Source: Halobacteriovorax sp. HLS (GTDB taxonomy: Bacteria > Bdellovibrionota > Bacteriovoracia > Bacteriovoracales > Bacteriovoracaceae). From it: DNA of 64,000 nucleotides. Numbering within the stretch: position 1 is the first letter of the stretch; each line of letters begins with the position of its first letter. The notes under the pieces were generated by a model. That model made no database searches and was not told the origin of the DNA. It saw nothing but the letters and a program-made list of their open reading frames with translations. The stretch is taken from NCBI RefSeq assembly GCF_004006665.1, contig NZ_QOCL01000009.1, positions 496,001-560,000 on the forward strand. The letters run 5' to 3'. The position numbers were made by a program, and so were the translations under genes. Shown in pieces: positions 1 through 64,000 of this stretch.

Positions 1-826
1 GATTAACATCAGGTAGCGCTACAACAAAACCGGCAGGGTCACCATCAACTTCACAAATGAGAATTAGCTTAGGGTCAACGACTGACTTTAAGTCCTTACA
101 AGTATGCTCCCATTCTTCTTTAAGCATTGGAACAAAGCCCCAATTGCTTTCCCAAGCACTATTATAGATATCCCACATGAGCTCAGTTTCTTGTTTCCAT
201 TTCTTCATATTTACGAAGCGATAAGTAATCTTTTTGGATTTTTCAGCTCTTTTAGAAATTCTTTGAATTACCTCAGGCATTTCAAAATGAAGATTGAGAC
301 TATAGGCAAGAAGGTCTTTAGATTTTTGATAACCACAATTTGCTGTTTTAGGTCCGTGGTACGGAAGATTATAGGTCATCATAATCTGTGGGTCGTCATT
401 AAAACCATCAACTAATGTTCCTACAGTATAATTCGTTGAAGGATTCACTGGACCACGAATTTCAACCTTGCCAAAAGATTTTACATATTCTTCAGCTTTT
501 CCTAGAAGTTGTTTAAAAACTTCTTCATCATCAATGGCCTCAAAGAAGCCATAGAAACCAATATTTTCTTTATGGAACTCATTATGCTTATGGTTGACTA
601 TTGCTTGAATTCTTCCTACGTCTTTGCCGTCTAGGACTGCTATCCAAGCTTTGGTATCTGATGTTTTATAAAATGGATGTTTAGGATTGAATTGGTCTTT
701 TAGAGCGAGTTTTAATTGAGGGACCCAGTGAGCATCATTTGCATAGAGGTCCCACTGGAGGTTGATAAATCTTTTTTGATCTTTCTTATTGTTGAGTATA
801 TCAACCTCTTGAATTATTAAACTCAT
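1..826 (-). CDS. GNAT-like acyltransferase (YghO-type family), partial; candidate ceramide synthase
   Basis: This open frame starts at the ATG at 824-826 and runs off the left edge of the window, so the C-terminus is missing (about 275 residues visible). I translated it by hand. It begins MSLIIQEVDILNNKK and shows the family landmarks WVPQLKLAL, HPFY, VGRIQAIVNHKHNE, GFYGFFEA, RGPVNPSTNYTVG, LVDGFNDDP and a GNAT-like C-terminal half. This pattern belongs to a widespread family annotated as GNAT or YghO-like acyltransferases. From memory, a Caulobacter enzyme of this general kind acts as bacterial ceramide synthase. It starts 8 bases after the serine palmitoyltransferase stop, with GAGG from the end of that gene as its ribosome site, so the two are probably co-translated. 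Function is inferred from family and neighbour; another N-acyltransferase role is possible. Confidence 0.7.
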   Translation of the reverse strand, partial: MSLIIQEVDILNNKKDQKRFINLQWDLYANDAHWVPQLKLALKDQFNPKHPFYKTSDTKAWIAVLDGKDVGRIQAIVNHKHNEFHKENIGFYGFFEAIDDEEVFKQLLGKAEEYVKSFGKVEIRGPVNPSTNYTVGTLVDGFNDDPQIMMTYNLPYHGPKTANCGYQKSKDLLAYSLNLHFEMPEVIQRISKRAEKSKKITYRFVNMKKWKQETELMWDIYNSAWESNWGFVPMLKEEWEHTCKDLKSVVDPKLILICEVDGDPAGFVVALPDVN

Positions 827-834
827 TTTTTGCC

Positions 835-2040
835 TCAGTGATGTATACTAGGGATATCAAACTCTTTTTTCGCTATTGCAAAAATCTCTAATACTTTAGT
901 TAATTCTTCAATTGAATGTGATGCCATATAGCTTGTTCTAATTAGGGCCTCTCCCTTCGGAACCGCTGGGGCCACAACTGGAGTGGCGAACACACCCATC
1001 TCTCCTAAGAACTTAGTAATCTGCATTGCTTTTAAGTCGTCTCCAACAAATACAGGAATAATTGGAGTTGTTGACTCATAAGTGTAGAAACCAATTTCTT
1101 TGAAACCTTTTTGCATGAAATCAACATTTCTCCAAAGGTTTTGATGAATAGTTTCATCGGCCAGGATTACTTCTAAACAAGCTCTAACCGTAGCAACGGA
1201 AGCCGGTGCCATTGAAGCAGAGAACATAAATGATCTCGCTGTATGTCTAATATAGTCAATATCTGCCTTTGAACCAGAAAGTACTCCACCAATAGAAGCA
1301 AATGACTTTGAAAAGGTACCCATGTTAAAGTTAACTTTTTCAGTTACTCCAAAGTGGTCCATTGTTCCACGACCTCTATCTCCCATAACACCAAGGCCAT
1401 GGGCATCGTCTACATAAACAATCGCTCCGTACTTGTCTGCTAATTCGATTACTTTATCAAGCTTAAGAACTTTACCTGTCATTGAGAAAACACCATCTGC
1501 AACAATGATAACATTCTTAAATCTATTTACGTTTGCCGCTAATTGTTCTTCAAGAGACTCCATATCATTGTGTCTATATTTAAATGTTGCACCAAGAGCT
1601 AATCTAGAAGCATCAATTAAAGAGGCATGATTTTCAGAATCAAATAGCATACAGTCTCTTGGACCACACATTGCTGAGAGAGCGCCTAGGTTAGTCTGCA
1701 TTCCTGTTGAAAAAACAAGAGCATCTTCATGACCTAAGTACTGAGCTAATTTCTCTTCAAGCTCTTCATGAATTGATAAGTTACCATTTAAAAATCTAGA
1801 ACCAGTACAACCTGTTCCATACTTCTCTAATGCCTGAATAGCAGCTTCTTTAACGTGTGGATGGTGAGTAAGACCTAGATAATTGTTAGAGCCGATCATG
1901 ATCTGATCTTTATTACCGTAAGTAATCACTGTACCTTCAGAAGCTTCAATCGCTCTAAAGAATGGGTAAATATCATGTTGCTTCATCACATTTACTCTAT
2001 CGATTATCTTAGTATTACTTCCAACAAATTCTCTTGCCAT
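835..2040 (-). CDS. Serine palmitoyltransferase-like alpha-oxoamine synthase
   Basis: This is a 401-residue PLP enzyme of the alpha-oxoamine synthase family, which condenses an amino acid with an acyl thioester with loss of CO2. Visible landmarks are NNYLGL near the N-terminus, DSENHASLIDA (PLP-stacking His), DDAHGLGVMG (PLP-binding Asp) and FSKSFAS with the Schiff-base lysine at about residue 245. Family members include serine palmitoyltransferase (SPT), 2-amino-3-ketobutyrate CoA ligase, AONS and ALAS. No tdh, bio or hem neighbour is adjacent, whereas a ceramide-synthase-like acyltransferase follows immediately, so SPT is preferred. Sphingophosphonolipids and an SPT are known from Bacteriovorax (Bdellovibrio) stolpii, which fits. 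It acts in the cytoplasm or at the inner face of the membrane. The ATG is preceded by GGATGATCT. Exact substrate is not proven by sequence alone. Confidence 0.82.
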   Translation of the reverse strand: MAREFVGSNTKIIDRVNVMKQHDIYPFFRAIEASEGTVITYGNKDQIMIGSNNYLGLTHHPHVKEAAIQALEKYGTGCTGSRFLNGNLSIHEELEEKLAQYLGHEDALVFSTGMQTNLGALSAMCGPRDCMLFDSENHASLIDASRLALGATFKYRHNDMESLEEQLAANVNRFKNVIIVADGVFSMTGKVLKLDKVIELADKYGAIVYVDDAHGLGVMGDRGRGTMDHFGVTEKVNFNMGTFSKSFASIGGVLSGSKADIDYIRHTARSFMFSASMAPASVATVRACLEVILADETIHQNLWRNVDFMQKGFKEIGFYTYESTTPIIPVFVGDDLKAMQITKFLGEMGVFATPVVAPAVPKGEALIRTSYMASHSIEELTKVLEIFAIAKKEFDIPSIHH

Positions 2041-2207
2041 AGATCATCCAAAATTTGAAAGGGTCCGCGATGTCCCTTATTGTGTATTTCATAAATATAG
2101 TTCGTCTTTTTAGCTTTTAGGCTAAAAGTAGTCAACGAAATCCTTGATGCAGTGAAATATCTATATATCAGTATTTTTATTGTTATGTAAGGCTAAGTTA
2201 TTGAAAT

Positions 2208-3224
2208 ATGATATTCTTTTACCTTGCAAATAGGTCTCATCCGCAATATTTAAATATAGTGAAAAACTTAATTCTTCTCCTATTTTCTCTTGTTGCTATT
2301 GCTGTTGGTATTGGTGGTTACGTCTATTTAAATAAGAAAGAACAGGCGCCAGTAAGTTTTGATCCCTCTCTTGCAATAGATGAAACAAACTTCAAGAGTC
2401 CACAGCTAGAAATACCCAAACGTATTTCGGCCTTCAAGCGTTTGGCCCAAAAAAGAAATCATAGTTTCAGGCAATGGTTGTTAGAGAACTTTGAAAAACT
2501 TCCACATCGGCTAAAAGAGGTCGCTTTAGAAGAAATTGGCAATTTTGGTGACGATGAAGTGAACTCGTTTCTACTTGTACACCTCGAGGAGACAAAATTT
2601 AAGTTAGCTTCTCTTAAAGGACTAGGTAAGATTGAAAACGAGAAGAGGGCAAAGATTTTAGAACAAATTGATATTAGTAGTTATAGTTCTTTGGAACTTA
2701 ATCAGTTTCATTTCTCAAGCTTTAAAGCAAATATTTATTTTTCTAAAAAAAAGACTTCTCTTTTGTATTTAACAGACAAGGCCAAAGAACTACCCGATGG
2801 AGTTGAAAGGGAGAGTATTGTAAATTTTCTTGCTATCTCTGTTCCTAACTTTGAACGCTATCATGAACTGCTCAAAGATCTTATGTTCGCAAGCAGGAGT
2901 GCAGTTATTGTAAAGCGATCAATTGTTCACTTGGCCGTCTATGAAACATCTTGGATGAAAATTCAAATGAAAAAAGTGTTTGCTAGTAAAGATGAGTTTC
3001 TAATTCGAGCCTACTTAGATCGGGTAGGAGCGGTATGTCCGATCAACTTTTGGAAAATTTTAGATGAGTTCTTTTCATCAAATAAGAAGCTCGCTCTCGA
3101 TTACGCATTTAAGATGAATACTGCTTTAGCTATACAGTTCATTAATTCTAGGCTTAAGAAGTCTGAAAAACTATACGAGATTTATAAAGAAAGATTTAAT
3201 GAAAAAGTGAAGTTGTGTTACTGA
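2208..3224 (+). CDS. Hypothetical membrane-anchored protein with HEAT-like helices
   Basis: I do not recognise this 338-residue protein. One membrane segment lies near the N-terminus (about residues 20-42, NLILLLFSLVAIAVGIGGYV), followed by a soluble, presumably periplasmic, helical domain. The stretch from about residue 80 to 150 (alternating leucine-rich helices, LKEVALEEIGNFGDDEVNSF) resembles HEAT-type repeats. An alternative GTG start at 2259 would place the membrane segment at the very N-terminus, but neither start has a convincing Shine-Dalgarno. The gene converges on the PilZ gene and overlaps its end by 7 bp. Function unknown. Confidence 0.6.
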   Translation: MIFFYLANRSHPQYLNIVKNLILLLFSLVAIAVGIGGYVYLNKKEQAPVSFDPSLAIDETNFKSPQLEIPKRISAFKRLAQKRNHSFRQWLLENFEKLPHRLKEVALEEIGNFGDDEVNSFLLVHLEETKFKLASLKGLGKIENEKRAKILEQIDISSYSSLELNQFHFSSFKANIYFSKKKTSLLYLTDKAKELPDGVERESIVNFLAISVPNFERYHELLKDLMFASRSAVIVKRSIVHLAVYETSWMKIQMKKVFASKDEFLIRAYLDRVGAVCPINFWKILDEFFSSNKKLALDYAFKMNTALAIQFINSRLKKSEKLYEIYKERFNEKVKLCY

Positions 3225-3973
3225 CCGGCGGCCTTTTTACTTTTTAGATTCTTACGAATTTCTTCGGCCCTCGCTTCACCATTAATCGACTTAAAGAGTT
3301 CTTCTTCAGTATGTTTAGGTACATCGATAAAGGCAACTCCTACTTTGAAATTGCCAGTCAGCTCACCGTCACGGTCTTTATCAGGCCATGTTTTCGCTAT
3401 CTTTGCTTGAGGAATACTAAACTTGTCTCTATTAAGTCGTAGCATACAGTCATCAAATATAGTTCCTTCTGGTAGGTCCTTTACTTCTTCCTCAGTAACT
3501 GTAAACGAAGTTCCGCCGGCTGAAATATCATGCCCATCGTAAACTTTATCATTTATTTTGAATTGAACAGCGACAAAAGGTCCTGCGTTTAATCTGTAAT
3601 TTGATCTTTGTTGAGATCGATAAACATCATTATTTACTTTGAGACTATAATTCTTTGTTTCAGAATCATACTTTAGTGTACTGTAGCTGAAGTATTGAAA
3701 TTTATTGTAGTTAATTTTTAAATAAACTTCTTTATCGGTTAACTTTGACTTACCAAGTTTAGAGAGAAAACCTCCCTTTACTTTCATGGATATAGTATTT
3801 TGATCACTCACATATTCGTATAATTCAAACTCTTCTAATTGATCTTCCTTTTGGCCTTGACACCATAGGTAAATAGTCAACGCTTCTTTGGCGCAGTTTT
3901 CAAATACTGAGCTAACCTCAGTAGGCTCAACGATAGAAAAGTAATGTTTTTTATTCGCGTCTTTAATAGTCAT
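3218..3973 (-). CDS. PilZ-domain protein (c-di-GMP receptor)
   Basis: This 251-residue cytoplasmic protein has a C-terminal PilZ domain beginning at about residue 117. The two signature motifs for cyclic di-GMP binding are present: the arginine motif RSNYR and, about 30 residues later, DISAGG (D/NxSxxG). The N-terminal 115 residues look like a YcgR-N-type beta domain, but the match is weak. PilZ proteins transmit c-di-GMP level to motility, secretion or, in Bdellovibrio-type bacteria, the predatory/host-independent decision; the target of this one cannot be read from sequence. A lysine/alanine-rich tail ends the protein. It is monocistronic and ends tail-to-tail against the upstream plus-strand gene. 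Confidence 0.82.
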   Translation of the reverse strand: MTIKDANKKHYFSIVEPTEVSSVFENCAKEALTIYLWCQGQKEDQLEEFELYEYVSDQNTISMKVKGGFLSKLGKSKLTDKEVYLKINYNKFQYFSYSTLKYDSETKNYSLKVNNDVYRSQQRSNYRLNAGPFVAVQFKINDKVYDGHDISAGGTSFTVTEEEVKDLPEGTIFDDCMLRLNRDKFSIPQAKIAKTWPDKDRDGELTGNFKVGVAFIDVPKHTEEELFKSINGEARAEEIRKNLKSKKAAGQ

Positions 3974-4141
3974 TTTCTAGTTAAAAATTCTTTATATATA
4001 TATTTTAATCAAATATTTACTTTTTAGGAAGAAAGGAAGATTTTTCAGCTACTTAGGTTTTCTTGTCTATGGAGAAATAGTGACAAATGCCAAGAAAAAG
4101 GTGTAATTATAGGCAAATACACTTTAAAAAGAGGATTTCTC

Positions 4142-6796
4142 ATGAAAGACGCGGCTCCGCAAACTATATATTTGAAAGATTACAAGCAATCAGACTATTT
4201 AATCTCTGATATTCACTTAACATTTGATTTAGATGATACAAAAACTCAAGTAATCTCTGTTATGAAGGTCAAAGCAAATTATGATTACTTACAGGGATCA
4301 AGAGAGCTTTTTTTAAATGGAGAAGAGCTTGTTTTAAAAAAGATTCTTATTAATAAAGTAGAGCTTAGTAATTCTCAATATGAATTAGTTGAAGAGGGAT
4401 TAATTATAAAAGAAGTTCCTGCTGAGTTCGAACTTGAGATTCACAATGAAATAAACCCGCAAGAAAATAAGGCCCTAGATGGTCTTTATAAATCTGGAAC
4501 AATCTTTTGTACTCAGAATGAACCAGAAGGTTTTAGAAGAATTACTTACTTTATAGATCGTCCTGATATTATGGCCGTTTATACGACTAAGGTAATAGCG
4601 AATAAGTTACTCTATCCAATACTTCTTTCTAATGGAAACCCAATTGCTTCTGGTGACTTAGAAGATGGTAAGCACTTTGTAGAGTGGTTGGATCCATTTC
4701 CAAAGCCATCATATCTGTATGCTCTTGTTGCTGGAGATCTTGGACTTGTAAAAGATGAATTTACGACAATGACGGGACGTAAGATTGCTCTTGAAATTTA
4801 CGTAGATAAAGGAAATGAGTCTAAGTGTGATCATGCTATGAAGAGTTTAATTAACTCTATGAAATGGGATGAGCAAGTATATGGCAGAGAGTATGATCTC
4901 GATATATATATGATTGTTGCAGTAGATGCTTTCAATATGGGAGCAATGGAAAATAAGGGATTGAATATCTTTAACTCTGCTTATGTTCTAGCAAAGCCTG
5001 AAACAGCGACTGATGATAATTTTGCAGGAATTGAAGCTGTTATTGGTCACGAGTATTTCCACAACTGGACAGGAAATAGAATAACTTGTCGTGATTGGTT
5101 TCAATTAACTCTTAAAGAAGGTCTTACTGTTTTTAGAGATCAAGAGTTTTCTTCAGATTTAAACTCTAGAATAGTAAATAGAATTTCAAATGTGAAAACG
5201 CTTAAGTCTAGACAGTTTGTCGAAGATGCTGGACCTACGGCCCACCCGATTAAACCAAGTAGTTATATTGAAATAAATAACTTCTATACAATGACTATTT
5301 ATGAAAAAGGAAGTGAGATCATTCGTATGATTCACACTCTATTAGGAAAAGAAGGCTTTAGAAAAGGTACTGATAAGTACTTTGAACTTTTTGATGGACA
5401 AGCTGTTACGACTGAAGACTTCTTACATGCTATGAGTATTGCAAATGATAATTATGACTTCTCTCAATTTTCAAATTGGTACCATCAAGCTGGAACTCCT
5501 GTTATAGATATCAAAACGTCCTACGATCAAAGCGCTAAAGAGTTCTCGATAACTCTGGGACAGTCTTGTCCAGCTACTCCAGGACAGGCCACTAAAAAGC
5601 CTTACCATATGCCGTTTGGTGTCGGTTTAGTTGATAAGCAAGGAAATGATATTACTCTCAAACTTAAGGACTGTAAGAGTGAGCAGCCTCAACTTGAACA
5701 GAATATACTTCATCTTACTAAAGAAGTTGAAACATTTACTTTTTCAGGTGTTGAGCAAGAACCTGTACCATCTTTAAACAGAGGGTTTACTGCACCTGTT
5801 TTACTTAAGACGGATAGGGGACTTGGGGATTATGTCTTTTTAATGGCCAATGACTCTGACGAGTTTAATCGTTACGAATCTGCACAAGCTCTGGCCAAGT
5901 CACTTATGAATTGCCTAGTTACAGATGAGCAAAATCAGCAAGAGCTAAAGCTTGATCTGCCGTATGTAGAAGCTTTTGGAAAAATGCTAGCAGATGAAAC
6001 AATTGATAATGCTTTTAAGGCCCTCGCAATTACTATCCCAAGTGAAGGTGATCTACTGCAAATGCAAGAAATTGTTGACTATGAAAGTACCCATAAAGTT
6101 AGAAATTTTGTAATTAAGACTTTGGCAAATACGCACAAAGATCTCTTTGAAAAAATATATCATAAACTAAATGTTAAAGAAGAATACTCTCTTACTCCAC
6201 AAGCAATGGGAGCGAGAGATCTTAAGAGTGCAGTTCTCGGTTTCTTAATGGCAACTGGTGAGCAGAAGTACGATAAACTGTGTTTTGAGCAATTTGATAG
6301 CTCAACGAATATGACTGATGAATATGCATCACTTGTCTTATTGGCTGACGGTAACTCTTCTTATAAGGATGAAGCTGTAAGTTCATTCTACAAGAAGTGG
6401 AAGCATGAAACTTTAGTTATGCAAAAGTGGTTAACTGCTCAGGCCAGCTCATCAGCTGAAGGGACTTTTGAAAGAGTACAAGAGCTTTTAAATAATGAAG
6501 TCTATGATAAATCTGTACCTAATCTTGTAAGGTCTTTAGTATCAGTTTTTGCAGCTAACTTAACTGAGTTCAATCATAGCTCCGGAAGAGGTTATAAGTT
6601 TATAGCTGACCAAATTATTGAGATAGACAAGATTAATCCGCAAATGGCCTCGAGATTATCTAGTGCCTTTAAAGACTATAAGAGGCTACCTGCTCATCTA
6701 AAGGGTCTAGTGAAGGTTGAGCTAGATAGAATCCTCAGTGTTGAAGGATTGTCTCGTAATGTTTATGAGATTTTATCTAAAACTAATTCTATCTAA
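4142..6796 (+). CDS. pepN: Aminopeptidase N (M1 zinc metallopeptidase)
   Basis: This 884-residue protein matches full-length bacterial PepN, an alanyl/arginyl aminopeptidase that trims peptides in the cytoplasm during protein turnover. The substrate-binding GAMEN motif lies at about residues 267-271. The zinc site HEYFH is at 303-307 with the third ligand Glu at 326 (LKEGLTVF), the correct spacing for M1 peptidases. No signal peptide is present, as expected for the cytosolic enzyme. The start is supported by AGAGGA 8 bases upstream. The gene stands alone, with a stem-loop just downstream. In a predator it would help degrade imported prey protein, but that is inference. Confidence 0.97.
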   Translation: MKDAAPQTIYLKDYKQSDYLISDIHLTFDLDDTKTQVISVMKVKANYDYLQGSRELFLNGEELVLKKILINKVELSNSQYELVEEGLIIKEVPAEFELEIHNEINPQENKALDGLYKSGTIFCTQNEPEGFRRITYFIDRPDIMAVYTTKVIANKLLYPILLSNGNPIASGDLEDGKHFVEWLDPFPKPSYLYALVAGDLGLVKDEFTTMTGRKIALEIYVDKGNESKCDHAMKSLINSMKWDEQVYGREYDLDIYMIVAVDAFNMGAMENKGLNIFNSAYVLAKPETATDDNFAGIEAVIGHEYFHNWTGNRITCRDWFQLTLKEGLTVFRDQEFSSDLNSRIVNRISNVKTLKSRQFVEDAGPTAHPIKPSSYIEINNFYTMTIYEKGSEIIRMIHTLLGKEGFRKGTDKYFELFDGQAVTTEDFLHAMSIANDNYDFSQFSNWYHQAGTPVIDIKTSYDQSAKEFSITLGQSCPATPGQATKKPYHMPFGVGLVDKQGNDITLKLKDCKSEQPQLEQNILHLTKEVETFTFSGVEQEPVPSLNRGFTAPVLLKTDRGLGDYVFLMANDSDEFNRYESAQALAKSLMNCLVTDEQNQQELKLDLPYVEAFGKMLADETIDNAFKALAITIPSEGDLLQMQEIVDYESTHKVRNFVIKTLANTHKDLFEKIYHKLNVKEEYSLTPQAMGARDLKSAVLGFLMATGEQKYDKLCFEQFDSSTNMTDEYASLVLLADGNSSYKDEAVSSFYKKWKHETLVMQKWLTAQASSSAEGTFERVQELLNNEVYDKSVPNLVRSLVSVFAANLTEFNHSSGRGYKFIADQIIEIDKINPQMASRLSSAFKDYKRLPAHLKGLVKVELDRILSVEGLSRNVYEILSKTNSI

Positions 6797-6804
6797 AATA
6801 AAAT

Positions 6805-6833
6805 AGCACGTTGTAGGTCTTCTATAACGTGCT
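6805..6833 (+). terminator. Stem-loop after pepN
   Basis: A 12-bp stem with one G:U pair (AGCACGTTGTAG / CTATAACGTGCT) and a 5-base loop starts 9 bases after the pepN stop. The following sequence is A/T-rich but has no clean T-run, so it may be an imperfect terminator or an mRNA 3'-end stabiliser. Confidence 0.55.
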
Positions 6834-6908
6834 GAAATTATATTAAATTTACTCATATTTACTACTATTAAAGCTTTACCTAGAAGTTGATACGAACTAA
6901 TATTGCTT

Positions 6909-7616
6909 ATGAAAAAAATTACTTTAGTCATATTCTTCTTTTGCTCAATATTGCCAAGCTTCTCAAAGGAGAAGCTTGTTCTTGGGACTTTTATCATTCC
7001 TCGCTATATTCAATCTTCTACAAAGGGTGAGTTCATTGAGCTCACAAAAGAAATCTCTAAGCTTTCTAATATGGATATTGAGATAAAAATACTTCCACCT
7101 AAAAGAACATTGCTCGCCTTTACTCAAAATGAGATCGATGGTTATTTCCCTGCACTAGATGCCTTACAACATGGAAAAGTAAATAAGACCTCTGACTTCT
7201 ACATAAAAGAAGATTTCATCTTCGAAAGAAAATTAAGTTCTTATAAGAAATTAAAAACTAAAGTAAGAGTTTGTCTAACGAGAGGCTACCCTTACCATCG
7301 TAAAGTGTTAAATAACAAAGACTGGGTTATTTCCTATGCTAGTTCGGATGAAAACTGCATTGAACTTGTAAATTTAAATCGGGCAGATATCTTTATTGGA
7401 GAAGAGATTACGGGTCTTGCTGCAATTAAGAATTTAAACCTATCTAATAAAATTACGTATAATAAATTTACTCCAATATCTGAACAAAGTGTTTACTTTG
7501 CTTTTCCTGATAATGAAGTTGGAAAAAAAAGAAGCGCTGCCTTCGATAAAGCATTAAAGAAAATTATAATGTCAGGTAAGTATAATAAGTTGTTTCATTT
7601 AAAGGAAAAAAAATAG
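6909..7616 (+). CDS. Periplasmic solute-binding-like protein (SBP family 3)
   Basis: This 235-residue protein has a signal peptide (MKKITLVIFFFCSILPSFS) and then the fold pattern of extracellular solute-binding proteins family 3 (LVLGTF near the start, ILPPKRTLLAFTQNEIDGYF, later SEQSVYFAFPDNE and a C-terminal FDKALKKI helix). A TTG two codons upstream (6903) is also possible; the ATG at 6909 is preferred because it gives the standard signal peptide. No ABC permease or ATPase genes are adjacent, so it may be an orphan receptor-type protein rather than a transporter component. Its stop overlaps the GTG of the next gene, indicating a two-gene operon. Confidence 0.72.
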   Translation: MKKITLVIFFFCSILPSFSKEKLVLGTFIIPRYIQSSTKGEFIELTKEISKLSNMDIEIKILPPKRTLLAFTQNEIDGYFPALDALQHGKVNKTSDFYIKEDFIFERKLSSYKKLKTKVRVCLTRGYPYHRKVLNNKDWVISYASSDENCIELVNLNRADIFIGEEITGLAAIKNLNLSNKITYNKFTPISEQSVYFAFPDNEVGKKRSAAFDKALKKIIMSGKYNKLFHLKEKK

Positions 7617-8152
7617 TGGATAAGTTAAATAGTCAAAGCTCGAAAGAAGACTTAGAAAAATTAAAAGTTGAGATGGAAACGAAAGCGCGTGTCTCTCTTA
7701 ATGAAGAAGGTTTAAATGGTCTTCTTGTTTTTACACTAGATAACTTTGCCTATAGGTACCTCGAAACTTCAAGTTGTACTGACATACACTCTCAAAAAAA
7801 ATCTGATCATCACTTCTATGTTGAAAGTGAAGATACTGATGTGATGAGTATATTAAAAACTAAAGACCCAATCGCTAAGCCGGCTTTAATTCAATTAGCA
7901 AAGAAATTTTCTTCTACTAAAGGAGTAGGCATAAAAGTAAAGTATGAGCTTCATTGTAGATTCACTGAGCTTAATTCTGATAATACTGGTGAGCTTGAGT
8001 GCTTTTCAATAATCAATTGGAATAGTGATCAGAACTTTAAAGTTGAAGAGGGTCTGCATGTTAAAAAATCTTCAAAACTTAAATTTTCTGACCCTCTTAT
8101 TTTAAGAAATAAATTGGCTCTTCTATTAGAAGAAGTTTGCGAGATTTTCTAG
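7616..8152 (+). CDS. Hypothetical cytoplasmic protein
   Basis: I do not recognise this 178-residue protein. It has no signal peptide or membrane segment and is rich in charged residues. It starts at GTG in the arrangement TAGTG, so its first base is the last base of the upstream stop codon, implying translational coupling to the solute-binding-like gene. It ends by overlapping the convergent gene at 8149 by 4 bp. The shared operon suggests a role linked to the periplasmic protein, but nothing more can be said. Confidence 0.6.
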   Translation: MDKLNSQSSKEDLEKLKVEMETKARVSLNEEGLNGLLVFTLDNFAYRYLETSSCTDIHSQKKSDHHFYVESEDTDVMSILKTKDPIAKPALIQLAKKFSSTKGVGIKVKYELHCRFTELNSDNTGELECFSIINWNSDQNFKVEEGLHVKKSSKLKFSDPLILRNKLALLLEEVCEIF

Positions 8153-8592
8153 AAGCTAGTTCTAATAATAAGATCCGTTTCATTAACTTTTTGTTCAATA
8201 TTAGTGAGCCTCTTTTTCAAGGCCTTAACATTTTGAAACTTTACTTTTTCTACAGTTAACCCATTTCCAGAATAGGTATCTGAAGCGTCCTCTGTACAAA
8301 AACCTATTGTAGAGTCAGCAAGAACCTTAGCTTGGCCAGCGACTTGTAAGACCTTCTTACCTTCTGCGTGCTCCTCTAGTAAAGAGAAAGAGAGCGTCGT
8401 TAAGTCGCTCAAAGTTGACTTGAGAGAACCTAGGTTAAAGCAAGTTGCAGATAGTGCATTCTTAGAGATATCGTCTTGTATGGTTTGTACTTTTATGATG
8501 GCCGTTTGCGATTGACCTTCAATCGTCGGTATTAGTTCTATCGCTTGTACGTTTGAACTCATTATCATTAGTGTCACAAGGAAACTTTTCAT
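8149..8592 (-). CDS. Small exported hypothetical protein
   Basis: The protein is about 147 residues with a clear signal peptide (MKSFLVTLMIMSSNVQA) and a mature part with two cysteines and long helical stretches (LKKRLTNIEQKVNETDLI). I chose the ATG at 8590-8592 over the one 6 codons upstream because AGGAG sits 6 bases before it; that Shine-Dalgarno would lie inside the coding sequence if the longer start were used. Probably periplasmic. No family recognised. Confidence 0.65.
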   Translation of the reverse strand: MKSFLVTLMIMSSNVQAIELIPTIEGQSQTAIIKVQTIQDDISKNALSATCFNLGSLKSTLSDLTTLSFSLLEEHAEGKKVLQVAGQAKVLADSTIGFCTEDASDTYSGNGLTVEKVKFQNVKALKKRLTNIEQKVNETDLIIRTSF

Positions 8593-8704
8593 AATAAACT
8601 CCTGTTTCATTTATATGAATGACGCGATGTTGTACAACTAGCTTCAATGTGGCCGTACAATTGTAAAAAAGTTATGGGATATAACTATCTGAAATTATAT
8701 AAAA

Positions 8705-8726
8705 ACAGGCGAATCTCTTCGCCTGT
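8705..8726 (-). terminator. Rho-independent terminator of the aldolase gene
   Basis: A perfect 9-bp stem (ACAGGCGAA / TTCGCCTGT) with loop TCTC lies 11 bases past the aldolase stop. On the minus strand it is followed by TTTTTATA. Confidence 0.88.
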
Positions 8727-8736
8727 GATTAAGAAA

Positions 8737-9765
8737 TTATGAGTGGAGAATTGATTTTCCATCTGACTTAAGGTCACGACAGGCCTGTTCAATTCTAGCA
8801 GTCATTGTCTTTTCTGCGGCCTTCATCCATGCTCTTGGATCGTAGAAGCTCTTATTTCCAACTTCACCGTCGATCTTTAACATAGAGTCATAATTTTTGA
8901 ACATATGATCAACAACACCCTTTGAATAAGCGTATTGAGTATCAGTATCAATATTCATTTTCACAACACCATAACCAAGTGTTTCGTGAATTTCACTTAA
9001 CTCTGAACCAGAACCTCCGTGAAATACGAGCCAGTTGGCAGCTTCTTCACCAAATTCTTTTACAACTGCTGCTTGTCCATTTTTAAGGATCTCTGGACGT
9101 AGCTTTACGTTACCAGGCTTATAAACACCATGAACATTTCCAAAAGTTGCAGCATACATAAACTTACCGACTGGTCTTAGTGCTTTTGCAACTTGAACCA
9201 TCTCTTCAGGAGAAGTGTAGAGTTTATCAGCTGGAGTATCTTCATTGTTAACTCCGTCTTCTTCTCCACCAACAACACCAGTTTCAATTTCTAAAATGAT
9301 TTCATTTTTTGCACATCTTTCTAATAGTTCCTTAGATACTCTTATATTTTCTTCAAGAGGAAGCTCAGAACCGTCATACATATGAGAGTTGAAAAGGTTT
9401 GGCTCACCCTTAGCTCTTCTTTTTTCAGTCTCTTCAATTAGAGGAATCATAAAACCATCTACTTTATTAGGATGGCAGTGATCTGTGTGAAGCGCGATTA
9501 GGACATTATATTTCTGGGCCATTAAATGAACGTGTTGAGCAATTGAGATTGCTCCGAGGGCCATATCTTTTACAGATTGACCTGAGGCAAATTGTCCTCC
9601 ACCAGTTGATACTTGGATGATTCCATCTGATTTCATATTAGCAAATGCTTCTAGGGCAGCATTGGCCGTAGAGGTTGAAGTAACGTTAATGGCAGGGTAG
9701 GCAAAACCACCTTTTTTCGCTCTATCAAGCATCGTACAGTATTGTTCATAATTAGCTACAGGCAT
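8737..9765 (-). CDS. fba: Class II fructose-bisphosphate aldolase
   Basis: This 342-residue enzyme cleaves fructose 1,6-bisphosphate to DHAP and glyceraldehyde 3-phosphate in glycolysis, or the reverse in gluconeogenesis. It belongs to the zinc-dependent class IIA type found in E. coli FbaA and fungi. Landmarks are the N-terminal AYPAINVTS, the TDHCHP motif with a zinc-ligand His, GGEEDGVNN and NIDTDTQYAY near the C-terminus. Length is slightly shorter than E. coli FbaA (about 359). The gene has its own terminator and stands alone, divergent from the E1 gene. Confidence 0.95.
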   Translation of the reverse strand: MPVANYEQYCTMLDRAKKGGFAYPAINVTSTSTANAALEAFANMKSDGIIQVSTGGGQFASGQSVKDMALGAISIAQHVHLMAQKYNVLIALHTDHCHPNKVDGFMIPLIEETEKRRAKGEPNLFNSHMYDGSELPLEENIRVSKELLERCAKNEIILEIETGVVGGEEDGVNNEDTPADKLYTSPEEMVQVAKALRPVGKFMYAATFGNVHGVYKPGNVKLRPEILKNGQAAVVKEFGEEAANWLVFHGGSGSELSEIHETLGYGVVKMNIDTDTQYAYSKGVVDHMFKNYDSMLKIDGEVGNKSFYDPRAWMKAAEKTMTARIEQACRDLKSDGKSILHS

Positions 9766-9968
9766 ATTTACTCCTTTTATGGATTAATTAATCATTAGAT
9801 TGGTCTAACATTAAAGCTTAATTATTCTAATCTTTCACCATGCAATGTGTATAAAAACACTCGGTTTGTGCCGTGCGCATATGCGACAATTGTTTTCAAA
9901 TCCCTAAAAGTATGTTTAATTAGCCTTTCGCAAATACAAAAATAAATATAGATCCCTAGAGGAAAGTT

Positions 9969-12014
9969 ATGCTTAAGAAAACAGAATTAAAGTATTCACT
10001 GAAAAAAACAGACAAAGCGACCCTTCAACAGTGGTACACGCTGATGACAGTGGGAAGATTAGTTGATCTTCGTGCTCCTAATTACTTAAAGCAGGCCATT
10101 GGTTGGTCATATCATGCACCTTATGCAGGTCATGATGCTATTCAGTTGGCAATTGGACAGATCTTCACTTTAAATGAAGACCATCTCTTTCCTTATTATA
10201 GAGATATGTTAACAGCATTATCAGCAGGTTGTACTGCAGAAGAGCTTATCTTAAACGGTATCTCAAAAGGAACTGACCTAGCTTCTGGTGGTAGACATAT
10301 GTCGAATCACTTTGCTAAACCAGAGTGGAATATTCACAATGTTTCTTCTTGTACAGGTAACCACACGCTTCATGCTGTTGGTGTTGCTCGTGCGATGAAG
10401 AGGTATAATCACACAGGTGTTGCTATTTCTTCGCAAGGAGAGTCATCGGTTTCCGAAGGTTATTGCTACGAAGCGATCAACGGAGCAACTAATGAGAAAC
10501 TTCCTGTTATTTTTGTTTTTCAAGATAATGGTTACGGAATCTCTGTGCCTAAGAGAGATCAAACGGCAAATGAATTTGTTGCTGACAACTTTACGGGTCT
10601 AAAGAACTTAAGAATTATTCACTGTGACGGAAAAGATGTCTTTGATTCAATGAATGCAATGACTGCTGCTAGAGCACATGCTATTGAAAAAAATGAACCA
10701 GTTATCGTTCATGCAAAGTGTGTGAGAATGGGAGCACATTCGAACTCAGATAAGCACGAATTATATAGAGATGAAAAAGAGATCGCAGACGCAGTTGCTC
10801 AAGATCCGTATGAAGCATTTAAGAAGCAGTTAATAGATAATAAAATTTTTACGAAAAAAGAGCTTGAAGCAATTGATGAAGACTCTAAGAAGACAGTCTT
10901 AGAAGCACATTCGGCTGCGATGAAAGCTCCTAATCCAACTCCTGAGTCAATTTATGACTTTGTTCTTCCTGAGCCTCACGTTCCACAGAAGTATGTAGAC
11001 GGAACTCATAATGAAGAAGGTGAGCCGATGAAGTTCATCGATGCTCTTAATGGACAACTTAAAAAAGAATTCAGACACAATCCAAATACTTTTATCTGGG
11101 GGCAAGATATGGCCAATAAAGATAAGGGTGGTATCTTCAATGTTTCGAAGGGAATGCAAGCTGAGTTTGGTAAAGAGAGAGTTTTTAACGGTCCAATTGC
11201 GGAGGATTTTATTCTTGGTACGGCCAATGGTTTCTCTCGTTTCAATAAGGACATAAGAGTTGTTGTCGAAGGTGCAGAGTTTGCAGATTACTTCTGGCCT
11301 GCAATGGAGCAATATGTAGAATGTTCACATGATTACTGGCGTTCAAATGGTGCATTTGCTCCAAATATCCTGATAAGATTAGCCTCAGGTGGATATATTG
11401 GTGGTGGTCTTTATCACTCTCAGAACTTAGAAGGAAACCTTGCTGGTATTCCTGGTGTTAGAATTGTTTGCCCATCATTTGCTGATGATGCCGCAGGTTT
11501 AATTAGAACTGCTATGAGAAGTGAAGGTCCTACATTATTCTTAGAGCCGAAGTCTCTTTATAATGCAAAACAAGCAATGACAGTTGTTCCTGAAGACTTT
11601 GAAGTTCCTTTTGGAAAAGCGCGAATAAGAAAAGAAGGTAAGGACTTAACAATCGTTACTTATGGAAATACTGTTCATCACTGTCTTGAAGCGGCACAAA
11701 CGCTTACAAGTGAAGGATATGATGTCGAGGTTATTGATTTAAGATCAATCGCTCCTCTAGATGAAGAGACTATCCTTAACTCTGTTAAGAAAACTAATAG
11801 ATGTGTAGTTGTCCATGAAGATAAGGTCTTTGGTGGATTTGGTGGTGAGATTGTTGCCATGATAAATGAAAAAGGGTTTGAAGACCTTGATGCTCCAGTT
11901 AAAAGAATTGGATCAACATTTACTCCGGTAGGTTTCAATAGAATTCTAGAAAAGGCCGTTCTACCAAATGTAGATAGAGTTTTAACTGGAATTAGAGAAG
12001 CTCTAGCTTACTAA
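9969..12014 (+). CDS. 2-oxoacid dehydrogenase E1, alpha-beta fusion (branched-chain/pyruvate type)
   Basis: This 681-residue protein carries both halves of a thiamine-diphosphate E1 that are usually two subunits: an alpha-type domain (about residues 1-330, with RHMSNHF and the ThDP region GESSVSEG...QDNGYGIS) and a beta-type domain (about 355-681, with GQDMANKDKGG, VVEGAEFADYFWPA, DLRSIAPLDEET). Such fused E1s are typical of branched-chain 2-oxoacid dehydrogenases in Bacteroidetes and some other lineages. It decarboxylates a 2-oxoacid and acylates lipoyl-E2. The E2 and E3 genes are not in the window. The ThDP motif reads GES rather than the more usual GDG/GEG. The start has AGAGGAAA upstream and a strong terminator follows. 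Whether pyruvate or branched-chain acids are used is not decided by sequence. Confidence 0.9.
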   Translation: MLKKTELKYSLKKTDKATLQQWYTLMTVGRLVDLRAPNYLKQAIGWSYHAPYAGHDAIQLAIGQIFTLNEDHLFPYYRDMLTALSAGCTAEELILNGISKGTDLASGGRHMSNHFAKPEWNIHNVSSCTGNHTLHAVGVARAMKRYNHTGVAISSQGESSVSEGYCYEAINGATNEKLPVIFVFQDNGYGISVPKRDQTANEFVADNFTGLKNLRIIHCDGKDVFDSMNAMTAARAHAIEKNEPVIVHAKCVRMGAHSNSDKHELYRDEKEIADAVAQDPYEAFKKQLIDNKIFTKKELEAIDEDSKKTVLEAHSAAMKAPNPTPESIYDFVLPEPHVPQKYVDGTHNEEGEPMKFIDALNGQLKKEFRHNPNTFIWGQDMANKDKGGIFNVSKGMQAEFGKERVFNGPIAEDFILGTANGFSRFNKDIRVVVEGAEFADYFWPAMEQYVECSHDYWRSNGAFAPNILIRLASGGYIGGGLYHSQNLEGNLAGIPGVRIVCPSFADDAAGLIRTAMRSEGPTLFLEPKSLYNAKQAMTVVPEDFEVPFGKARIRKEGKDLTIVTYGNTVHHCLEAAQTLTSEGYDVEVIDLRSIAPLDEETILNSVKKTNRCVVVHEDKVFGGFGGEIVAMINEKGFEDLDAPVKRIGSTFTPVGFNRILEKAVLPNVDRVLTGIREALAY

Positions 12015-12022
12015 TAATTATT

Positions 12023-12052
12023 AAGCGCTCACAAAGTGAGCGCTTTTTTTTT
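12023..12052 (+). terminator. Rho-independent terminator of the E1 gene
   Basis: A perfect 10-bp stem AAGCGCTCAC / GTGAGCGCTT with an AAA loop, followed by a run of nine T, lies just after the E1 stop. It is the strongest terminator in the window. Confidence 0.95.
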
Positions 12053-12094
12053 CCTAAATTAAATTATCTAAGTGTTCGATTTATAATTATCTTT

Positions 12095-14326
12095 TTATTT
12101 TTGAGTTAAAGTAAATACGCCGTCCCAGTCTGCAGGCGGAGGATTTTCTTTAAACTGTGTACATCTTTCGAGATATATTTTTGAAGGGTTCTTCTTTTCC
12201 TTAAGTAGGGGAAACCTTCTTAGCTCTAAATCTAGAGTTTGGTTAAAGTAGTCTATCGCCATATCCCACTGTTGGTTCTTATAATGAATGAGACCTTTAT
12301 GGAATAACTCTTGTAGCTGAATTAATAGTTCCGATGCATCTTCTCTAAGATCTAGTAATTCATAAGTTGTAACTGGCTCAGATTTTCCCACAACACGAAT
12401 TGTATCGAGTTCTCTAAAGAGAAATTTAGACTTTTCACATTCATTTAAAGTGTATTCTGATAGTTGAGTGAATATTCCATACTGCTTAGCTGCTTCTTCA
12501 AGTCTGGCCGCAAGGTTCACAGAATCTCCCATCATTGTATAGTTCATTCTTGAGGCCGAACCCATATTCCCTGTTACAATTTCACCTGTATTAATTCCGA
12601 TTCTCATTCTCATTTCATGAACGATTGTTGGCCACTTATCTCCTTCGCTGACCCATTTTTCTCTTAGTTTTAAAAGTGCAGCTTGCATTCTTGCTGCAAC
12701 AACTAGCGCCCTTGTTGCATGATCTTCTAGAGGCATTGGAGCACCAAAGAAGGCTATGATTGCATCTCCTTCATACTTATCGAGAGTACCTTTTTCTTCG
12801 AGTAGAATATCGGTCATTACTGTTAAGTATTCATTTAGAAGGTCTACAAGTTGAGTTGCCGACAGAATTTCAGAAAAGGTCGAAAATCCCTGTATGTCTG
12901 TAAAGAAGGCCGTTCTAGTTCCACATTCACCACCTAGAGCAGGTTGCTGACCATTGGTGTACATCTCATCAATTAGCTCTGGAGAAATATATGATCCAAA
13001 AGCAGATTTAAGAAATGCTTTATCTTTATTAGCTAAGTAAAAATGTAGAAATGTATTCCAGGAATAACTGGAGACAATGGAGAAGAAGCAAAAGAAGAGC
13101 TTAACTTCATATCCATCTGGTATTAAGTAGTAAGTATCATAGTAGTAAAGACCCGCAATCAAAACTATAGTTGAAGTAATATCAAGAATAGGGTTTTCAA
13201 AGAATTGGATAAGAAGAATTATTAGTGAACCTCCTAGAAGTATTGACCATGATATGAAAGTTGAGTCATTTTGAGGTCTAAAAAATCTTCCTTCTAAGAG
13301 CATTTGAGTAAGGTTCATGTGAAAATAAACCCCTGGAAGCATAGAGCTTACTGGAGTATGACGAAGATCATACGCTCCATATGCACTGGCACCTACAAAG
13401 ACGATTGTATTGCTAAAAACCTCTTTCATTTGTTCGTCGTTATCTGCGGCCTTTACAATATCGGCTATACTTACTCTAGGGAAGTTCTTTTCACTACCAA
13501 ACCATCTAAGTTTTGTTTCACCTTTATAGTTTAGTTCGAAATCACCTGTTTTTATTTTAAATTTAAATTCACCTGGAGTGAGAAGATTAATCTCTGGAGA
13601 GTCTCCCGTGTATTGAGAGTACGCCTCTAGTCCGTAGCTTGGAAGGTATAGGGTATCAATATTACCAACAATTCTATAATGTCTCATTATTCCATCGAGG
13701 TCGGCCTCAACTTGAATATGTCCTAGACTTGGCTCCGTTTGTAATAGTTTTTCTATTGGCCATACGGCCTTAGAGACTTTTCCAGGTCTGAGCTCAATGC
13801 CTTCTCTCGTTTTTGACTCTAGTATAAAGTTGTAAAGTTGGTCTGGTAGTTCTTCAAATGTTTCTGCGCCTTGAGTGTCTAGAGAGTAGGGAATGATCAC
13901 CTTATTTCCCGGTATACTTTGAAAGTTAGTGATCGCATTTGCCATTAAATCATCAACAGAGAGCTCGTTACATGACTGACTTTTTTCTGCGAAGAAAACA
14001 TCAAATGCAATTACCTTTGCGCCAAAATGTCCTAACTTAGTTATTAGTTGTGCCCAGGTCTCTCTGTTGACCGGCCACTGACCTAGCTCCTTTAATGAAT
14101 AATCATCGATATCTGCCATAACAAGCCTTTTGTCTTGTTTGGACATATCTAGAGTTTTCCTCATTCTAAAGTCGAAGAACCTATCTTCAAAAAATGAAGT
14201 ATAACCAATGAGGTTCTTAATTTCTGGATCTTCTATTTCTCTTTCTGATAATGAGAAAAACACACTAAGCGAAGAAAAGGAGATAATAAAAATAAATCCC
14301 AGATATTTAATTACTTTTGACCACAT
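12095..14326 (-). CDS. CHASE2-domain class III adenylate/guanylate cyclase
   Basis: This 743-residue membrane sensor has an N-terminal membrane helix (about 6-28), a periplasmic CHASE2 domain (about 40-350; note DDYSLKELGQWPVNRETWA), three membrane helices (about 355-425) and a cytoplasmic class III cyclase domain (about 465-650). The metal-binding Asp residues are in FFTDIQGFS and in KYEGDAIIAFFGAP; GDSVNLAARLE carries the transition-state Asn and Arg, so the catalytic set looks intact. A short TPR-like tail follows (about 680-725). It probably makes cAMP in response to an envelope signal. It is the last gene of the FecR / TPR-barrel / cyclase operon, 9 bp after the gene upstream of it. Confidence 0.92.
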   Translation of the reverse strand: MWSKVIKYLGFIFIISFSSLSVFFSLSEREIEDPEIKNLIGYTSFFEDRFFDFRMRKTLDMSKQDKRLVMADIDDYSLKELGQWPVNRETWAQLITKLGHFGAKVIAFDVFFAEKSQSCNELSVDDLMANAITNFQSIPGNKVIIPYSLDTQGAETFEELPDQLYNFILESKTREGIELRPGKVSKAVWPIEKLLQTEPSLGHIQVEADLDGIMRHYRIVGNIDTLYLPSYGLEAYSQYTGDSPEINLLTPGEFKFKIKTGDFELNYKGETKLRWFGSEKNFPRVSIADIVKAADNDEQMKEVFSNTIVFVGASAYGAYDLRHTPVSSMLPGVYFHMNLTQMLLEGRFFRPQNDSTFISWSILLGGSLIILLIQFFENPILDITSTIVLIAGLYYYDTYYLIPDGYEVKLFFCFFSIVSSYSWNTFLHFYLANKDKAFLKSAFGSYISPELIDEMYTNGQQPALGGECGTRTAFFTDIQGFSTFSEILSATQLVDLLNEYLTVMTDILLEEKGTLDKYEGDAIIAFFGAPMPLEDHATRALVVAARMQAALLKLREKWVSEGDKWPTIVHEMRMRIGINTGEIVTGNMGSASRMNYTMMGDSVNLAARLEEAAKQYGIFTQLSEYTLNECEKSKFLFRELDTIRVVGKSEPVTTYELLDLREDASELLIQLQELFHKGLIHYKNQQWDMAIDYFNQTLDLELRRFPLLKEKKNPSKIYLERCTQFKENPPPADWDGVFTLTQK

Positions 14327-14335
14327 AATAACGTC

Positions 14336-15922
14336 CTAGAATTTATACTTTAGCGCGGACGTCGTCACATGCTTTGTATATTGGTAGTCGGATTTTAAAG
14401 ATGTATTCTTTGTATACTCATAGCTGACTGTAAATTTTAATTTCTTTGTAACTTTCTTAGTGAGCTTAATGACTGGGGTAAAAGTTTTTTCAACTCCTCT
14501 GGTTAAGCTCTCTGTAGGATCAACATAGTCTATGAAACTCATAGAGGCGCCCATAAGAAGTGTTATGTTAGGAAATAGAGTAGGGTTTATAAAATCAAAT
14601 CTTAGCAGAGTCGTATTTGTTGAATTTTTTGGATTATTATAAGTATCCATTGAGTCATATGAAAGTAAGAAAAGTAAGATATTTCCTCTTAGTGTTAAAT
14701 AGGTTTGATCAGCTGAAAAACCTGTCGTTTTTGCATTCTGATCTTTTGTTTTAGAAATCAGGTCTTTATATTTAACTTTAAAAGTCGTGTCACCCTTAGT
14801 AAAATACTTAAACTTTTCTCCTAAAGAGTAGCTCATGTACCTAGAGTAGAATGAGTTTTCATTAGTATCGGCCCTGTACCTTCCACTATAGTTATAGTTA
14901 ATATCAAAAAGAAGTGAGGCCGGATTGTTAAATAATTTATGTTCGTATGAATTATTTAATCCTGCTCCAAGATCAAAAGAATCTTGTGTTTTAACATTGA
15001 TTGATTCTCTATTTGTATGTTTTTTGTAATCAAGAGAAGTTTCAGGACTAATGATAAATCTCTTTTTTAAAATCCAATCATAGCTCGCATTCGCTTTTGT
15101 TCTAAATATAAATGAATCTTCAAGTGAAGCTGCGGAAGCGGGGAGATCACTTGTTAAAGAGATATTATTATCGTAGCTAAATTGTTGATCAATGGAAGCG
15201 TTCCATCTTCTTTGATCAATTCTTCGTCCATTATATAGAAGATTAGGGTCTAGGCCGAATTCTTTTTCAATTTCTTTTTTTCTGTTGAAAATCTCACCAC
15301 TGAGTGAACTTGACTTATCAACTTTAAGGGCCAAGTCCATTTGTGGGAGTACAAATTTTTCAACTAATCTTTCTGTTTCGGCCTTTGTTCTGGCCATTGA
15401 AAGGAGTACTTCAGCAAGTTGAAACCTCGCAACTTGTAAAAGAGCGGTATCATTATTCTTCGATTTAATCAGCTTGACGTAGCTGGCCTTCGCTTGCTTA
15501 TACTCTTCCAGGATTTGCGAGATATGTGCAACATAGTAAAGGGAAGACTCTTGCTTGTAATTTAGTTTATATGATTTTGAAAATGCAATTCTAGATTTAG
15601 TGAGTTCATTATTTGCATATAATGCTTGGCCAAACTCGTAATATAAATCAGTCGCCCTGGAGCCTAGTTTAATTGCAGTTCTAAAGTGAGAAATTGCTAG
15701 GTCATAGGAGTGAATACGATTATATGAAAGAGCTAGTAGGTAGTGCTTTGTTATGAGCGAGTTTTTTTGAGTATGGCTTAGTTTTTCGAGATTACTTATT
15801 ACGTTCTTGTATTGCCCTTCTTTAAAGTCTAGGAGTGCATCCTTAATTTTTGAAGATGTGTCTGCAAAGCTAGTACTCGAAAGTAGAAGTGAAATAAATA
15901 AAGATTTATTGAGTATTCTCAT
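14336..15922 (-). CDS. TPR protein with C-terminal outer-membrane barrel-like domain
   Basis: This 528-residue protein starts with a signal peptide (MRILNKSLFISLLLSSTSFA). Residues of about 25-200 form TPR-like helical repeats (LALSYNRIHSYDLAISHFRT, YYEFGQALYANNELTKSR). The second half (about 235-528) is made of alternating aromatic beta-strands and ends in phenylalanine (TTSALKYKF), the usual end of an outer-membrane beta-barrel. I do not recognise a named family; the layout resembles TPR-plus-barrel proteins such as surface lipoprotein assembly modifiers. It sits between a FecR-domain protein and a CHASE2 cyclase, so it may sense or build an envelope structure. Confidence 0.68.
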   Translation of the reverse strand: MRILNKSLFISLLLSSTSFADTSSKIKDALLDFKEGQYKNVISNLEKLSHTQKNSLITKHYLLALSYNRIHSYDLAISHFRTAIKLGSRATDLYYEFGQALYANNELTKSRIAFSKSYKLNYKQESSLYYVAHISQILEEYKQAKASYVKLIKSKNNDTALLQVARFQLAEVLLSMARTKAETERLVEKFVLPQMDLALKVDKSSSLSGEIFNRKKEIEKEFGLDPNLLYNGRRIDQRRWNASIDQQFSYDNNISLTSDLPASAASLEDSFIFRTKANASYDWILKKRFIISPETSLDYKKHTNRESINVKTQDSFDLGAGLNNSYEHKLFNNPASLLFDINYNYSGRYRADTNENSFYSRYMSYSLGEKFKYFTKGDTTFKVKYKDLISKTKDQNAKTTGFSADQTYLTLRGNILLFLLSYDSMDTYNNPKNSTNTTLLRFDFINPTLFPNITLLMGASMSFIDYVDPTESLTRGVEKTFTPVIKLTKKVTKKLKFTVSYEYTKNTSLKSDYQYTKHVTTSALKYKF

Positions 15923-15949
15923 AGGGTCAAGTCCATTTAACCAATAGAA

Positions 15950-15970
15950 TTGAGCTCATAATGAGCTCAA
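15950..15970. promoter_or_regulatory. Perfect palindrome in the FecR-TPR intergenic gap
   Basis: TTGAGCTCAT-a-ATGAGCTCAA is a 21-base palindrome in the 103-base gap between the FecR gene and the TPR-barrel gene. It lies between a TATAAT-like element and the TPR start. It has no T-run, so it may be an operator, attenuator or mRNA processing site rather than a terminator. Confidence 0.4.
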
Positions 15971-16025
15971 AGTATCTGATAATATTAGATTATATTATAA
16001 CTAAAAATGACTTATTTTGAATCAA

Positions 16026-17438
16026 TTAATTAATATTGAATTTTACCCGAGTGCTATTGTTGAGTATATCGTTTCTCGCATCTGTTGCGTCTTCGATATT
16101 TGAGTCTATTTCATCTTTTATCTCATCAAGGTCTACTTCTCCTTCGTCGTATCCATCGTCACTTTGATTATAGCTTTCATTGTAATCATAGTCTTGAGCA
16201 GTATTATCGTCATAGTCCATCTTTGGAGCAATAGGTTGGTCAAGTTTTGGATCGATTGGCTTATTAATAGGGCCATCATCATCGTCTGTACTTGCAGGAG
16301 CTCTTTGCTTTGAATCTTCTAGCGCAATAAATTTCCCGTCATGAGTAAGCTGGTACTCAGGATGATGAAAGTCTCCAGTCGAAGGATGAAACCCTCCCAT
16401 ATCTGACGGAGGAATATAGGTTTGTGTTACAGCATCAAATGCTGAACCTGGTGGAGGTGGAATATATTGGGCCGTATTAAGGTCTATAAAACCACCTGCT
16501 GCAGGTGCTATTTCACCTGTTACTTTATTAACCATTCCCTCTGGAGGGGCAGTGTTCACAGAATTAGTCTTAGTTACTTTTTCTAAAACTTCTTTAGTTT
16601 CTTTATAACCGATAGTCTTTTGAACTTGGTCTTCGACTTTAGAGTGATTAGAGAATTTCTTAGCATCAACTCCTGGAGGAATTACATTTCTAAACTTCTT
16701 CTTTGGTTGAATTGGAGCAGTATTAGTTTGATCTTTTAGAGTAGTAGGTCCATCACTTGACTTCATGGTTTCAAGTTGAGCTGGATTAATTTTTACAGGA
16801 ATAGTTGCTCTATCTGTTTTTCCTGGAGCAACTCCAGAGAATTGACCTTTTGTTACAATTACGGCCGTATCTCCAGAGACAATCCTCTCAAGAGAGCTTT
16901 GTGTTTCTCTAATATTTCTTACCGATTCATTAATTTGGGCCATTGCAACGGCACCTGAGAAAGTAATTAGAGCAGTATTTTCATTAAGAGGATTATAAGT
17001 TACAAGAAAGTCTGTTCCTCTTACACCCATGGCAGCCGTCTTCGTTTTAATGAAGAGTTTTGATTTATCTTTATCTTTAATATCTAAGTAGTTCTTAGTT
17101 ACTTTCGATCTTAGAGATCCTTTCATTAGGGTAATGATTCCGGCCTTATTCTTTGGAAATTTACTGATAACCATTTCCGACTTTGGACCGAGGTTCATCT
17201 GAGATTTATCAATGAATAGAAGTTTAACAAAAGACTTACTTTGAGTTTTAACTAGTAATCCTTCTTTTACCCATGAGCCTTTCTTAAGAGGAGTTAATTC
17301 TTTAGTTTTAGGGTTTTCTACTAGAACTTTCCCTTTCAAGATAATTGCTTTTGCCACACCTTTGCTTTGTGCAAATATATTTGTATTTATACTAAATATA
17401 AGAGTCAAGGTTAGTAGTAGTTTTAGCAATTTAGTCAT
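16026..17438 (-). CDS. FecR-domain exported protein
   Basis: This 470-residue protein has a signal peptide (about 1-23) followed by a FecR domain (about 28-175): KAIILKGKVLVEN, LKKGSWVKEGLLVKTQSKS, GSLRSK and the strongly conserved TKTAAMGVRGTDFLV. The rest is low-complexity and proline- or acid-rich (repeated PPPG, DDDD, YDYNESYNQSDD), with no clear fold. FecR domains are periplasmic beta-rich modules that, outside classical FecR anti-sigma factors, often pair with CHASE2 cyclases. It is first in the operon with the TPR-barrel protein and the cyclase. There is no sigma-factor gene adjacent, so a FecI/FecR system is unlikely. Confidence 0.88.
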   Translation of the reverse strand: MTKLLKLLLTLTLIFSINTNIFAQSKGVAKAIILKGKVLVENPKTKELTPLKKGSWVKEGLLVKTQSKSFVKLLFIDKSQMNLGPKSEMVISKFPKNKAGIITLMKGSLRSKVTKNYLDIKDKDKSKLFIKTKTAAMGVRGTDFLVTYNPLNENTALITFSGAVAMAQINESVRNIRETQSSLERIVSGDTAVIVTKGQFSGVAPGKTDRATIPVKINPAQLETMKSSDGPTTLKDQTNTAPIQPKKKFRNVIPPGVDAKKFSNHSKVEDQVQKTIGYKETKEVLEKVTKTNSVNTAPPEGMVNKVTGEIAPAAGGFIDLNTAQYIPPPPGSAFDAVTQTYIPPSDMGGFHPSTGDFHHPEYQLTHDGKFIALEDSKQRAPASTDDDDGPINKPIDPKLDQPIAPKMDYDDNTAQDYDYNESYNQSDDGYDEGEVDLDEIKDEIDSNIEDATDARNDILNNSTRVKFNIN

Positions 17439-17529
17439 TCGTAGGTCCCATTAACAATAAACAGTTTTCGTATATCTTTTCGTCTATTATAGGATGAAAC
17501 TTGAGATTCTTTGTTTATGAGAAAATGAG

Positions 17530-17560
17530 TAGGCCAACTAGTTGAAAGTTAGTTGGCCTA
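17530..17560 (-). terminator. Stem-loop downstream of arsC-like gene
   Basis: A perfect 11-bp stem (TAGGCCAACTA / TAGTTGGCCTA) with a 9-base loop lies about 30 bases past the ArsC-like stop. The minus-strand sequence after it (CTCATTTTCTC) is only weakly T-rich. Confidence 0.6.
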
Positions 17561-17591
17561 TAAAAAGGACTGAGTACTATTCTTGTCAGTC

Positions 17592-17939
17592 TTATAGAGC
17601 TTTGAGTAGGTCTTCTGGAGGTCTTCCTATAGCTACTTTGCTACCATTTACGAGTATTGGTCGTTCTAGTAATACAGGATTTTCACTAATAATCTTTGCC
17701 CATTTAGTGTTACTAAGCTCATCATTCTTAGAGAGGCCTAGTTCTTTGAAAGTGGCCTCTTTCACTCGGATAAGCCCTTGAAGTGGGTTGATTCCTAGAT
17801 CTTTTATTATAGAACTAACTTCTTTTTGAGCTAGGCCTTCTTTTAAGTACTCTTTAATTTCGAAGTCTACGCCCTTGGTATTTAAAAGTTCTAAACCTTG
17901 TCTCGATTTGCTACATCTTGGATTGTGATAATAAATCAT
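17592..17939 (-). CDS. arsC: ArsC/Spx-family arsenate reductase-like protein
   Basis: This 115-residue thioredoxin-fold protein has the ArsC layout: catalytic cysteine in HNPRCSKSR (Cys9), FEIKEYLKEG, then LLERPILV and GRPPEDLL at the end. The RP...GRP pairing is typical of glutaredoxin-dependent arsenate reductases (the YfgD/ArsC group). It would reduce arsenate to arsenite in the cytoplasm. No arsenite pump or ArsR gene is adjacent, so it may be a general reductase of the YffB/YfgD kind. A downstream stem-loop suggests a separate transcript end. Confidence 0.87.
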   Translation of the reverse strand: MIYYHNPRCSKSRQGLELLNTKGVDFEIKEYLKEGLAQKEVSSIIKDLGINPLQGLIRVKEATFKELGLSKNDELSNTKWAKIISENPVLLERPILVNGSKVAIGRPPEDLLKAL

Positions 17940-17948
17940 TGTAATCTC

Positions 17949-18650
17949 CTAAAATAAAACGATTCCCATACTGATCATAAAAGTTTCTGCTCCAACGTCA
18001 TTTTCTTTTGTCTGGGAACTTAGAATATTTGTCTTGGTTGGGTCAGTTGTGTCAACTAGGTACGACTTAACAGAGTATAAACTGAAGTATGAAATTTCAA
18101 TATAAACTGGATGCATCTCTTTTAGCTCGAGGTGCTCTTCAAATCCTAGGCTCACTCCCCATCCGACAGAGTCATAGGTGAGTTTAAATTTATTACCTTG
18201 AAATGGACCCGTTGAAATAAACTCTTTTAAGCGTACTGTTTGCTGTGAAAAGATTGGACTAACTCCTGCAGCGATTCTCCAGCTATTCAGTGGCTCCCAA
18301 GGAATGAAATATTTTAGGGTAGGGTAGACCATTAGGTTTTGATAATTACCACTTCCAGTGAATTTATTATCATTAACTTTAAAGGAGAGATCATTTACTT
18401 TACCAAAGAAAATTGTAGAAGAAGCAGATAGTTCATAGCGCTTCCATCTATAACCTACGTGAGTATTAAAACCATATGATCCAAAGTAGTTGTGAGCAGC
18501 AATTTCTTTATCATCATCCCCTGGCTCTATTTCAAAAGTACCAATTCTACCTACACCCATATTTATACCGGCCTTAAGGTAGATATCATTTTCAAATGCG
18601 AACGTATGAACTGAGATAACGAATGAAAGAATAAAAAATAAACTCTTCAT
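17949..18650 (-). CDS. Outer-membrane beta-barrel-like hypothetical protein
   Basis: This 233-residue protein has a signal peptide (MKSLFFILSFVISVHTFA) and a mature part of amphipathic beta-strands rich in aromatic and glycine residues (HVGYRWKRYELSASSTIFFG, GVSPIFSQQTVRL), ending in LF, as expected of a small outer-membrane barrel. Its ATG overlaps the stop of the upstream gene by one base (TAATG), so the pair is co-translated. Specific function unknown. Confidence 0.65.
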   Translation of the reverse strand: MKSLFFILSFVISVHTFAFENDIYLKAGINMGVGRIGTFEIEPGDDDKEIAAHNYFGSYGFNTHVGYRWKRYELSASSTIFFGKVNDLSFKVNDNKFTGSGNYQNLMVYPTLKYFIPWEPLNSWRIAAGVSPIFSQQTVRLKEFISTGPFQGNKFKLTYDSVGWGVSLGFEEHLELKEMHPVYIEISYFSLYSVKSYLVDTTDPTKTNILSSQTKENDVGAETFMISMGIVLF

Positions 18651-19291
18651 TAAAAATCCATATAAAAGTTGAGTCCAACTTTCCCTTTGAGATCATAAGA
18701 TGGTGTAAGCATCATCTTACCTTCGTAAAACCAAAAAAGCGTAGAGGGGTTAATGATGTGTCCAAAGACTCTTCCAAACATATTTCCGGTATTAAGTAAG
18801 TAAAGTGAGAATGTCTCTATTCCAAGCCCTAGAACCGAACCAAGAATTGGTGTTTGATAGAGGTCTTGAATACTGGCTGGCTCTGTATAAATTTCAACTG
18901 TGAACTCAAAAAGGGTAGAAGAGATCATAGTCATCGCGAGGGAATGAGTTCTTGAATAGCCATTGGCCCGATAATAGAGAAAGAGTTGAGATCCAGTATA
19001 TGGATGGACAATCCAATTCCAAAAAGGTTCATCCTGATCAAAGACAATTTTTCCAAAGTTTTCTTTATAACGATCAAAGCTCCCTTCATTCTTGAAGGTG
19101 TGTATTTGAGTAAGTGGGTAGACAAACCAAGAGGCGGCATAGATTCCTCCAATATGTTTGAAGTTCTCTGCTGTCGTGTGATCTCTGTCTACATAAGTAT
19201 AAAAATACTTACTTTCGCGTCTCGCCGAGTAGGTATTTATACTTAAAAGAATTGCGCTTAGTAATAATACTAATTTTATAATATTTTTCAT
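18650..19291 (-). CDS. DUF3943-like envelope protein
   Basis: This protein is about 213 residues with a signal peptide (MKNIIKLVLLLSAILLSINTYS). I placed the start at the ATG at 19289-19291 because the upstream ATG at 19330 would put 13 charged residues before the signal peptide. The mature sequence has the pattern of DUF3943 proteins: NWIVHPYTGSQLFLYYRANG, FEFTVEIYTEPASIQDLYQTP and GLGIETFSLYLL. These are uncharacterised outer-membrane-associated proteins. It forms a two-gene operon with the barrel-like protein that follows. Confidence 0.68.
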   Translation of the reverse strand: MKNIIKLVLLLSAILLSINTYSARRESKYFYTYVDRDHTTAENFKHIGGIYAASWFVYPLTQIHTFKNEGSFDRYKENFGKIVFDQDEPFWNWIVHPYTGSQLFLYYRANGYSRTHSLAMTMISSTLFEFTVEIYTEPASIQDLYQTPILGSVLGLGIETFSLYLLNTGNMFGRVFGHIINPSTLFWFYEGKMMLTPSYDLKGKVGLNFYMDF

Positions 19292-19364
19292 TAAAACTGT
19301 CTTTATATGTTCTACTCTTATTGATATCATGTGCCGACTAAATATTAAACAACTATGGTGAAAA

Positions 19365-20258
19365 ATGCTTGAACAATTAAAAGATGAATTTGTTAAACAT
19401 GTTCGCGGCTTACAGGATGAAATAACTGCAAAAATGCACGAAATTGACGCTAAATTAGAGCTTCAAGAGGATTTGTGGGAAAGAGAGGATTATGAGTCAA
19501 ACCCTGGGGGAGGAGGTATTACACGTGCCTTTACGGGGGATATCTTTGAAAATGCAGGGGTTAATACATCTGTCGTTCATGGGGCAATTTCGCCAGAATT
19601 TGCTAAGAAGATTGGAAGTAGTGATGCCAGAATGTGGGCCAGCGGTATTTCTTTGATTATTCATCCAAAGAATCCAAAAGTTCCGACTTGTCATGCGAAC
19701 TTTAGAATGATTCAGGCCGGGGATAAGTTCTGGTTCGGTGGAGGGGCAGATTTGACTCCTTTTTACCCAATTGAAGAAGATTTTGAGTACTTTCATGGTG
19801 TGTGGAAAGAAGCATGTGACCCTTACGGTATTTATCAAGAGTTCAAAGATAAGTGTGATGATTACTTTGTAAATAAGCACAGAAATAATGAAATGCGTGG
19901 AGTGGGAGGAATCTTCTTTGATCACTATAATACTGGTGATACTGAGGCCGACTTTAAAATGGTCAAAGATTTGTCTAATCAGTTCATAAGATCTTATTTT
20001 CCAATTGTAGAGAAGAGATTGAATGAAAAATTCGATTCAGAAGATGAGGACTTCCAACTTCATAGAAGAGGAAGATATGTAGAGTTTAATCTGTTGCACG
20101 ATCGTGGAACAATGTTTGGTCTTCAATCTAATGGACGAACTGATTCTATTTTAATTTCTCTACCTGCAAGAGTGAAATATTCTTATAGGTATGCTCCTAA
20201 GAAAGGTTCGGCCCATGAGAAAATGATGGAGTATTATTTCCCGAAGGCATGGGTTTAG
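19365..20258 (+). CDS. hemF: Oxygen-dependent coproporphyrinogen III oxidase
   Basis: This 297-residue enzyme converts coproporphyrinogen III to protoporphyrinogen IX using O2 in heme biosynthesis. It is full length and shows the family signature blocks: VHGAISPEFAKK, HPKNPKVPTCHANFRMI, WFGGGADLTPFYP, GVGGIFFDHY and RRGRYVEFNLLHDRGTMFGL. Its presence implies aerobic heme synthesis. It is a single-gene unit, divergent from the DUF3943 operon, with a bidirectional terminator after it. Confidence 0.97.
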   Translation: MLEQLKDEFVKHVRGLQDEITAKMHEIDAKLELQEDLWEREDYESNPGGGGITRAFTGDIFENAGVNTSVVHGAISPEFAKKIGSSDARMWASGISLIIHPKNPKVPTCHANFRMIQAGDKFWFGGGADLTPFYPIEEDFEYFHGVWKEACDPYGIYQEFKDKCDDYFVNKHRNNEMRGVGGIFFDHYNTGDTEADFKMVKDLSNQFIRSYFPIVEKRLNEKFDSEDEDFQLHRRGRYVEFNLLHDRGTMFGLQSNGRTDSILISLPARVKYSYRYAPKKGSAHEKMMEYYFPKAWV

Positions 20259-20296
20259 GCTTCTTATAATCTAGGAGATGAGGTCGAAATAAAAAA

Positions 20297-20317
20297 GGCC
20301 CACTATAAAAGTGGGCC
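20297..20317. terminator. Bidirectional terminator between hemF and lipoprotein gene
   Basis: A perfect 7-bp stem GGCCCAC / GTGGGCC with loop TATAAAA is flanked by a run of A on the left and TTATAA on the right. It can serve both convergent genes. Confidence 0.75.
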
Positions 20318-20340
20318 CTTATAATACTTACTAGATATTT

Positions 20341-20979
20341 CTAGTATCTCTTTTGTGCTTTTTTAAGAAGTTTTTTCCACTTACCTTTAATGTCTAGCAT
20401 AAGTAGTACACCACCATTTTCACCGTCTTGGTCATTACCAACTACAGAAACAGTTCCTGCTCTTTTCTCAGAGATATAGTATCTGAAAGAAAGGATAGAG
20501 TTTTCAACATTTAAGTTTACTGGAACGAAGATACCAAATACTTCTGGCCCAACATAAACGCTCATGTTGTTAAATTTTTCGATACTAAATGCAACCGCTG
20601 GTAATGATCCTGAAACAACTCCTGGAAGTGGTCTACCACCTGGAAGTTTCTGTGGATCAAGTCCGTAAAGGTCATCGTTGAACATGTCATCAATTGAAAT
20701 TGAAACTGACATTAATGTTCCGTCTGATTGAAGATCCGGTGAGATTTCAATATATGAATTTGGGTATTTTGGAATGTTGTATCTAAGTCCACCATCAAGT
20801 TGAACATTTTCTAAGACCATAGAGATCATTAGATTGTCCTCAAGTAGAGTTACATTTGGTCCATCAACACCATCAATTTTTACGTTTGAGTTTTTTCCAT
20901 TACATGCAGTAAAAGAAAGGAGTCCGACAATTGTTAATAATAAGAGAGTGTATCTCTTTAGTAGAGAAGTTGAATTCAT
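20341..20979 (-). CDS. Hypothetical lipoprotein
   Basis: This 212-residue protein begins with a lipoprotein signal peptide whose lipobox is LSFTAC, so Cys26 is the likely lipidated residue. The mature part is beta-rich and near its C-terminus has VVGNDQDGENGGVLL. No domain recognised. The start has GGAGGA (TTGGAGGATTAAATG) upstream. A weak sigma-28-like -10 (TCCGATAG) lies about 40 bases before the start. Confidence 0.68.
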   Translation of the reverse strand: MNSTSLLKRYTLLLLTIVGLLSFTACNGKNSNVKIDGVDGPNVTLLEDNLMISMVLENVQLDGGLRYNIPKYPNSYIEISPDLQSDGTLMSVSISIDDMFNDDLYGLDPQKLPGGRPLPGVVSGSLPAVAFSIEKFNNMSVYVGPEVFGIFVPVNLNVENSILSFRYYISEKRAGTVSVVGNDQDGENGGVLLMLDIKGKWKKLLKKAQKRY

Positions 20980-21119
20980 TTAATCCTCCAATGAATAATA
21001 TTTCGTGCTTGAAATAACTATCGGAAAAAAATTCCCCTCCATTAGGAAAACTTTGCTTTTTTTATTTACTGTTGATCAGACTAATCAAGTACTGAGCTTA
21101 AGTAGCTTGAATAAGAAAT

Positions 21120-21148
21120 GAGCGAAGGCAAGGAAATTGCCTTCGCTC
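21120..21148 (-). terminator. Terminator of the 50-residue protein gene
   Basis: A perfect 12-bp stem GAGCGAAGGCAA / TTGCCTTCGCTC with a 5-base loop lies about 50 bases past the stop of the small gene. On the minus strand it is followed by ATTTCTTATTC. Confidence 0.75.
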
Positions 21149-21196
21149 GAAACTGATAAGAAAGAAAAGATATAGGCAATATATCTTGGCCCATAT

Positions 21197-21349
21197 TTAA
21201 GATGATTTGAGATTTGTGATTTTGTTCAAAAGAACTTCTTCACTATCTATTTGGATACCCAACTCTTCTAGAAGTTCAAGTTTTTCACTTATCTTTTGCT
21301 CTAACTCATGAAGTTCAAAGAGTAGGTCAAGTCGTCCGCGAATAATCAT
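21197..21349 (-). CDS. 50-residue leucine-rich coiled-coil microprotein
   Basis: I translated this by hand. It starts MIIRGRLDLLFELHELEQ and ends NLKSS, 50 residues in all. Leucines and isoleucines fall in heptad-like spacing (LDLLFELHELEQKISEKLEL), which predicts a short amphipathic helix or coiled coil. Three independent signals support expression: AGGAG 8 bases before the ATG; a near-consensus sigma-70 promoter (TTGACT-16-TATAAT) about 38 bases upstream; and a stem-loop about 50 bases downstream. It lies in the roughly 490-base gap between the lipoprotein gene and nfu, which otherwise holds only the nfu terminator. Function unknown. The transcript could also act as an RNA. Confidence 0.72.
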   Translation of the reverse strand: MIIRGRLDLLFELHELEQKISEKLELLEELGIQIDSEEVLLNKITNLKSS

Positions 21350-21386
21350 GTTTATCTCCTAGAAATAAAGTTTGATATGTAAAACA

Positions 21387-21414
21387 ATTATATGCCTTAT
21401 TATACTTAAGTCAA
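21387..21414 (-). promoter_or_regulatory. Sigma-70-type promoter of the microprotein gene
   Basis: On the minus strand, TTGACT (21409-21414) and TATAAT (21387-21392) are separated by 16 bases. The start point would be near 21380, giving a leader of about 30 bases with an AGGAG ribosome site. It is the best sigma-70 promoter I see in the window. Confidence 0.75.
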
Positions 21415-21416
21415 GA

Positions 21417-21446
21417 TAAAAAAAAGCACTAATAAAATTAGTGCTA
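21417..21446 (-). terminator. Terminator of the suf operon
   Basis: A perfect 9-bp stem AGCACTAAT / ATTAGTGCT with an AAA loop is followed on the minus strand by eight T. It lies about 25 bases after the nfu stop and separates the suf operon from the microprotein promoter. Confidence 0.92.
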
Positions 21447-21470
21447 TTTTTATAGTAAATGTGAATAATT

Positions 21471-22034
21471 TTAATAGCTTGGGGCTATGTAGACATCAAT
21501 CTCAGGATGATACTCATCTCTTAGTATTCCTTTAATTGCTTCAAGAGTACCAGTTGTCGAAGATGGACAAGTACCACAAGCACCTTGATATTGAACAAGG
21601 AGAATATTGTCTTCTAGTGAAATTGTTTGGATATCACCACCATCTCCTTGGAGCCCTGGGCGTATTGTCTTATCTAAGATCTCTTCGATCTTAGTTAATT
21701 CAGGAGAAAGAGACCTTCTTCTTTCTGCTTCAGGATCAGGGTCAAAGTAGTCAGGATTATGATTAGGGTATTCGGCCTTAATGAAGTCTATTATATTTGG
21801 CTCCATAGCATCCCAGTCTTCATAACCAAATTTTGTTATCGTAATAACGTTGTCGTAGAAGTGAAGTTGGTCAACACCACGAACAGTGAAAAGAGTCATT
21901 GCTAAGTTGTTTTCACCACACTCCATAGGAGATCTGTAGCTTGAGTTTCCTTCTTTCTTTACAGGCTTATCCAAAATAAACTTAAGAGCATTTGGGTTTG
22001 GCGTAGGCTGGATCATGATTTCCAGGTTTTCCAT
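21471..22034 (-). CDS. Nfu-type iron-sulfur carrier protein
   Basis: This 187-residue protein has an N-terminal Nfu domain (about 1-90, IQPTPNPNALKFI) and a C-terminal NifU-like domain (about 110-180, IRPGLQGDGGDIQ) with the cluster-binding pair CGTCPSS. Nfu proteins receive Fe-S clusters from the Suf scaffold and deliver them to client enzymes. It is the last gene of the suf operon, 16 bp after sufS, and is followed by a strong terminator. Confidence 0.93.
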   Translation of the reverse strand: MENLEIMIQPTPNPNALKFILDKPVKKEGNSSYRSPMECGENNLAMTLFTVRGVDQLHFYDNVITITKFGYEDWDAMEPNIIDFIKAEYPNHNPDYFDPDPEAERRRSLSPELTKIEEILDKTIRPGLQGDGGDIQTISLEDNILLVQYQGACGTCPSSTTGTLEAIKGILRDEYHPEIDVYIAPSY

Positions 22035-22050
22035 AAATTCTTCCTTTATA

Positions 22051-23271
22051 TTATAAAAATTCTTTCGTTTTAATTATTCCAGCAACTAGCTGATCTACTT
22101 CAGACATGGTGTTGTAAATCGAAAAAGAAGCTCGTGTTGTAGCAGGTATATTAAAGCGTTTCATCAGAGGTTGAGTGCAATGATGACCCGTTCTTACAGC
22201 GATACCCTGTCTATCTAATAAAGTTCCTATATCATGAGGATGAGCACCATCAATTGTAAAAGACACAACTGATGCTTTATGCTTTGCTGTTCCAATAATC
22301 TTAAGTCCTTCTATTTTTGAAACCTCTTCTGTGGCATAGCTAAGCAGTTTATGCTCCCATGCTTTTATCTGCTCTAGTCCGATTGATTCAATATACTTGA
22401 CGGCAGCATCTAGAGCAATAACTCCTGCTATATGAGGAGTACCTGCTTCAAATTTATGAGGGAGAGTATTGTAAGTCGTTTTTTCAAAACTAACGATATC
22501 GATCATATCTCCACCACCTTGGTAGGGAGGCATTTTATTTAATACCTCTTCTTTTCCGTAAAGAACTCCAACCCCTGTTGGTCCAAACATTTTGTGAGAG
22601 CTAAATGCTAGGAAGTCGCAGTCGAGATCTTGCACATCAACTTTTTCGTGAGCGATAGACTGGGCCGCATCCACGAAGTAAATCGCTCCGTAGTCATGGG
22701 CGAGTTTAATCATTTCTTTTATTGGATTAATTGTTCCTAGAGAGTTTGAAATATGGTTTGTTGAAACAATTTTAACTTTCTCATTAAGTAGAGATTTGTA
22801 GGCCTGTTGGTCAATTTCGCCTAAGTCATTTATTGGAATTTCGATAACTTTTGCACCAGTAATTTCTGCGATCATTTGCCAAGGAACAATATTGCTATGA
22901 TGTTCTAGGGTACTTAGAAGGATTTCATCACCAGCTTTTAAAAACTCTCTGGCGTAGCATTGGGCCACTAAATTAATTGATTCAGTGGTTCCTTTAGTGA
23001 AGAGTACTTCATACTCTTGCTTTGCATTGATAAAGCTTTGTAGAGACTTTCTTGTCTGTTCATACTTAATAGTACCCATTTCACTAAGGTAGTGAACACC
23101 TCTATGAATATTAGCGGCCTCATTCGAGTAGTGAGCGTTAATTGACTCTATGACCGGAAGGCACTTAAGAGTACTTGCAGCATTATCTAGATAGATCAAT
23201 GGCTTGTCATGAACAGTTCTAGAGAGTTCAGGGAAGTCTGCTCGAATTTTATCAATATCAAATATACTCAT
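22051..23271 (-). CDS. sufS: Cysteine desulfurase SufS
   Basis: This 406-residue PLP enzyme takes sulfur from L-cysteine for Fe-S cluster assembly on SufBCD. It shows YLDNAASTLK near the N-terminus, the Schiff-base lysine in SSHKMFGPTG, and the active-site loop cysteine in RTGHHCTQPLM, which matches group II (SufS-type) desulfurases. Its ATG overlaps the sufD stop by one base. No SufE or SufU sulfur-transfer partner is encoded in the window. Confidence 0.96.
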   Translation of the reverse strand: MSIFDIDKIRADFPELSRTVHDKPLIYLDNAASTLKCLPVIESINAHYSNEAANIHRGVHYLSEMGTIKYEQTRKSLQSFINAKQEYEVLFTKGTTESINLVAQCYAREFLKAGDEILLSTLEHHSNIVPWQMIAEITGAKVIEIPINDLGEIDQQAYKSLLNEKVKIVSTNHISNSLGTINPIKEMIKLAHDYGAIYFVDAAQSIAHEKVDVQDLDCDFLAFSSHKMFGPTGVGVLYGKEEVLNKMPPYQGGGDMIDIVSFEKTTYNTLPHKFEAGTPHIAGVIALDAAVKYIESIGLEQIKAWEHKLLSYATEEVSKIEGLKIIGTAKHKASVVSFTIDGAHPHDIGTLLDRQGIAVRTGHHCTQPLMKRFNIPATTRASFSIYNTMSEVDQLVAGIIKTKEFL

Positions 23272-24515
23272 TATTGACCTTGTTCTAGTGTTTCAAAAAC
23301 TTCTTTTTCGAATGATTCAAAAAGAATTTCTGAAAGGTAAGTCTCAACTTTTTCGTTATTTACCTTTGCAATTGCTTCAGAACAAAATGCGTGGATTAGA
23401 AGCTTTTGTGCTCTTTCTTTTGAGAGACCTCTTGATTGTAGGTAGAAAGCTTCTTCGTCACTCATCTGGCCTACAGTTGCTCCGTGAGCACACTTTACAT
23501 CATCTGCATAAACCTCAAGTTGAGGTCTCGTGTCTGCATGGGACTTCTTTGAAAGTAAAAGGTTCTTGTTAAGCTGCTCTGAAGAAACCTGTTGAGCATC
23601 TCTGCAAACAAGAACTTTTCCTGTGAATACTCCACGCGAGCTACCATTTAAAACACCTTTAAAGAGCTGTGAGCTTTCTGTGTGTGGCTTAATATGTGCA
23701 ATGAGAGAGAAGTTGTCGCTATGTTGATCACCATTAAGTGCATAGAGACCATCCACACTACAAGTTGCATTTTCTTGTTGTAATCTTACAGTTAGATTAT
23801 TTCTTGATTTCTTAGCACCTGTTGTAAAAGTGAAAGAGTTAAAATGAGCATCTCTGTGAACATCTGCATTCACACTATTGACGTGAAATGCACTCTTACC
23901 ATCTATTTGTACTTTAGTATGAGTTAACTTAGCTCCTGCCAGAACTTTGAAATTAGAAACAGCGTTAACATTATACTTAAGCTCATCTGCTCCAGTAAAA
24001 ACTTCAACTAGTGTACATTCACTAAGTTCTGCAGCTGTTACATGAATTCTTGGGTTTGAGAATTCACCTTCAAAGTCTGATAAGTGAACTAGAGTGATTA
24101 CGTCATCGCATATATAATTCTTAGGAATTTCTAGTGATATCACTTCATCGCAGCTTGCTCCATTAATACGAGCAAAAATATCTTTCTTGTCATCATTAGC
24201 ATCTTCTTCGTCTAGTTCGATGAGATTTAATTTAATTTCATCTGGAAGAAAGGAGTCTGCCACGGAGACTTTTCCATTAAGTGTGACAATTTGATACTTA
24301 CCTACAACTTTGACATCTTTTAAAATAGTAGTCTTACTTACTTTTTTATAATTCGTAGGAAGTACATCTGTTAGTTTTGTGTAAATCCAATCTTCCATTT
24401 TTGTATGAGGAAGACCGATTTCTTTAAAAAGCTCTAGTGATGACTTTTGCGAAGAAGTTTTCGCAATTGCTTCTAGATCACTTATATAGTTATTTGTTAT
24501 TTCATTTATATTCAT
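23271..24515 (-). CDS. sufD: FeS assembly protein SufD
   Basis: This 414-residue protein is a member of the SufB/SufD family with its beta-helix core and the C-terminal block CAHGATVGQMSDEEAFYLQSRG, which carries the conserved His used at the SufB-SufD interface. It forms the SufBC2D scaffold with its neighbours. It lies between sufC (9 bp gap) and sufS (1 bp overlap), the usual order. Confidence 0.94.
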   Translation of the reverse strand: MNINEITNNYISDLEAIAKTSSQKSSLELFKEIGLPHTKMEDWIYTKLTDVLPTNYKKVSKTTILKDVKVVGKYQIVTLNGKVSVADSFLPDEIKLNLIELDEEDANDDKKDIFARINGASCDEVISLEIPKNYICDDVITLVHLSDFEGEFSNPRIHVTAAELSECTLVEVFTGADELKYNVNAVSNFKVLAGAKLTHTKVQIDGKSAFHVNSVNADVHRDAHFNSFTFTTGAKKSRNNLTVRLQQENATCSVDGLYALNGDQHSDNFSLIAHIKPHTESSQLFKGVLNGSSRGVFTGKVLVCRDAQQVSSEQLNKNLLLSKKSHADTRPQLEVYADDVKCAHGATVGQMSDEEAFYLQSRGLSKERAQKLLIHAFCSEAIAKVNNEKVETYLSEILFESFEKEVFETLEQGQ

Positions 24516-24524
24516 GTGAATACC

Positions 24525-25277
24525 TTAATTAATTAGCCAGTCGTAACCTTTAGTCTCAATTTCCATTGCAAGTTCTTTAGTTCCAGATTTAATAATCTTT
24601 CCTTCATAAAGAACATGCACATAGTCAGGAACAATATAGTCTAATAGTCTTTGATAGTGAGTAACCATAACGACTGCATTGTATCTACTCTTTAATGCAT
24701 TAACTCCCTTGGCAACGATCTTAAGAGCATCAACATCAAGTCCAGAGTCAGTTTCATCTAGAAGTGCTAGGCGAGGATTTAAAACTGCCATTTGAAGAAT
24801 CTCATTTTTCTTTTTTTCACCACCCGAGAAACCAGTGTTTACTGGACGAGTAAGAAATTCTTCACGCATTTCGAGTAGTTCAAGCTTTGGAATTAAAAAC
24901 TCTCTAAAAGCGTCTTCTTCCATTTCTGGTGCACCTTGAGATTTACTTACTTCATTAAATGACTCATGTAAGAAGTTAAAGTTTGTTACACCTGGAATTT
25001 CAATAGGGTATTGGAAACCAAGAAAGATACCATTCTTAGCTCTTGTGTCGGCCTCTAGTTCTAAAAGGTCAGATACTTTTCCATTAATATTATAGTCGAT
25101 AGAGCCGCTTGTTACTTCAAATGCAGGGTGACCAGCGATAACTTTAGAAAGAGTACTCTTTCCAGACCCGTTAGGACCCATGATCGCGTGTATCTCTCCG
25201 GCCTTAACTGTTAAGTTAATTCCTTTTAAAATTTCTTTGTCTTCAACTTTTGCATGTAGATTTTTTATTTCAATCAT
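24525..25277 (-). CDS. sufC: FeS assembly ATPase SufC
   Basis: This 250-residue ABC-type ATPase of the SufBCD scaffold has Walker A GPNGSGKSTL, the ABC signature FSGGEKKKNEI and the Walker B region LALLDETDSGLDVDAL. These match SufC, which is soluble and not a transporter. ATP hydrolysis drives the conformational change needed for cluster assembly. It is 9 bp after sufB. Confidence 0.97.
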   Translation of the reverse strand: MIEIKNLHAKVEDKEILKGINLTVKAGEIHAIMGPNGSGKSTLSKVIAGHPAFEVTSGSIDYNINGKVSDLLELEADTRAKNGIFLGFQYPIEIPGVTNFNFLHESFNEVSKSQGAPEMEEDAFREFLIPKLELLEMREEFLTRPVNTGFSGGEKKKNEILQMAVLNPRLALLDETDSGLDVDALKIVAKGVNALKSRYNAVVMVTHYQRLLDYIVPDYVHVLYEGKIIKSGTKELAMEIETKGYDWLIN

Positions 25278-25286
25278 TATTCTTTC

Positions 25287-26714
25287 CTAACCAATAGAGT
25301 TTTCTAATTTCATTTCAATTAATTTTACGGCCTCAACAGAGAATTCAAGAGGTAACTCTTTAAAGACATCTGAACAGAATCCGTTAACTATCATAGATAT
25401 ACATTTTTCCATATCCATACCACGTTGTTGTAAGTAGAAGAGTTGGTCTTCGCTTATTTTTGAAGTTGAAGCTTCGTGCTCAACTGTTGCAGTATTATTC
25501 TTTACATCAATATACGGAAATGTATTTGCCGAACATTTATCACCAACCAACATAGAATCACATTGAGAGTAATTTCTTGCGCCGGTAGCAGAAGGCATAA
25601 CTTTTACAAGACCACGGTAATTATTTTCTGATTGTTCAGCAGAGATTCCTTTAGAGATAATAGTACTCTTAGTATTCTTACCGATATGAATCATCTTTGT
25701 TCCAGTATCAGCTTGCATCATATTATTAGTAAGAGCGACTGAGTAAAAAGCCCCTTGAGAATTGTCCCCGATGAGATTACATCCAGGATACTTCCAAGTA
25801 ATTGCTGAGCCGGCCTCTACTTGAGTCCAAGAAATCTTTGAATTTCTTCCTAAGCAATTTCCTCTTTTGGTAACGAAGTTATAAATACCACCTTTACCTT
25901 CTTTATTTCCAGCATACCAGTTTTGGACTGTTGAATACTTTATCTCAGCATCATCTAATGCAATTAGCTCAACGATGGCCGCATGAAGTTGATTCTCATC
26001 TCTTTGTGGAGCTGTACAACCTTCAAGATAATTAACATAACTTCCTTTGTCAGCGACTACTAGAGTTCTTTCAAACTGACCCGTTTCTTTCGCGTTAATT
26101 CTAAAGTAAGTGGAAAGGTCCATCGGACAAGTCACTCCCTCAGGGATGTAGACAAATGATCCATCTGAAAATACTGCCGCGTTTAGAGCTGCATAGAAAT
26201 TATCAGCAGGAGGAACAACTGTTCCAAGATATTTCTTAACGAGCTCAGGGTATTCTTTAACAGCTTCTGAAATCGAACAGAAAATAACACCCACTTTTTC
26301 GAGATCTTCTCTGTATGTTGTTCCTACAGATACAGAGTCAAAAACAGCATCAACTGCGACACCAGAGATTCTCTTTTGTTCCGAAAGAGGTATTCCTAGT
26401 TTTTCAAAAGTCGCAAGTAGTTCGGGATCAAGTTCATCTAGGCTTTCAATACTAGTCGATTTCTTAGGAGCAGCGTAGTAGTAGAGATCTTCGAAATCTA
26501 TTTCTGGAATTTCTAGCTTCGCCCAGTTTGGAGGAGTCATAGTTTTCCATAATCTAAATGCTTTGAGTCTATACTCTAGTAACCATTCAGGTTCTTCTTT
26601 TTTTGCAGAAATTAGACGAACAATATTTTCATCCAAACCTTTTGGAAACTCTTCAGTTTCTATATCTGTATAGAAGCCGTATTTGTATTCTTGAGAGGTA
26701 AGTTCTTCACTCAT
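25287..26714 (-). CDS. sufB: FeS assembly protein SufB
   Basis: This 475-residue scaffold subunit carries the nascent cluster. Conserved blocks include [50 protein letters not shown] and the C-terminal [14 protein letters not shown] placed the start at the ATG at 26712-26714 ([10 protein letters not shown]), because the longer open frame would extend into the upstream regulator. With this start, the ATG overlaps the regulator's TGA as ATGA, so sufB translation is coupled to the regulator. Confidence 0.96.
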
Positions 26715-27193
26715 AATTTTAATCCATTTATCTGTAGGGTCTTGGTTACTGATTCTATTGGGCATGGCCCTTTGTCTTTGCAAAATTCATTACTAAAAAG
26801 TAGTTCTTGAATAGAGAGTGTGCTTAGGAAGTAGTTTAGTTTTTCTCCTAAAGTGATCATTGGGTTAACAATATTGCAATCACCATGTAGTTCACATAGG
26901 CCTTTGTTAGTTTGGCAAACTGTACCTAATTCCTTTCCTTCAATTACTTTTGCTAGTTCGAGGTAGCTTAAAGTGGAGAGCTCTCTTGCTAGAGTGTAGC
27001 CACCTTTAATTCCTTTGACTGATTTTAAGATGCCGTGTGAGTTCATTGTCTGCATAACTTTTGCAGTAGTATCAAATGGTGTCTTAAACTTGTCGCAGAT
27101 TTCTCTCGCGCTTGTGAGTTGCTCACTATTTTTGTCGGCCATAAATTTCAGGGCCATCAAAGCATATTCGAGCTTCTTATTTACTTTTAACAC
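26711..27193 (-). CDS. Rrf2-family Fe-S-sensing regulator (SufR/IscR-like)
   Basis: This 160-residue protein has an N-terminal winged helix typical of Rrf2 proteins ([15 protein letters not shown], then [20 protein letters not shown] and GGYTLAREL). Three clustered cysteines ([15 protein letters not shown]) match the cluster-binding site of IscR-type regulators, but the first spacing is 6 rather than 5 residues. It starts at GTG, with AAGGA 10 bases upstream. As first gene of the suf operon it probably represses the operon when Fe-S supply is adequate. A six-base inverted repeat upstream (27245-27263) is a candidate operator. Confidence 0.9.
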
Positions 27194-27244
27194 TTAGGGG
27201 TCATCCTTAGTTGCGAAGTCTTTTTTTTCTATAATTTCAGTTAA

Positions 27245-27263
27245 TTAGAGTCTATACCTCTAA
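27245..27263. promoter_or_regulatory. Candidate Rrf2 operator upstream of suf operon
   Basis: TTAGAG-7 bases-CTCTAA is a 19-base inverted repeat about 50 bases upstream of the regulator start. Size and position fit an Rrf2-type dimer site, but there is no experimental or comparative support here. Confidence 0.3.
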
Positions 27264-27303
27264 ATAAGCCAAAAAGAAACCTATTTATATATAATATATA
27301 TCA

Positions 27304-27330
27304 TAAATACGTCAAAAAAAGACGTATTTA
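27304..27330. repeat. Perfect 10-bp inverted repeat with A7 spacer
   Basis: TAAATACGTC and GACGTATTTA are separated by seven A. The element lies in the 191-base divergent gap between the Rrf2 regulator and the exported protein gene at 27385. Divergent gaps do not need terminators, so this is more likely an operator or a structural element. Confidence 0.5.
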
Positions 27331-27350
27331 AAAATGAAAAGGATTTAAAT

Positions 27351-27377
27351 TTTAGTTTTTAGACGAGATTCCGATAA
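27351..27377 (+). promoter_or_regulatory. Candidate sigma-28 (FliA) promoter for the gene at 27385
   Basis: TTTAGTTT (6/8 to TAAAGTTT), 11 bases, then TCCGATAA (7/8 to GCCGATAA). The start point would be near 27384, essentially at the start codon, so the mRNA would be leaderless or nearly so. Confidence 0.5.
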
Positions 27378-27384
27378 GTTAGGC

Positions 27385-29082
27385 ATGTTTAAGGTTTATA
27401 TTTTAATCCTATTTACTTATAGTGCGTCAACTTTTGCAATCTGTTCAGAAGTTGAAGGCGTTTTTAATAAGTTCTTATCTCTAGAAAAACTTAGTGCAAA
27501 GCAGAGAAGTACGATTCGAGGCACAGCACAAGTTAAAGAGTTTTTGGGTAAGTGGAAAGATCAGAAAGTTATTTCTGACAACCGAGCATTCATGAGTTCT
27601 ATGGACCGAGCAAGTGGATCATCGCAAAAGAGAATATACTTTGATGTAGAGAACTCAGTTTTGAAAGGTTTAAATGATCATGTGTTAGAGGATAAGGGTC
27701 TTGGTGATGCTGTTAATAATCTCTTTAATCAAAAATTTTTAAAGAACCTAAAATCTCATCCTGATTTATTAGATAAAATAAGTGGACAGTACTCAGACTT
27801 TAAATCAATGCGTTTTAGTTTTGATTATAAAGACGCATCAGAAGCAGATTCTATAAATAAGGCCTTAGCAGAAGTTTATCAAAAATCGAATGATGAGTTT
27901 CTATTAGAAATGGACAAGGCAAAAATGGCGGGGCTTTGGCAAGGTCATGAAGGTCAACTTGGAAGTCCTCAAACTTGGTTTCTTGCTGGAACTGGAGACA
28001 ATGCACTAGAGGCCAATATGGCATCAAGGGCCCAGAGAAGAAATGTCGCTTCTACTGGAGTAGCTAGTCTTTCGAAGTACTCTGACAATGTAGATGAACT
28101 CTATTCTCAAATGAGAGGAATAAGTGGTCTTCAAAGTGAGCTGGCCTCAAATCAGAAGCTTGTATCAAAGTCTATAATGACAAAAGTGAATGATGATTAT
28201 GTCCTTTCAAAAGAGATGATTACTATCTTACGTAAAAATAAAAGATCGGACTTTTCAAGTGAAGCAAAGTATCTAAAAGAAATAGAGCAGAAGTCTAAGA
28301 GTTTATTTGGAGTGAAGTTAGAAAAGGACGAAATTTTAAAAATGACAAAGTACTTCGAAGATATTGATTCAATGAGCCCTCCTTTGTTTATTAGAGATAG
28401 ACAGATCATAAATTTGGAAGAAGCTAAAAGCGGTCTTGTATCTGTAGACTTTGCGGGAATTGGTGTTGATAACGCTCAAGCGGCCATGATTGGACTTGGA
28501 AAGAGTTCAATGAATGATGCTAAAAAGATGAATAGTGTTTCAAAAACGTTAGATAATGTCTGGAAAGAAGTAGATAGTGTGACTGATGAGATGCATATGG
28601 CGCAAAGATCATATAACTCTGCAGTAAAAGAAATTGAACCAACTCACTCAGGGGCACTTTTTAGTGGGGATGATGGAATGTTCTTTCCTACTAAGTCATG
28701 GTCTAGAGATGAAAAGGTTAAATTAGTCGAGAAGCTTTCTCAAAAAGATCCTAGTAAGTATCGAGTTACTTTTGTTCCAACTCAATATAGTGATGGAACT
28801 TTGATTTCTGCTGCCAATAGAAGTGAGTATGTTGTTAAGGCAGAAAAAGTTGAGAAGTCTTTGAGAGCGAAGGTTACTGGAGTTGGGAAAGACAAGGTTC
28901 ACTTTAATAGAGCGAAGGATTTGATTTTCGCAATTGAATATAATCCAACTAAAGATGGAAATGGTACTTTTAATTTAATTGTTAAAGGTGGCGAGCTTTC
29001 TCCTAAAGAGCTTAAGTCAATTCATAAAGTTTTCTCACAAACTATTGAAGAAGGAAGTTCTGCTGGTATAATTATACATTAA
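27385..29082 (+). CDS. Exported hypothetical protein, 565 residues
   Basis: I do not recognise this protein. A signal peptide (MFKVYILILFTYSASTFA) is followed by a large, mostly helical, lysine- and serine-rich domain with no transmembrane segment. The C-terminal 100 residues look more mixed alpha/beta (DLIFAIEYNPTKDGNGTFNLIVK). It is probably periplasmic or secreted, perhaps via the type II system. Its stop shares one base with the ATG of the hydroxylase gene, so the two are co-translated. A sigma-28-like promoter lies directly before the ATG, suggesting expression with motility genes. Confidence 0.68.
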   Translation: MFKVYILILFTYSASTFAICSEVEGVFNKFLSLEKLSAKQRSTIRGTAQVKEFLGKWKDQKVISDNRAFMSSMDRASGSSQKRIYFDVENSVLKGLNDHVLEDKGLGDAVNNLFNQKFLKNLKSHPDLLDKISGQYSDFKSMRFSFDYKDASEADSINKALAEVYQKSNDEFLLEMDKAKMAGLWQGHEGQLGSPQTWFLAGTGDNALEANMASRAQRRNVASTGVASLSKYSDNVDELYSQMRGISGLQSELASNQKLVSKSIMTKVNDDYVLSKEMITILRKNKRSDFSSEAKYLKEIEQKSKSLFGVKLEKDEILKMTKYFEDIDSMSPPLFIRDRQIINLEEAKSGLVSVDFAGIGVDNAQAAMIGLGKSSMNDAKKMNSVSKTLDNVWKEVDSVTDEMHMAQRSYNSAVKEIEPTHSGALFSGDDGMFFPTKSWSRDEKVKLVEKLSQKDPSKYRVTFVPTQYSDGTLISAANRSEYVVKAEKVEKSLRAKVTGVGKDKVHFNRAKDLIFAIEYNPTKDGNGTFNLIVKGGELSPKELKSIHKVFSQTIEEGSSAGIIIH

Positions 29083-29870
29083 TGGAACATTATCGATTAA
29101 TAATATTTCTTGTCACGATTGTCTTATTTTCTATTTTACAGAATATCTTTAAAAGAAATTCTTCTATCTACTCCGCACGTCAATCGAAGCAAAGATTGAA
29201 ATTAAATATATCGATGCTTCTCATTTTCTATATATGTTTCAAAGTATTTATTCCCTATGAACTTTTTAGTATTGCTAAATTGGTTCATGATAAAGGAATT
29301 GGACTGCTTAATTACTTTCAGCTCACTGGTGTAGGATATTATGTCTCTAGTGTTATACTTCTAGACCTTGTCATTTACTGGCAGCACCGTCTGTTTCACA
29401 CTTCAAATTTTCTATGGAGATTTCACCGTGTACACCATAGTGATAAATTCTTAGATGCTAGTTCTGCGTTTAGATTCCATCCAATAGAGATGTTTCTGTC
29501 TTTTGGTGTAAAGGTTTTCTTTATTGTTGCTCTTGGTTTATCTCCACAGGGCGTAATTGTATTTGAAGTCCTGCTCAGCTCATTTGCTATCTTTAACCAT
29601 GCTAATCTTAGGCTTTCCAATAGATTGAATCGCCATCTCGCTAGGTTCTTTGTTACACCTGATTTTCATCTAGTACATCATAGTGATCAGAGAAAGATTC
29701 ATGATTCGAATTATGGTTCATTTTTAAGTTTGTGGGACAAGGTCTTTGGAAGTTATCTAGATAGTGATATTTACTTAAACGATGAGTTTGTAACTGGCCT
29801 AGAGACTCCAACAAAAGATAAATCTGTAAAGATTGTATCTATGTTGAAGCTTCCTTTTGAAAAATTATAA
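29082..29870 (+). CDS. Sterol desaturase/fatty acid hydroxylase family membrane protein
   Basis: This 262-residue integral membrane protein has several hydrophobic helices and the histidine boxes of the di-iron fatty-acid hydroxylase superfamily: HRLFH, HRVHH and HLVHH, plus FHPIE. Members hydroxylate or desaturate lipids, carotenoids or sphingoid bases using O2. It overlaps the exported protein gene upstream by one base. Since the window also carries an SPT-like gene about 27 kb away, lipid or sphingoid-base hydroxylation is a possible role, but this is only a guess. The gene ends directly against the stop of the small convergent gene. Confidence 0.88.
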   Translation: MEHYRLIIFLVTIVLFSILQNIFKRNSSIYSARQSKQRLKLNISMLLIFYICFKVFIPYELFSIAKLVHDKGIGLLNYFQLTGVGYYVSSVILLDLVIYWQHRLFHTSNFLWRFHRVHHSDKFLDASSAFRFHPIEMFLSFGVKVFFIVALGLSPQGVIVFEVLLSSFAIFNHANLRLSNRLNRHLARFFVTPDFHLVHHSDQRKIHDSNYGSFLSLWDKVFGSYLDSDIYLNDEFVTGLETPTKDKSVKIVSMLKLPFEKL

Positions 29871-30119
29871 TTAGGCAGCTGTTCTGTGAGTCGTCTGCTC
29901 GTAAGACTGTTCTAAATACTTACAGATAATATAATCTATATTGTGATCATTATAATACTTAGCAAAGCTTTGAAATACACTTACTTCGATAAGATTCTTA
30001 TCAAGCCATGGTGCTTGCTCTGCTTGTAGCTGAGTTAGGTACTCAAAATAGTCTTCAATATTATGACTCTGTTCATATTTTCCAATTGAATTAAATAGTT
30101 CTTTTTTTATGTCTGACAT
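29871..30119 (-). CDS. Small hypothetical protein, 82 residues
   Basis: This is an acidic, aromatic-rich cytoplasmic protein (YFEYLTQLQAEQAPWLDK) that I do not recognise. AGGAG lies 5 bases before the ATG, so it is very likely translated. A candidate sigma-28 promoter (TAAATTTT-11-CACGATAA) lies about 50 bases upstream, which would place it with motility-phase genes. Its stop abuts the hydroxylase stop. Confidence 0.7.
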   Translation of the reverse strand: MSDIKKELFNSIGKYEQSHNIEDYFEYLTQLQAEQAPWLDKNLIEVSVFQSFAKYYNDHNIDYIICKYLEQSYEQTTHRTAA

Positions 30120-30167
30120 ATATGCTCCTTTACGTCCTGCAAAGATAAACTTTGGCTCCTGCCATAC

Positions 30168-30194
30168 TTATCGTGAATGTATAATTAAAATTTA
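30168..30194 (-). promoter_or_regulatory. Candidate sigma-28 promoter for the 82-residue gene
   Basis: On the minus strand, TAAATTTT (7/8 to consensus) and CACGATAA (6/8) are separated by exactly 11 bases. Confidence 0.5.
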
Positions 30195-30316
30195 CAATCT
30201 TCCTCTAAGAAAGAGGTAGAAATAGAATAATTACTCCTTAAGTATTATAAAGTATTTCTGAAAACTTTCACGTATAATTTCAAAATAGTTAAAATAGTGA
30301 AATTAGATAGGTGTTT

Positions 30317-31216
30317 ATGATAGCTTTTGCCTCTTTGGCCGATAAGAAATTGGCCGACGAAATTTGTAAGGAAATTTCTAAACAAGGAATCCTGTATAGA
30401 ATAGATTACGATCCGAGTACTAATCAGTATATTTTATTGGTTGATAAAGAAGAAAATATTGGTGTCGCTTTAGACATTTATCGAGTAATGCTTGGTTTAC
30501 CAAGGCAGTTTGAGCAATCTGAAGAATGGTCTAAGATTCAGTCGGTAAGCATGGGGCCTGTAACTATGGTCGTTGTTGCATTTTGTATTGGGATTTTTAT
30601 TTTAGGAGATTATAAGATTGTTCCTGAACTCTACACGCTAATGCAACTAAGTCCGGATTTTTTTACAGATTTTAATATCATGAATGTCTGGAAGCTGGTG
30701 ACTCCTGTTTTTATTCACTTTGGTATCATACATATTCTATTTAATATGATGTGGATGAAAGACCTTGGAAAAGTAGTAGAAGCACAAAGAGGTGGAAACT
30801 TTCTAATTTTCTTTATTTTTCTTGTAGGGGCCTTCTCTAATGCTGCTCAGTTCTTTAGTATTGGACCAAACTTCGGTGGTATGAGTGGAGTTATTTACGG
30901 TCTACTAGGATACTTATGGATGAATAAGAGATTTAATAAGAATTCTGAATATAGTTTGGCCAAGCAAGATATCTACATCATGGTTGGATGGTTTTTCTTG
31001 TGCTTATCCGGAGCTTTGAGTTTTTCTATTGCAAATATGGCGCATGCAATGGGTTTAAGCTTGGGTATGCTAGTAGGTATTTTCTTTGGAATGAGCGAGT
31101 CAAAAGAAGAAAAGCAGTGGACTGCGGTAGCGGGATACTTTGTATTTGCTCTAGCATTACCAATATTCACACAATTTATAGAACTCTTCAAACTTTCCAT
31201 GAAATCGGGTGCTTAG
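30317..31216 (+). CDS. glpG: GlpG-type rhomboid intramembrane serine protease
   Basis: This protein is about 299 residues: a cytoplasmic N-terminal domain (about 1-75) as in E. coli GlpG, then six hydrophobic segments. The catalytic Ser is at about 190 (GGMSGVIYGLLGY) and the catalytic His at about 243 (MAHAMGLSLGMLVG). The HFGIIHILFNMMW and DLGKVVEAQRGG motifs also match GlpG. It cleaves transmembrane substrates within the inner membrane. A GTG two codons upstream (30311) is an alternative; the ATG at 30317 has AGG at better spacing. Substrates unknown. Confidence 0.95.
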   Translation: MIAFASLADKKLADEICKEISKQGILYRIDYDPSTNQYILLVDKEENIGVALDIYRVMLGLPRQFEQSEEWSKIQSVSMGPVTMVVVAFCIGIFILGDYKIVPELYTLMQLSPDFFTDFNIMNVWKLVTPVFIHFGIIHILFNMMWMKDLGKVVEAQRGGNFLIFFIFLVGAFSNAAQFFSIGPNFGGMSGVIYGLLGYLWMNKRFNKNSEYSLAKQDIYIMVGWFFLCLSGALSFSIANMAHAMGLSLGMLVGIFFGMSESKEEKQWTAVAGYFVFALALPIFTQFIELFKLSMKSGA

Positions 31217-31232
31217 GCCAAGATAAATAAAT

Positions 31233-31260
31233 AAAGTAAAATACTCAGGTTTCCGATAAG
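31233..31260 (+). promoter_or_regulatory. Candidate sigma-28 promoter for the giant exported protein
   Basis: TAAAGTAA (6/8), 12 bases, TCCGATAA (7/8). It lies 40 bases upstream of the TTG start of the 1856-residue gene, leaving room for a ribosome site. It is in the short gap after glpG and points downstream. Confidence 0.55.
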
Positions 31261-31300
31261 TATCTAAAGGTGGGCCCGAATTTTTAGGCCTTTAGGTATT

Positions 31301-34300
31301 TTGAGAGAATATATTAGAAAACATCTATTTAGTTTTGCACTAGTGCTAGTGTGTTTTTGTGAATTAAGTTTCGCACATACATTGCTACATCAACATGCTT
31401 CAAGCGATGGTGCCACAGTCGTTTATCTTGATGAAGTTTCTCGTAAGTTGATCGTAAGAAAGTATCACTCAACTGATAGTAAGATACCTGCAAACTTTCC
31501 AAAAAATATTCGCTCACTTTCAAGCTTCAATCCTTCTATATTTGATAAATACCAAGGCGTATCTTCTAGTGAAAGTATTGTTGATCTAAATTCAAGCTCA
31601 TCTGCAATAAGTTCAGCTTTAAGTAGAGCAGTAGACGACTCTAGTTCAAAGTTTAGAATTGAAAGAACAATGAATGAACTGAAAAAGAATTTAGAGGGGA
31701 AGTCTTCATATAAAGTTGTGGCCGATACTAAAAGGCATGGTAAAAGAAATATAGCTCTTTTTAATCCAGTCTCCTCACACTTTATTATTCAAAAAAGTAA
31801 ATACTCAAATGCAGAAGTTTCTAGTCCTGTCAGCTTTCCAAAAGACCTTGCCAGAAGATTTAGAGAGAGTGATCAAGATAGCTATGATTTATCTACTCCA
31901 CATAAAATTGATAAGTATAGATCAAGAATCCAAAAAGGTTTAAAGAATGCTCGAGTTAGTGAAGATGTCATTGCTAAGACTCTAAGAGAAATAGATGAAC
32001 TCAAAAAGAGTAAGTCAGAAATTATCTCTAAAATGAAGTTAATTAAAACTGTAGGAGAGTCTGGAGAACAAAAAGAAATATACATGGACCTTGATACAGG
32101 AGACTTCTATTTTAGAAAGTTTGATGATGGCAAGGTTGATAAAGATAGCTTCTTTAATGTCGGGGATGATGCGACATTAGAATCTTTAAAGGAGCTATTA
32201 ATTAAAGAAGACTTATATAACGAAGGTGAGTTTGAACAAAAATTTACAGACTTTTTTAGTAATCATTGTCCTGAGAATCAGGCGGCCGATGTTATAGATA
32301 ATTACGAAAATATAGAAGATATTTTAAATGTAAATTCACAAGTTTGGGAACAGTACCTATCTATGGCGGTTTCAGATGGGCCACTTATTTTAGAAGACGG
32401 CTCCCTTGTTTCTAAACTTTCGTATCAAGGACAAGAGCATGGAGTTAAGTTTAAGCTTGATAGGTTGGGAAATATAGAAAGTGTTTCATTTATAAATTCA
32501 GATAAGGCCACTCAGAGTGGACTTAGTATTGAGAGAGTTAAAGAAGGTAATGAATATATTTTCAAAATTGTCTCTAACGATAATGGAGAAAAATTAGATC
32601 AATTCTTCTTTGATACAGAAGCTGTCAAGCTTGACAGTGATCCTATTACGGCGAAATTGGCAATCTATGTACTGGGCTCTCATGAAAAAGACCCTCTAGG
32701 AAAGAACTACTATGATAAGAATATCTATCCTATTGAGTTAGATGGTTTAGGAAAAATTACAAATAGTGGAAAGAAAATTCATCTATCATCTGCTAGAAGT
32801 TCAAAGTATCCACATCGTTTCAAAGAAGGAGACGGAGCTGGCGTGACTAGCTTTTTCTTCTCTAATTTCTTTAGCACAAATGGTAGAAGAGAAAAGCTAG
32901 AAAATGAAATATCTAAAGAAGCGCTCAATACTTCTGAGAAGCTGAATAAAGATGGTGTCGTCCTACTAAATAAAGGGGAAGTTAAAGAAACTGTTTCATT
33001 AATCGTGAGTGAGGTTGAGCGCGATATTCCTAAACTAAAAGGTAGTGTGCCACAAATAACAGCAAAAGTTTATGAGCACGCATATGAAAAGTTCTCCAAA
33101 ATTATTGTTCCAAAAATGATTAAAGATATGATGCCTGGAGAAAAACAAGATATCTATGAGTCAATTACAGATAAGGCAATGGTAGAGTTTAAGCAATGTT
33201 TAAAAAGAGCGTCCGATCAGAGTAACCCAGAGGGAGCTCCAAAATGTATGGAGTCCTTTGAAAAAGAAGCTCCAGTTATTATTGGTCAAGAAATTCTTGA
33301 TCTTCAGTTGAGTCAAAATGGATATGAACAACTCTCTGCGAAAGCAAAATTAGAATATACAAAATGTATTAAAGAAAATTATGACACCGCTAAGGGAGAT
33401 ATCAACTTTATAAAGGGCTGTATATTTAAGGCAACTTTTAGTAGCGTAGATGATGGGTTAGAGGGAGTTATTTCTCTAACATTAGAAAAGATGAGCAAGG
33501 AAATGGACCCTACTGGCAAGAAAACTATTTCAGTAAGTTCTAATATATCTCTTGCTAGTCGTAACGCTTTGAGAAGTTGTTATAGCAAAAAAGGATATCT
33601 AAGTAGCAGGGTCTTTACTGACAGCTATAATATGGACACTTTAAAAGAATTGGAAGTAGAGACCTTCAAGCAAGATCTCTTTACTTGTGCAGCAAGTGTC
33701 GAAGAGATTGTGACTAGTAATGTAACAGAGCAGTTTATTAGAGATAATCTTGCAGAAATTGATCTACCTGAAAATAAAAGAGCTGAAATACTAAGTCTTT
33801 CAATGGATAAAGGACTTAAGCATTGTGTTGATATTCAAAAAAGAAGAGTTGATATTCTTGCAAAGAGTGGGAAGTTCTCAGTAGTAAAAGCTAGTGAATG
33901 TAAAGACTACGTAACTCTCTTTGTAACTGAACAAGTTGTAGATCAGAGTCTACAAGAGAAAGTATCAAAAGATTTATGGAATAAAATAGGAAAAGATGCT
34001 CCTCATAAGTCTTGTTTTGAAGGACTTAAACAAAACTCTTTAAAAAATCTTCTTGAAGAATCGGAAAGTGAGTTCAATATCGATCAGCAGTCTGCCAATT
34101 GTCTCAAAAAGAGTATTGAGTGGATAACTTACTACGTGGCAAAAGAAGAGTTACTAAAGACCTTTAGTGACGATCCAATGTATAAGAAAGTAAAGATCGA
34201 TGATAAAAAAAGAGATCAATATGCAAAGAGAATTCAAAAATGTATTTCTGAAAAGTTATCTTCGAAGAATTCTTTAGAGGAAGTAACTGATTCTTTATCT

Positions 34301-36871
34301 CAAGCGCAGGATGCATGTATTGTTAGTTTAGTTTTAAGTGATGATGCTGCTAAAGACATTCTCTCTCCTGTTGTTTCAACTATGTTAGATGAAAATGACA
34401 TAGGGATTGATCTACAGGCCAAGGCCATCGGTCCTATTGTCCACAATATGCGAGAGCGAGTTAATTCAAGATTAAAAACAGAAAGCTTAACGCTTGATCA
34501 AGTTGTTGATGAGTTTAAAAAAGTTAAGGGGACGGCAATCTATTTCATAGCAGATATGACTATTGATGGATATGTGAATGACTTTATTGATGATAAAAGT
34601 AAAGTTGATGAAATCTCTCTAAAGGTAAGAAAGGACTTATTTGATGGCGAAGACGGTTATCGAGCAATTCTTACTGGAGAGAAGGACGAAGCTAAGTTTG
34701 ATAATCATATTCGTTCACTAACAAAAGATGCTGCCATTAAGCTCACTGCAATTGTCACCAATGAAGAAGCAAAGAAATTATTGTCAACAGGAGTGCTTAA
34801 AAGTGAAGCTGAAGTTGAAAAATTATCTAAGAATGCTCCTATCACTATGGAAAAGTGTTTAAATGAATTTAAAACTGGTGAGTTTAGTGATCATGTTACG
34901 TATTGTATTGCACATACTAAAGCGTCACTGACAAAGGATGTTTTTGAAGATCAGCTAAAGTCTGTTTTATATAATAGTGAGTATTCAGAGTATTTTGATG
35001 AGAAAACCAGAAAAGAAATTTTGGATAAACAGATTAATCCACAACTAGAAAGTAGTATCAAAGAGGCCTATAAAAAAGATGAGCTTGAATCCTTTATAGA
35101 AGACTTTACTTTAAGTTCGACTATTATTGCGTCTAAACCTGTACTTAGAGGAATAATTGCAGAGACGATATATGGCAAAGGGGTTGACCCTAAGAATGCT
35201 CCTGCCTCTAAAGTTGAACTGGTAGAAATGGCCTCACAAAAGTCTGAAGAGGTTTTATCGAATTGTTTACTTGAAAATCAAAGAGCTGGAAAGAAGTCTT
35301 CCCAAGATACAGAGCTTTGTATAAATGGTGTTAAGTTAACGGCCACGAGTCTTATACTTGAATCAATTCTGGATGATGTAGGTACTTATTTTGATAAAGA
35401 TCCGATCTCTAGAAAGAAGTTGATAGATGGTCAAGTGAAGTACTTAGAACTTTGTGCAAAGAGTGCCAATGTTGAATTTAAAGGAAATGAATTTTCTAAT
35501 CATTTAAACTCATGTTTAATTGAAGATATTTTCGATTTTACAGGAAATGCTGTAAAGCACTTGTCCCATAAGAATGAGTTAATGAGAACTATTGGGGATA
35601 ATGATCTGGAGAAAATGAATACTTGTATTCAGGATGCTAAGCGAGACTATGTTAAATCTCAAAAAGTAGTCTCTTTAAGTGCGCAACAACGTAATGAGCT
35701 TTACTCTAAGATTAAAGATGGTGTTGGATTTTGGAATGAGATCTTTAGTATTCATGAACAGAGTGGAATTAAGAACTCTTCGAAAGGTGTCATCGACTGG
35801 TCTGTTGAAACTGTAAAAAGATGTGCAACAAAAGAAGTCACGCCTCTCGTTCTAGATAGTATTCTTTTATCTAGAACTGGTAAGAAGGCAATGGGTGTGA
35901 CTTCACACGAGCATGCACTTGTTCTGGAAATCTCTCGGGCCATAAAAGATTTTACTGGTAAAGAGTTTGATGATCGTTTTTGGATTGATTTTTCCTCAGC
36001 GTTTTCAACAGATAGTAAGAAAGCTGAACCTTCTGTTAATGATCGCAAAGATATCAGCGATTATATTAATTCTATAATGCCAATATTAGGTACTTATATT
36101 AAGAAATTGTCGGCATTTGATTCTAAGCGAACCGTAGAAGAGTTTAGAGAATTGCTAAAAGAAATTGCCTTGGCCAAAAAGAATAAGAACCTCACTTTAG
36201 ACGAGCTTAAAGATATACTTCTTTCATCTAAGCTGATGGATACAATTATAACTTCTGAAATTGGTGAAGTAATTCGAAAAGAGGCCACTGTGGCGCTTTC
36301 TTCAGAGGGACTAACTGCTGATGATATTCGCAAGATCGTCTCACCAAAGATTTTGAATGAATTATTTTCGCCTAAGAATCCAAAGGCCAAGAAAGTGTTA
36401 GACGATATAAAGCAACAGTATATTAGACCTCTTTTAGATGGTAAGAAAGTTGACGGGATCCCTGAGTCTGTAGTTAAAGATGTTAAAATACATCTTGCAT
36501 CTGACACTAAAATGGGGGGATTTGTTGAAACTTTAGCAGGAGCTATTGTTCAAAAGAAATTAGATGCTAAAAGACCTAATAATGTTGGTACTCAAACGAT
36601 TGCGGGTCTGATTGGCTACAATCATAGAGATTTTGATTGGAACAATTTAAGACAAAGAAGAGCTACAGGAGTTGCAAGTAAGGACCAGCCTGTGCAAAAA
36701 GCGATTGATTACTTTGGAGCGAGTGTTCTAAAGCCTATTCTTTTAAAAGAGAACTTAGGTAATCATGTTGAAAATGGGATATTCTCAAATAAAGTAACCC
36801 CAATCATTGAAAAGAGAAAGGAGTCTTTCTCAGAAATGATTGAGGGATTAATGGAGTTAGATAGACCTTAG
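31301..36871 (+). CDS. Giant exported protein (1856 residues) with ten cysteine pairs
   Basis: I do not recognise this protein. It starts at TTG with AGG upstream; this start gives a clean signal peptide (KHLFSFALVLVCFCELSFA). The rest is soluble, very rich in Lys, Glu, Asp and Ser, and predicted mostly helical. From residue 633 to 1508 it contains 20 cysteines in ten pairs: 633/649, 689/707, 760/796, 842/867, 905/934, 981/1006, 1186/1202, 1322/1340, 1385/1405 and 1442/1508. The first or second Cys is often followed by I or L, and the second by a helix with regularly spaced hydrophobics, suggesting a degenerate helical-hairpin repeat closed by a disulfide. One lone Cys (323) lies outside this region. 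It is likely periplasmic or secreted. A sigma-28-like promoter precedes it. Confidence 0.8.
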   Translation: MREYIRKHLFSFALVLVCFCELSFAHTLLHQHASSDGATVVYLDEVSRKLIVRKYHSTDSKIPANFPKNIRSLSSFNPSIFDKYQGVSSSESIVDLNSSSSAISSALSRAVDDSSSKFRIERTMNELKKNLEGKSSYKVVADTKRHGKRNIALFNPVSSHFIIQKSKYSNAEVSSPVSFPKDLARRFRESDQDSYDLSTPHKIDKYRSRIQKGLKNARVSEDVIAKTLREIDELKKSKSEIISKMKLIKTVGESGEQKEIYMDLDTGDFYFRKFDDGKVDKDSFFNVGDDATLESLKELLIKEDLYNEGEFEQKFTDFFSNHCPENQAADVIDNYENIEDILNVNSQVWEQYLSMAVSDGPLILEDGSLVSKLSYQGQEHGVKFKLDRLGNIESVSFINSDKATQSGLSIERVKEGNEYIFKIVSNDNGEKLDQFFFDTEAVKLDSDPITAKLAIYVLGSHEKDPLGKNYYDKNIYPIELDGLGKITNSGKKIHLSSARSSKYPHRFKEGDGAGVTSFFFSNFFSTNGRREKLENEISKEALNTSEKLNKDGVVLLNKGEVKETVSLIVSEVERDIPKLKGSVPQITAKVYEHAYEKFSKIIVPKMIKDMMPGEKQDIYESITDKAMVEFKQCLKRASDQSNPEGAPKCMESFEKEAPVIIGQEILDLQLSQNGYEQLSAKAKLEYTKCIKENYDTAKGDINFIKGCIFKATFSSVDDGLEGVISLTLEKMSKEMDPTGKKTISVSSNISLASRNALRSCYSKKGYLSSRVFTDSYNMDTLKELEVETFKQDLFTCAASVEEIVTSNVTEQFIRDNLAEIDLPENKRAEILSLSMDKGLKHCVDIQKRRVDILAKSGKFSVVKASECKDYVTLFVTEQVVDQSLQEKVSKDLWNKIGKDAPHKSCFEGLKQNSLKNLLEESESEFNIDQQSANCLKKSIEWITYYVAKEELLKTFSDDPMYKKVKIDDKKRDQYAKRIQKCISEKLSSKNSLEEVTDSLSQAQDACIVSLVLSDDAAKDILSPVVSTMLDENDIGIDLQAKAIGPIVHNMRERVNSRLKTESLTLDQVVDEFKKVKGTAIYFIADMTIDGYVNDFIDDKSKVDEISLKVRKDLFDGEDGYRAILTGEKDEAKFDNHIRSLTKDAAIKLTAIVTNEEAKKLLSTGVLKSEAEVEKLSKNAPITMEKCLNEFKTGEFSDHVTYCIAHTKASLTKDVFEDQLKSVLYNSEYSEYFDEKTRKEILDKQINPQLESSIKEAYKKDELESFIEDFTLSSTIIASKPVLRGIIAETIYGKGVDPKNAPASKVELVEMASQKSEEVLSNCLLENQRAGKKSSQDTELCINGVKLTATSLILESILDDVGTYFDKDPISRKKLIDGQVKYLELCAKSANVEFKGNEFSNHLNSCLIEDIFDFTGNAVKHLSHKNELMRTIGDNDLEKMNTCIQDAKRDYVKSQKVVSLSAQQRNELYSKIKDGVGFWNEIFSIHEQSGIKNSSKGVIDWSVETVKRCATKEVTPLVLDSILLSRTGKKAMGVTSHEHALVLEISRAIKDFTGKEFDDRFWIDFSSAFSTDSKKAEPSVNDRKDISDYINSIMPILGTYIKKLSAFDSKRTVEEFRELLKEIALAKKNKNLTLDELKDILLSSKLMDTIITSEIGEVIRKEATVALSSEGLTADDIRKIVSPKILNELFSPKNPKAKKVLDDIKQQYIRPLLDGKKVDGIPESVVKDVKIHLASDTKMGGFVETLAGAIVQKKLDAKRPNNVGTQTIAGLIGYNHRDFDWNNLRQRRATGVASKDQPVQKAIDYFGASVLKPILLKENLGNHVENGIFSNKVTPIIEKRKESFSEMIEGLMELDRP

Positions 36872-36873
36872 TC

Positions 36874-38631
36874 CTACATTCTTTGAGGAGCTTCAATACC
36901 TAAAAGACCTAGTCCATTTTGCATGATTAAACTAACTGACTTAGCAAGAACGAGTCTAGACTCTTTAAGTTCTTGTGTTTCAGCTTTGCTAATTGAACAC
37001 TCGGCATAGAAACTATTAAAGAGTTTTCCTAGTTCAAATAAGTATGAACATAAGGCAGTAGGAGAGTTCTTCTCGTGACATTGAACAACGATGTCATTAA
37101 ATGCTGAACACTTAAGTAGTAGTGCTATTTCACTATCTTGTGATAATTGAGAAAAATCAGGCTTAAGTTGCGCTGAATATCCTAGCTTCTCACAAAGCGA
37201 GTTAATTCTTGCATATACATATTGCAGGTATGGACCAGTTTCTCCATCTAGTTTTAACCATTCTTTCATGTCGAAAACAATTTTACGGTTATTATCAAAT
37301 CTAGTCATTCCGTAATTGATGGCCCCTCTTGCAATCTTTTGTGCAGTAGAATTAATCTCTTCTTCAGACCAGTCTCCAGCATACTTTTCTAGGTATTCTT
37401 TTTTAATATGCGATTGCATTTGGGAAATTAGGTCCATCAAAGGAACTATATTTCCTTTTCGAGAACTCATAGCACCGTCTGGAAGTTCAACAAAGTTGTA
37501 TTGTAAGTGATGGCAGTTTTTGGCCTGTTCAAAGCCAATTTTTTCTAAGACTTTAAACACTTGTGCAAAGTGAAATGACTGTCTAGTGTCTACAATATAA
37601 ATATTGTTTTCAATTCCATACTCTTCAAACTTCTTTACAGCAAGAGCAACGTCTTTTGTTGCATAGAGACCTGTTCCATCGGATTTGATAAGAATACAAA
37701 AACCTAGCTTATCTTCTTCAAGGTTCATTCCTACAGCACCATCATCTTTAATCAGTTTTCCTTGCTTATATAAGTCTTTAACTAACTCAAGCGAAGGAGT
37801 ATCTACTTCTGACTCAAAGAACCATCTGTCGAACTCTACGTCGGCCCATTTGTAAGTACTTTTCATTAAATCCAGTGACCATTGTCTAGTCTCTTTCCAA
37901 AGATCAAAGTATTCTCCAGATTCACTTTCTAACTCTTTTAAAATTGCAGTTAGCTGTGCTCTGTTTTGTTCTTCTTGATCACTACCTAGTTGGTCCTCAA
38001 GTAGTAGGTTTGCTCTAGTGTAGATTTTTCCAAGCCATGAACCTTTATCTGTTTCAGGAACTGCTTCTTTGTTGTGATACTTTAAGTACCAGAGACATTT
38101 GGCAACATGAGTTCCAGAGTCTCCAGGGTAGGTAACAGCTACAACATCTTGATTGGCATATTTCTTAATTCTAACGAGGGCATTTCCAAGACATAAATTT
38201 CTCATATGTCCTACGTGCATCTCTTTGTGTGTATTTGGTTGAGAGTATTCAATCATCGTTTTCGGACGTTCAGAACACAGTTCTTTTTTAAAGAATTCTC
38301 CACTTATTATTTCTTCAGTTAATAACTTTGAAAAGTGAGCAGGATTAATAAAGAAGTTTAGGTATGGCCCAACTGATTTGGCCTCTTGAATAATCCCATT
38401 TGCTGAGATTGACTCCGCTAGTTTCCCGGAAATCATATTAGGGGCCATTTTTGTTTCTTTTGCCAGTGGAAAACATGGAAAAGCGATGTGACCCATTTTC
38501 ATATTTGGAGCTAGAGAAATTAACTTGTAGATACTATCAATAGTTAGCGCCGCATCTGGAAAGTTCTCCTTAAGTGAATTTTCAATATTTTGGGCGATTT
38601 CTTTTAAAATAGTATTGTGTAAAACAGTCAT
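36874..38631 (-). CDS. argS: Arginyl-tRNA synthetase
   Basis: This 585-residue class I aminoacyl-tRNA synthetase attaches arginine to tRNA-Arg. The HIGH-type motif is HVGH in MHVGHMRNLCLG, just after EYSQPNTHKEMHVGH. The KMSK position reads SSRKGN, normal for many ArgS. The C-terminal helical DALR anticodon-binding domain starts near LDGETGPYLQYVYARI. Length is normal. It ends 2 bases from the stop of the giant gene on the other strand, with no terminator between. Confidence 0.97.
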   Translation of the reverse strand: MTVLHNTILKEIAQNIENSLKENFPDAALTIDSIYKLISLAPNMKMGHIAFPCFPLAKETKMAPNMISGKLAESISANGIIQEAKSVGPYLNFFINPAHFSKLLTEEIISGEFFKKELCSERPKTMIEYSQPNTHKEMHVGHMRNLCLGNALVRIKKYANQDVVAVTYPGDSGTHVAKCLWYLKYHNKEAVPETDKGSWLGKIYTRANLLLEDQLGSDQEEQNRAQLTAILKELESESGEYFDLWKETRQWSLDLMKSTYKWADVEFDRWFFESEVDTPSLELVKDLYKQGKLIKDDGAVGMNLEEDKLGFCILIKSDGTGLYATKDVALAVKKFEEYGIENNIYIVDTRQSFHFAQVFKVLEKIGFEQAKNCHHLQYNFVELPDGAMSSRKGNIVPLMDLISQMQSHIKKEYLEKYAGDWSEEEINSTAQKIARGAINYGMTRFDNNRKIVFDMKEWLKLDGETGPYLQYVYARINSLCEKLGYSAQLKPDFSQLSQDSEIALLLKCSAFNDIVVQCHEKNSPTALCSYLFELGKLFNSFYAECSISKAETQELKESRLVLAKSVSLIMQNGLGLLGIEAPQRM

Positions 38632-38703
38632 AAAATTCTCGTGTCATAAATTTAAAGATAATATGTTATACTTATTCTATCTTACTAGAAATGCAAAGGT
38701 TTT

Positions 38704-39084
38704 ATGCGAATACTTGTCATCATTTCATGTTTTCTAAGCTTTCAAAATATCGTTTTTGGACAAAAAATCGATGAAAGTGACCTGCTTAATAAGGATGAGA
38801 AAAACTCGACCCTAAGAAGAAGACTTGAGCCAAGAATAAGTGATAAATATTATCGGGGACGATACCTGATCTATGATTGCGTAAATAGACATTATGTATG
38901 TATCAATTTACCAAGTTTTTATAATTGCCAAGAAGAAAGATTGAAAGAGATTGAGGCCAAGAGTGTGCTCTTGTCTTGCGCTCCTCTAAAACAGTTTAAA
39001 ACCCAAAAGGAGTGCTTCGACGTGAACTACTCGCTTATTCACAGAATTACGAATAAATCATTTTGTGTTAATCAGGTTTTTTAG
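38704..39084 (+). CDS. Small exported cysteine-rich hypothetical protein
   Basis: This 126-residue protein has a signal peptide (MRILVIISCFLSFQNIVFG) and a mature part with six cysteines, probably disulfide-bonded (YDCVNRHYVC, YNC, LLSC, EC, FC). It is likely periplasmic or secreted. No family recognised. Its end overlaps the convergent GNAT gene by 4 bp. Confidence 0.6.
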   Translation: MRILVIISCFLSFQNIVFGQKIDESDLLNKDEKNSTLRRRLEPRISDKYYRGRYLIYDCVNRHYVCINLPSFYNCQEERLKEIEAKSVLLSCAPLKQFKTQKECFDVNYSLIHRITNKSFCVNQVF

Positions 39085-39518
39085 ATAATTGTTTTAAACA
39101 TGAGTACGTGAGGACCAATATCCTTGATATCAAATTCACTTCCAATTTTCTCAAATCCAACTTTTTGATAAAAACCCTGAGCAGTTGTGCGTGCATTACA
39201 CCAAAGTAATTGGCAAAAGTTCTGCTTAATAATTGGAAAAGCTGTTTTTAAAAGTGCTGAGCTTAGCCCTTTACCTTGATGTTCAGGTAGAGTGGCCATA
39301 CCTCTTAATCTGTATTGATATTCTTCAGCTAAATCTTTATTTTTTTCAAAATAAAAAGAAGCAACACTTACGAGTTGGGAGTCTATGAACGCCCCAAGAT
39401 GAAAACTTTGTTCGTTTTCATCATTTTTAAAGTGACAAGTATCGATAGGTTTACCAGGTCTTAAAACCTGATTTCTAATTTGATATGTATCAGATGCATT
39501 TATTCTTAAAACTTTCAT
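39081..39518 (-). CDS. GNAT-family N-acetyltransferase
   Basis: This 145-residue cytoplasmic acetyltransferase has the acetyl-CoA-binding motif A RLRGMATLPEHQGKGLSSAL and the later motif B NARTTAQGFYQKVGFEKIG. Substrate not evident. It is the ElaA/YjcF-like single-domain size. It may share a transcript with the exported protein gene at 39594-40226, which is 75 bp upstream on the same strand. Confidence 0.87.
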   Translation of the reverse strand: MKVLRINASDTYQIRNQVLRPGKPIDTCHFKNDENEQSFHLGAFIDSQLVSVASFYFEKNKDLAEEYQYRLRGMATLPEHQGKGLSSALLKTAFPIIKQNFCQLLWCNARTTAQGFYQKVGFEKIGSEFDIKDIGPHVLMFKTII

Positions 39519-39593
39519 AATTATAGTGTGTTAGAGTGGTGGTGTCCTTTATAGGAGTATCGCCAGACAATGTCACTAAAATAATAATCATGC

Positions 39594-40226
39594 TTAGTAA
39601 GTAGCTGAAATCCTGAATAAGTTTTCCATAGAAAGACCTGCAAGTGCCTTTGAGAAGAACTCAAAAAGGGTATCAGGTATGCCTGTGTCGTGACCAAACC
39701 ACTGTGCATAGCTGTAGAAAAGACAGCGATTATTGTATTCAATCGCGATAATCTCCCCCTTAAGTCCATTGAGAAAACCACGATCAAATATGAATGGGTA
39801 TCTTCCTGGCCTCTTTATTCTAGGAATTGCAAAGTTTAGACTCATATCAAACGGTAGTAACTTCGAGGAGAGTTGAAAGTTCACCCTTTGTGCTTTGTCG
39901 TCGTAGCTACTTTCTTTGATAAAACCGAGATGTTTACTAAAAGATTCGTAGTGAGACAGCTTTCTAAGTGCAAAACGACAGGACTTTGGGTGGAGTCCGG
40001 AGATGATAAAGTCTAGTTTTTGATAGTTTTGTGAATGTTTCTTTGAACTTTTAACCGTTGAAGTTACATAAATTTCATTTTTTAATATTTTTTTCCATGC
40101 AGATTCACTTATGGATTTTTGAACACTTATATGGTCAAACTTCTTTTGAGCATGGACAATTGGGGCACCATGGGCAGTACTGATTAGCAGTAAAATAGTT
40201 AAAATATATTGTTTTATGTGACGCAT
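39594..40226 (-). CDS. Exported hypothetical protein, possibly START/SRPBCC-like
   Basis: This 210-residue protein has a signal peptide (about 1-20, ILTILLLISTAHG) and a mature part whose spacing of beta-strands and final long helix (FFSKALAGLSMENLFRIS) resembles a START/SRPBCC lipid-binding fold, though the match is weak. Three cysteines are present. An overlapping frame at 39521-39787 is probably a shadow. Function unknown. Confidence 0.6.
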   Translation of the reverse strand: MRHIKQYILTILLLISTAHGAPIVHAQKKFDHISVQKSISESAWKKILKNEIYVTSTVKSSKKHSQNYQKLDFIISGLHPKSCRFALRKLSHYESFSKHLGFIKESSYDDKAQRVNFQLSSKLLPFDMSLNFAIPRIKRPGRYPFIFDRGFLNGLKGEIIAIEYNNRCLFYSYAQWFGHDTGIPDTLFEFFSKALAGLSMENLFRISATY

Positions 40227-40310
40227 CGTACCTTTTCTTGGATAATATGGCTCATTACTCTGATTAATATATCAAATTTATCACAACCTGAATCATAGGG
40301 AAAATGACGC

Positions 40311-42467
40311 ATGGGTAAGAGTATTGAAACCGTAAAAAGAAAAGGTAAAGCAAAGGAAGCACTGATTGAGAGTAAAGATCAGCGGTGGCATTGCCGAAAT
40401 CGTATTACTCTAGTCTTTGGCTCAAATGATATCGAGGAACTAGATACTTATATCTATGAAGATCATAAAGTTGACTTTAAAACTGTTAAATTTCATCAGG
40501 CCAAGAGTAAGGCCATAGAAGAAATCTTAGATAATTGTATTGATGAATTCTATCGTGGCCATGTTACAGAAATTCACTGCGAATTATCGGACGATGGTAA
40601 GACTGTTGCCGTTGAAGATAATGGTATCGGGTTTCCACTTCCAAAAGTTCCTCAGGTTTACTCAGAATTTAGAACGGGTTCAAAATTTAAAGACGAAGAG
40701 ACAGATGCAAAGGGGTTTTTACATAGAACCTTAGGTCAAAACGGTCTTGGTGCCGCGGCAACATGTCTTACTAGTGATGAGTTCAAGGTTCGTGTTCGTC
40801 ATTATAATACAAAAAAAGAGCAAACTTATACGTTCATTGATGGAGCTCTAAAGGTCAAAAAGACTAAGCCTAAGACTTTTGCTGGACACTCTGGGGTTAG
40901 AGTTGAAGTTACTCTCTCTAAAGAGGTCTATAAGAATAATACTATTGATGCTGATTTACTAAGAAAGAGAATTATTGACCTTTCTTATAATAACCCTGGT
41001 CTGACTTTCTATTTCAATAAAGAAAAGTATCACTTTAAGAAGGGGCTTTTAGAGCTTGCTCAAAGAGTTGACGAAAAAACGGCGCAGGAATTCGGTACTA
41101 GTACTTATATTTATGAAAATACTAATACAAAAGGGAAGAAGGTTAAAGGGAAGATAGATATGTCTATTGCCCTAAACATCTGTCCAAAGTCTGAAGAGCG
41201 AGAAAAGTATATTTCTTTTGTTAACTCTACTCCTACTTTTGACGGTGGTTTTCACCATGATCGTGTAAGACGTATTTTTATCAATGGTGTGAAAGACAAG
41301 CTTGCCAGAGCGATGAAGAAAGAGAAGGTAACTCTAGTAGATAATGATATTTTAACAGGTATTACTTTTACTATTGGTATTACAATGCCAAATCCTCGCT
41401 TTGAGTCCCAAACAAAGAGAAAGCTTGTTAGAGATACTTTCTTAGAAAAGGGAATTGAAGAAATAATGTCTAAGAATATGGATAAATTTCTTAGAAAGAA
41501 TAAAGAGTACTTAGAGCTTGTAATGGAAAGAGGTAAGTCTCGTCACCGTTTTCAAGAACTCAAAGATGCATCGAAAGTTGCAAGAAAACAGAAGAAACAA
41601 AGAGTTGAAAAGTTACTAGATGCTAACGAGAGAAAGAAAAGAGAGTTATGCTCTTTATTTATTTGCGAAGGGGATTCTGCTATTGGTGGTCTTCGTTCTG
41701 CAAGAGATAAGCTTTATCAAGGTGGAATCGCTCTTAAGGGTAAGCCAATGAATGTTGCCCAGTCTTCTATTAATGACATTATTAATAATCAAGAATTTGC
41801 AGATATAATGGCCTCAATTGGCCTTGTTATTGGTGTAGAAGCTGAAATCTCAAACCTTAGATACTCGAAGATTATTTTTCTCGCGGATTCGGATGTTGAT
41901 GGTGGGCATATCAATACGCTCTTAACAAACTTCTTCTTCCAGTTTTGGCCAGAATTATTTGAACTTGATGTGATATGTATTGCTAAAGCACCACTATTTG
42001 AGGTTATTACAGATAAGGGAACTAAATATATTGAAACTCCAAGTGAGCTAGATGATTTTAGAGCTACGACAAAATTAAAGATTAAAGAAATTCAAAGAAA
42101 TAAGGGACTTGGGGAAATGTCTCCAGAGGCGTGGAAGCATGTTCTTTCTCGTGAGTCTTTCACTGTTATAACTGCTAACGATATGTCTCTTGCAAAAGAG
42201 ATGCTGAACGTCTGTTTTGGTAAAGATACTAGCCTTAGAAAAGACCTGTTAATGGATGAAGAGTCTACTGGAGAAAGTGTTTCGGTATCATCTTCAAAAG
42301 TGAAAAGCACTTCTAAGAGTTCTAGTAAAAAGAAAGTAACTAAGAAGAAAGTTGCCAAAAAGAAAGTAGCACCTAAGAAAGCTGCTGCTAAAAAAGCCAC
42401 TTCGAAAAAGAAAGTTACTAAGAAGAAAGCAGCTACTAAGAAAACTAAAAAGAAATCCAAGAGATAA
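40311..42467 (+). CDS. Type IIA DNA topoisomerase, ATPase/TOPRIM subunit, T4-like, with lysine-rich tail
   Basis: This 718-residue subunit has a GHKL ATPase (EEILDNCIDEF, EDNGIGF, GQNGLGAAATC), a transducer domain and a TOPRIM domain with catalytic EGDSA (Glu453) and DSDVDGGH (Asp526/528/530). It would normally be annotated GyrB/ParE. However, several blocks resemble phage T4 gp39/gp60 more: EGDSAIGGLRSARDKLYQGG, FFFQFWPELFELD and CFGKDTSLRKDLL. The final roughly 50 residues are a histone-H1-like array of KKK, KKA and TKKK, probably binding DNA non-specifically. The partner A subunit starts 14 bp downstream, so they form an operon. It manages DNA topology or decatenation; activity not provable from sequence. 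Confidence 0.93.
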   Translation: MGKSIETVKRKGKAKEALIESKDQRWHCRNRITLVFGSNDIEELDTYIYEDHKVDFKTVKFHQAKSKAIEEILDNCIDEFYRGHVTEIHCELSDDGKTVAVEDNGIGFPLPKVPQVYSEFRTGSKFKDEETDAKGFLHRTLGQNGLGAAATCLTSDEFKVRVRHYNTKKEQTYTFIDGALKVKKTKPKTFAGHSGVRVEVTLSKEVYKNNTIDADLLRKRIIDLSYNNPGLTFYFNKEKYHFKKGLLELAQRVDEKTAQEFGTSTYIYENTNTKGKKVKGKIDMSIALNICPKSEEREKYISFVNSTPTFDGGFHHDRVRRIFINGVKDKLARAMKKEKVTLVDNDILTGITFTIGITMPNPRFESQTKRKLVRDTFLEKGIEEIMSKNMDKFLRKNKEYLELVMERGKSRHRFQELKDASKVARKQKKQRVEKLLDANERKKRELCSLFICEGDSAIGGLRSARDKLYQGGIALKGKPMNVAQSSINDIINNQEFADIMASIGLVIGVEAEISNLRYSKIIFLADSDVDGGHINTLLTNFFFQFWPELFELDVICIAKAPLFEVITDKGTKYIETPSELDDFRATTKLKIKEIQRNKGLGEMSPEAWKHVLSRESFTVITANDMSLAKEMLNVCFGKDTSLRKDLLMDEESTGESVSVSSSKVKSTSKSSSKKKVTKKKVAKKKVAPKKAAAKKATSKKKVTKKKAATKKTKKKSKR

Positions 42468-42481
42468 GGAAGAATTAGAAA

Positions 42482-43936
42482 ATGCAAGAAACGTATTTAC
42501 ATTCAATGGCAAGCGTACCTCTAGAAGATATTGTTAAAGAGGAATATCGCATTTACCAAATCTATACTCTAATGGATCGTGCGATTCCTTACCTAAAGGA
42601 CGGTCTGAAGCCAGGTCAGCGTCGTATTCTATTTACACTGTGGAAAAATCAATCCAAAGGCCTCATGAAGGTATCTTCTGCTACAGGTCTAGTGCTAACT
42701 CTTCATCCACATGGACCTGCCTCAGTTGAATCTGCAATTGTTAATATGGCCCAGGATTATACTTTCTCTAATAATTACCCTCTCATTGATAAGAAGGGTT
42801 ATTTCGGTGAAAGAATGGAGACTTCTCCAGCAGCATCTAGGTATATCGAATGTAAACTGGGGAAGATCTCTCAGATTCTACTATTTGATGATATGGACCA
42901 AGTTGAAATGGTTCCTAACTATGATGAAAAAGTTATGGAGCCTCTAAATCTTCTACCTAAACTTCCACTTATGTTACTGAACGGTGCGGAAGGCATTGGT
43001 ACTGGTTTTTCTTCTGTAATTCCTAGTTTTGGTCATAAAGATATTATTGCTTCAATGATTCAATTCCTAGAAACAGGTAAAGCGAAGAAGATTAAGCCAT
43101 ACAATCATGGTTACACATTACCAATTGAAAGAGATGAAAGAAGAAGACTTATCTTTAGAATGGGTTTTGAAGAAAGAGCAGGAAAGTTTTATATAACAGA
43201 GCTTCCTCGTGGTTATGATGCTCCAAAGGTTTATAAGTTTTTAACTAAACATATGGAGTCTGGGTTCTTAAAAGACTTTACTGATTCAAGTGTAGATAAT
43301 GATGTAAATATTGAATTAATCTTTAAAAAGAGTGCAGAAGTTACTTTAGAAGAGATTGAGAAAGTCATGGGGGCCCATTCATCTCAGGTTCCTAACTATA
43401 CTCTTATTTCAGAGCGTGGTGTTCGAATCTTTGATAGACCAGAAGAAATATTAGAGATCTTTTCTGGGCAAAGACTTGCTGTTGTTCAAAGAAGATATGA
43501 ATTACGTTGTGAGAAGCTAAAAAATAGTATTCAACAAAATAATGAAATTATTAAATTCATTAAAAATAAAGAATATGAAGTTGCTACTAAATCTAAAAAC
43601 AGAAAGTCATTTGTTGAGTACTTAACTAAGAAGAAGTATGTTTATGCTGATTACTTAGCAGATATGCCAATTTATAGAATGACAAAAGAAGAAGTTGCTA
43701 AACGTGCTCTTATGGTCAAAGAAGATAAGAAGCTATTTGATGAGTACTCTAAAGTGGCCAAGTCTCCTAAGCTTATCAAGAAGAAGCTTATTGAAGAGCT
43801 TAATGAAGTAGGCGCTCAATTAACAGCTTGGCTTAAAGAGAAAGATCGCGAAAGAGTAGAGCTTAGAAAGAAGATCGAAAAGAAAACAGCGAAAGTTGCG
43901 AAGAAAAAAGCAGTAACGAAAAAGAAAAGAAAATAA
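42482..43936 (+). CDS. Type IIA DNA topoisomerase, breakage-reunion subunit, short T4-like form
   Basis: This 484-residue subunit has the winged-helix and tower region with catalytic Tyr121 in SPAASRYIECKL, plus LKPGQRRIL near the N-terminus. At 484 residues it is far shorter than GyrA or ParC (about 750-900) because the C-terminal DNA-wrapping beta-pinwheel is missing; it ends instead in a lysine-rich tail (KKTAKVAKKKAVTKKKRK). Blocks such as HPHGPASVESAIVNMAQ and GIGTGFSSVIPSF match T4 gp52 and eukaryotic topoisomerase II better than gyrase. It would cut and rejoin both strands with the B subunit. Lacking the pinwheel, it should relax or decatenate rather than introduce negative supercoils. 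A strong terminator follows. Confidence 0.93.
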   Translation: MQETYLHSMASVPLEDIVKEEYRIYQIYTLMDRAIPYLKDGLKPGQRRILFTLWKNQSKGLMKVSSATGLVLTLHPHGPASVESAIVNMAQDYTFSNNYPLIDKKGYFGERMETSPAASRYIECKLGKISQILLFDDMDQVEMVPNYDEKVMEPLNLLPKLPLMLLNGAEGIGTGFSSVIPSFGHKDIIASMIQFLETGKAKKIKPYNHGYTLPIERDERRRLIFRMGFEERAGKFYITELPRGYDAPKVYKFLTKHMESGFLKDFTDSSVDNDVNIELIFKKSAEVTLEEIEKVMGAHSSQVPNYTLISERGVRIFDRPEEILEIFSGQRLAVVQRRYELRCEKLKNSIQQNNEIIKFIKNKEYEVATKSKNRKSFVEYLTKKKYVYADYLADMPIYRMTKEEVAKRALMVKEDKKLFDEYSKVAKSPKLIKKKLIEELNEVGAQLTAWLKEKDRERVELRKKIEKKTAKVAKKKAVTKKKRK

Positions 43937-43937
43937 T

Positions 43938-43965
43938 AAAAAAGGCTCCTTACGGAGCCTTTTTT
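43938..43965. terminator. Bidirectional terminator after topoisomerase operon
   Basis: A 12-bp stem AAAAAAGGCTCC / GGAGCCTTTTTT with loop TTAC has T-runs on both strands. It serves the topoisomerase operon and the convergent gene at 43965, overlapping the first base of that gene's stop. Confidence 0.93.
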
Positions 43966-44612
43966 TATATCGCTTTTAAATGACTTTGTTTTTTATTTTC
44001 ATTTATACATGTATTGTATAAGTATTTTTGATACTCAAAGCAAAAAGCTCTAGCTTCACTTACTCTGAGTTTTCCTTGAGCAATTCTTTTGTACAATTCT
44101 TCTTTAGATTCTGCCCTTTGCTCAGTTGTGTAGTGATAATCTATTGCTTTTTCCATATTTGATAGGAACATTGGCCCATACATTCTATGACCCCACAGAT
44201 CCATATTAATCAATTGGTTCGTGAAGTTAATGGCCATAAGTTCTGCGCTGGTTGCATTTCCACTTCCGTACTCTTTAATGACTTCGTTATATAATGTGGA
44301 AGCGTATTGACACTTTTGAGTAAATATAAAGTACATATTCCAATAGCCCATTGTCGCAAATGTTGTAAAGATGAGAAATGGCTCAACATCAATTCCAAAA
44401 AGTACTAGATTCAAACTTGAGAATACAGTGTAGTAGATACTAAAAATTGCGCCAGTAATTAGTGCAGACCTTATGAGTAGAAAACTATTTCTTGGTCTAT
44501 TTTTAAAGTACATAAATCTAAAAAGTGCAAAGTTTTCAAGGCTCCAGTGAAACCAGTCACTAATATTTTGATTCTTACTCTCTTTTAGATAAATTCTTTC
44601 TGGTATGCTCAT
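43965..44612 (-). CDS. Hypothetical protein with two membrane helices
   Basis: I do not recognise this 215-residue protein. Two hydrophobic segments (about residues 45-70 and 77-97) suggest a hairpin in the inner membrane, with long soluble arms on both sides. It is probably preceded by a sigma-28-like -10 element (TCCGATAA at 44643-44650). It converges on the topoisomerase operon. Confidence 0.62.
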   Translation of the reverse strand: MSIPERIYLKESKNQNISDWFHWSLENFALFRFMYFKNRPRNSFLLIRSALITGAIFSIYYTVFSSLNLVLFGIDVEPFLIFTTFATMGYWNMYFIFTQKCQYASTLYNEVIKEYGSGNATSAELMAINFTNQLINMDLWGHRMYGPMFLSNMEKAIDYHYTTEQRAESKEELYKRIAQGKLRVSEARAFCFEYQKYLYNTCINENKKQSHLKAI

Positions 44613-44642
44613 ATAATTCCCATTAGTTAAGTTACTTCATTC

Positions 44643-44669
44643 TTATCGGATATATATCAGATTTTTTAA
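44643..44669 (-). promoter_or_regulatory. Weak candidate sigma-28 promoter for the gene at 44612
   Basis: On the minus strand the -10 TCCGATAA (7/8) is good, but the -35 (TTAAAAAA or TAAAAAAT) matches only 4-5 of 8. The -10 lies 30 bases upstream of the start codon. Confidence 0.35.
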
Positions 44670-44710
44670 ATAAATCTTATGCTATCTTCATATTATCCGA
44701 AGAGGTAGGT

Positions 44711-46165
44711 ATGAAAAAATATTTTAATCAGTCCTTATTTGTATTTTTAATTCTTAGCAATTTATTTCTCATTAGTTGTTCTAGTGAAGATGAACAGGCC
44801 ATTGCAAATATCATCGAAGAGGTAAGTAAAGATATCCCTGAGGGTGATATTGTAAACCCTAGTGAAGTGACTGAAGTTATCAGTAGAAAGAGTTTTCTTA
44901 GAAAATTTAGAGTAACTGATCCTATTTTCTTAAAACCACTTGAGGAGCGCATTGAGGCATTAAATAAAGCATCTAATTACCACTTTGATATTGAGTCGGG
45001 GAAGTGTTTTGATATAGACGCAGTTGAAGCAAGAGGTGAGTCAGACTCACTTGAATGTAATATTCCCGCTGCCGTTGAATCTGAAAACTATAAATTTTCT
45101 CACTATAATTTCTTTGGAGCAGACGCCAGAGGGGCCAGTGTCAAAGATGCGGAAGTTTCTATTTATGATTTGGTCTTTGCTGAAGTTCAGTTTGATATAA
45201 ATTCAATATTAAATAGCGAAAAGAGACCATTCTATCAACTCTTTCATAATCATAAACGTGTCTATTACAATCAAAAGAATATGGAAGAAAAATATTCTAA
45301 AGCGCTTAAAAAGTATCAGGAAAGAAAGAGAACGTTAAAAAAGAAATTCAGGGCAGCTAAGACCGATAAGGCCAGAGAAGGGATTAAGAATAAAATTCTT
45401 AAGACTAATGAGCAAATTGAATTGGTTAAGTTGAATCATAAAATTGCAAGAAAGAAAGCTTCTAGACATCTAAAAGAGCTTAAGTGGATATCAAAAGTTG
45501 ATGAGCTTGAGCAGATGAATGAAACATTCTCTGGAAAGAATAAAAAATTCGCATTCTTTGATGGATCAATGGGTTATAGCTTTGCTCCATCAAATGAAGT
45601 TTTAAATGATAAAAACTTTACTGTCTCTTTATGGTTTAGAACGTTGATTGATCAGCAAGATAAGAGGCTAATTAACTTCCACCGTGAAGCCAGTCCCGGT
45701 AGTGCCTTGAACTTGTCTCTTAAAAAAGGGAAAGTTGTCATGGGTCTACATAATGGTACAAATTATATTTCTAACGAAGTGGACTTTGAGTATGATGATG
45801 GGGTTTGGCACCACTTTGCTGTAACAAAGTCTAAGAAAGGATTTATTGTTTATATTGATGGAGAAAAATCTCTTCAATACACTGGGGAGTTTTCTGGCCT
45901 TGGTGCTCATCCTGTTGTCTTGGGCTCTTATAATGGTCAAGGTTACTTCTATAGTGGAGATTTAGATGAAGTAAGTATCTGGTCCCGATCTCTTAGTAAA
46001 AAAGATATTAGAGAAGTGTATAATTCTGGTGTTCCAGGAAATATAAAATTGCACACATCTTCTACCTTCATTAATCATTGGTGGAGACTTGGGGATCATA
46101 AAAAAGATAGTGATAATTCTTTCTATGATTCTTACTCTAAGCAAAGCTTCTTGCTAGTAGAGTAA
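44711..46165 (+). CDS. Lipoprotein with C-terminal LamG/concanavalin-like domain
   Basis: This 484-residue lipoprotein has lipobox LISC (Cys23). After an acidic linker, a highly charged coiled-coil region follows (about residues 185-260, rich in K, E and R: KYSKALKKYQERKRTLKK). The C-terminal 200 residues form a LamG-like jelly-roll: NFTVSLWFRTL, WHHFAVTKSKKGFIVYIDG and GDLDEVSIWSRSLS. LamG domains bind glycans or proteins. It is anchored in a membrane and probably surface-exposed or periplasmic. AGAGGTAGGT precedes the ATG. Specific ligand unknown. Confidence 0.85.
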   Translation: MKKYFNQSLFVFLILSNLFLISCSSEDEQAIANIIEEVSKDIPEGDIVNPSEVTEVISRKSFLRKFRVTDPIFLKPLEERIEALNKASNYHFDIESGKCFDIDAVEARGESDSLECNIPAAVESENYKFSHYNFFGADARGASVKDAEVSIYDLVFAEVQFDINSILNSEKRPFYQLFHNHKRVYYNQKNMEEKYSKALKKYQERKRTLKKKFRAAKTDKAREGIKNKILKTNEQIELVKLNHKIARKKASRHLKELKWISKVDELEQMNETFSGKNKKFAFFDGSMGYSFAPSNEVLNDKNFTVSLWFRTLIDQQDKRLINFHREASPGSALNLSLKKGKVVMGLHNGTNYISNEVDFEYDDGVWHHFAVTKSKKGFIVYIDGEKSLQYTGEFSGLGAHPVVLGSYNGQGYFYSGDLDEVSIWSRSLSKKDIREVYNSGVPGNIKLHTSSTFINHWWRLGDHKKDSDNSFYDSYSKQSFLLVE

Positions 46166-46346
46166 GCTCTTGGATTCACATTTTCGGCACTTTATTCCTG
46201 AGTATATTTCTCGGCTAATGCTCTTTTAGTTAACTTTAATGGGGAAATTCGTATCTACTTAATATTTTTATAGTAATCTATTGAGTTCTTTGTTAACCTA
46301 TTAATATATATGGATTTTGCATTAGACTTTAATTCACGGAGGAAGT

Positions 46347-46760
46347 ATGAGTCTTACTAAAGCCGACATTGTTGAGCGTGTTTATAAAGAAGCTGGGTTT
46401 TCCAAGAAGGAAGCAGCTGACTTAGTTGATCTTGTATTCAAGGTTATTAAGGATACGTTAGCAAGAGGCGAAAAAGTAAAAATTTCTGGTTTCGGAAACT
46501 TTTCAATTAGAGACAAAGCAACAAGAGTAGGTCGTAATCCACAAACTGGAAACTCGATGGAAATCTCTGCAAGACGTGTTTTGACTTTCAAGCCATCACA
46601 AGTACTAAAAGAAGATGTAACTGCACGTTACTCTCATAGACTTGATGATAAAGGAAATGAAGATACTTCATTGCCTGCTAAGGAAGGTTCATCTCGTGCT
46701 TTAAGTTCATTTATGAATAACACTGAAGATATCAGTGGTGATGATTTAGACTTTGATTAG
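46347..46760 (+). CDS. ihfA: IHF alpha-like / HU-family DNA-bending protein with acidic tail
   Basis: Residues 1-95 match IHF/HU proteins: MSLTKADIVERVY, GFGNFSIRDKATRVGRNPQTG (the DNA-contact arm) and ARRVLTFKPSQVLK. At 137 residues it is about 40 longer than usual; the extra C-terminus is acidic (NNTEDISGDDLDFD). A strong ribosome site (GGAGGAAGT) precedes it. The MerR-type regulator follows 41 bp downstream, an arrangement known from other proteobacteria with ihfA. Confidence 0.88.
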   Translation: MSLTKADIVERVYKEAGFSKKEAADLVDLVFKVIKDTLARGEKVKISGFGNFSIRDKATRVGRNPQTGNSMEISARRVLTFKPSQVLKEDVTARYSHRLDDKGNEDTSLPAKEGSSRALSSFMNNTEDISGDDLDFD

Positions 46761-46801
46761 AATAGAGTTCTGAGGAACTCTACATACATTTCGGGGGAAG
46801 T

Positions 46802-47233
46802 ATGAGTGCTCAAATTGAGATTCCAAATAAATCGCATTTCAAGTTAAATGAAGTGTGTTCTTTAACAGGTGTTAAGCCATACGTTTTAAGATTTTGGGAA
46901 ACTGAATTTGAACAAATTTCTCCGATCTTATCCTCTTCAGGTCAAAAGCTTTACGAACATAAAGATATTGAAGCAATTGCTTATATCAAGAAGTTACTCT
47001 TCGATGATAAATTAACAATTGACCACGCTAAACGTGAACTTGATTTACAACACTTTTCTCAAACACAAGAAGATGAACAAGAACTAGTCGAGCCTGAGGC
47101 CCATGCTAGGCCTGAGAGATTTTCAAGAAGTCTTTCTGATTCTGATATTCAAAAGCTTGTGATGGCAAAAGCTAAGTTAAATTCTTTAATTTCAAGTGTT
47201 GATACTTTGAAGCAGAGAAATAACTGGCAATAA
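46802..47233 (+). CDS. MerR-family transcriptional regulator
   Basis: This 143-residue protein has an N-terminal MerR-type winged helix (FKLNEVCSLTGVKPYVLRFWE, LYEHKDIEAIAYIKKLL) with no effector-binding cysteines. The C-terminal half is acidic and then helical (DSDIQKLVMAKAKLNSLI), suited to dimerisation. The pairing with an IHF-like gene is common in several proteobacterial groups. Its last 42 bases overlap the end of the prenyl synthase gene on the other strand. Confidence 0.88.
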   Translation: MSAQIEIPNKSHFKLNEVCSLTGVKPYVLRFWETEFEQISPILSSSGQKLYEHKDIEAIAYIKKLLFDDKLTIDHAKRELDLQHFSQTQEDEQELVEPEAHARPERFSRSLSDSDIQKLVMAKAKLNSLISSVDTLKQRNNWQ

Positions 47234-48139
47234 GTCCTTCTTAGTGTGTGATTCAATATTAGTTCTATCTTTGATTATCATAGATTCAATTTTCTTAAAG
47301 TAGTTTGATAGAACTTCTCTTGTCGAATTTAACTTTCCACTATTTAACATTTTTTCAATACTAGAGAGCTCTTTTAAAATTGTTTGATAGCAATTTTCGT
47401 TAAACGAGTTGATCCATGGATTAACTTTTACCTCATGGTCAGTTAATTTTTCATCAACAAGTTCTGTGAGGTCATCTAAAAGTTGAAATACAATACCTAT
47501 ACTATGTCCTAGTCTGAAAATATTTTTAGACTCTTGGTAGTAAGATTTACTACCTTTTTCATCCATTGCGCACCAAAGACCTAGCAACATGGATACCTGA
47601 ATCAGTCTGGCCGTTTTATATTCATGAGTTCTTAAAAGGTTTTCAAAACTAAGAGTCATCTCTTCACTAAGATCGAGAACCTGTCCTTGGATAAGTCCTT
47701 TAGGGCCTAGCGCCCATGAGTAGAGTCTTAGGACTAGTGAGAGGTTTGTGCCTTTGTACTTGCCCAGAAGGGCAAAAGAAGCGCTTAAAAGACCATCTCC
47801 GGCCAAAAGCGCTTTCCATTCATTGAACTTTATATGCGCCGATGGCTTTCCTCTTCTTTGGTCATCATCATCCATGCATGGAAGATCGTCATGCAGTAAT
47901 GTATAGGCGTGATGAACCTCAACGGAGCTTGCTAGAAAGTTAATTGAGTTTTTGTGATTATTAAGGAAGTCAAAATTTTCAAGCCCTAAAAAATCTTTGT
48001 AAACTGAACATACCAGTTGGGGTCTAAAGACTTTTCCTGGAGGAAGCGTTCCATATCTATACACTTCAGAAAATGAGTGATTAGGAATAAGCGAGTTGAC
48101 GTGAGTCTCTAGGTTTTTGACAATTTTTGATAATTCCAT
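47192..48139 (-). CDS. ispA: Polyprenyl (farnesyl/geranylgeranyl) diphosphate synthase
   Basis: This 315-residue prenyl synthase has the first aspartate-rich motif DDLPCMDDDDQRRGKPS and the second region FQLLDDLTELVDE, which reads DDLTE instead of the usual DDxxD. Other family blocks are present (AGDGLL, QGQVLDLSEE). It condenses IPP with allylic diphosphates for isoprenoids such as undecaprenyl or ubiquinone/menaquinone side chains. It follows gspN by 41 bp and may be read through from the gsp operon. The altered second motif is a conservative Asp-to-Glu change. Confidence 0.9.
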   Translation of the reverse strand: MELSKIVKNLETHVNSLIPNHSFSEVYRYGTLPPGKVFRPQLVCSVYKDFLGLENFDFLNNHKNSINFLASSVEVHHAYTLLHDDLPCMDDDDQRRGKPSAHIKFNEWKALLAGDGLLSASFALLGKYKGTNLSLVLRLYSWALGPKGLIQGQVLDLSEEMTLSFENLLRTHEYKTARLIQVSMLLGLWCAMDEKGSKSYYQESKNIFRLGHSIGIVFQLLDDLTELVDEKLTDHEVKVNPWINSFNENCYQTILKELSSIEKMLNSGKLNSTREVLSNYFKKIESMIIKDRTNIESHTKKDLLPVISLLQSINT

Positions 48140-48180
48140 AATTTAGCCTTGTTAGGCTGTGAACTTATCAAAAATTGTAT

Positions 48181-49116
48181 TTATTGGAAACTAGGAACTG
48201 GTGAAGAAAGTCTTCCTCCGACTTTAAATTTGTAGAAGCCTTTGTCGCTGGGTTGTCTGCCGCTTAGCATTGCGTTAAGTAGAGCGAAACTTTCTAAGAT
48301 TGTTTGCGAAAACTTAACTTCTCCTACTAAATCTAGTGTCGAGTTATCTGTATTGTGAGGGTTTAGTTTGATATTGCCATCTATAAGAGCAATGATAGGT
48401 GAGTTAGAGTTACCAATCCTTATATCTTTAAGCTCAATCAAGTTCTTAGCGTTAACACTAGATTTTATTTGTAACTGACTAATTGGTAGTGCTGGAAGAT
48501 CTACGAGGCCCGCGACATTTTGAGGAGGTATATTGAGATTTGTTGAACTTATAATTACATCTCCTGAGGTAAGATTACCTTGGTTGATATTTACTAAGGC
48601 CTCTATTTCAAAGTCTCCACTGAATTTAAGTGATTTCTTACCAAGTAATGCAAGTAGCGTTTCATGGGAGATTGAAGACTTGTCAATTTTGATCACTTGT
48701 CGGTTCATTCCAATTGTTGGGTAGATATTAAGAACCGTAAGCTTGTGCTTAATTTTTGTATGAAACTTCAATCCAATTGGCCAAACACTCGGCATCTGTA
48801 AGCTTAGAGCAAGATCATTTAGCTTCATCATTCCACCGGGATTATTGAAGCAAACTCCACTTATGACAGGCTTTTTCAAAATAATTTTTGGAGTAAACCA
48901 TTCAATTCTTAGGTCATCATAAGTGATAGGACAGGCCCTATTTGTTGCAAGTGCATTAACAACTGATGTTTTAATTATTTTTGAAATAGGAAAATTAAAG
49001 AAAAAGGCCAAGAAAAAAAGAACTACTGCTGCAATAACTATTTTCGTTATTGTAAGTCGACTTTGTTCATAAATCTCTTCTGGTAATTCATTCGGTTGTA
49101 CTTTTAACTTAACCAT
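48181..49116 (-). CDS. gspN: Type II secretion protein GspN
   Basis: This 311-residue protein has one N-terminal membrane helix (about 28-48, IVIAAVVLFFLAFFFNFPI) and a periplasmic beta-rich part resembling the GspN/AsmA-like fold. Its place as last gene in the gspC-N order supports the call more than its sequence does. Its ATG overlaps the gspM stop by one base. Confidence 0.85.
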   Translation of the reverse strand: MVKLKVQPNELPEEIYEQSRLTITKIVIAAVVLFFLAFFFNFPISKIIKTSVVNALATNRACPITYDDLRIEWFTPKIILKKPVISGVCFNNPGGMMKLNDLALSLQMPSVWPIGLKFHTKIKHKLTVLNIYPTIGMNRQVIKIDKSSISHETLLALLGKKSLKFSGDFEIEALVNINQGNLTSGDVIISSTNLNIPPQNVAGLVDLPALPISQLQIKSSVNAKNLIELKDIRIGNSNSPIIALIDGNIKLNPHNTDNSTLDLVGEVKFSQTILESFALLNAMLSGRQPSDKGFYKFKVGGRLSSPVPSFQ

Positions 49117-49733
49117 TATTTTGCAACCTTTCCATAATGTGTAATTTTAATCGTTCCACTAATGAGGGATTTAGTTGTATCTCGCTTTAATACGATCTCT
49201 TCGATTTTCACTTTTTCGGCCTGTAAAAGACCAATGATAAGATCAGAGAGGTTAGCAGAAGTGAGTAGCTTAACTGTAATCATAGCTTCTGATTTAGAGA
49301 TATTTCCTGATTGTTCTAATGGTTCAAAACTCGCTACCGATATATTGCTAGGTGAGATACTCTTTCTTTGTGCAAGCCTGTTAAGTCTTTGATTTAGATC
49401 ATTTCTATTTAAAACTTGGTGAGGAGAAATAATTCTAGAACCAACTCTTTCTACTTCATTTTTCTTAGCAATGAAGAATTGAATTTCTTCGAGTATACTC
49501 GCTTTTGTTTCAATTGTACTCTTTAACATTGAGTTAGAGATAAAGAAAGCTAGCATGACAAATATTGGAACTAGTATGAGTAGATAAGAACCTGCTTGTG
49601 AAACAATCTTTAACTGCTGCTCACTAAGTGAGTTCATTGTTTCATCAATTTTGGCCTTGGCCGGGCTTTCTTTGAATGCATCTAGCTGCTTAAAAATAAA
49701 ATCATCTATTTGTTTTATGACTTTCTTTCTCAT
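49116..49733 (-). CDS. gspM: Type II secretion protein GspM
   Basis: This 205-residue bitopic protein has a short cytoplasmic N-terminus, one membrane helix (about 47-69, AGSYLLILVPIFVMLAFFI) and a periplasmic ferredoxin-like domain, the usual GspM layout. It binds GspL in the inner-membrane platform. The ATGA overlap with gspL shows translational coupling. Sequence similarity in this family is low, so context carries much of the weight. Confidence 0.86.
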   Translation of the reverse strand: MRKKVIKQIDDFIFKQLDAFKESPAKAKIDETMNSLSEQQLKIVSQAGSYLLILVPIFVMLAFFISNSMLKSTIETKASILEEIQFFIAKKNEVERVGSRIISPHQVLNRNDLNQRLNRLAQRKSISPSNISVASFEPLEQSGNISKSEAMITVKLLTSANLSDLIIGLLQAEKVKIEEIVLKRDTTKSLISGTIKITHYGKVAK

Positions 49734-51307
49734 ATATTTTCCGTAAATTTAATGACCATTGTTCTAGCATTCTTTTTTAACTCAATATTTAAGTCGTTAA
49801 ATGGTCCATTTTTTAAATGTGTCTGTAGTGCTTCAAGTTCTTTAGGTTCTTTAGAGCTAAAGTGAATTCGAACGTTACCACCCTTATTCTCGAAGAGTTC
49901 CATATTAATTAATTCATTTCGCGAGATATATTCACTTATTTGAATAAGTGGTATGGCAGCGTTTACTTCTGAAGCAGACATAATCGTTTTTATTTCTTGT
50001 TTAACTACTGAGTTCTTCTTTTTCACAATAGAGAGAATTTGCTTAGGATCTCTATTGTATTTTTTCTGATCACGTCTTGAAACGGAGAGGGCTTCGTATT
50101 TAATAAGCTTTTTAATTTTACTATCAAGGGAGCGTGATTCTTTTTGTAGAATAAAGCTTCTCTCAACTACCATAAAGCAAATGAGCATAGCACAAACGGC
50201 CATTACTCTTGTAAAGATAAAAGAAACTGAGTGTAATGAGATTGAATCTGAAAATCCACTAGTATAGTTTCCAGTCAAAAAGTTTGGTATTTGTGTTGAT
50301 GATCTTTGCGCTGCGGCCATCATGTAAGATAGAAGAAAGCTTTGTCTCTTTGCTGAAGGCAAATCTTTAATTTTATCAGTTTTGAACTTTTCAACTTTAA
50401 TATTTAGGTGTGAAGTAAGGAAGTTTTCAATATTATTTATATTTGAACTACCACCAGTTAAGAAGATTTTATTAATAGGGTTACCGAACTTAACTCTATA
50501 TCCTAGCTCCCATCTCTTTAGGTCTAAGATAAGAGGCATAATTGACTGCGCCATTAGTGTCGCAAAGTCTCTTTGTTCTTCAGTAACATCAGAGAGCTGG
50601 TCTTCTGTTAAGAAAAAACAATTCTCGTGCTTGTAGATAACTGCTTCATCAAGAGGTATTTGATAAGTTGATGAGATGATATCATCTAAAACTTTTCCAC
50701 CTAGGTTTGTTAAGTGAGAGGAAATGACTTCTTTGTTATGAATGAAGTAGGCATTTGTAGATTCGTGACCAATGTCAATTATACAAAATGAACCCGTATA
50801 CTCTTTTTGATCTATAAAGCTCTGAATCACACCCATTTCTGTCGTTAAGATTCCAGGCAGTGTTCCAGTTTCTTCTAAGTAGCTATAGTAGTTATCGAAG
50901 TAATCCAGTTGTGCAATACTAACTAGAGCAGAGAAGTTCTCACCGTGCTTTATCAAAGTAGAAGTGTAATGAATATCCGAAAGCGAATATGGAATATTTT
51001 CTTCTAATAAGAAAGGAACCATCTGTTCAGCTTTCTTTCTGTTGTTAACAGGAAGTTCAAGGTACCTAGAAGTCGTGAAGTTATCTTGAATTTGATAGAT
51101 GATCTTACCCTCAAACTCTGATTGTTTTAAGTAACTTCTGATAATTTCATTGTGAATTTCATTAACTGTAGTGTCAGGATCAAATTGTGCTCTAATTTTA
51201 GAGATGACAATTTCTCTATGCCCTAAATACTTAAGTTGTTTTCTTTCTAAGCGACATTCAAAAAATTTTACCGAGTAAGTACCAAGGTCAATTGCTAGTA
51301 TATTCAT
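49730..51307 (-). CDS. gspL: Type II secretion protein GspL with intact PilM/FtsA-like motifs
   Basis: This 525-residue protein has an N-terminal actin-like cytoplasmic domain: phosphate-1 motif IDLGTYSVK (5-13), phosphate-2 IIDIGHESTNAYF (about 174-186) and an adenosine-type motif FLTGGSSN (about 282-289). A membrane helix lies near 370-390, followed by a periplasmic ferredoxin-like domain. Classical GspL has lost the nucleotide motifs, so this one resembles a PilM-PilN fusion and may still bind ATP. It links GspE to GspM. It begins 81 bp after gspK. Confidence 0.9.
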   Translation of the reverse strand: MNILAIDLGTYSVKFFECRLERKQLKYLGHREIVISKIRAQFDPDTTVNEIHNEIIRSYLKQSEFEGKIIYQIQDNFTTSRYLELPVNNRKKAEQMVPFLLEENIPYSLSDIHYTSTLIKHGENFSALVSIAQLDYFDNYYSYLEETGTLPGILTTEMGVIQSFIDQKEYTGSFCIIDIGHESTNAYFIHNKEVISSHLTNLGGKVLDDIISSTYQIPLDEAVIYKHENCFFLTEDQLSDVTEEQRDFATLMAQSIMPLILDLKRWELGYRVKFGNPINKIFLTGGSSNINNIENFLTSHLNIKVEKFKTDKIKDLPSAKRQSFLLSYMMAAAQRSSTQIPNFLTGNYTSGFSDSISLHSVSFIFTRVMAVCAMLICFMVVERSFILQKESRSLDSKIKKLIKYEALSVSRRDQKKYNRDPKQILSIVKKKNSVVKQEIKTIMSASEVNAAIPLIQISEYISRNELINMELFENKGGNVRIHFSSKEPKELEALQTHLKNGPFNDLNIELKKNARTMVIKFTENI

Positions 51308-51388
51308 AGTAATATATTACCAGAATCATTAGAAAATTGCCTCGTATTTATCTAGGAAATAATGTCCAATCTATATTTGTTGAGCGTT

Positions 51389-52771
51389 TTACTCAATTCT
51401 TATTTCGATAATTCTTGGAGCTAGTAATTCGATAATTTGCTCTTCTTCTTTCTTTTCTTCATCTGGGTCTTCTCCAGGCTCATCAAGCAGTTTATCGGGA
51501 TCAGCATCAGGGTCAGATGGATCTTTGGAAGCTTCTTTCTTTGCTGCCTCGGCCTCTTTCTTCTTTTCTTCTTCCGTCTTTAATTGAGGCTTGATAGGTA
51601 GGTCAGCAAAAGCTGTTATGCTATATTCTGCACGACCAAAGAAACCTTTAGAAACTATTTTGTAGAGCTTTCCTGCAACCGCAATTTTAAGTCCTGCCTG
51701 ATCAAACTCTTTTTTTCTATCTTCATATGTTTGATCATCGACTATTGCCAATTTATTGACCACTAGCTCTTTAAAGTCTTTTTCAGATTTAAACTCCTGG
51801 GCCTTTATTTGTAGCTCCTCATCTCCATCTCTATACTTAAAGAACTCCTCTGATTGAATCGGAGTTATAGAAGGAAAGAGAATTTTTAGTTGATCCTGCG
51901 TGATTTCATTTACAGGGATGATACTGACTTCATGTGCCGTGAGCTTTCCATCAAAGAGCTTAATAATGCTATCGTTCCAACCTAGTAACATATTTAACTC
52001 ATCTATGGAGTTAAGAGGGGCATGCTTTGGTTGTACATCCTGAGCGAGATAATTTGCTTCTATTTCGGCCCTTTCGATATCATTGAAATTCTTCTGATCA
52101 TTTACATAGAATTTTAACTCTTTAATAAGAAGCTCGGCATTAACATTGCCATAGACAGCATCATAGTTTTCATTGGTTTCTTTTTCTTTATCAAGTGCAT
52201 CTTGAAGGGTTTCCACTAATTTATTTTCAATATAGGCGTCAGGTGACGTTTTCTTCTTATCTTCGTCTTGCGAATCAGCGTCTGGGTTATCCGTATCTGT
52301 GCTAGGGGAAACTCTCAAATTATTAGGATTTAAAAAGCCTGATACAGAGCTCATTGAAACAGTCATTCTGCCTTTGATCATATTATTTTTTTCAAAGTCC
52401 GCTAGAGCTGATTTTTGTTGGGCATCTAATGCTCCAGGCAGCTCTAATGGAACAGCAAAGTCCATCGTGACAACATTTTCTAATACAGAAGGTTTAATAA
52501 GTTCTTTTAGCTGCTTATTTTTCTCTATTAAGTTTCGACCTTCTTGATAGAGTTTAAGTTTTGCCATCGCAAAATTTAGTCCCGCCTCCGCATTTAGTCT
52601 TGCTTGAAATTTATCTTGTTGATTATAAATTTTAATCTTATTTATCTTAGACTCGAAAGTGAAGTCGGCCAGTAGAAAGGCCAAAATGGCAATGACAGAC
52701 ATAACCATCATGATGGCCATACCAGATTCATTATTAGAAATGGTTTTAGTATTACTCTTGTTCATCATCAC
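51389..52771 (-). CDS. gspK: Type II secretion minor pseudopilin GspK
   Basis: This 460-residue protein has a pseudopilin N-terminus (NNESGMAIMMVMSVIAILAFL, cleavage after Gly) lacking the Glu+5, as is typical for GspK, then the large alpha-helical insert domain characteristic of this subunit. The tail is acidic (KEEEQIIELLAPRI). GspK caps the pseudopilus tip with GspI and GspJ. It overlaps gspJ by 20 bp. Confidence 0.92.
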   Translation of the reverse strand: MMMNKSNTKTISNNESGMAIMMVMSVIAILAFLLADFTFESKINKIKIYNQQDKFQARLNAEAGLNFAMAKLKLYQEGRNLIEKNKQLKELIKPSVLENVVTMDFAVPLELPGALDAQQKSALADFEKNNMIKGRMTVSMSSVSGFLNPNNLRVSPSTDTDNPDADSQDEDKKKTSPDAYIENKLVETLQDALDKEKETNENYDAVYGNVNAELLIKELKFYVNDQKNFNDIERAEIEANYLAQDVQPKHAPLNSIDELNMLLGWNDSIIKLFDGKLTAHEVSIIPVNEITQDQLKILFPSITPIQSEEFFKYRDGDEELQIKAQEFKSEKDFKELVVNKLAIVDDQTYEDRKKEFDQAGLKIAVAGKLYKIVSKGFFGRAEYSITAFADLPIKPQLKTEEEKKKEAEAAKKEASKDPSDPDADPDKLLDEPGEDPDEEKKEEEQIIELLAPRIIEIRIE

Positions 52772-53666
52772 TATCTTTAACGTTACTTCCTAAATTTCCA
52801 CCATTAGATGGATTTGAGTCAGGGTCTTTCGCTGTTTCTGTCTTCTTTGCTTTTTCATCTTTTTCAGTATCAAATAGCGGAAACAAAGGTCTAAATGTTC
52901 TTTCAATCTCAATTTCATTATTATCTTTATTAATCCAGACCATCTTTACTTTTATTATTCTAGGAGTCTCTCTATCAATTGCAAGTTCTGCAATAGAGTC
53001 CACAAACTTCTTTGTTTCTTTATTCCAGAATTGAAATTGGAATGATTTTAAATCCTTTAACAGGACATGTTCTTTAATTTTATCCCAGTTAAAATCTTTT
53101 TTAAAAATATTTTCACTCTCGACAGATCTAACAAGCTCATACTGTACACCTGTTTTTAGAGACTCTTCTGAGATCGATCGAATAGAGTAGCGAATCCAGT
53201 TAAAACGAGACTGTTTAGAGTCTTCGCGAATTCTCCTATTAGAAGTTGACATAAAGACTAGTTCTGTTTTTGATTCATTAAGAAATGCCGGAATAATATC
53301 TCCGGCCGTAGAAATTGCTGGAAATCTCTCGCTAGGCTCGTAAGTGCTAAGAGGGTCTTTTGTATTTGTTGTATCCGTTGGAGTTGGCTCGTCTTGGTCT
53401 TGATTCTCATTCTTTGAATATGCAGCATTGAAATACATTGGAGAGTAGATTTGAGATATATCTGTTTCTAATCTTTCTAGGGCCGTTACTAATTGTAAGG
53501 AATCACGATCTTCTGAAATGATCTTGTCTTTTGTCTCTGTACTATTTTGGACAATTGTATACATCATAGACATAAGAAGGGCCAAAACCGTAATAGCGAT
53601 CAATACTTCAATGAGAGTAAAGCCTTCTTGATTTGATAAATTTCTATTTTTAGAAACTTTCTTCAT
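52752..53666 (-). CDS. gspJ: Type II secretion minor pseudopilin GspJ
   Basis: This 304-residue protein has the prepilin motif EGFTLIEVLIAITVLALLM with Glu+5 and a long beta-rich C-terminal domain. It ends in a charged low-complexity tail (SNPSNGGNLGSNVKDSDDEQE). The ATG overlaps the gspI stop as ATGA. Longer than typical GspJ (about 200-240). Confidence 0.92.
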   Translation of the reverse strand: MKKVSKNRNLSNQEGFTLIEVLIAITVLALLMSMMYTIVQNSTETKDKIISEDRDSLQLVTALERLETDISQIYSPMYFNAAYSKNENQDQDEPTPTDTTNTKDPLSTYEPSERFPAISTAGDIIPAFLNESKTELVFMSTSNRRIREDSKQSRFNWIRYSIRSISEESLKTGVQYELVRSVESENIFKKDFNWDKIKEHVLLKDLKSFQFQFWNKETKKFVDSIAELAIDRETPRIIKVKMVWINKDNNEIEIERTFRPLFPLFDTEKDEKAKKTETAKDPDSNPSNGGNLGSNVKDSDDEQE

Positions 53667-54172
53667 AGCTGCTCAAATTGAATCTGTGCTTGATGGTTAT
53701 ATAACCAAGTGCTCACAGAGTAGTTTCTATCAGTGTTTTCGTTCTTTACTGTTACTTCTACTTGCCAAATTATTTTTTCGAGGTTCTTTTTTACATTTTC
53801 AAAAATTTTCTTCTGACTTGGGTCTTGATCTTCTTCGGTCGTTCCCATTATTTTTTGAAAATCTGGTAATTCAAATTTAGTATATTTAACTTCATAGCTA
53901 AAACTCTCGTCTTCTTTAAACTTTCCAGCGTCGGCCTTTAAAGTGAGAGACTCTTTTAGCTCTGGTGGATCAATAATTAATTCATTAATCTTTTGCTCAG
54001 CGAATCTTTTAAGACTTAGTTCATCTCTCATCACTGTACTGTCTGTGACATTATAACCTTGAGCGGTCAGGTAGGCAGTTACAAAGACTGAGAAAATAGC
54101 AAGAGAGATCATGACTTCAATAAGAGTAAAGCCAGCTTGATTGATAAATATTTTTTTTATTCTTTTAACCAT
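53663..54172 (-). CDS. gspI: Type II secretion minor pseudopilin GspI
   Basis: This 169-residue protein has the prepilin motif AGFTLIEVMISLAIFSVFV and a GspI-like C-terminal part (VEVTVKNENTDRNYSVSTWLY). It forms the pseudopilus tip with GspJ and GspK. It overlaps gspH by 16 bp. Confidence 0.9.
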   Translation of the reverse strand: MVKRIKKIFINQAGFTLIEVMISLAIFSVFVTAYLTAQGYNVTDSTVMRDELSLKRFAEQKINELIIDPPELKESLTLKADAGKFKEDESFSYEVKYTKFELPDFQKIMGTTEEDQDPSQKKIFENVKKNLEKIIWQVEVTVKNENTDRNYSVSTWLYNHQAQIQFEQL

Positions 54173-54831
54173 TCTTGATAGATTTCTTCTGCCATTTCGA
54201 CTTGTTTGTCAGTTATATCGCCTTCAGATTCTAAATCTATCGAATAGTACTTCCTTTTAAGATCTATCGTAAAAGGGGAGACTGTTATTGACGCTAATTC
54301 ATCATCTGTTGCTACAACAATTATAGCACTATCTTTTTCTCCCGTGGGATAAATATAGAGGGCATTTTCGCCATTGAGAACCATGGCCTGATTGAGAGTT
54401 GTACCTATTCCAATAATACGTACACCTGGAGGTATATCTTTCTGTCCATCTTCAAATTCTTTTACGCTTGAAAACTTCTTGTCTAGAGCCTTTTTTTTCG
54501 ACTTTTCTTCATCTTCTTCCTCTCTACTTTGCACAAGAGTTTTTTTAGATGCTGGCAGCACAAAGTTTCCATCTGGTCCAAACTCTACGCTCCATTTTTG
54601 TGGATCTTCATCAAGATTAAAATTGATTCTAATCATTGCATTTCTAAGGGCCGCTTCATCAGCAGAGAATCGAATCCCTCTTTCAATATCATTAAGTGCT
54701 TCGTCTAAGTTTCGTCGAGTAGAAAAACTGGTACCAGTTACGACAGTTAGGACAATAGTAACAAGTAGGAGGGCCACTAACATTTCTATTAGTGTGAACC
54801 CTCTATCATTACTTGTTATAGTTTTATTCAT
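54157..54831 (-). CDS. gspH: Type II secretion minor pseudopilin GspH
   Basis: This 224-residue protein has the prepilin motif RGFTLIEMLVALLLVTIVLT and a beta-rich C-terminal domain. It is longer than usual (about 170) owing to a Lys/Glu-rich insert (REEDEEKSKKKALDKKF). It begins 5 bp after gspG. Confidence 0.88.
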   Translation of the reverse strand: MNKTITSNDRGFTLIEMLVALLLVTIVLTVVTGTSFSTRRNLDEALNDIERGIRFSADEAALRNAMIRINFNLDEDPQKWSVEFGPDGNFVLPASKKTLVQSREEEDEEKSKKKALDKKFSSVKEFEDGQKDIPPGVRIIGIGTTLNQAMVLNGENALYIYPTGEKDSAIIVVATDDELASITVSPFTIDLKRKYYSIDLESEGDITDKQVEMAEEIYQEWLKE

Positions 54832-54836
54832 TAAAT

Positions 54837-55292
54837 CTAGTTTTTCTTCTTATTGAGGTGCATATCTTCGTCAGTACCTTCTCCGCCTTCAGTTCTATCT
54901 GGTCCATATGTCCAAATATTGAAGCTTCTTCCATCAGATTCGTAGAAGAATTCTTCATCCCACGGATCTCTTGGAACTTCTGCAGCGTCCATGAATCCTT
55001 CAGGAGGGTAGTTCTTACACTCTTTTCCACCACTTGGTTTTTGAATAAGTGCTTCTAGACCCTGATCTGTTGTTGGATATGTTCCACATTTTCTTCTATA
55101 GTCTTGTAGTACAGACTTTAAACTCTTCATTTGAATATTGGCAGATTTTCTTTGTCCTTCTGTTAATTGGTCAAAGATCTTTCCGGCAACAAAAGTACCA
55201 GCGATACCCAAGAGTGTTAAGGCGATTAGAATTTCAATCAGTGAGAAACCACCTGATTGTCTTAGCATTTGTTTCATGCTCTCTTTTTTCAT
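54837..55292 (-). CDS. gspG: Type II secretion major pseudopilin GspG
   Basis: This 151-residue major pseudopilin has the cleavage motif GGFSLIEILIALTLLGIAG and the conserved calcium-binding C-terminal region (YPTTDQGLEALIQKP, PRDPWDEEFFYES, YGPDRTEGGEGTDEDM). It polymerises into the pseudopilus that pushes substrates through GspD. A phenylalanine-serine replaces the common FT after the cleavage site. AAAGGAGA precedes the ATG. Confidence 0.97.
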   Translation of the reverse strand: MKKESMKQMLRQSGGFSLIEILIALTLLGIAGTFVAGKIFDQLTEGQRKSANIQMKSLKSVLQDYRRKCGTYPTTDQGLEALIQKPSGGKECKNYPPEGFMDAAEVPRDPWDEEFFYESDGRSFNIWTYGPDRTEGGEGTDEDMHLNKKKN

Positions 55293-55310
55293 TATGTCTC
55301 CTTTTAAAAG

Positions 55311-56528
55311 TTAATTAATTGAGTTGAGCTCCATCATTGGAACAACAACTGAGAAAATGATAAAGGCAACAGCGATACCCATACCGACTAACATTATAGG
55401 CTCTAAGACAGAGGTTAGTCCATTAAGTTTTCCTTCTACTTGATCTTCATAATTTTCAGATATAATCAATAGCATATCTTCTAGTTCACCAGCTTTTTCT
55501 CCCAGTGTCATCATATGTGTCACCATTGTTGGAAAAAGACCTGAACGTGCCAGTGGGGCCGATAATGAAGCACCTTCTGAGACATTAACCCTTGCTTCTT
55601 CTACAGCATTTTGCATATGTACATTACCAATCAAGTTCTTAACAATCTTTAGTGCTGCCATAATTGGAACGCCAGAGTTTAGAAGAGTCGCTAAAGTTGA
55701 GCAAAACCGACTGACATTGACCATCATCACAAGCTCTCCGATAACTGGAAGTTTTAATAGGAGCTTGTCCCATTTAAATTTTCCTTTTTTAGAGGTGATA
55801 TACTTTTTAAAGAACATACTTCCAAAAATAACTGCTAGAATAACCGCCCACCAGTATCCTTTTAGAAATTCTGATATCCAGATACAAATTTGCGTTTGAA
55901 TTGGAAGTTCCTTTTTCATTGTGTCAAAAATCTTGGTTATTTTAGGAATAACAAAAATGAAAATGATTCCCATCATAAGTGAGCCAACACCAATCATAAT
56001 TATTGGATAGGTCATTGCTCCTTTAACTTTATTTTTTAACTTCACCTGTGCTTCTGTAAAGTCAGCAAGCTTTAGGAGGACAACTTGCAGTGTCCCTGAG
56101 GATTCACCTGCCTCAACCATATTGACATAGACATTATCGAATACTTTTGGATAGTCTGATAATGCTTTTGCTAGTGAAGAACCTTCATTAACTTTTTGTT
56201 TGATTTCTGCCAAAATAATTTTTAGCTTTTGATTATCTGTTTGATCAACTAGGGCACTAAAGGCCTCGACAATTTGTATCTTTGCCTTAATAAGTGTTGC
56301 AAGCTGTCTTGTCATGAGAGACAAGTCTTGAATTGAAACTGTTTGACCAAAGCTTAAACCTGAGCCACTAGAAGAGTTCTTATTTTGAGACTTCTGCTCA
56401 CTTATTTCAATGAGCATGACTCCACTAGAGCGGATTTTAGACTTGGCGGTAGTAAGACTCTCTGCATTTACAGAGCTCTTAATTTCTTTACCAGTTTTAT
56501 CTAGACCTTTATAAGCGTAAATCGCCAT
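55311..56528 (-). CDS. gspF: Type II secretion inner-membrane platform protein GspF
   Basis: This 405-residue protein has two GspF repeats with three membrane helices (about 170-195, 220-240, 375-400) and the conserved MTRQLATLIKAKI and VEAGESSGTLQVVL motifs, repeated in similar form as FCSTLATLLNSGV and MTLGEKAGELEDML. It anchors the secretion ATPase to the pilus assembly. Its ATG overlaps the gspE stop by one base. Confidence 0.97.
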   Translation of the reverse strand: MAIYAYKGLDKTGKEIKSSVNAESLTTAKSKIRSSGVMLIEISEQKSQNKNSSSGSGLSFGQTVSIQDLSLMTRQLATLIKAKIQIVEAFSALVDQTDNQKLKIILAEIKQKVNEGSSLAKALSDYPKVFDNVYVNMVEAGESSGTLQVVLLKLADFTEAQVKLKNKVKGAMTYPIIMIGVGSLMMGIIFIFVIPKITKIFDTMKKELPIQTQICIWISEFLKGYWWAVILAVIFGSMFFKKYITSKKGKFKWDKLLLKLPVIGELVMMVNVSRFCSTLATLLNSGVPIMAALKIVKNLIGNVHMQNAVEEARVNVSEGASLSAPLARSGLFPTMVTHMMTLGEKAGELEDMLLIISENYEDQVEGKLNGLTSVLEPIMLVGMGIAVAFIIFSVVVPMMELNSIN

Positions 56529-58279
56529 TAACTCTTATCCTGCTGATGATCGTCGTGATGATCTTCTTCATTGATGGCCCTAACCATTTCATCTATGGAT
56601 GTTATTCCTTTAAATACTTTTGAAAGAGCATCACTTCTTAATGTTTGCATACCACTTTTTACTGCTGCCTTCTTTATAGTTCCAGAGTCGGCCTTCTTTA
56701 GAATGAGCGGCCTTACAATGTCATCAATAACGAGTAACTCTGATACAACAGTCATACTATTAAATCCGTCATAGTTACACTTAGGGCAACCTTTTGGCTT
56801 AAAAATTGTTGCATCAGGTGGAATATTTCTAACGCCCATCATCTCCATATCAAATTGAGTAGGCTTATGTGGAACTTTACAGTTATTACATAAAGTCCTG
56901 ATTAGCCTTTGGGCCAAAACTCCGGCCAGTGAAGATGCAATTAGAAAGGGCTGAACTCCCATGTCAATGAGTCGACCAGGAGCCGAAAATGAATCATTTG
57001 TATGCACTGTTGAAAGAACAAAGTGACCTGTTAGAGATGCTTGAATTGCCATTTCTGCAGTTTCTAAATCTCTTGTTTCCCCAACCATAATTACATCAGG
57101 GTTCTGTCTAAGTATCGATCTCAATGCAATGGCAAATGAGAGGTCAATTTTATGATTAACCTGAATTTGCGATATACCTGGAACTTCATATTCTACAGGA
57201 TCTTCTACTGTAATAATCATTTTATCTGGAGTATTGATCTCATCTAACATCGCGAATAGGGTAGTTGTTTTACCGTGACCAGTTGGTCCTGAAACATAGA
57301 CAACTCCATGTTTTCTAGATCCGAGTTCTTGCAATTGCTTTAGAACATTTCCATGAAAACCAAGGTGTTCAAGTTTTAAGACTGTATTACTCTTTTCAAG
57401 TACCCTCATAACTATTCTTTCACCGTTTTGGATTGGAACAGTAGAGAGACGAATATCAATATCTTTACCTGCCATCTTAATTGGAATACGACCATCTTGA
57501 GGCAATCTCTTTTCTGCAATATCAAGCTTTGCCATAACTTTTATACGTGAACTTACGGCAGAGTGAGTTTTAATAGGTTGCCTAAGAACTTCTCTCATCA
57601 CTCGATTTATTCTAAAGCGGTAAACTGTTTCTTTTTCATAAGGCTCGATATGTATATCTGAAGCACCTTCTTTTACTGCTCTAAAAATGATCGAGTTTAC
57701 AAAACGAATAACTGGCGCTTCGTCAGCACCTGCATCTAAAATATCGATTGGTCCATCAAGGTCGAGAGACTCTTCAAATTCATCTTCTAGCGAGTCAACT
57801 ATATTTCTATTGGCCTTTTCATAGACTCTGTTAATTGCTTCTGAAATCTTCATTGGATGAGCTACTACTAGCTTTACCTCTTTTTTAAAGATTTCTCTGA
57901 TGTCGTTAATCGCATCAAAATTAAATGGGTCCGTTAATGCCACTGATATTGTATAGTCAGTTTCTAGTAGGGGAAGAACCTCATGACTTTTTGCATAGTT
58001 GATCGGAATTTGAAATGTAATATTAGGATCAATATCATCTACATTTATCTCAGTAATATATGGGATATTTACCTGATGACAAATAACTTTAATTATATCG
58101 TGCGGATGAATATAGTTCTTTTTAAGAAGAATTTCACCAATTAGCATTCCAGATTCTTCTTGAATATGAAGTGCTTCTGTAAGTTGGTCTTCTGTAAGAG
58201 TAGTATGTTGAAGAAGGAGCTGACCAATCATCTCCTTTTGTCCTTCAACTTTCTCTAGCATGTGTTCTGAAATTTTCAA
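56528..58279 (-). CDS. gspE: Type II secretion ATPase GspE
   Basis: This 583-residue AAA-like ATPase has an N-terminal MshEN/T2SSE_N domain (about 1-160) and a C-terminal ATPase. Walker A is GPTGHGKTTT (331-340; His replaces the usual Ser), the Walker B region is ILRQNPDVIMVGE, and the zinc-binding cysteines are CNNC and CPKC. The domain order is normal. It powers pseudopilus assembly. A His-rich tail (DHHDDHQQDKS) ends the protein. Confidence 0.97.
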   Translation of the reverse strand: MKISEHMLEKVEGQKEMIGQLLLQHTTLTEDQLTEALHIQEESGMLIGEILLKKNYIHPHDIIKVICHQVNIPYITEINVDDIDPNITFQIPINYAKSHEVLPLLETDYTISVALTDPFNFDAINDIREIFKKEVKLVVAHPMKISEAINRVYEKANRNIVDSLEDEFEESLDLDGPIDILDAGADEAPVIRFVNSIIFRAVKEGASDIHIEPYEKETVYRFRINRVMREVLRQPIKTHSAVSSRIKVMAKLDIAEKRLPQDGRIPIKMAGKDIDIRLSTVPIQNGERIVMRVLEKSNTVLKLEHLGFHGNVLKQLQELGSRKHGVVYVSGPTGHGKTTTLFAMLDEINTPDKMIITVEDPVEYEVPGISQIQVNHKIDLSFAIALRSILRQNPDVIMVGETRDLETAEMAIQASLTGHFVLSTVHTNDSFSAPGRLIDMGVQPFLIASSLAGVLAQRLIRTLCNNCKVPHKPTQFDMEMMGVRNIPPDATIFKPKGCPKCNYDGFNSMTVVSELLVIDDIVRPLILKKADSGTIKKAAVKSGMQTLRSDALSKVFKGITSIDEMVRAINEEDHHDDHQQDKS

Positions 58280-58288
58280 AACAGCCCC

Positions 58289-60643
58289 TTATTTTTGTGT
58301 TGCCGAAGCTTTAGATTTAACTTTTTGTACAATTACATTATAGTTTGGAACTTGTTCAGAGTCTCCAAGAAGAGGGTCTTCCATCTTCTTTTTGTCATCT
58401 CCAATACCTGGTCCTTCATTTTCTCTTCTATACTTTCCAGCTTCTTCTTCATCATAAAGAGGGCCTTCTTCTTGTCTCTTGGCCTTATCATATAGACCTT
58501 TAGCAGTAGATGCGAATGGATCTTTCTCACCCAATGCATTCTTTAAATGCGTACTTCTTCTATTTAGTTGATCTTGAACATTCTTAGCATTGGCCGTGTT
58601 GTACACATCAATGATCTTAGGAGTTAAGAAAAATAGAAGGTTAACCTTTTCTACACTTTTCTTCGTATTCTTAAAGAGCCATCCAAGTACAGGAATATCT
58701 CCTAGAAGAGGGACTTTAGAAGTGATGTCAGCTTCTTTATCTCTCATTAAACCACCCATTGCAATAGTATCTCTATCTCTTACAACTACAGAAGTGATCG
58801 CACTTCTTGTCGTCGTTGCAACACCTTCACTTTGAACTGAAGAAGGGAGTGATCTATTTGAGAAATCATCAATCTTCTGGTCAATTTTAAGTTTGATAAA
58901 TCTCGTTACCTTATTTACTTGTGGAGTAATCTTTAATGTCAGAGCAACTTTTTGTTGTTTAATTGACGTCGAAGATGATCCATTTGCAGCATTTGTTCTT
59001 TCAGCTGTTGGAATACTTTCACCAACTTCAAAAATAGCTTCTTCATTATCTAGCGCCATAATTTGAGGTGTTGCTAAGACATTTGTTCCTGCATTGGCCG
59101 CTATTGCTGTGATCAGACCTGAAACAGATTTAATTTTAACTTCAGTACCACCAACATTTTGAGTTACAGTTGCTCCGGTACCACCACCAACGAATAGTCC
59201 ACCAAGTGCAGTGATATTATTTGTCATTACATTAAATAAATCGCCTCCATTACCAATGAATCCAGCTTTATCCGTTGCCCCTGATCCGTAAGCGCCGATA
59301 ATATTAACACCAAACCCTTGGTCTTTTGTTACGGACGTTTCCATGATCATACCTTCAACAAAAACCTGATCTCTTGGACGATCTAGCTTCTTAATAACTT
59401 CTTTGATCGTTAGATAATCAGTAGGTGAGGCAGTAACAACAATTGCATTATTTTCTTTGTCTGAAGTGATCTTAACTTCAGCATTGAATAGAGTGCTTGA
59501 ATCACTTGAGCTAGAAAGCTTTGAGAACCTAGACTTTGACGTCGTTGCAGGCTTTGCTGAACTGACAAGGCTAGATAGAGTCTTAGCTAGAGTCTCACTT
59601 GTTCCATGATTTAAATAATAAACATGAATTTGACCAGAGCTAGAATTTACTAGCTTTACATCTAGTTTCGCAATTAAGGCACTAAGTTGTTTTGCACCTT
59701 CTGCATTGGTCATTGCGATAATTGAGTTTGTTCTTGGTTCTGCAATTAACTTTATATCAGACACAAGAGTCGACTTTGAGCTAGATGTTCTAACTTTTGA
59801 ATTCGATTTAGTTCCTTTAAAGATTTGATCAAGCAACTTTGCAATTTCTTGCGCAGAAGAGTTTTTAACTGGCATGATCTGAAGAGATTCTTCGTGTCCT
59901 GGTACATCAATAAACTTAATAAGCCTAGTTAGTCTATTAATATTAGCACCAGTATCTTGTACAATAATTGTATTGGTTTGCTTGATGTCGATAATTCTAC
60001 CGTAACGAGACATAAATGGTCTAAATGAACGAGTTACCTCAGTAGAGTTAATATTCTTTAGAGGTAGAATTCTCATGACATAGTTGTCAGTATTAGGAGT
60101 GAAATTTCCTGTATAAATCTTTGTTGGAGTATATCTAATATCTCTAGCGTTAACGATTTTGTAAAAAGAACCAGACTTTACAAGCGTATATCCGTTTAAG
60201 TTCAAGGCCGTCAAATAGGCCTTCCATGCATCTCCCACAGTAATTGCTGTAGGTGCCATTATTGAAACTTTACCCTTTAGGTCTTTATCTAAAATAAGAT
60301 TAATTCCTGTCAACTTTTGCATGTGCTTAGTTAAGTCGGTTAGGGAAGTATCAGGGAAATCAAAGCTCGTAATAACTTCAGGCCCAAATGCTGTTTCTGG
60401 ATTTAAGTTAACGTACTTCTTATCTTTAGATGCATCTATCTCAGAAGAGTCACTTGATCTACCAAAGAAATCGCTTGATCCATCTTTAGTCTTAATAAGG
60501 CTTGTAGCAGATTTATTAGAAGTATTGTACTTTGTTTTAGATTTAAACTTTCCAGGTTTAAATTGTGCCATTACTTGTGCAGGCGCAGTTGCCATTAAAG
60601 CAATAGTTAAAAAGGTACTAACAGTCATTGTCGCATTTTTCAT
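58289..60643 (-). CDS. gspD: Type II secretion secretin GspD
   Basis: This 784-residue outer-membrane secretin has a signal peptide (to about 26, APAQVMA), N0-N3 periplasmic domains (about 85-430) and the secretin core (about 480-680) with VPLLGDIPVLGWLFKN, the hallmark motif. The final 90 residues are charged and could bind a pilotin. It forms the exit pore for folded proteins. No pilotin gene (gspS) is seen in the window. Confidence 0.97.
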   Translation of the reverse strand: MKNATMTVSTFLTIALMATAPAQVMAQFKPGKFKSKTKYNTSNKSATSLIKTKDGSSDFFGRSSDSSEIDASKDKKYVNLNPETAFGPEVITSFDFPDTSLTDLTKHMQKLTGINLILDKDLKGKVSIMAPTAITVGDAWKAYLTALNLNGYTLVKSGSFYKIVNARDIRYTPTKIYTGNFTPNTDNYVMRILPLKNINSTEVTRSFRPFMSRYGRIIDIKQTNTIIVQDTGANINRLTRLIKFIDVPGHEESLQIMPVKNSSAQEIAKLLDQIFKGTKSNSKVRTSSSKSTLVSDIKLIAEPRTNSIIAMTNAEGAKQLSALIAKLDVKLVNSSSGQIHVYYLNHGTSETLAKTLSSLVSSAKPATTSKSRFSKLSSSSDSSTLFNAEVKITSDKENNAIVVTASPTDYLTIKEVIKKLDRPRDQVFVEGMIMETSVTKDQGFGVNIIGAYGSGATDKAGFIGNGGDLFNVMTNNITALGGLFVGGGTGATVTQNVGGTEVKIKSVSGLITAIAANAGTNVLATPQIMALDNEEAIFEVGESIPTAERTNAANGSSSTSIKQQKVALTLKITPQVNKVTRFIKLKIDQKIDDFSNRSLPSSVQSEGVATTTRSAITSVVVRDRDTIAMGGLMRDKEADITSKVPLLGDIPVLGWLFKNTKKSVEKVNLLFFLTPKIIDVYNTANAKNVQDQLNRRSTHLKNALGEKDPFASTAKGLYDKAKRQEEGPLYDEEEAGKYRRENEGPGIGDDKKKMEDPLLGDSEQVPNYNVIVQKVKSKASATQK

Positions 60644-60663
60644 AAATTCCGGTCCCTGGAGTT

Positions 60664-62298
60664 TTACTCAAAGTTATATTCTAAATTTTGTTCAACACCA
60701 TCTCTCTTTAGAGATAGTTCTAGTTGGTCAACCTCTTTGATTTTTCCAAATAGATTCATAATTTCATTTAAATTGTTAAATTTCTTTCCATTAATTCCAG
60801 TAATAATATCTCCATCTTGGATATTTAATTTACTGTAGATAGATCCCGGTACAACTTCTGTCATTTTAAATGAGAGACTTCCATCAGGGTTTTTGATTTG
60901 AATGGCCCTAGCCTGAGTTAGAACTTCGCTTATATTAGAGAGCATTTCATCTCTTACTTTCTTTTGAATCTTAAAGTTGTTTCCTACATTCTTAATACGT
61001 GAGTCTTTATACTTATTTAATAGTGGTGCGCCTCTTTTTTTGCTAACCACATTAATTGGTTTAGGATTTCTTGGTTCCCGTCCTTTAGTCTCAACATATT
61101 CACATTCACCAGTATTTAGATTTTTAAATACAAGTTTCATTCTATCTATTTTTCCTACCTGAGCATCTGATTGAATTCTATCTCCCTCTCGAATACTTAG
61201 AATGTCATTCTTTCCCCTAAGTTGAACTGCTGCAATAGACTTTACAGAGTCTTGAAGAACAATAGTATTTACAAGTGTGATTCTTAATTTGGACTTTTTA
61301 TTAGATTTTACACAAACTAATTTCTCATCAATTTTTGGGCCTTCATCTTTTTTAGGTTCTACTGTTTTAAGTGGATCTATCGTGTTGAATAGGTTGGCCT
61401 GGGCAATACTTTTTCCTTGATCTCTCATGCTGTCCACTGGGGCAATAGCAACACGAGGTGATGTTTTTGCTTCGGTAGGAACAAACTTAGCAGATACTGA
61501 ACTTGCCAGTAACTTTCCAGTATAATACGTTCCACTAAGAATTAGAGTCGTTAAAAAAGTCCTATGAATAACTTGTCTTGTATCAGGTGAAAAAGACTTC
61601 TCTACAAAAAGAGGCCATGAAAAACTTTTAAGTGCATCAATATTTACTTTAGGCTTAAGTCCAGCTTCGCTATCATCAATAGTTCCGCCATCAAAAGCGA
61701 TATTACTTTGTGTTTTTTTAGGAAATTTATCTTTCATATTAGAAAGAAAATTTGTAAATCTCTGTTGAACACTTTGTTTTGGTGGATGAGCTTCGTAGAG
61801 TTCGTCTTCGTATTCTTCGTACTCTTCATCCTCTTGTTCTACTTCTTCGTACTCTTGATCATCATGTAATTCTTCTTCAGAGAGGCTTTGTTCGACTGGG
61901 GCTTCAAGCTCACTCAATTCTTCTTTTTGTTGCTCACTAACCTTAAACTCAGTAGGGAAGAATTCTTCTTCCTCTTCATCGTCTTGTTCGCTGTCGGCCT
62001 GTATTGATGGAACATCTTCTGTGTCATCTCTGTGGTTGAGTAGGTCTTCAATTTCGTCTTCATCTTTTTCGAGGGAATCAAAAGTTATATTATGATTTGT
62101 TCCTTCACTAGATTTCGCTAATAACTCTTCAGATACTTTTATCTCACCAGTTGAATCTCCAACTTCTTGTTCAAGGTATTCCTCTTCATACTCTTCTTCG
62201 AGTTCATCTTCAAATTCGTATTCATCTTCAAATTCAACATCTGATTTAGAAAACTTTTCTTTGAGTTTTGAGAAAATTCCTTTTTTCTTTTTCGTCAT
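60664..62298 (-). CDS. gspC: Type II secretion protein GspC with long acidic cytoplasmic arm and PDZ domain
   Basis: This 544-residue protein is nearly twice the usual GspC length (about 270-300). Residues 1-245 are a cytoplasmic arm extremely rich in Glu and Asp (YEFEDELEEEYEEEYLEQE and similar). A single membrane helix follows (about 247-268), then the homology region (about 325-400, LVNTIVLQDSVKSIAAVQL) that contacts GspD, and a C-terminal PDZ domain (GSIYSKLNIQDGDIITGING). The arm presumably binds cytoplasmic or basic partners; its role is unknown. It is the first gene of the gspC-N operon. Confidence 0.93.
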   Translation of the reverse strand: MTKKKKGIFSKLKEKFSKSDVEFEDEYEFEDELEEEYEEEYLEQEVGDSTGEIKVSEELLAKSSEGTNHNITFDSLEKDEDEIEDLLNHRDDTEDVPSIQADSEQDDEEEEEFFPTEFKVSEQQKEELSELEAPVEQSLSEEELHDDQEYEEVEQEDEEYEEYEDELYEAHPPKQSVQQRFTNFLSNMKDKFPKKTQSNIAFDGGTIDDSEAGLKPKVNIDALKSFSWPLFVEKSFSPDTRQVIHRTFLTTLILSGTYYTGKLLASSVSAKFVPTEAKTSPRVAIAPVDSMRDQGKSIAQANLFNTIDPLKTVEPKKDEGPKIDEKLVCVKSNKKSKLRITLVNTIVLQDSVKSIAAVQLRGKNDILSIREGDRIQSDAQVGKIDRMKLVFKNLNTGECEYVETKGREPRNPKPINVVSKKRGAPLLNKYKDSRIKNVGNNFKIQKKVRDEMLSNISEVLTQARAIQIKNPDGSLSFKMTEVVPGSIYSKLNIQDGDIITGINGKKFNNLNEIMNLFGKIKEVDQLELSLKRDGVEQNLEYNFE

Positions 62299-62514
62299 TA
62301 AAAGATCCAGCTTTTTAGTAAAGTAAATTTTTTTATCTTATATCTTTATTATCATTACTATTTTAAGGGTTTAGACTATATGCTTCAAGTAACTTTATTC
62401 GGTTTTTTTTGCCTATCTTCTGATTGAATTGGTCGGTTATTTTTTATTGTTGTCACATTTCACTATAAAGAGTTAAAATTTTTGCAATTAATAAATGAAG
62501 TCTAAGGATTTAAA

Positions 62515-64000
62515 ATGAGTGATGAAACTGATTCTAAGTACAATGTGGATAAAGATGGTGGAGCGTTTGACTCGGTTGTAGGGAGCCTATTTTTTGGTGA
62601 GATCAACGAGGATGCTGTTTTTCCTTTTCCACATTTCAGTAATGATCAAGTAGAGATGGCCAAAGAGATGTGTTCTGCTATTTCTAAGTATGGTGAAGAT
62701 GCAATTGATGGTGAGAAGTTTGACCATGAGGCGAAGATTCCTGATGAAGTAATTCAAGGGTTGGCCGAGTTAGGTCTTTGTGGACTTGCGGTACCGGAAG
62801 AGTTTGGGGGAATGGAGCTTGATTACTCTCTTTACTCTAGAGTTTTTGCTGAAGTGGCATCGATGGATGGTTCTACAGCTACAATGCTTGGTGCGCACCA
62901 ATCAATTGGTTATCGAGCACTTTTAAACGAAGGGACTCCGGAGCAAAAAGCGAAGTGGCTTCCAGCTTTAGCAAGCGGTGAGCAATTAGCTTCATTTTGT
63001 TTAACTGAGCCAGGTTCAGGGTCGGATGCTTATTCGATAAAGACAAAAGCTACTTTAAACGATGATGGTTCATATACAATTACAGGACAAAAGCTTTGGA
63101 TTACAAATGCTGGAACTGCTAATTTCTATACTGTTTTCTGTAAAACAGATCATGAAAAAGACGGAGAAACTGTTGAGAAGATTTCTTGTTTTATCGTTGA
63201 AAAAGATATGGAAGGTGTAACTTTTGGTGAGAAAGAAAATAAAATGGGAATCAGAGCATCTGAGACTCGTGCTGTTTATCTCGATAAAGTTAGAGTTCCT
63301 GCGGAAAATGTTTTAGGAGAACTAGGTAAGGGATTTAAGATCGCCATGAACGTTCTCAACTCTGGTAGACTTTCTCTTGGAGCAGGTTGCGTTGGTGGAA
63401 TGAAGACTATTCTAAAGATGGCCACTGAACATGCTAAGGGAAGACAGCAATTTGGAGCTCCTATAAGTGACTTTGGTCTAATACAAGAGAAGTTAGCATT
63501 TATGGCAGCTCGTTGTTATGCAACAGAAAGTATAGTTTACATGACTACTGGAAATATGATTAAGGGAATGGATAACTACTTCTTGGAAACGGCTATTTGT
63601 AAGATCTATGGTTCTGAATCCCTTTGGAGTGTTGTTGATACTGGACTTCAGATTGCGGCGGGTAATGGTTATATGAAAGAGTATCCTTATGAAAGAATCA
63701 TGAGAGACTCTAGAATTAATCTTATTTTCGAAGGGACTAATGAGATTTTAAGATGTTTCTTAGCTCTTTCAGGTATTAAAGGTCCATCAGAGAATTTAAA
63801 AGATCTTGGGAAAGTTTCTGATGTAGCGTCGGCACTTAAAGATCCTATTAAGTCATTAGGTGTTCTTTCTGACTTTGCAAAGAATAGAATTTCTAAAATG
63901 ATTGCTTCTAAGGCGTTGACTAAAGCTCATCCAGAGCTAGAAGAGTATGCCAATAACTTCTCCTCTTTAATGGCTTCATTTGCAATTCAAGTAGAGAATA
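62515..64000 (+). CDS. Acyl-CoA dehydrogenase (VLCAD/ACAD9-like), partial
   Basis: The frame starts at the ATG at 62515 (MSDETDSKYN, with AAGGA 7 bases upstream) and runs past the right edge; 495 residues are visible. It has the FAD-binding block LTEPGSGSDAYSIK, WITNAGTA, and the catalytic glutamate region LIFEGTNEILR. Beyond about residue 420 it continues into an extra C-terminal domain, as in very-long-chain (VLCAD/ACAD9-type) enzymes. It catalyses the first step of fatty acid beta-oxidation. It diverges from the gsp operon. Confidence 0.93.
   Translation, partial: MSDETDSKYNVDKDGGAFDSVVGSLFFGEINEDAVFPFPHFSNDQVEMAKEMCSAISKYGEDAIDGEKFDHEAKIPDEVIQGLAELGLCGLAVPEEFGGMELDYSLYSRVFAEVASMDGSTATMLGAHQSIGYRALLNEGTPEQKAKWLPALASGEQLASFCLTEPGSGSDAYSIKTKATLNDDGSYTITGQKLWITNAGTANFYTVFCKTDHEKDGETVEKISCFIVEKDMEGVTFGEKENKMGIRASETRAVYLDKVRVPAENVLGELGKGFKIAMNVLNSGRLSLGAGCVGGMKTILKMATEHAKGRQQFGAPISDFGLIQEKLAFMAARCYATESIVYMTTGNMIKGMDNYFLETAICKIYGSESLWSVVDTGLQIAAGNGYMKEYPYERIMRDSRINLIFEGTNEILRCFLALSGIKGPSENLKDLGKVSDVASALKDPIKSLGVLSDFAKNRISKMIASKALTKAHPELEEYANNFSSLMASFAIQVEN

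Follow-up and report, generated by a model that had tools for sequence, protein, structure and literature searches.

A two-gene type IIA topoisomerase of the Bacteriovoracaceae and its deep placement outside the bacterial and phage-plus-eukaryote clades

Organization of the operon and features of its products

The analyzed window, a 64,000-nucleotide stretch of DNA from Halobacteriovorax sp. HLS, contains at positions 40311–43936 an intact two-gene operon encoding first the B and then the A subunit of a type IIA topoisomerase (Table 1). Both genes lie on the same strand and, according to the ORF list, are separated by 14 nt. The type IIA assignment was based on the GHKL ATPase, transducer and TOPRIM domains of B and on the winged-helix cleavage domain with the catalytic Arg-Tyr pair in A. 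The setting is of a chromosomal housekeeping type, with argS, an acetyltransferase gene and an exported-protein gene located upstream. Downstream lie genes for a membrane protein, for proteins of the LamG-domain and IHF/HU types and for a MerR regulator, together with a type II secretion-like cluster. No phage genes were seen around the pair, and the G+C content of the two genes (0.36 and 0.35) matched that of the window (0.356). The window also encodes two large proteins of 1856 and 565 aa (31301–36871 and 27385–29082, both +) with likely signal peptides and no Pfam match.

Table 1. Features of the topoisomerase operon, in window coordinates.
Feature	Position	Strand	Remarks and basis
B subunit: ATPase, transducer, TOPRIM	40311..42467	+	718 aa; ORF, Pfam domains, 21-member family alignment
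N-terminal arm of B, about residues 25–68	40383..40514	+	longer than the GyrB/ParE arm; phmmer aligns only Topo II/T4-type enzymes
TOPRIM domain of B, residues 449–544 (E453 GDSA, D526-S-D528)	41655..41942	+	Pfam PF01751; invariant in 21 relatives
Lysine-rich C-terminal tail of B	42258..42464	+	69 aa with 42% K/R by composition; predicted disordered (pLDDT about 30, residues 647–718)
A subunit: breakage-reunion core lacking both the C-terminal pinwheel and the GyrA box	42482..43936	+	484 aa; ORF, PF00521 at residues 33–440
Residues A80–S84 of A, at the E. coli GyrA S83 and D87 positions	42719..42733	+	HPHGPASVES here, HPHGDSAVYD in GyrA
Catalytic R120-Y121 of A	42839..42844	+	invariant in 21 relatives
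Basic C-terminal tail of A	43823..43933	+	37 aa, 49% K/R; composition
Terminator-like hairpin, T runs on both strands, located between the A gene and the convergent gene that follows	43938..43965	.	pattern scan and sequence; consensus match only

In the B subunit, the Pfam domains GHKL, DNA_gyraseB, TOPRIM and DNA_gyraseB_C were identified, and the catalytic residues E71/N75, K369 and E453/D526/D528 were invariant in the family alignment. The N-terminal arm lacks the RPGMYIG motif of GyrB; phmmer alignments start at residue 11/16 for human Top2A and at residue 27 for the T6/T4-type chain, whereas those with GyrB start only at residue 69. In pairwise BLAST and phmmer comparisons, GyrB matches of B outranked those to T4, and the scores against ParE of Lachnospiraceae (up to 238 bits) and of Bacteroidota (up to 223 bits) were about level with those against most phage B subunits. 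The best score of B with the NCBIfam gyrase/Topo IV models was 301 bits, below the curated cut-off of 740. Of 23 relatives examined, 4 (L070, L072, L073 and L074) had a B subunit without the basic tail, and in a few more the tail was weak.

The A subunit is covered by the DNA_topoisoIV domain and stops after the coiled-coil region, with neither a pinwheel nor the GyrA box, which in the host GyrA is present as QKRGGKG at position 536. Its best score among the NCBIfam gyrA, parC and PRK models reached 181 bits, below the curated cut-off of 654, and its best sequence matches in PDB were yeast Top2 and T4 gp52, both full length and ahead of ParC and GyrA. The basic tail of A was found in all 23 family members examined, and the C-termini of B and A are the two most lysine-rich among all ORFs of the window. 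At both quinolone-contact positions, S83 and D87 in E. coli GyrA numbering, window A differs from GyrA, so this enzyme and Topo IV could respond differently to the drugs. The residues A80 and S84 suggest an altered quinolone response of the enzyme; A80 was not among the residues listed as invariant in the family alignment.

These data agree with most of what the initial annotation had proposed for the locus. The two ORFs of the postulated topoisomerase lay exactly there, all motifs quoted for them were found, the catalytic residues described as intact proved invariant across 21 family members, and the A subunit indeed lacked a pinwheel. The lysine tails ascribed to both subunits are present in the window and, for A, throughout the relatives examined, but the tail cannot be regarded as a defining feature of B. 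The view of the pair as a resident chromosomal enzyme was borne out by the lack of phage genes nearby, the matching G+C content and the vertical inheritance described below.

Distribution, inheritance and proposed function

The genome carrying the window, which is 99.98% complete, contains one gyrB, one gyrA and the A/B pair, and its PF00521 genes number exactly two. The short A subunit was detected in 67 of 72 sampled genomes of Bacteriovoracaceae (Bdellovibrionota), with Bacteriovorax stolpii and Halobacteriovorax sp. being the named carriers of the same gene pair, versus none of the 169 genomes from other Bdellovibrionota families. Among genomes at least 90% complete, exactly two PF00521 genes were counted in 59/66 from the family and exactly one in 121/126 from other families of the phylum, several of the exceptions looking like fragmented assemblies. 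Gyrase is accordingly the sole type IIA enzyme of almost every Bdellovibrionota genome sampled from families other than Bacteriovoracaceae. The short-A model gave no match at E 1e-60, a threshold at which it readily recovers Bacteriovoracaceae, in a partial sampling of 1234 genomes (195 + 349 + 345 + 345) from four other phyla, those of a Verrucomicrobiota genome, Pseudomonas, a 'Deltaproteobacteria' MAG and a Cyclobacteriaceae MAG. The search of plasmids recovered ordinary gyrase/Topo IV alone. As the second enzyme was confined to Bacteriovoracaceae in this sampling, the family ancestor either gained or kept it.

The B and A genes were adjacent and in the same order in 20/20 loci from different genera, with argS, acetyltransferase, ihfA and merR genes in many of the neighborhoods. 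The divergent neighbor of the B gene, encoding a small exported protein without Pfam match (39594–40226, - strand in the window), was conserved in all 20 loci. In 10 genomes, the pairwise distances of the enzyme tracked those of GyrB (Mantel r 0.81, with 1 of 5000 permutations as high), and the mean divergence of the two was equal (0.297 and 0.301, respectively). The enzyme is inherited vertically within Bacteriovoracaceae and behaves as an old core gene.

Cleavage, ATP-driven strand passage and resealing constitute the established mechanism of type IIA enzymes. In the proposed model, the two products of the operon would assemble into an A2B2 heterotetramer, in which Tyr121 of A, acting with the TOPRIM acidic residues of B, would cut the gate duplex. 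A second duplex would then be captured and passed through with ATP bound by B, after which the gate would be resealed. As the pinwheel and the GyrA box, by which a DNA-wrapping gyrase is recognized, are missing from A, the enzyme should relax and decatenate DNA rather than introduce negative supercoils. The basic tails, of variable length and not conserved in B, probably raise the affinity for DNA.

Apart from the pair, the genome encodes no type IIA enzyme but gyrase. The pair therefore most likely fills the Topo IV role, in which it is predicted to relax and decatenate DNA and to separate replicated chromosomes beside the host gyrase. The suggestion of the initial annotation that the pair stands in for or supplements Topo IV fits the outcome of the genome search, which gave only gyrase and the pair, with decatenation itself predicted from the missing C-terminal domain and the gene content. 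A special task, e.g., in managing the chromosome while the cell grows within its prey, ordinary decatenation being left to gyrase, could be proposed on the grounds that all other sampled families of the phylum live with gyrase alone and the second enzyme is thus dispensable in the phylum. However, evolutionary constraint like that on gyrase and retention by almost the whole family argue for a core function, and predation alone does not explain the presence of the enzyme, as the gyrase-only relatives in Bdellovibrionota very likely include predators. This alternative is therefore considered unlikely.

Phylogenetic position of the family enzyme

The reference set comprised annotated phage, plasmid and E. 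coli records, named genome contigs, IMG/VR contigs and PDB alignments (yeast, human and T4-type), the eukaryote sequences being partial as they were taken from PDB alignments. Trees were built for A alone, for B alone and for concatenated subunits (a 52-row set and a careful 32-row set, with ultrafast bootstrap and SH-aLRT); all were unrooted. The separate A, separate B and concatenated trees agreed on the placement of the family. In the 32-row A+B tree, all bacterial gyrase/Topo IV rows formed one clade without the family (support 100/100), and the T4-type phages, XbC2-type jumbo phages, pf16-type phages and yeast formed another clade, also without the family (100/99). Both splits were recovered with ultrafast bootstrap of 100 each after SR4 and Dayhoff-6 recoding. 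The host's own GyrA/GyrB grouped with E. coli gyrase (100/99). A long stem (1.03 changes per column in the 32-row tree) leads to the family, and long-branch effects could shift the exact depth of the family. Group-diagnostic columns were mixed, with 6 phage/eukaryote-like and 3 bacterial columns in A, and 6 and 5, respectively, in B, as expected for a third lineage.

By these sequence comparisons, the family enzyme is a third deep type IIA lineage, located outside both the bacterial gyrase/Topo IV clade and the clade of phages and eukaryotes; as the trees are unrooted, neither group can be called the nearer one. The pair belongs neither to Topo IV by descent, being placed outside the ParC/ParE and gyrase clades, nor to the T4-type enzymes, being placed outside the T4/tailed-phage clade, and it is neither sister to nor nested in eukaryotic Topo II, whose B and A parts are fused.

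Capture of a T4-type topoisomerase by the family ancestor from a known kind of tailed phage (T4-like or jumbo) appears quite unlikely. The top PDB matches of A, the longer N-terminal arm of B common to T4-type enzymes, and the identity of the nearest viral relatives, which are jumbo and T4-like phages at about 30–35%, are in line with such an event. However, AU tests rejected the grouping of the family with the T4 group (p-AU 5e-6) and with the jumbo-phage group (p 0.003), in agreement with the phage-plus-eukaryote clade formed without the family. Moreover, searching viral contigs with patterns derived from the family's own alignment revealed no close relative, and broader patterns recovered phage enzymes at the above identity only. 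This alternative covers known phage kinds; an unsampled phage donor forms part of the explanation preferred here.

The description of the pair as T4/eukaryote-like in the initial annotation held in part: the best alignments of A, spanning its whole length, are those with yeast Top2 and T4 gp52, and B has the longer arm, but descent from or sisterhood with these enzymes was rejected, for yeast (eukaryotic Topo II) with p-AU 1e-52. The resemblance of B to T4 proved uninformative when judged by profile, as the host GyrB scored higher on phrog_543 than window B (502 vs. 455 bits), and PHROG scores were discarded as a sign of T4 affinity. The fold was likewise rejected as a discriminator, the top Foldseek hits being T4/T6 for A and a GyrB for B at nearly equal scores; the structure models were of modest confidence (pLDDT 68 for A and 75 for B). 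The presumed bearing on the origin of eukaryotic Topo II turned out to be of little directness, as the family lies outside the phage-plus-eukaryote clade and eukaryotic Topo II nests here among pf16-type phage enzymes.

Several viral sequences were noted in the course of the analysis. The A subunits of two IMG/VR contigs (L266 and L267) scored higher against Bacteriovoracaceae than against the other references used, and L267 formed the deepest branch of the jumbo-phage group. The B subunit of Pseudomonas phage pf16 (L079 3953–7146; KU873925 124864–128057) gave 397 bits to human Top2A vs. 265 to T4, and in the concatenated tree the pf16 topoisomerase fell into a group with yeast and a further viral contig. 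Some IMG/VR contigs (L269 2012–5272; L310) encode the topoisomerase as one fused ORF, that of L269 comprising 1087 aa and matching both A and B; the fused viral ORF is the counterpart of the single-chain eukaryotic arrangement.

Placement inside ordinary ParC/ParE with simple C-terminal loss, which the initial annotation had named as contrary to its view, was opposed by the AU test, which rejected the grouping with Bacteroidota-type ParC/ParE under the models used (p-AU 2e-5). The Chlamydia and spirochaete enzymes were judged solely through the NCBIfam models PRK09631 and PRK09630, which are taken here to be the spirochaete and Chlamydia models. Bacteroidota ParC scored high on them (783 and 411 bits, respectively) and window A low (144 and 106), which assigns the Chlamydia/spirochaete enzymes to the Bacteroidota clade. 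It is highly improbable that the pair arose by C-terminal loss and fast evolution from an ordinary bacterial ParC/ParE, possibly a divergent one of the Bacteroidota/spirochaete/Chlamydia kind: the ParE scores of B and the precedent for a short A (the 479-position PRK09630 model) speak for it, but the family stays outside the bacterial clade also after recoding, window A scores near T4 gp52 (118 and 87) on these models, and the family branches today are no faster than those of GyrB.

Taken together, the pair probably constitutes a heterotetrameric type IIA enzyme with the Topo IV job beside gyrase and represents a third deep lineage that entered or was retained in the Bacteriovoracaceae ancestor and has been vertical since, with activity, role and tail function predicted and the source presumed. 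The enzyme was most likely taken into this ancestor from an unsampled, perhaps viral, source, or else may have been retained there. The chances seem about even that Bacteriovoracaceae preserve a type IIA class equal in rank to the bacterial and phage/eukaryote classes, surviving in one family or captured from an unsampled virus lineage, combining features in a way of its own and perhaps having a distinct drug sensitivity.

Published schemes, reportedly including that of Guglielmini et al. 2022, contrast the type IIA enzymes of bacteria with a phage/giant-virus/eukaryote group. A third lineage that is both deep and cellular would offer a new point for rooting the type IIA family and for the kinship of viral and cellular enzymes. 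The data also suggest that chromosome separation in an entire bacterial family is the task of an enzyme scoring far below the curated gyrase/Topo IV cut-offs; a second enzyme beside gyrase in a mostly predatory family matters for both enzyme origins and chromosome separation. No paper describing the enzyme was found in the literature search, although priority is not certain; a study of archaeal gyrase reports gyrA-like genes in a few Caudoviricetes and does not mention Bdellovibrio (PMC9348778).

Comparison with known type IIA enzymes

Like ParC/ParE, the family enzyme has separate A and B subunits, is a second type IIA enzyme beside gyrase and has no GyrA box. It differs in its placement outside every sampled ParC/ParE and gyrase (100/100), in the lack of the pinwheel and in the other N-terminal arm of B. 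With the divergent Topo IV of Bacteroidota, spirochaetes and Chlamydia (PRK12758, PRK09631 and PRK09630) it shares the status of a divergent second enzyme and, in the case of the PRK09630 type, also the short A, whereas a single clade was rejected and the model scores were low.

The T4 (gp39-gp60/gp52) and jumbo-phage enzymes resemble it in the short A without pinwheel and the longer arm of B, and they gave the best or near-best full-length matches of A. In contrast to them, the family enzyme, about 29–35% identical, is located outside the phage clade, is cellular and vertically inherited and carries basic tails. Eukaryotic Topo II shares with it the A core, which aligns end to end with yeast Top2, and the basic tail following the core on A, but the family enzyme is encoded by two genes instead of one fused chain, and its sister placement to yeast was rejected.
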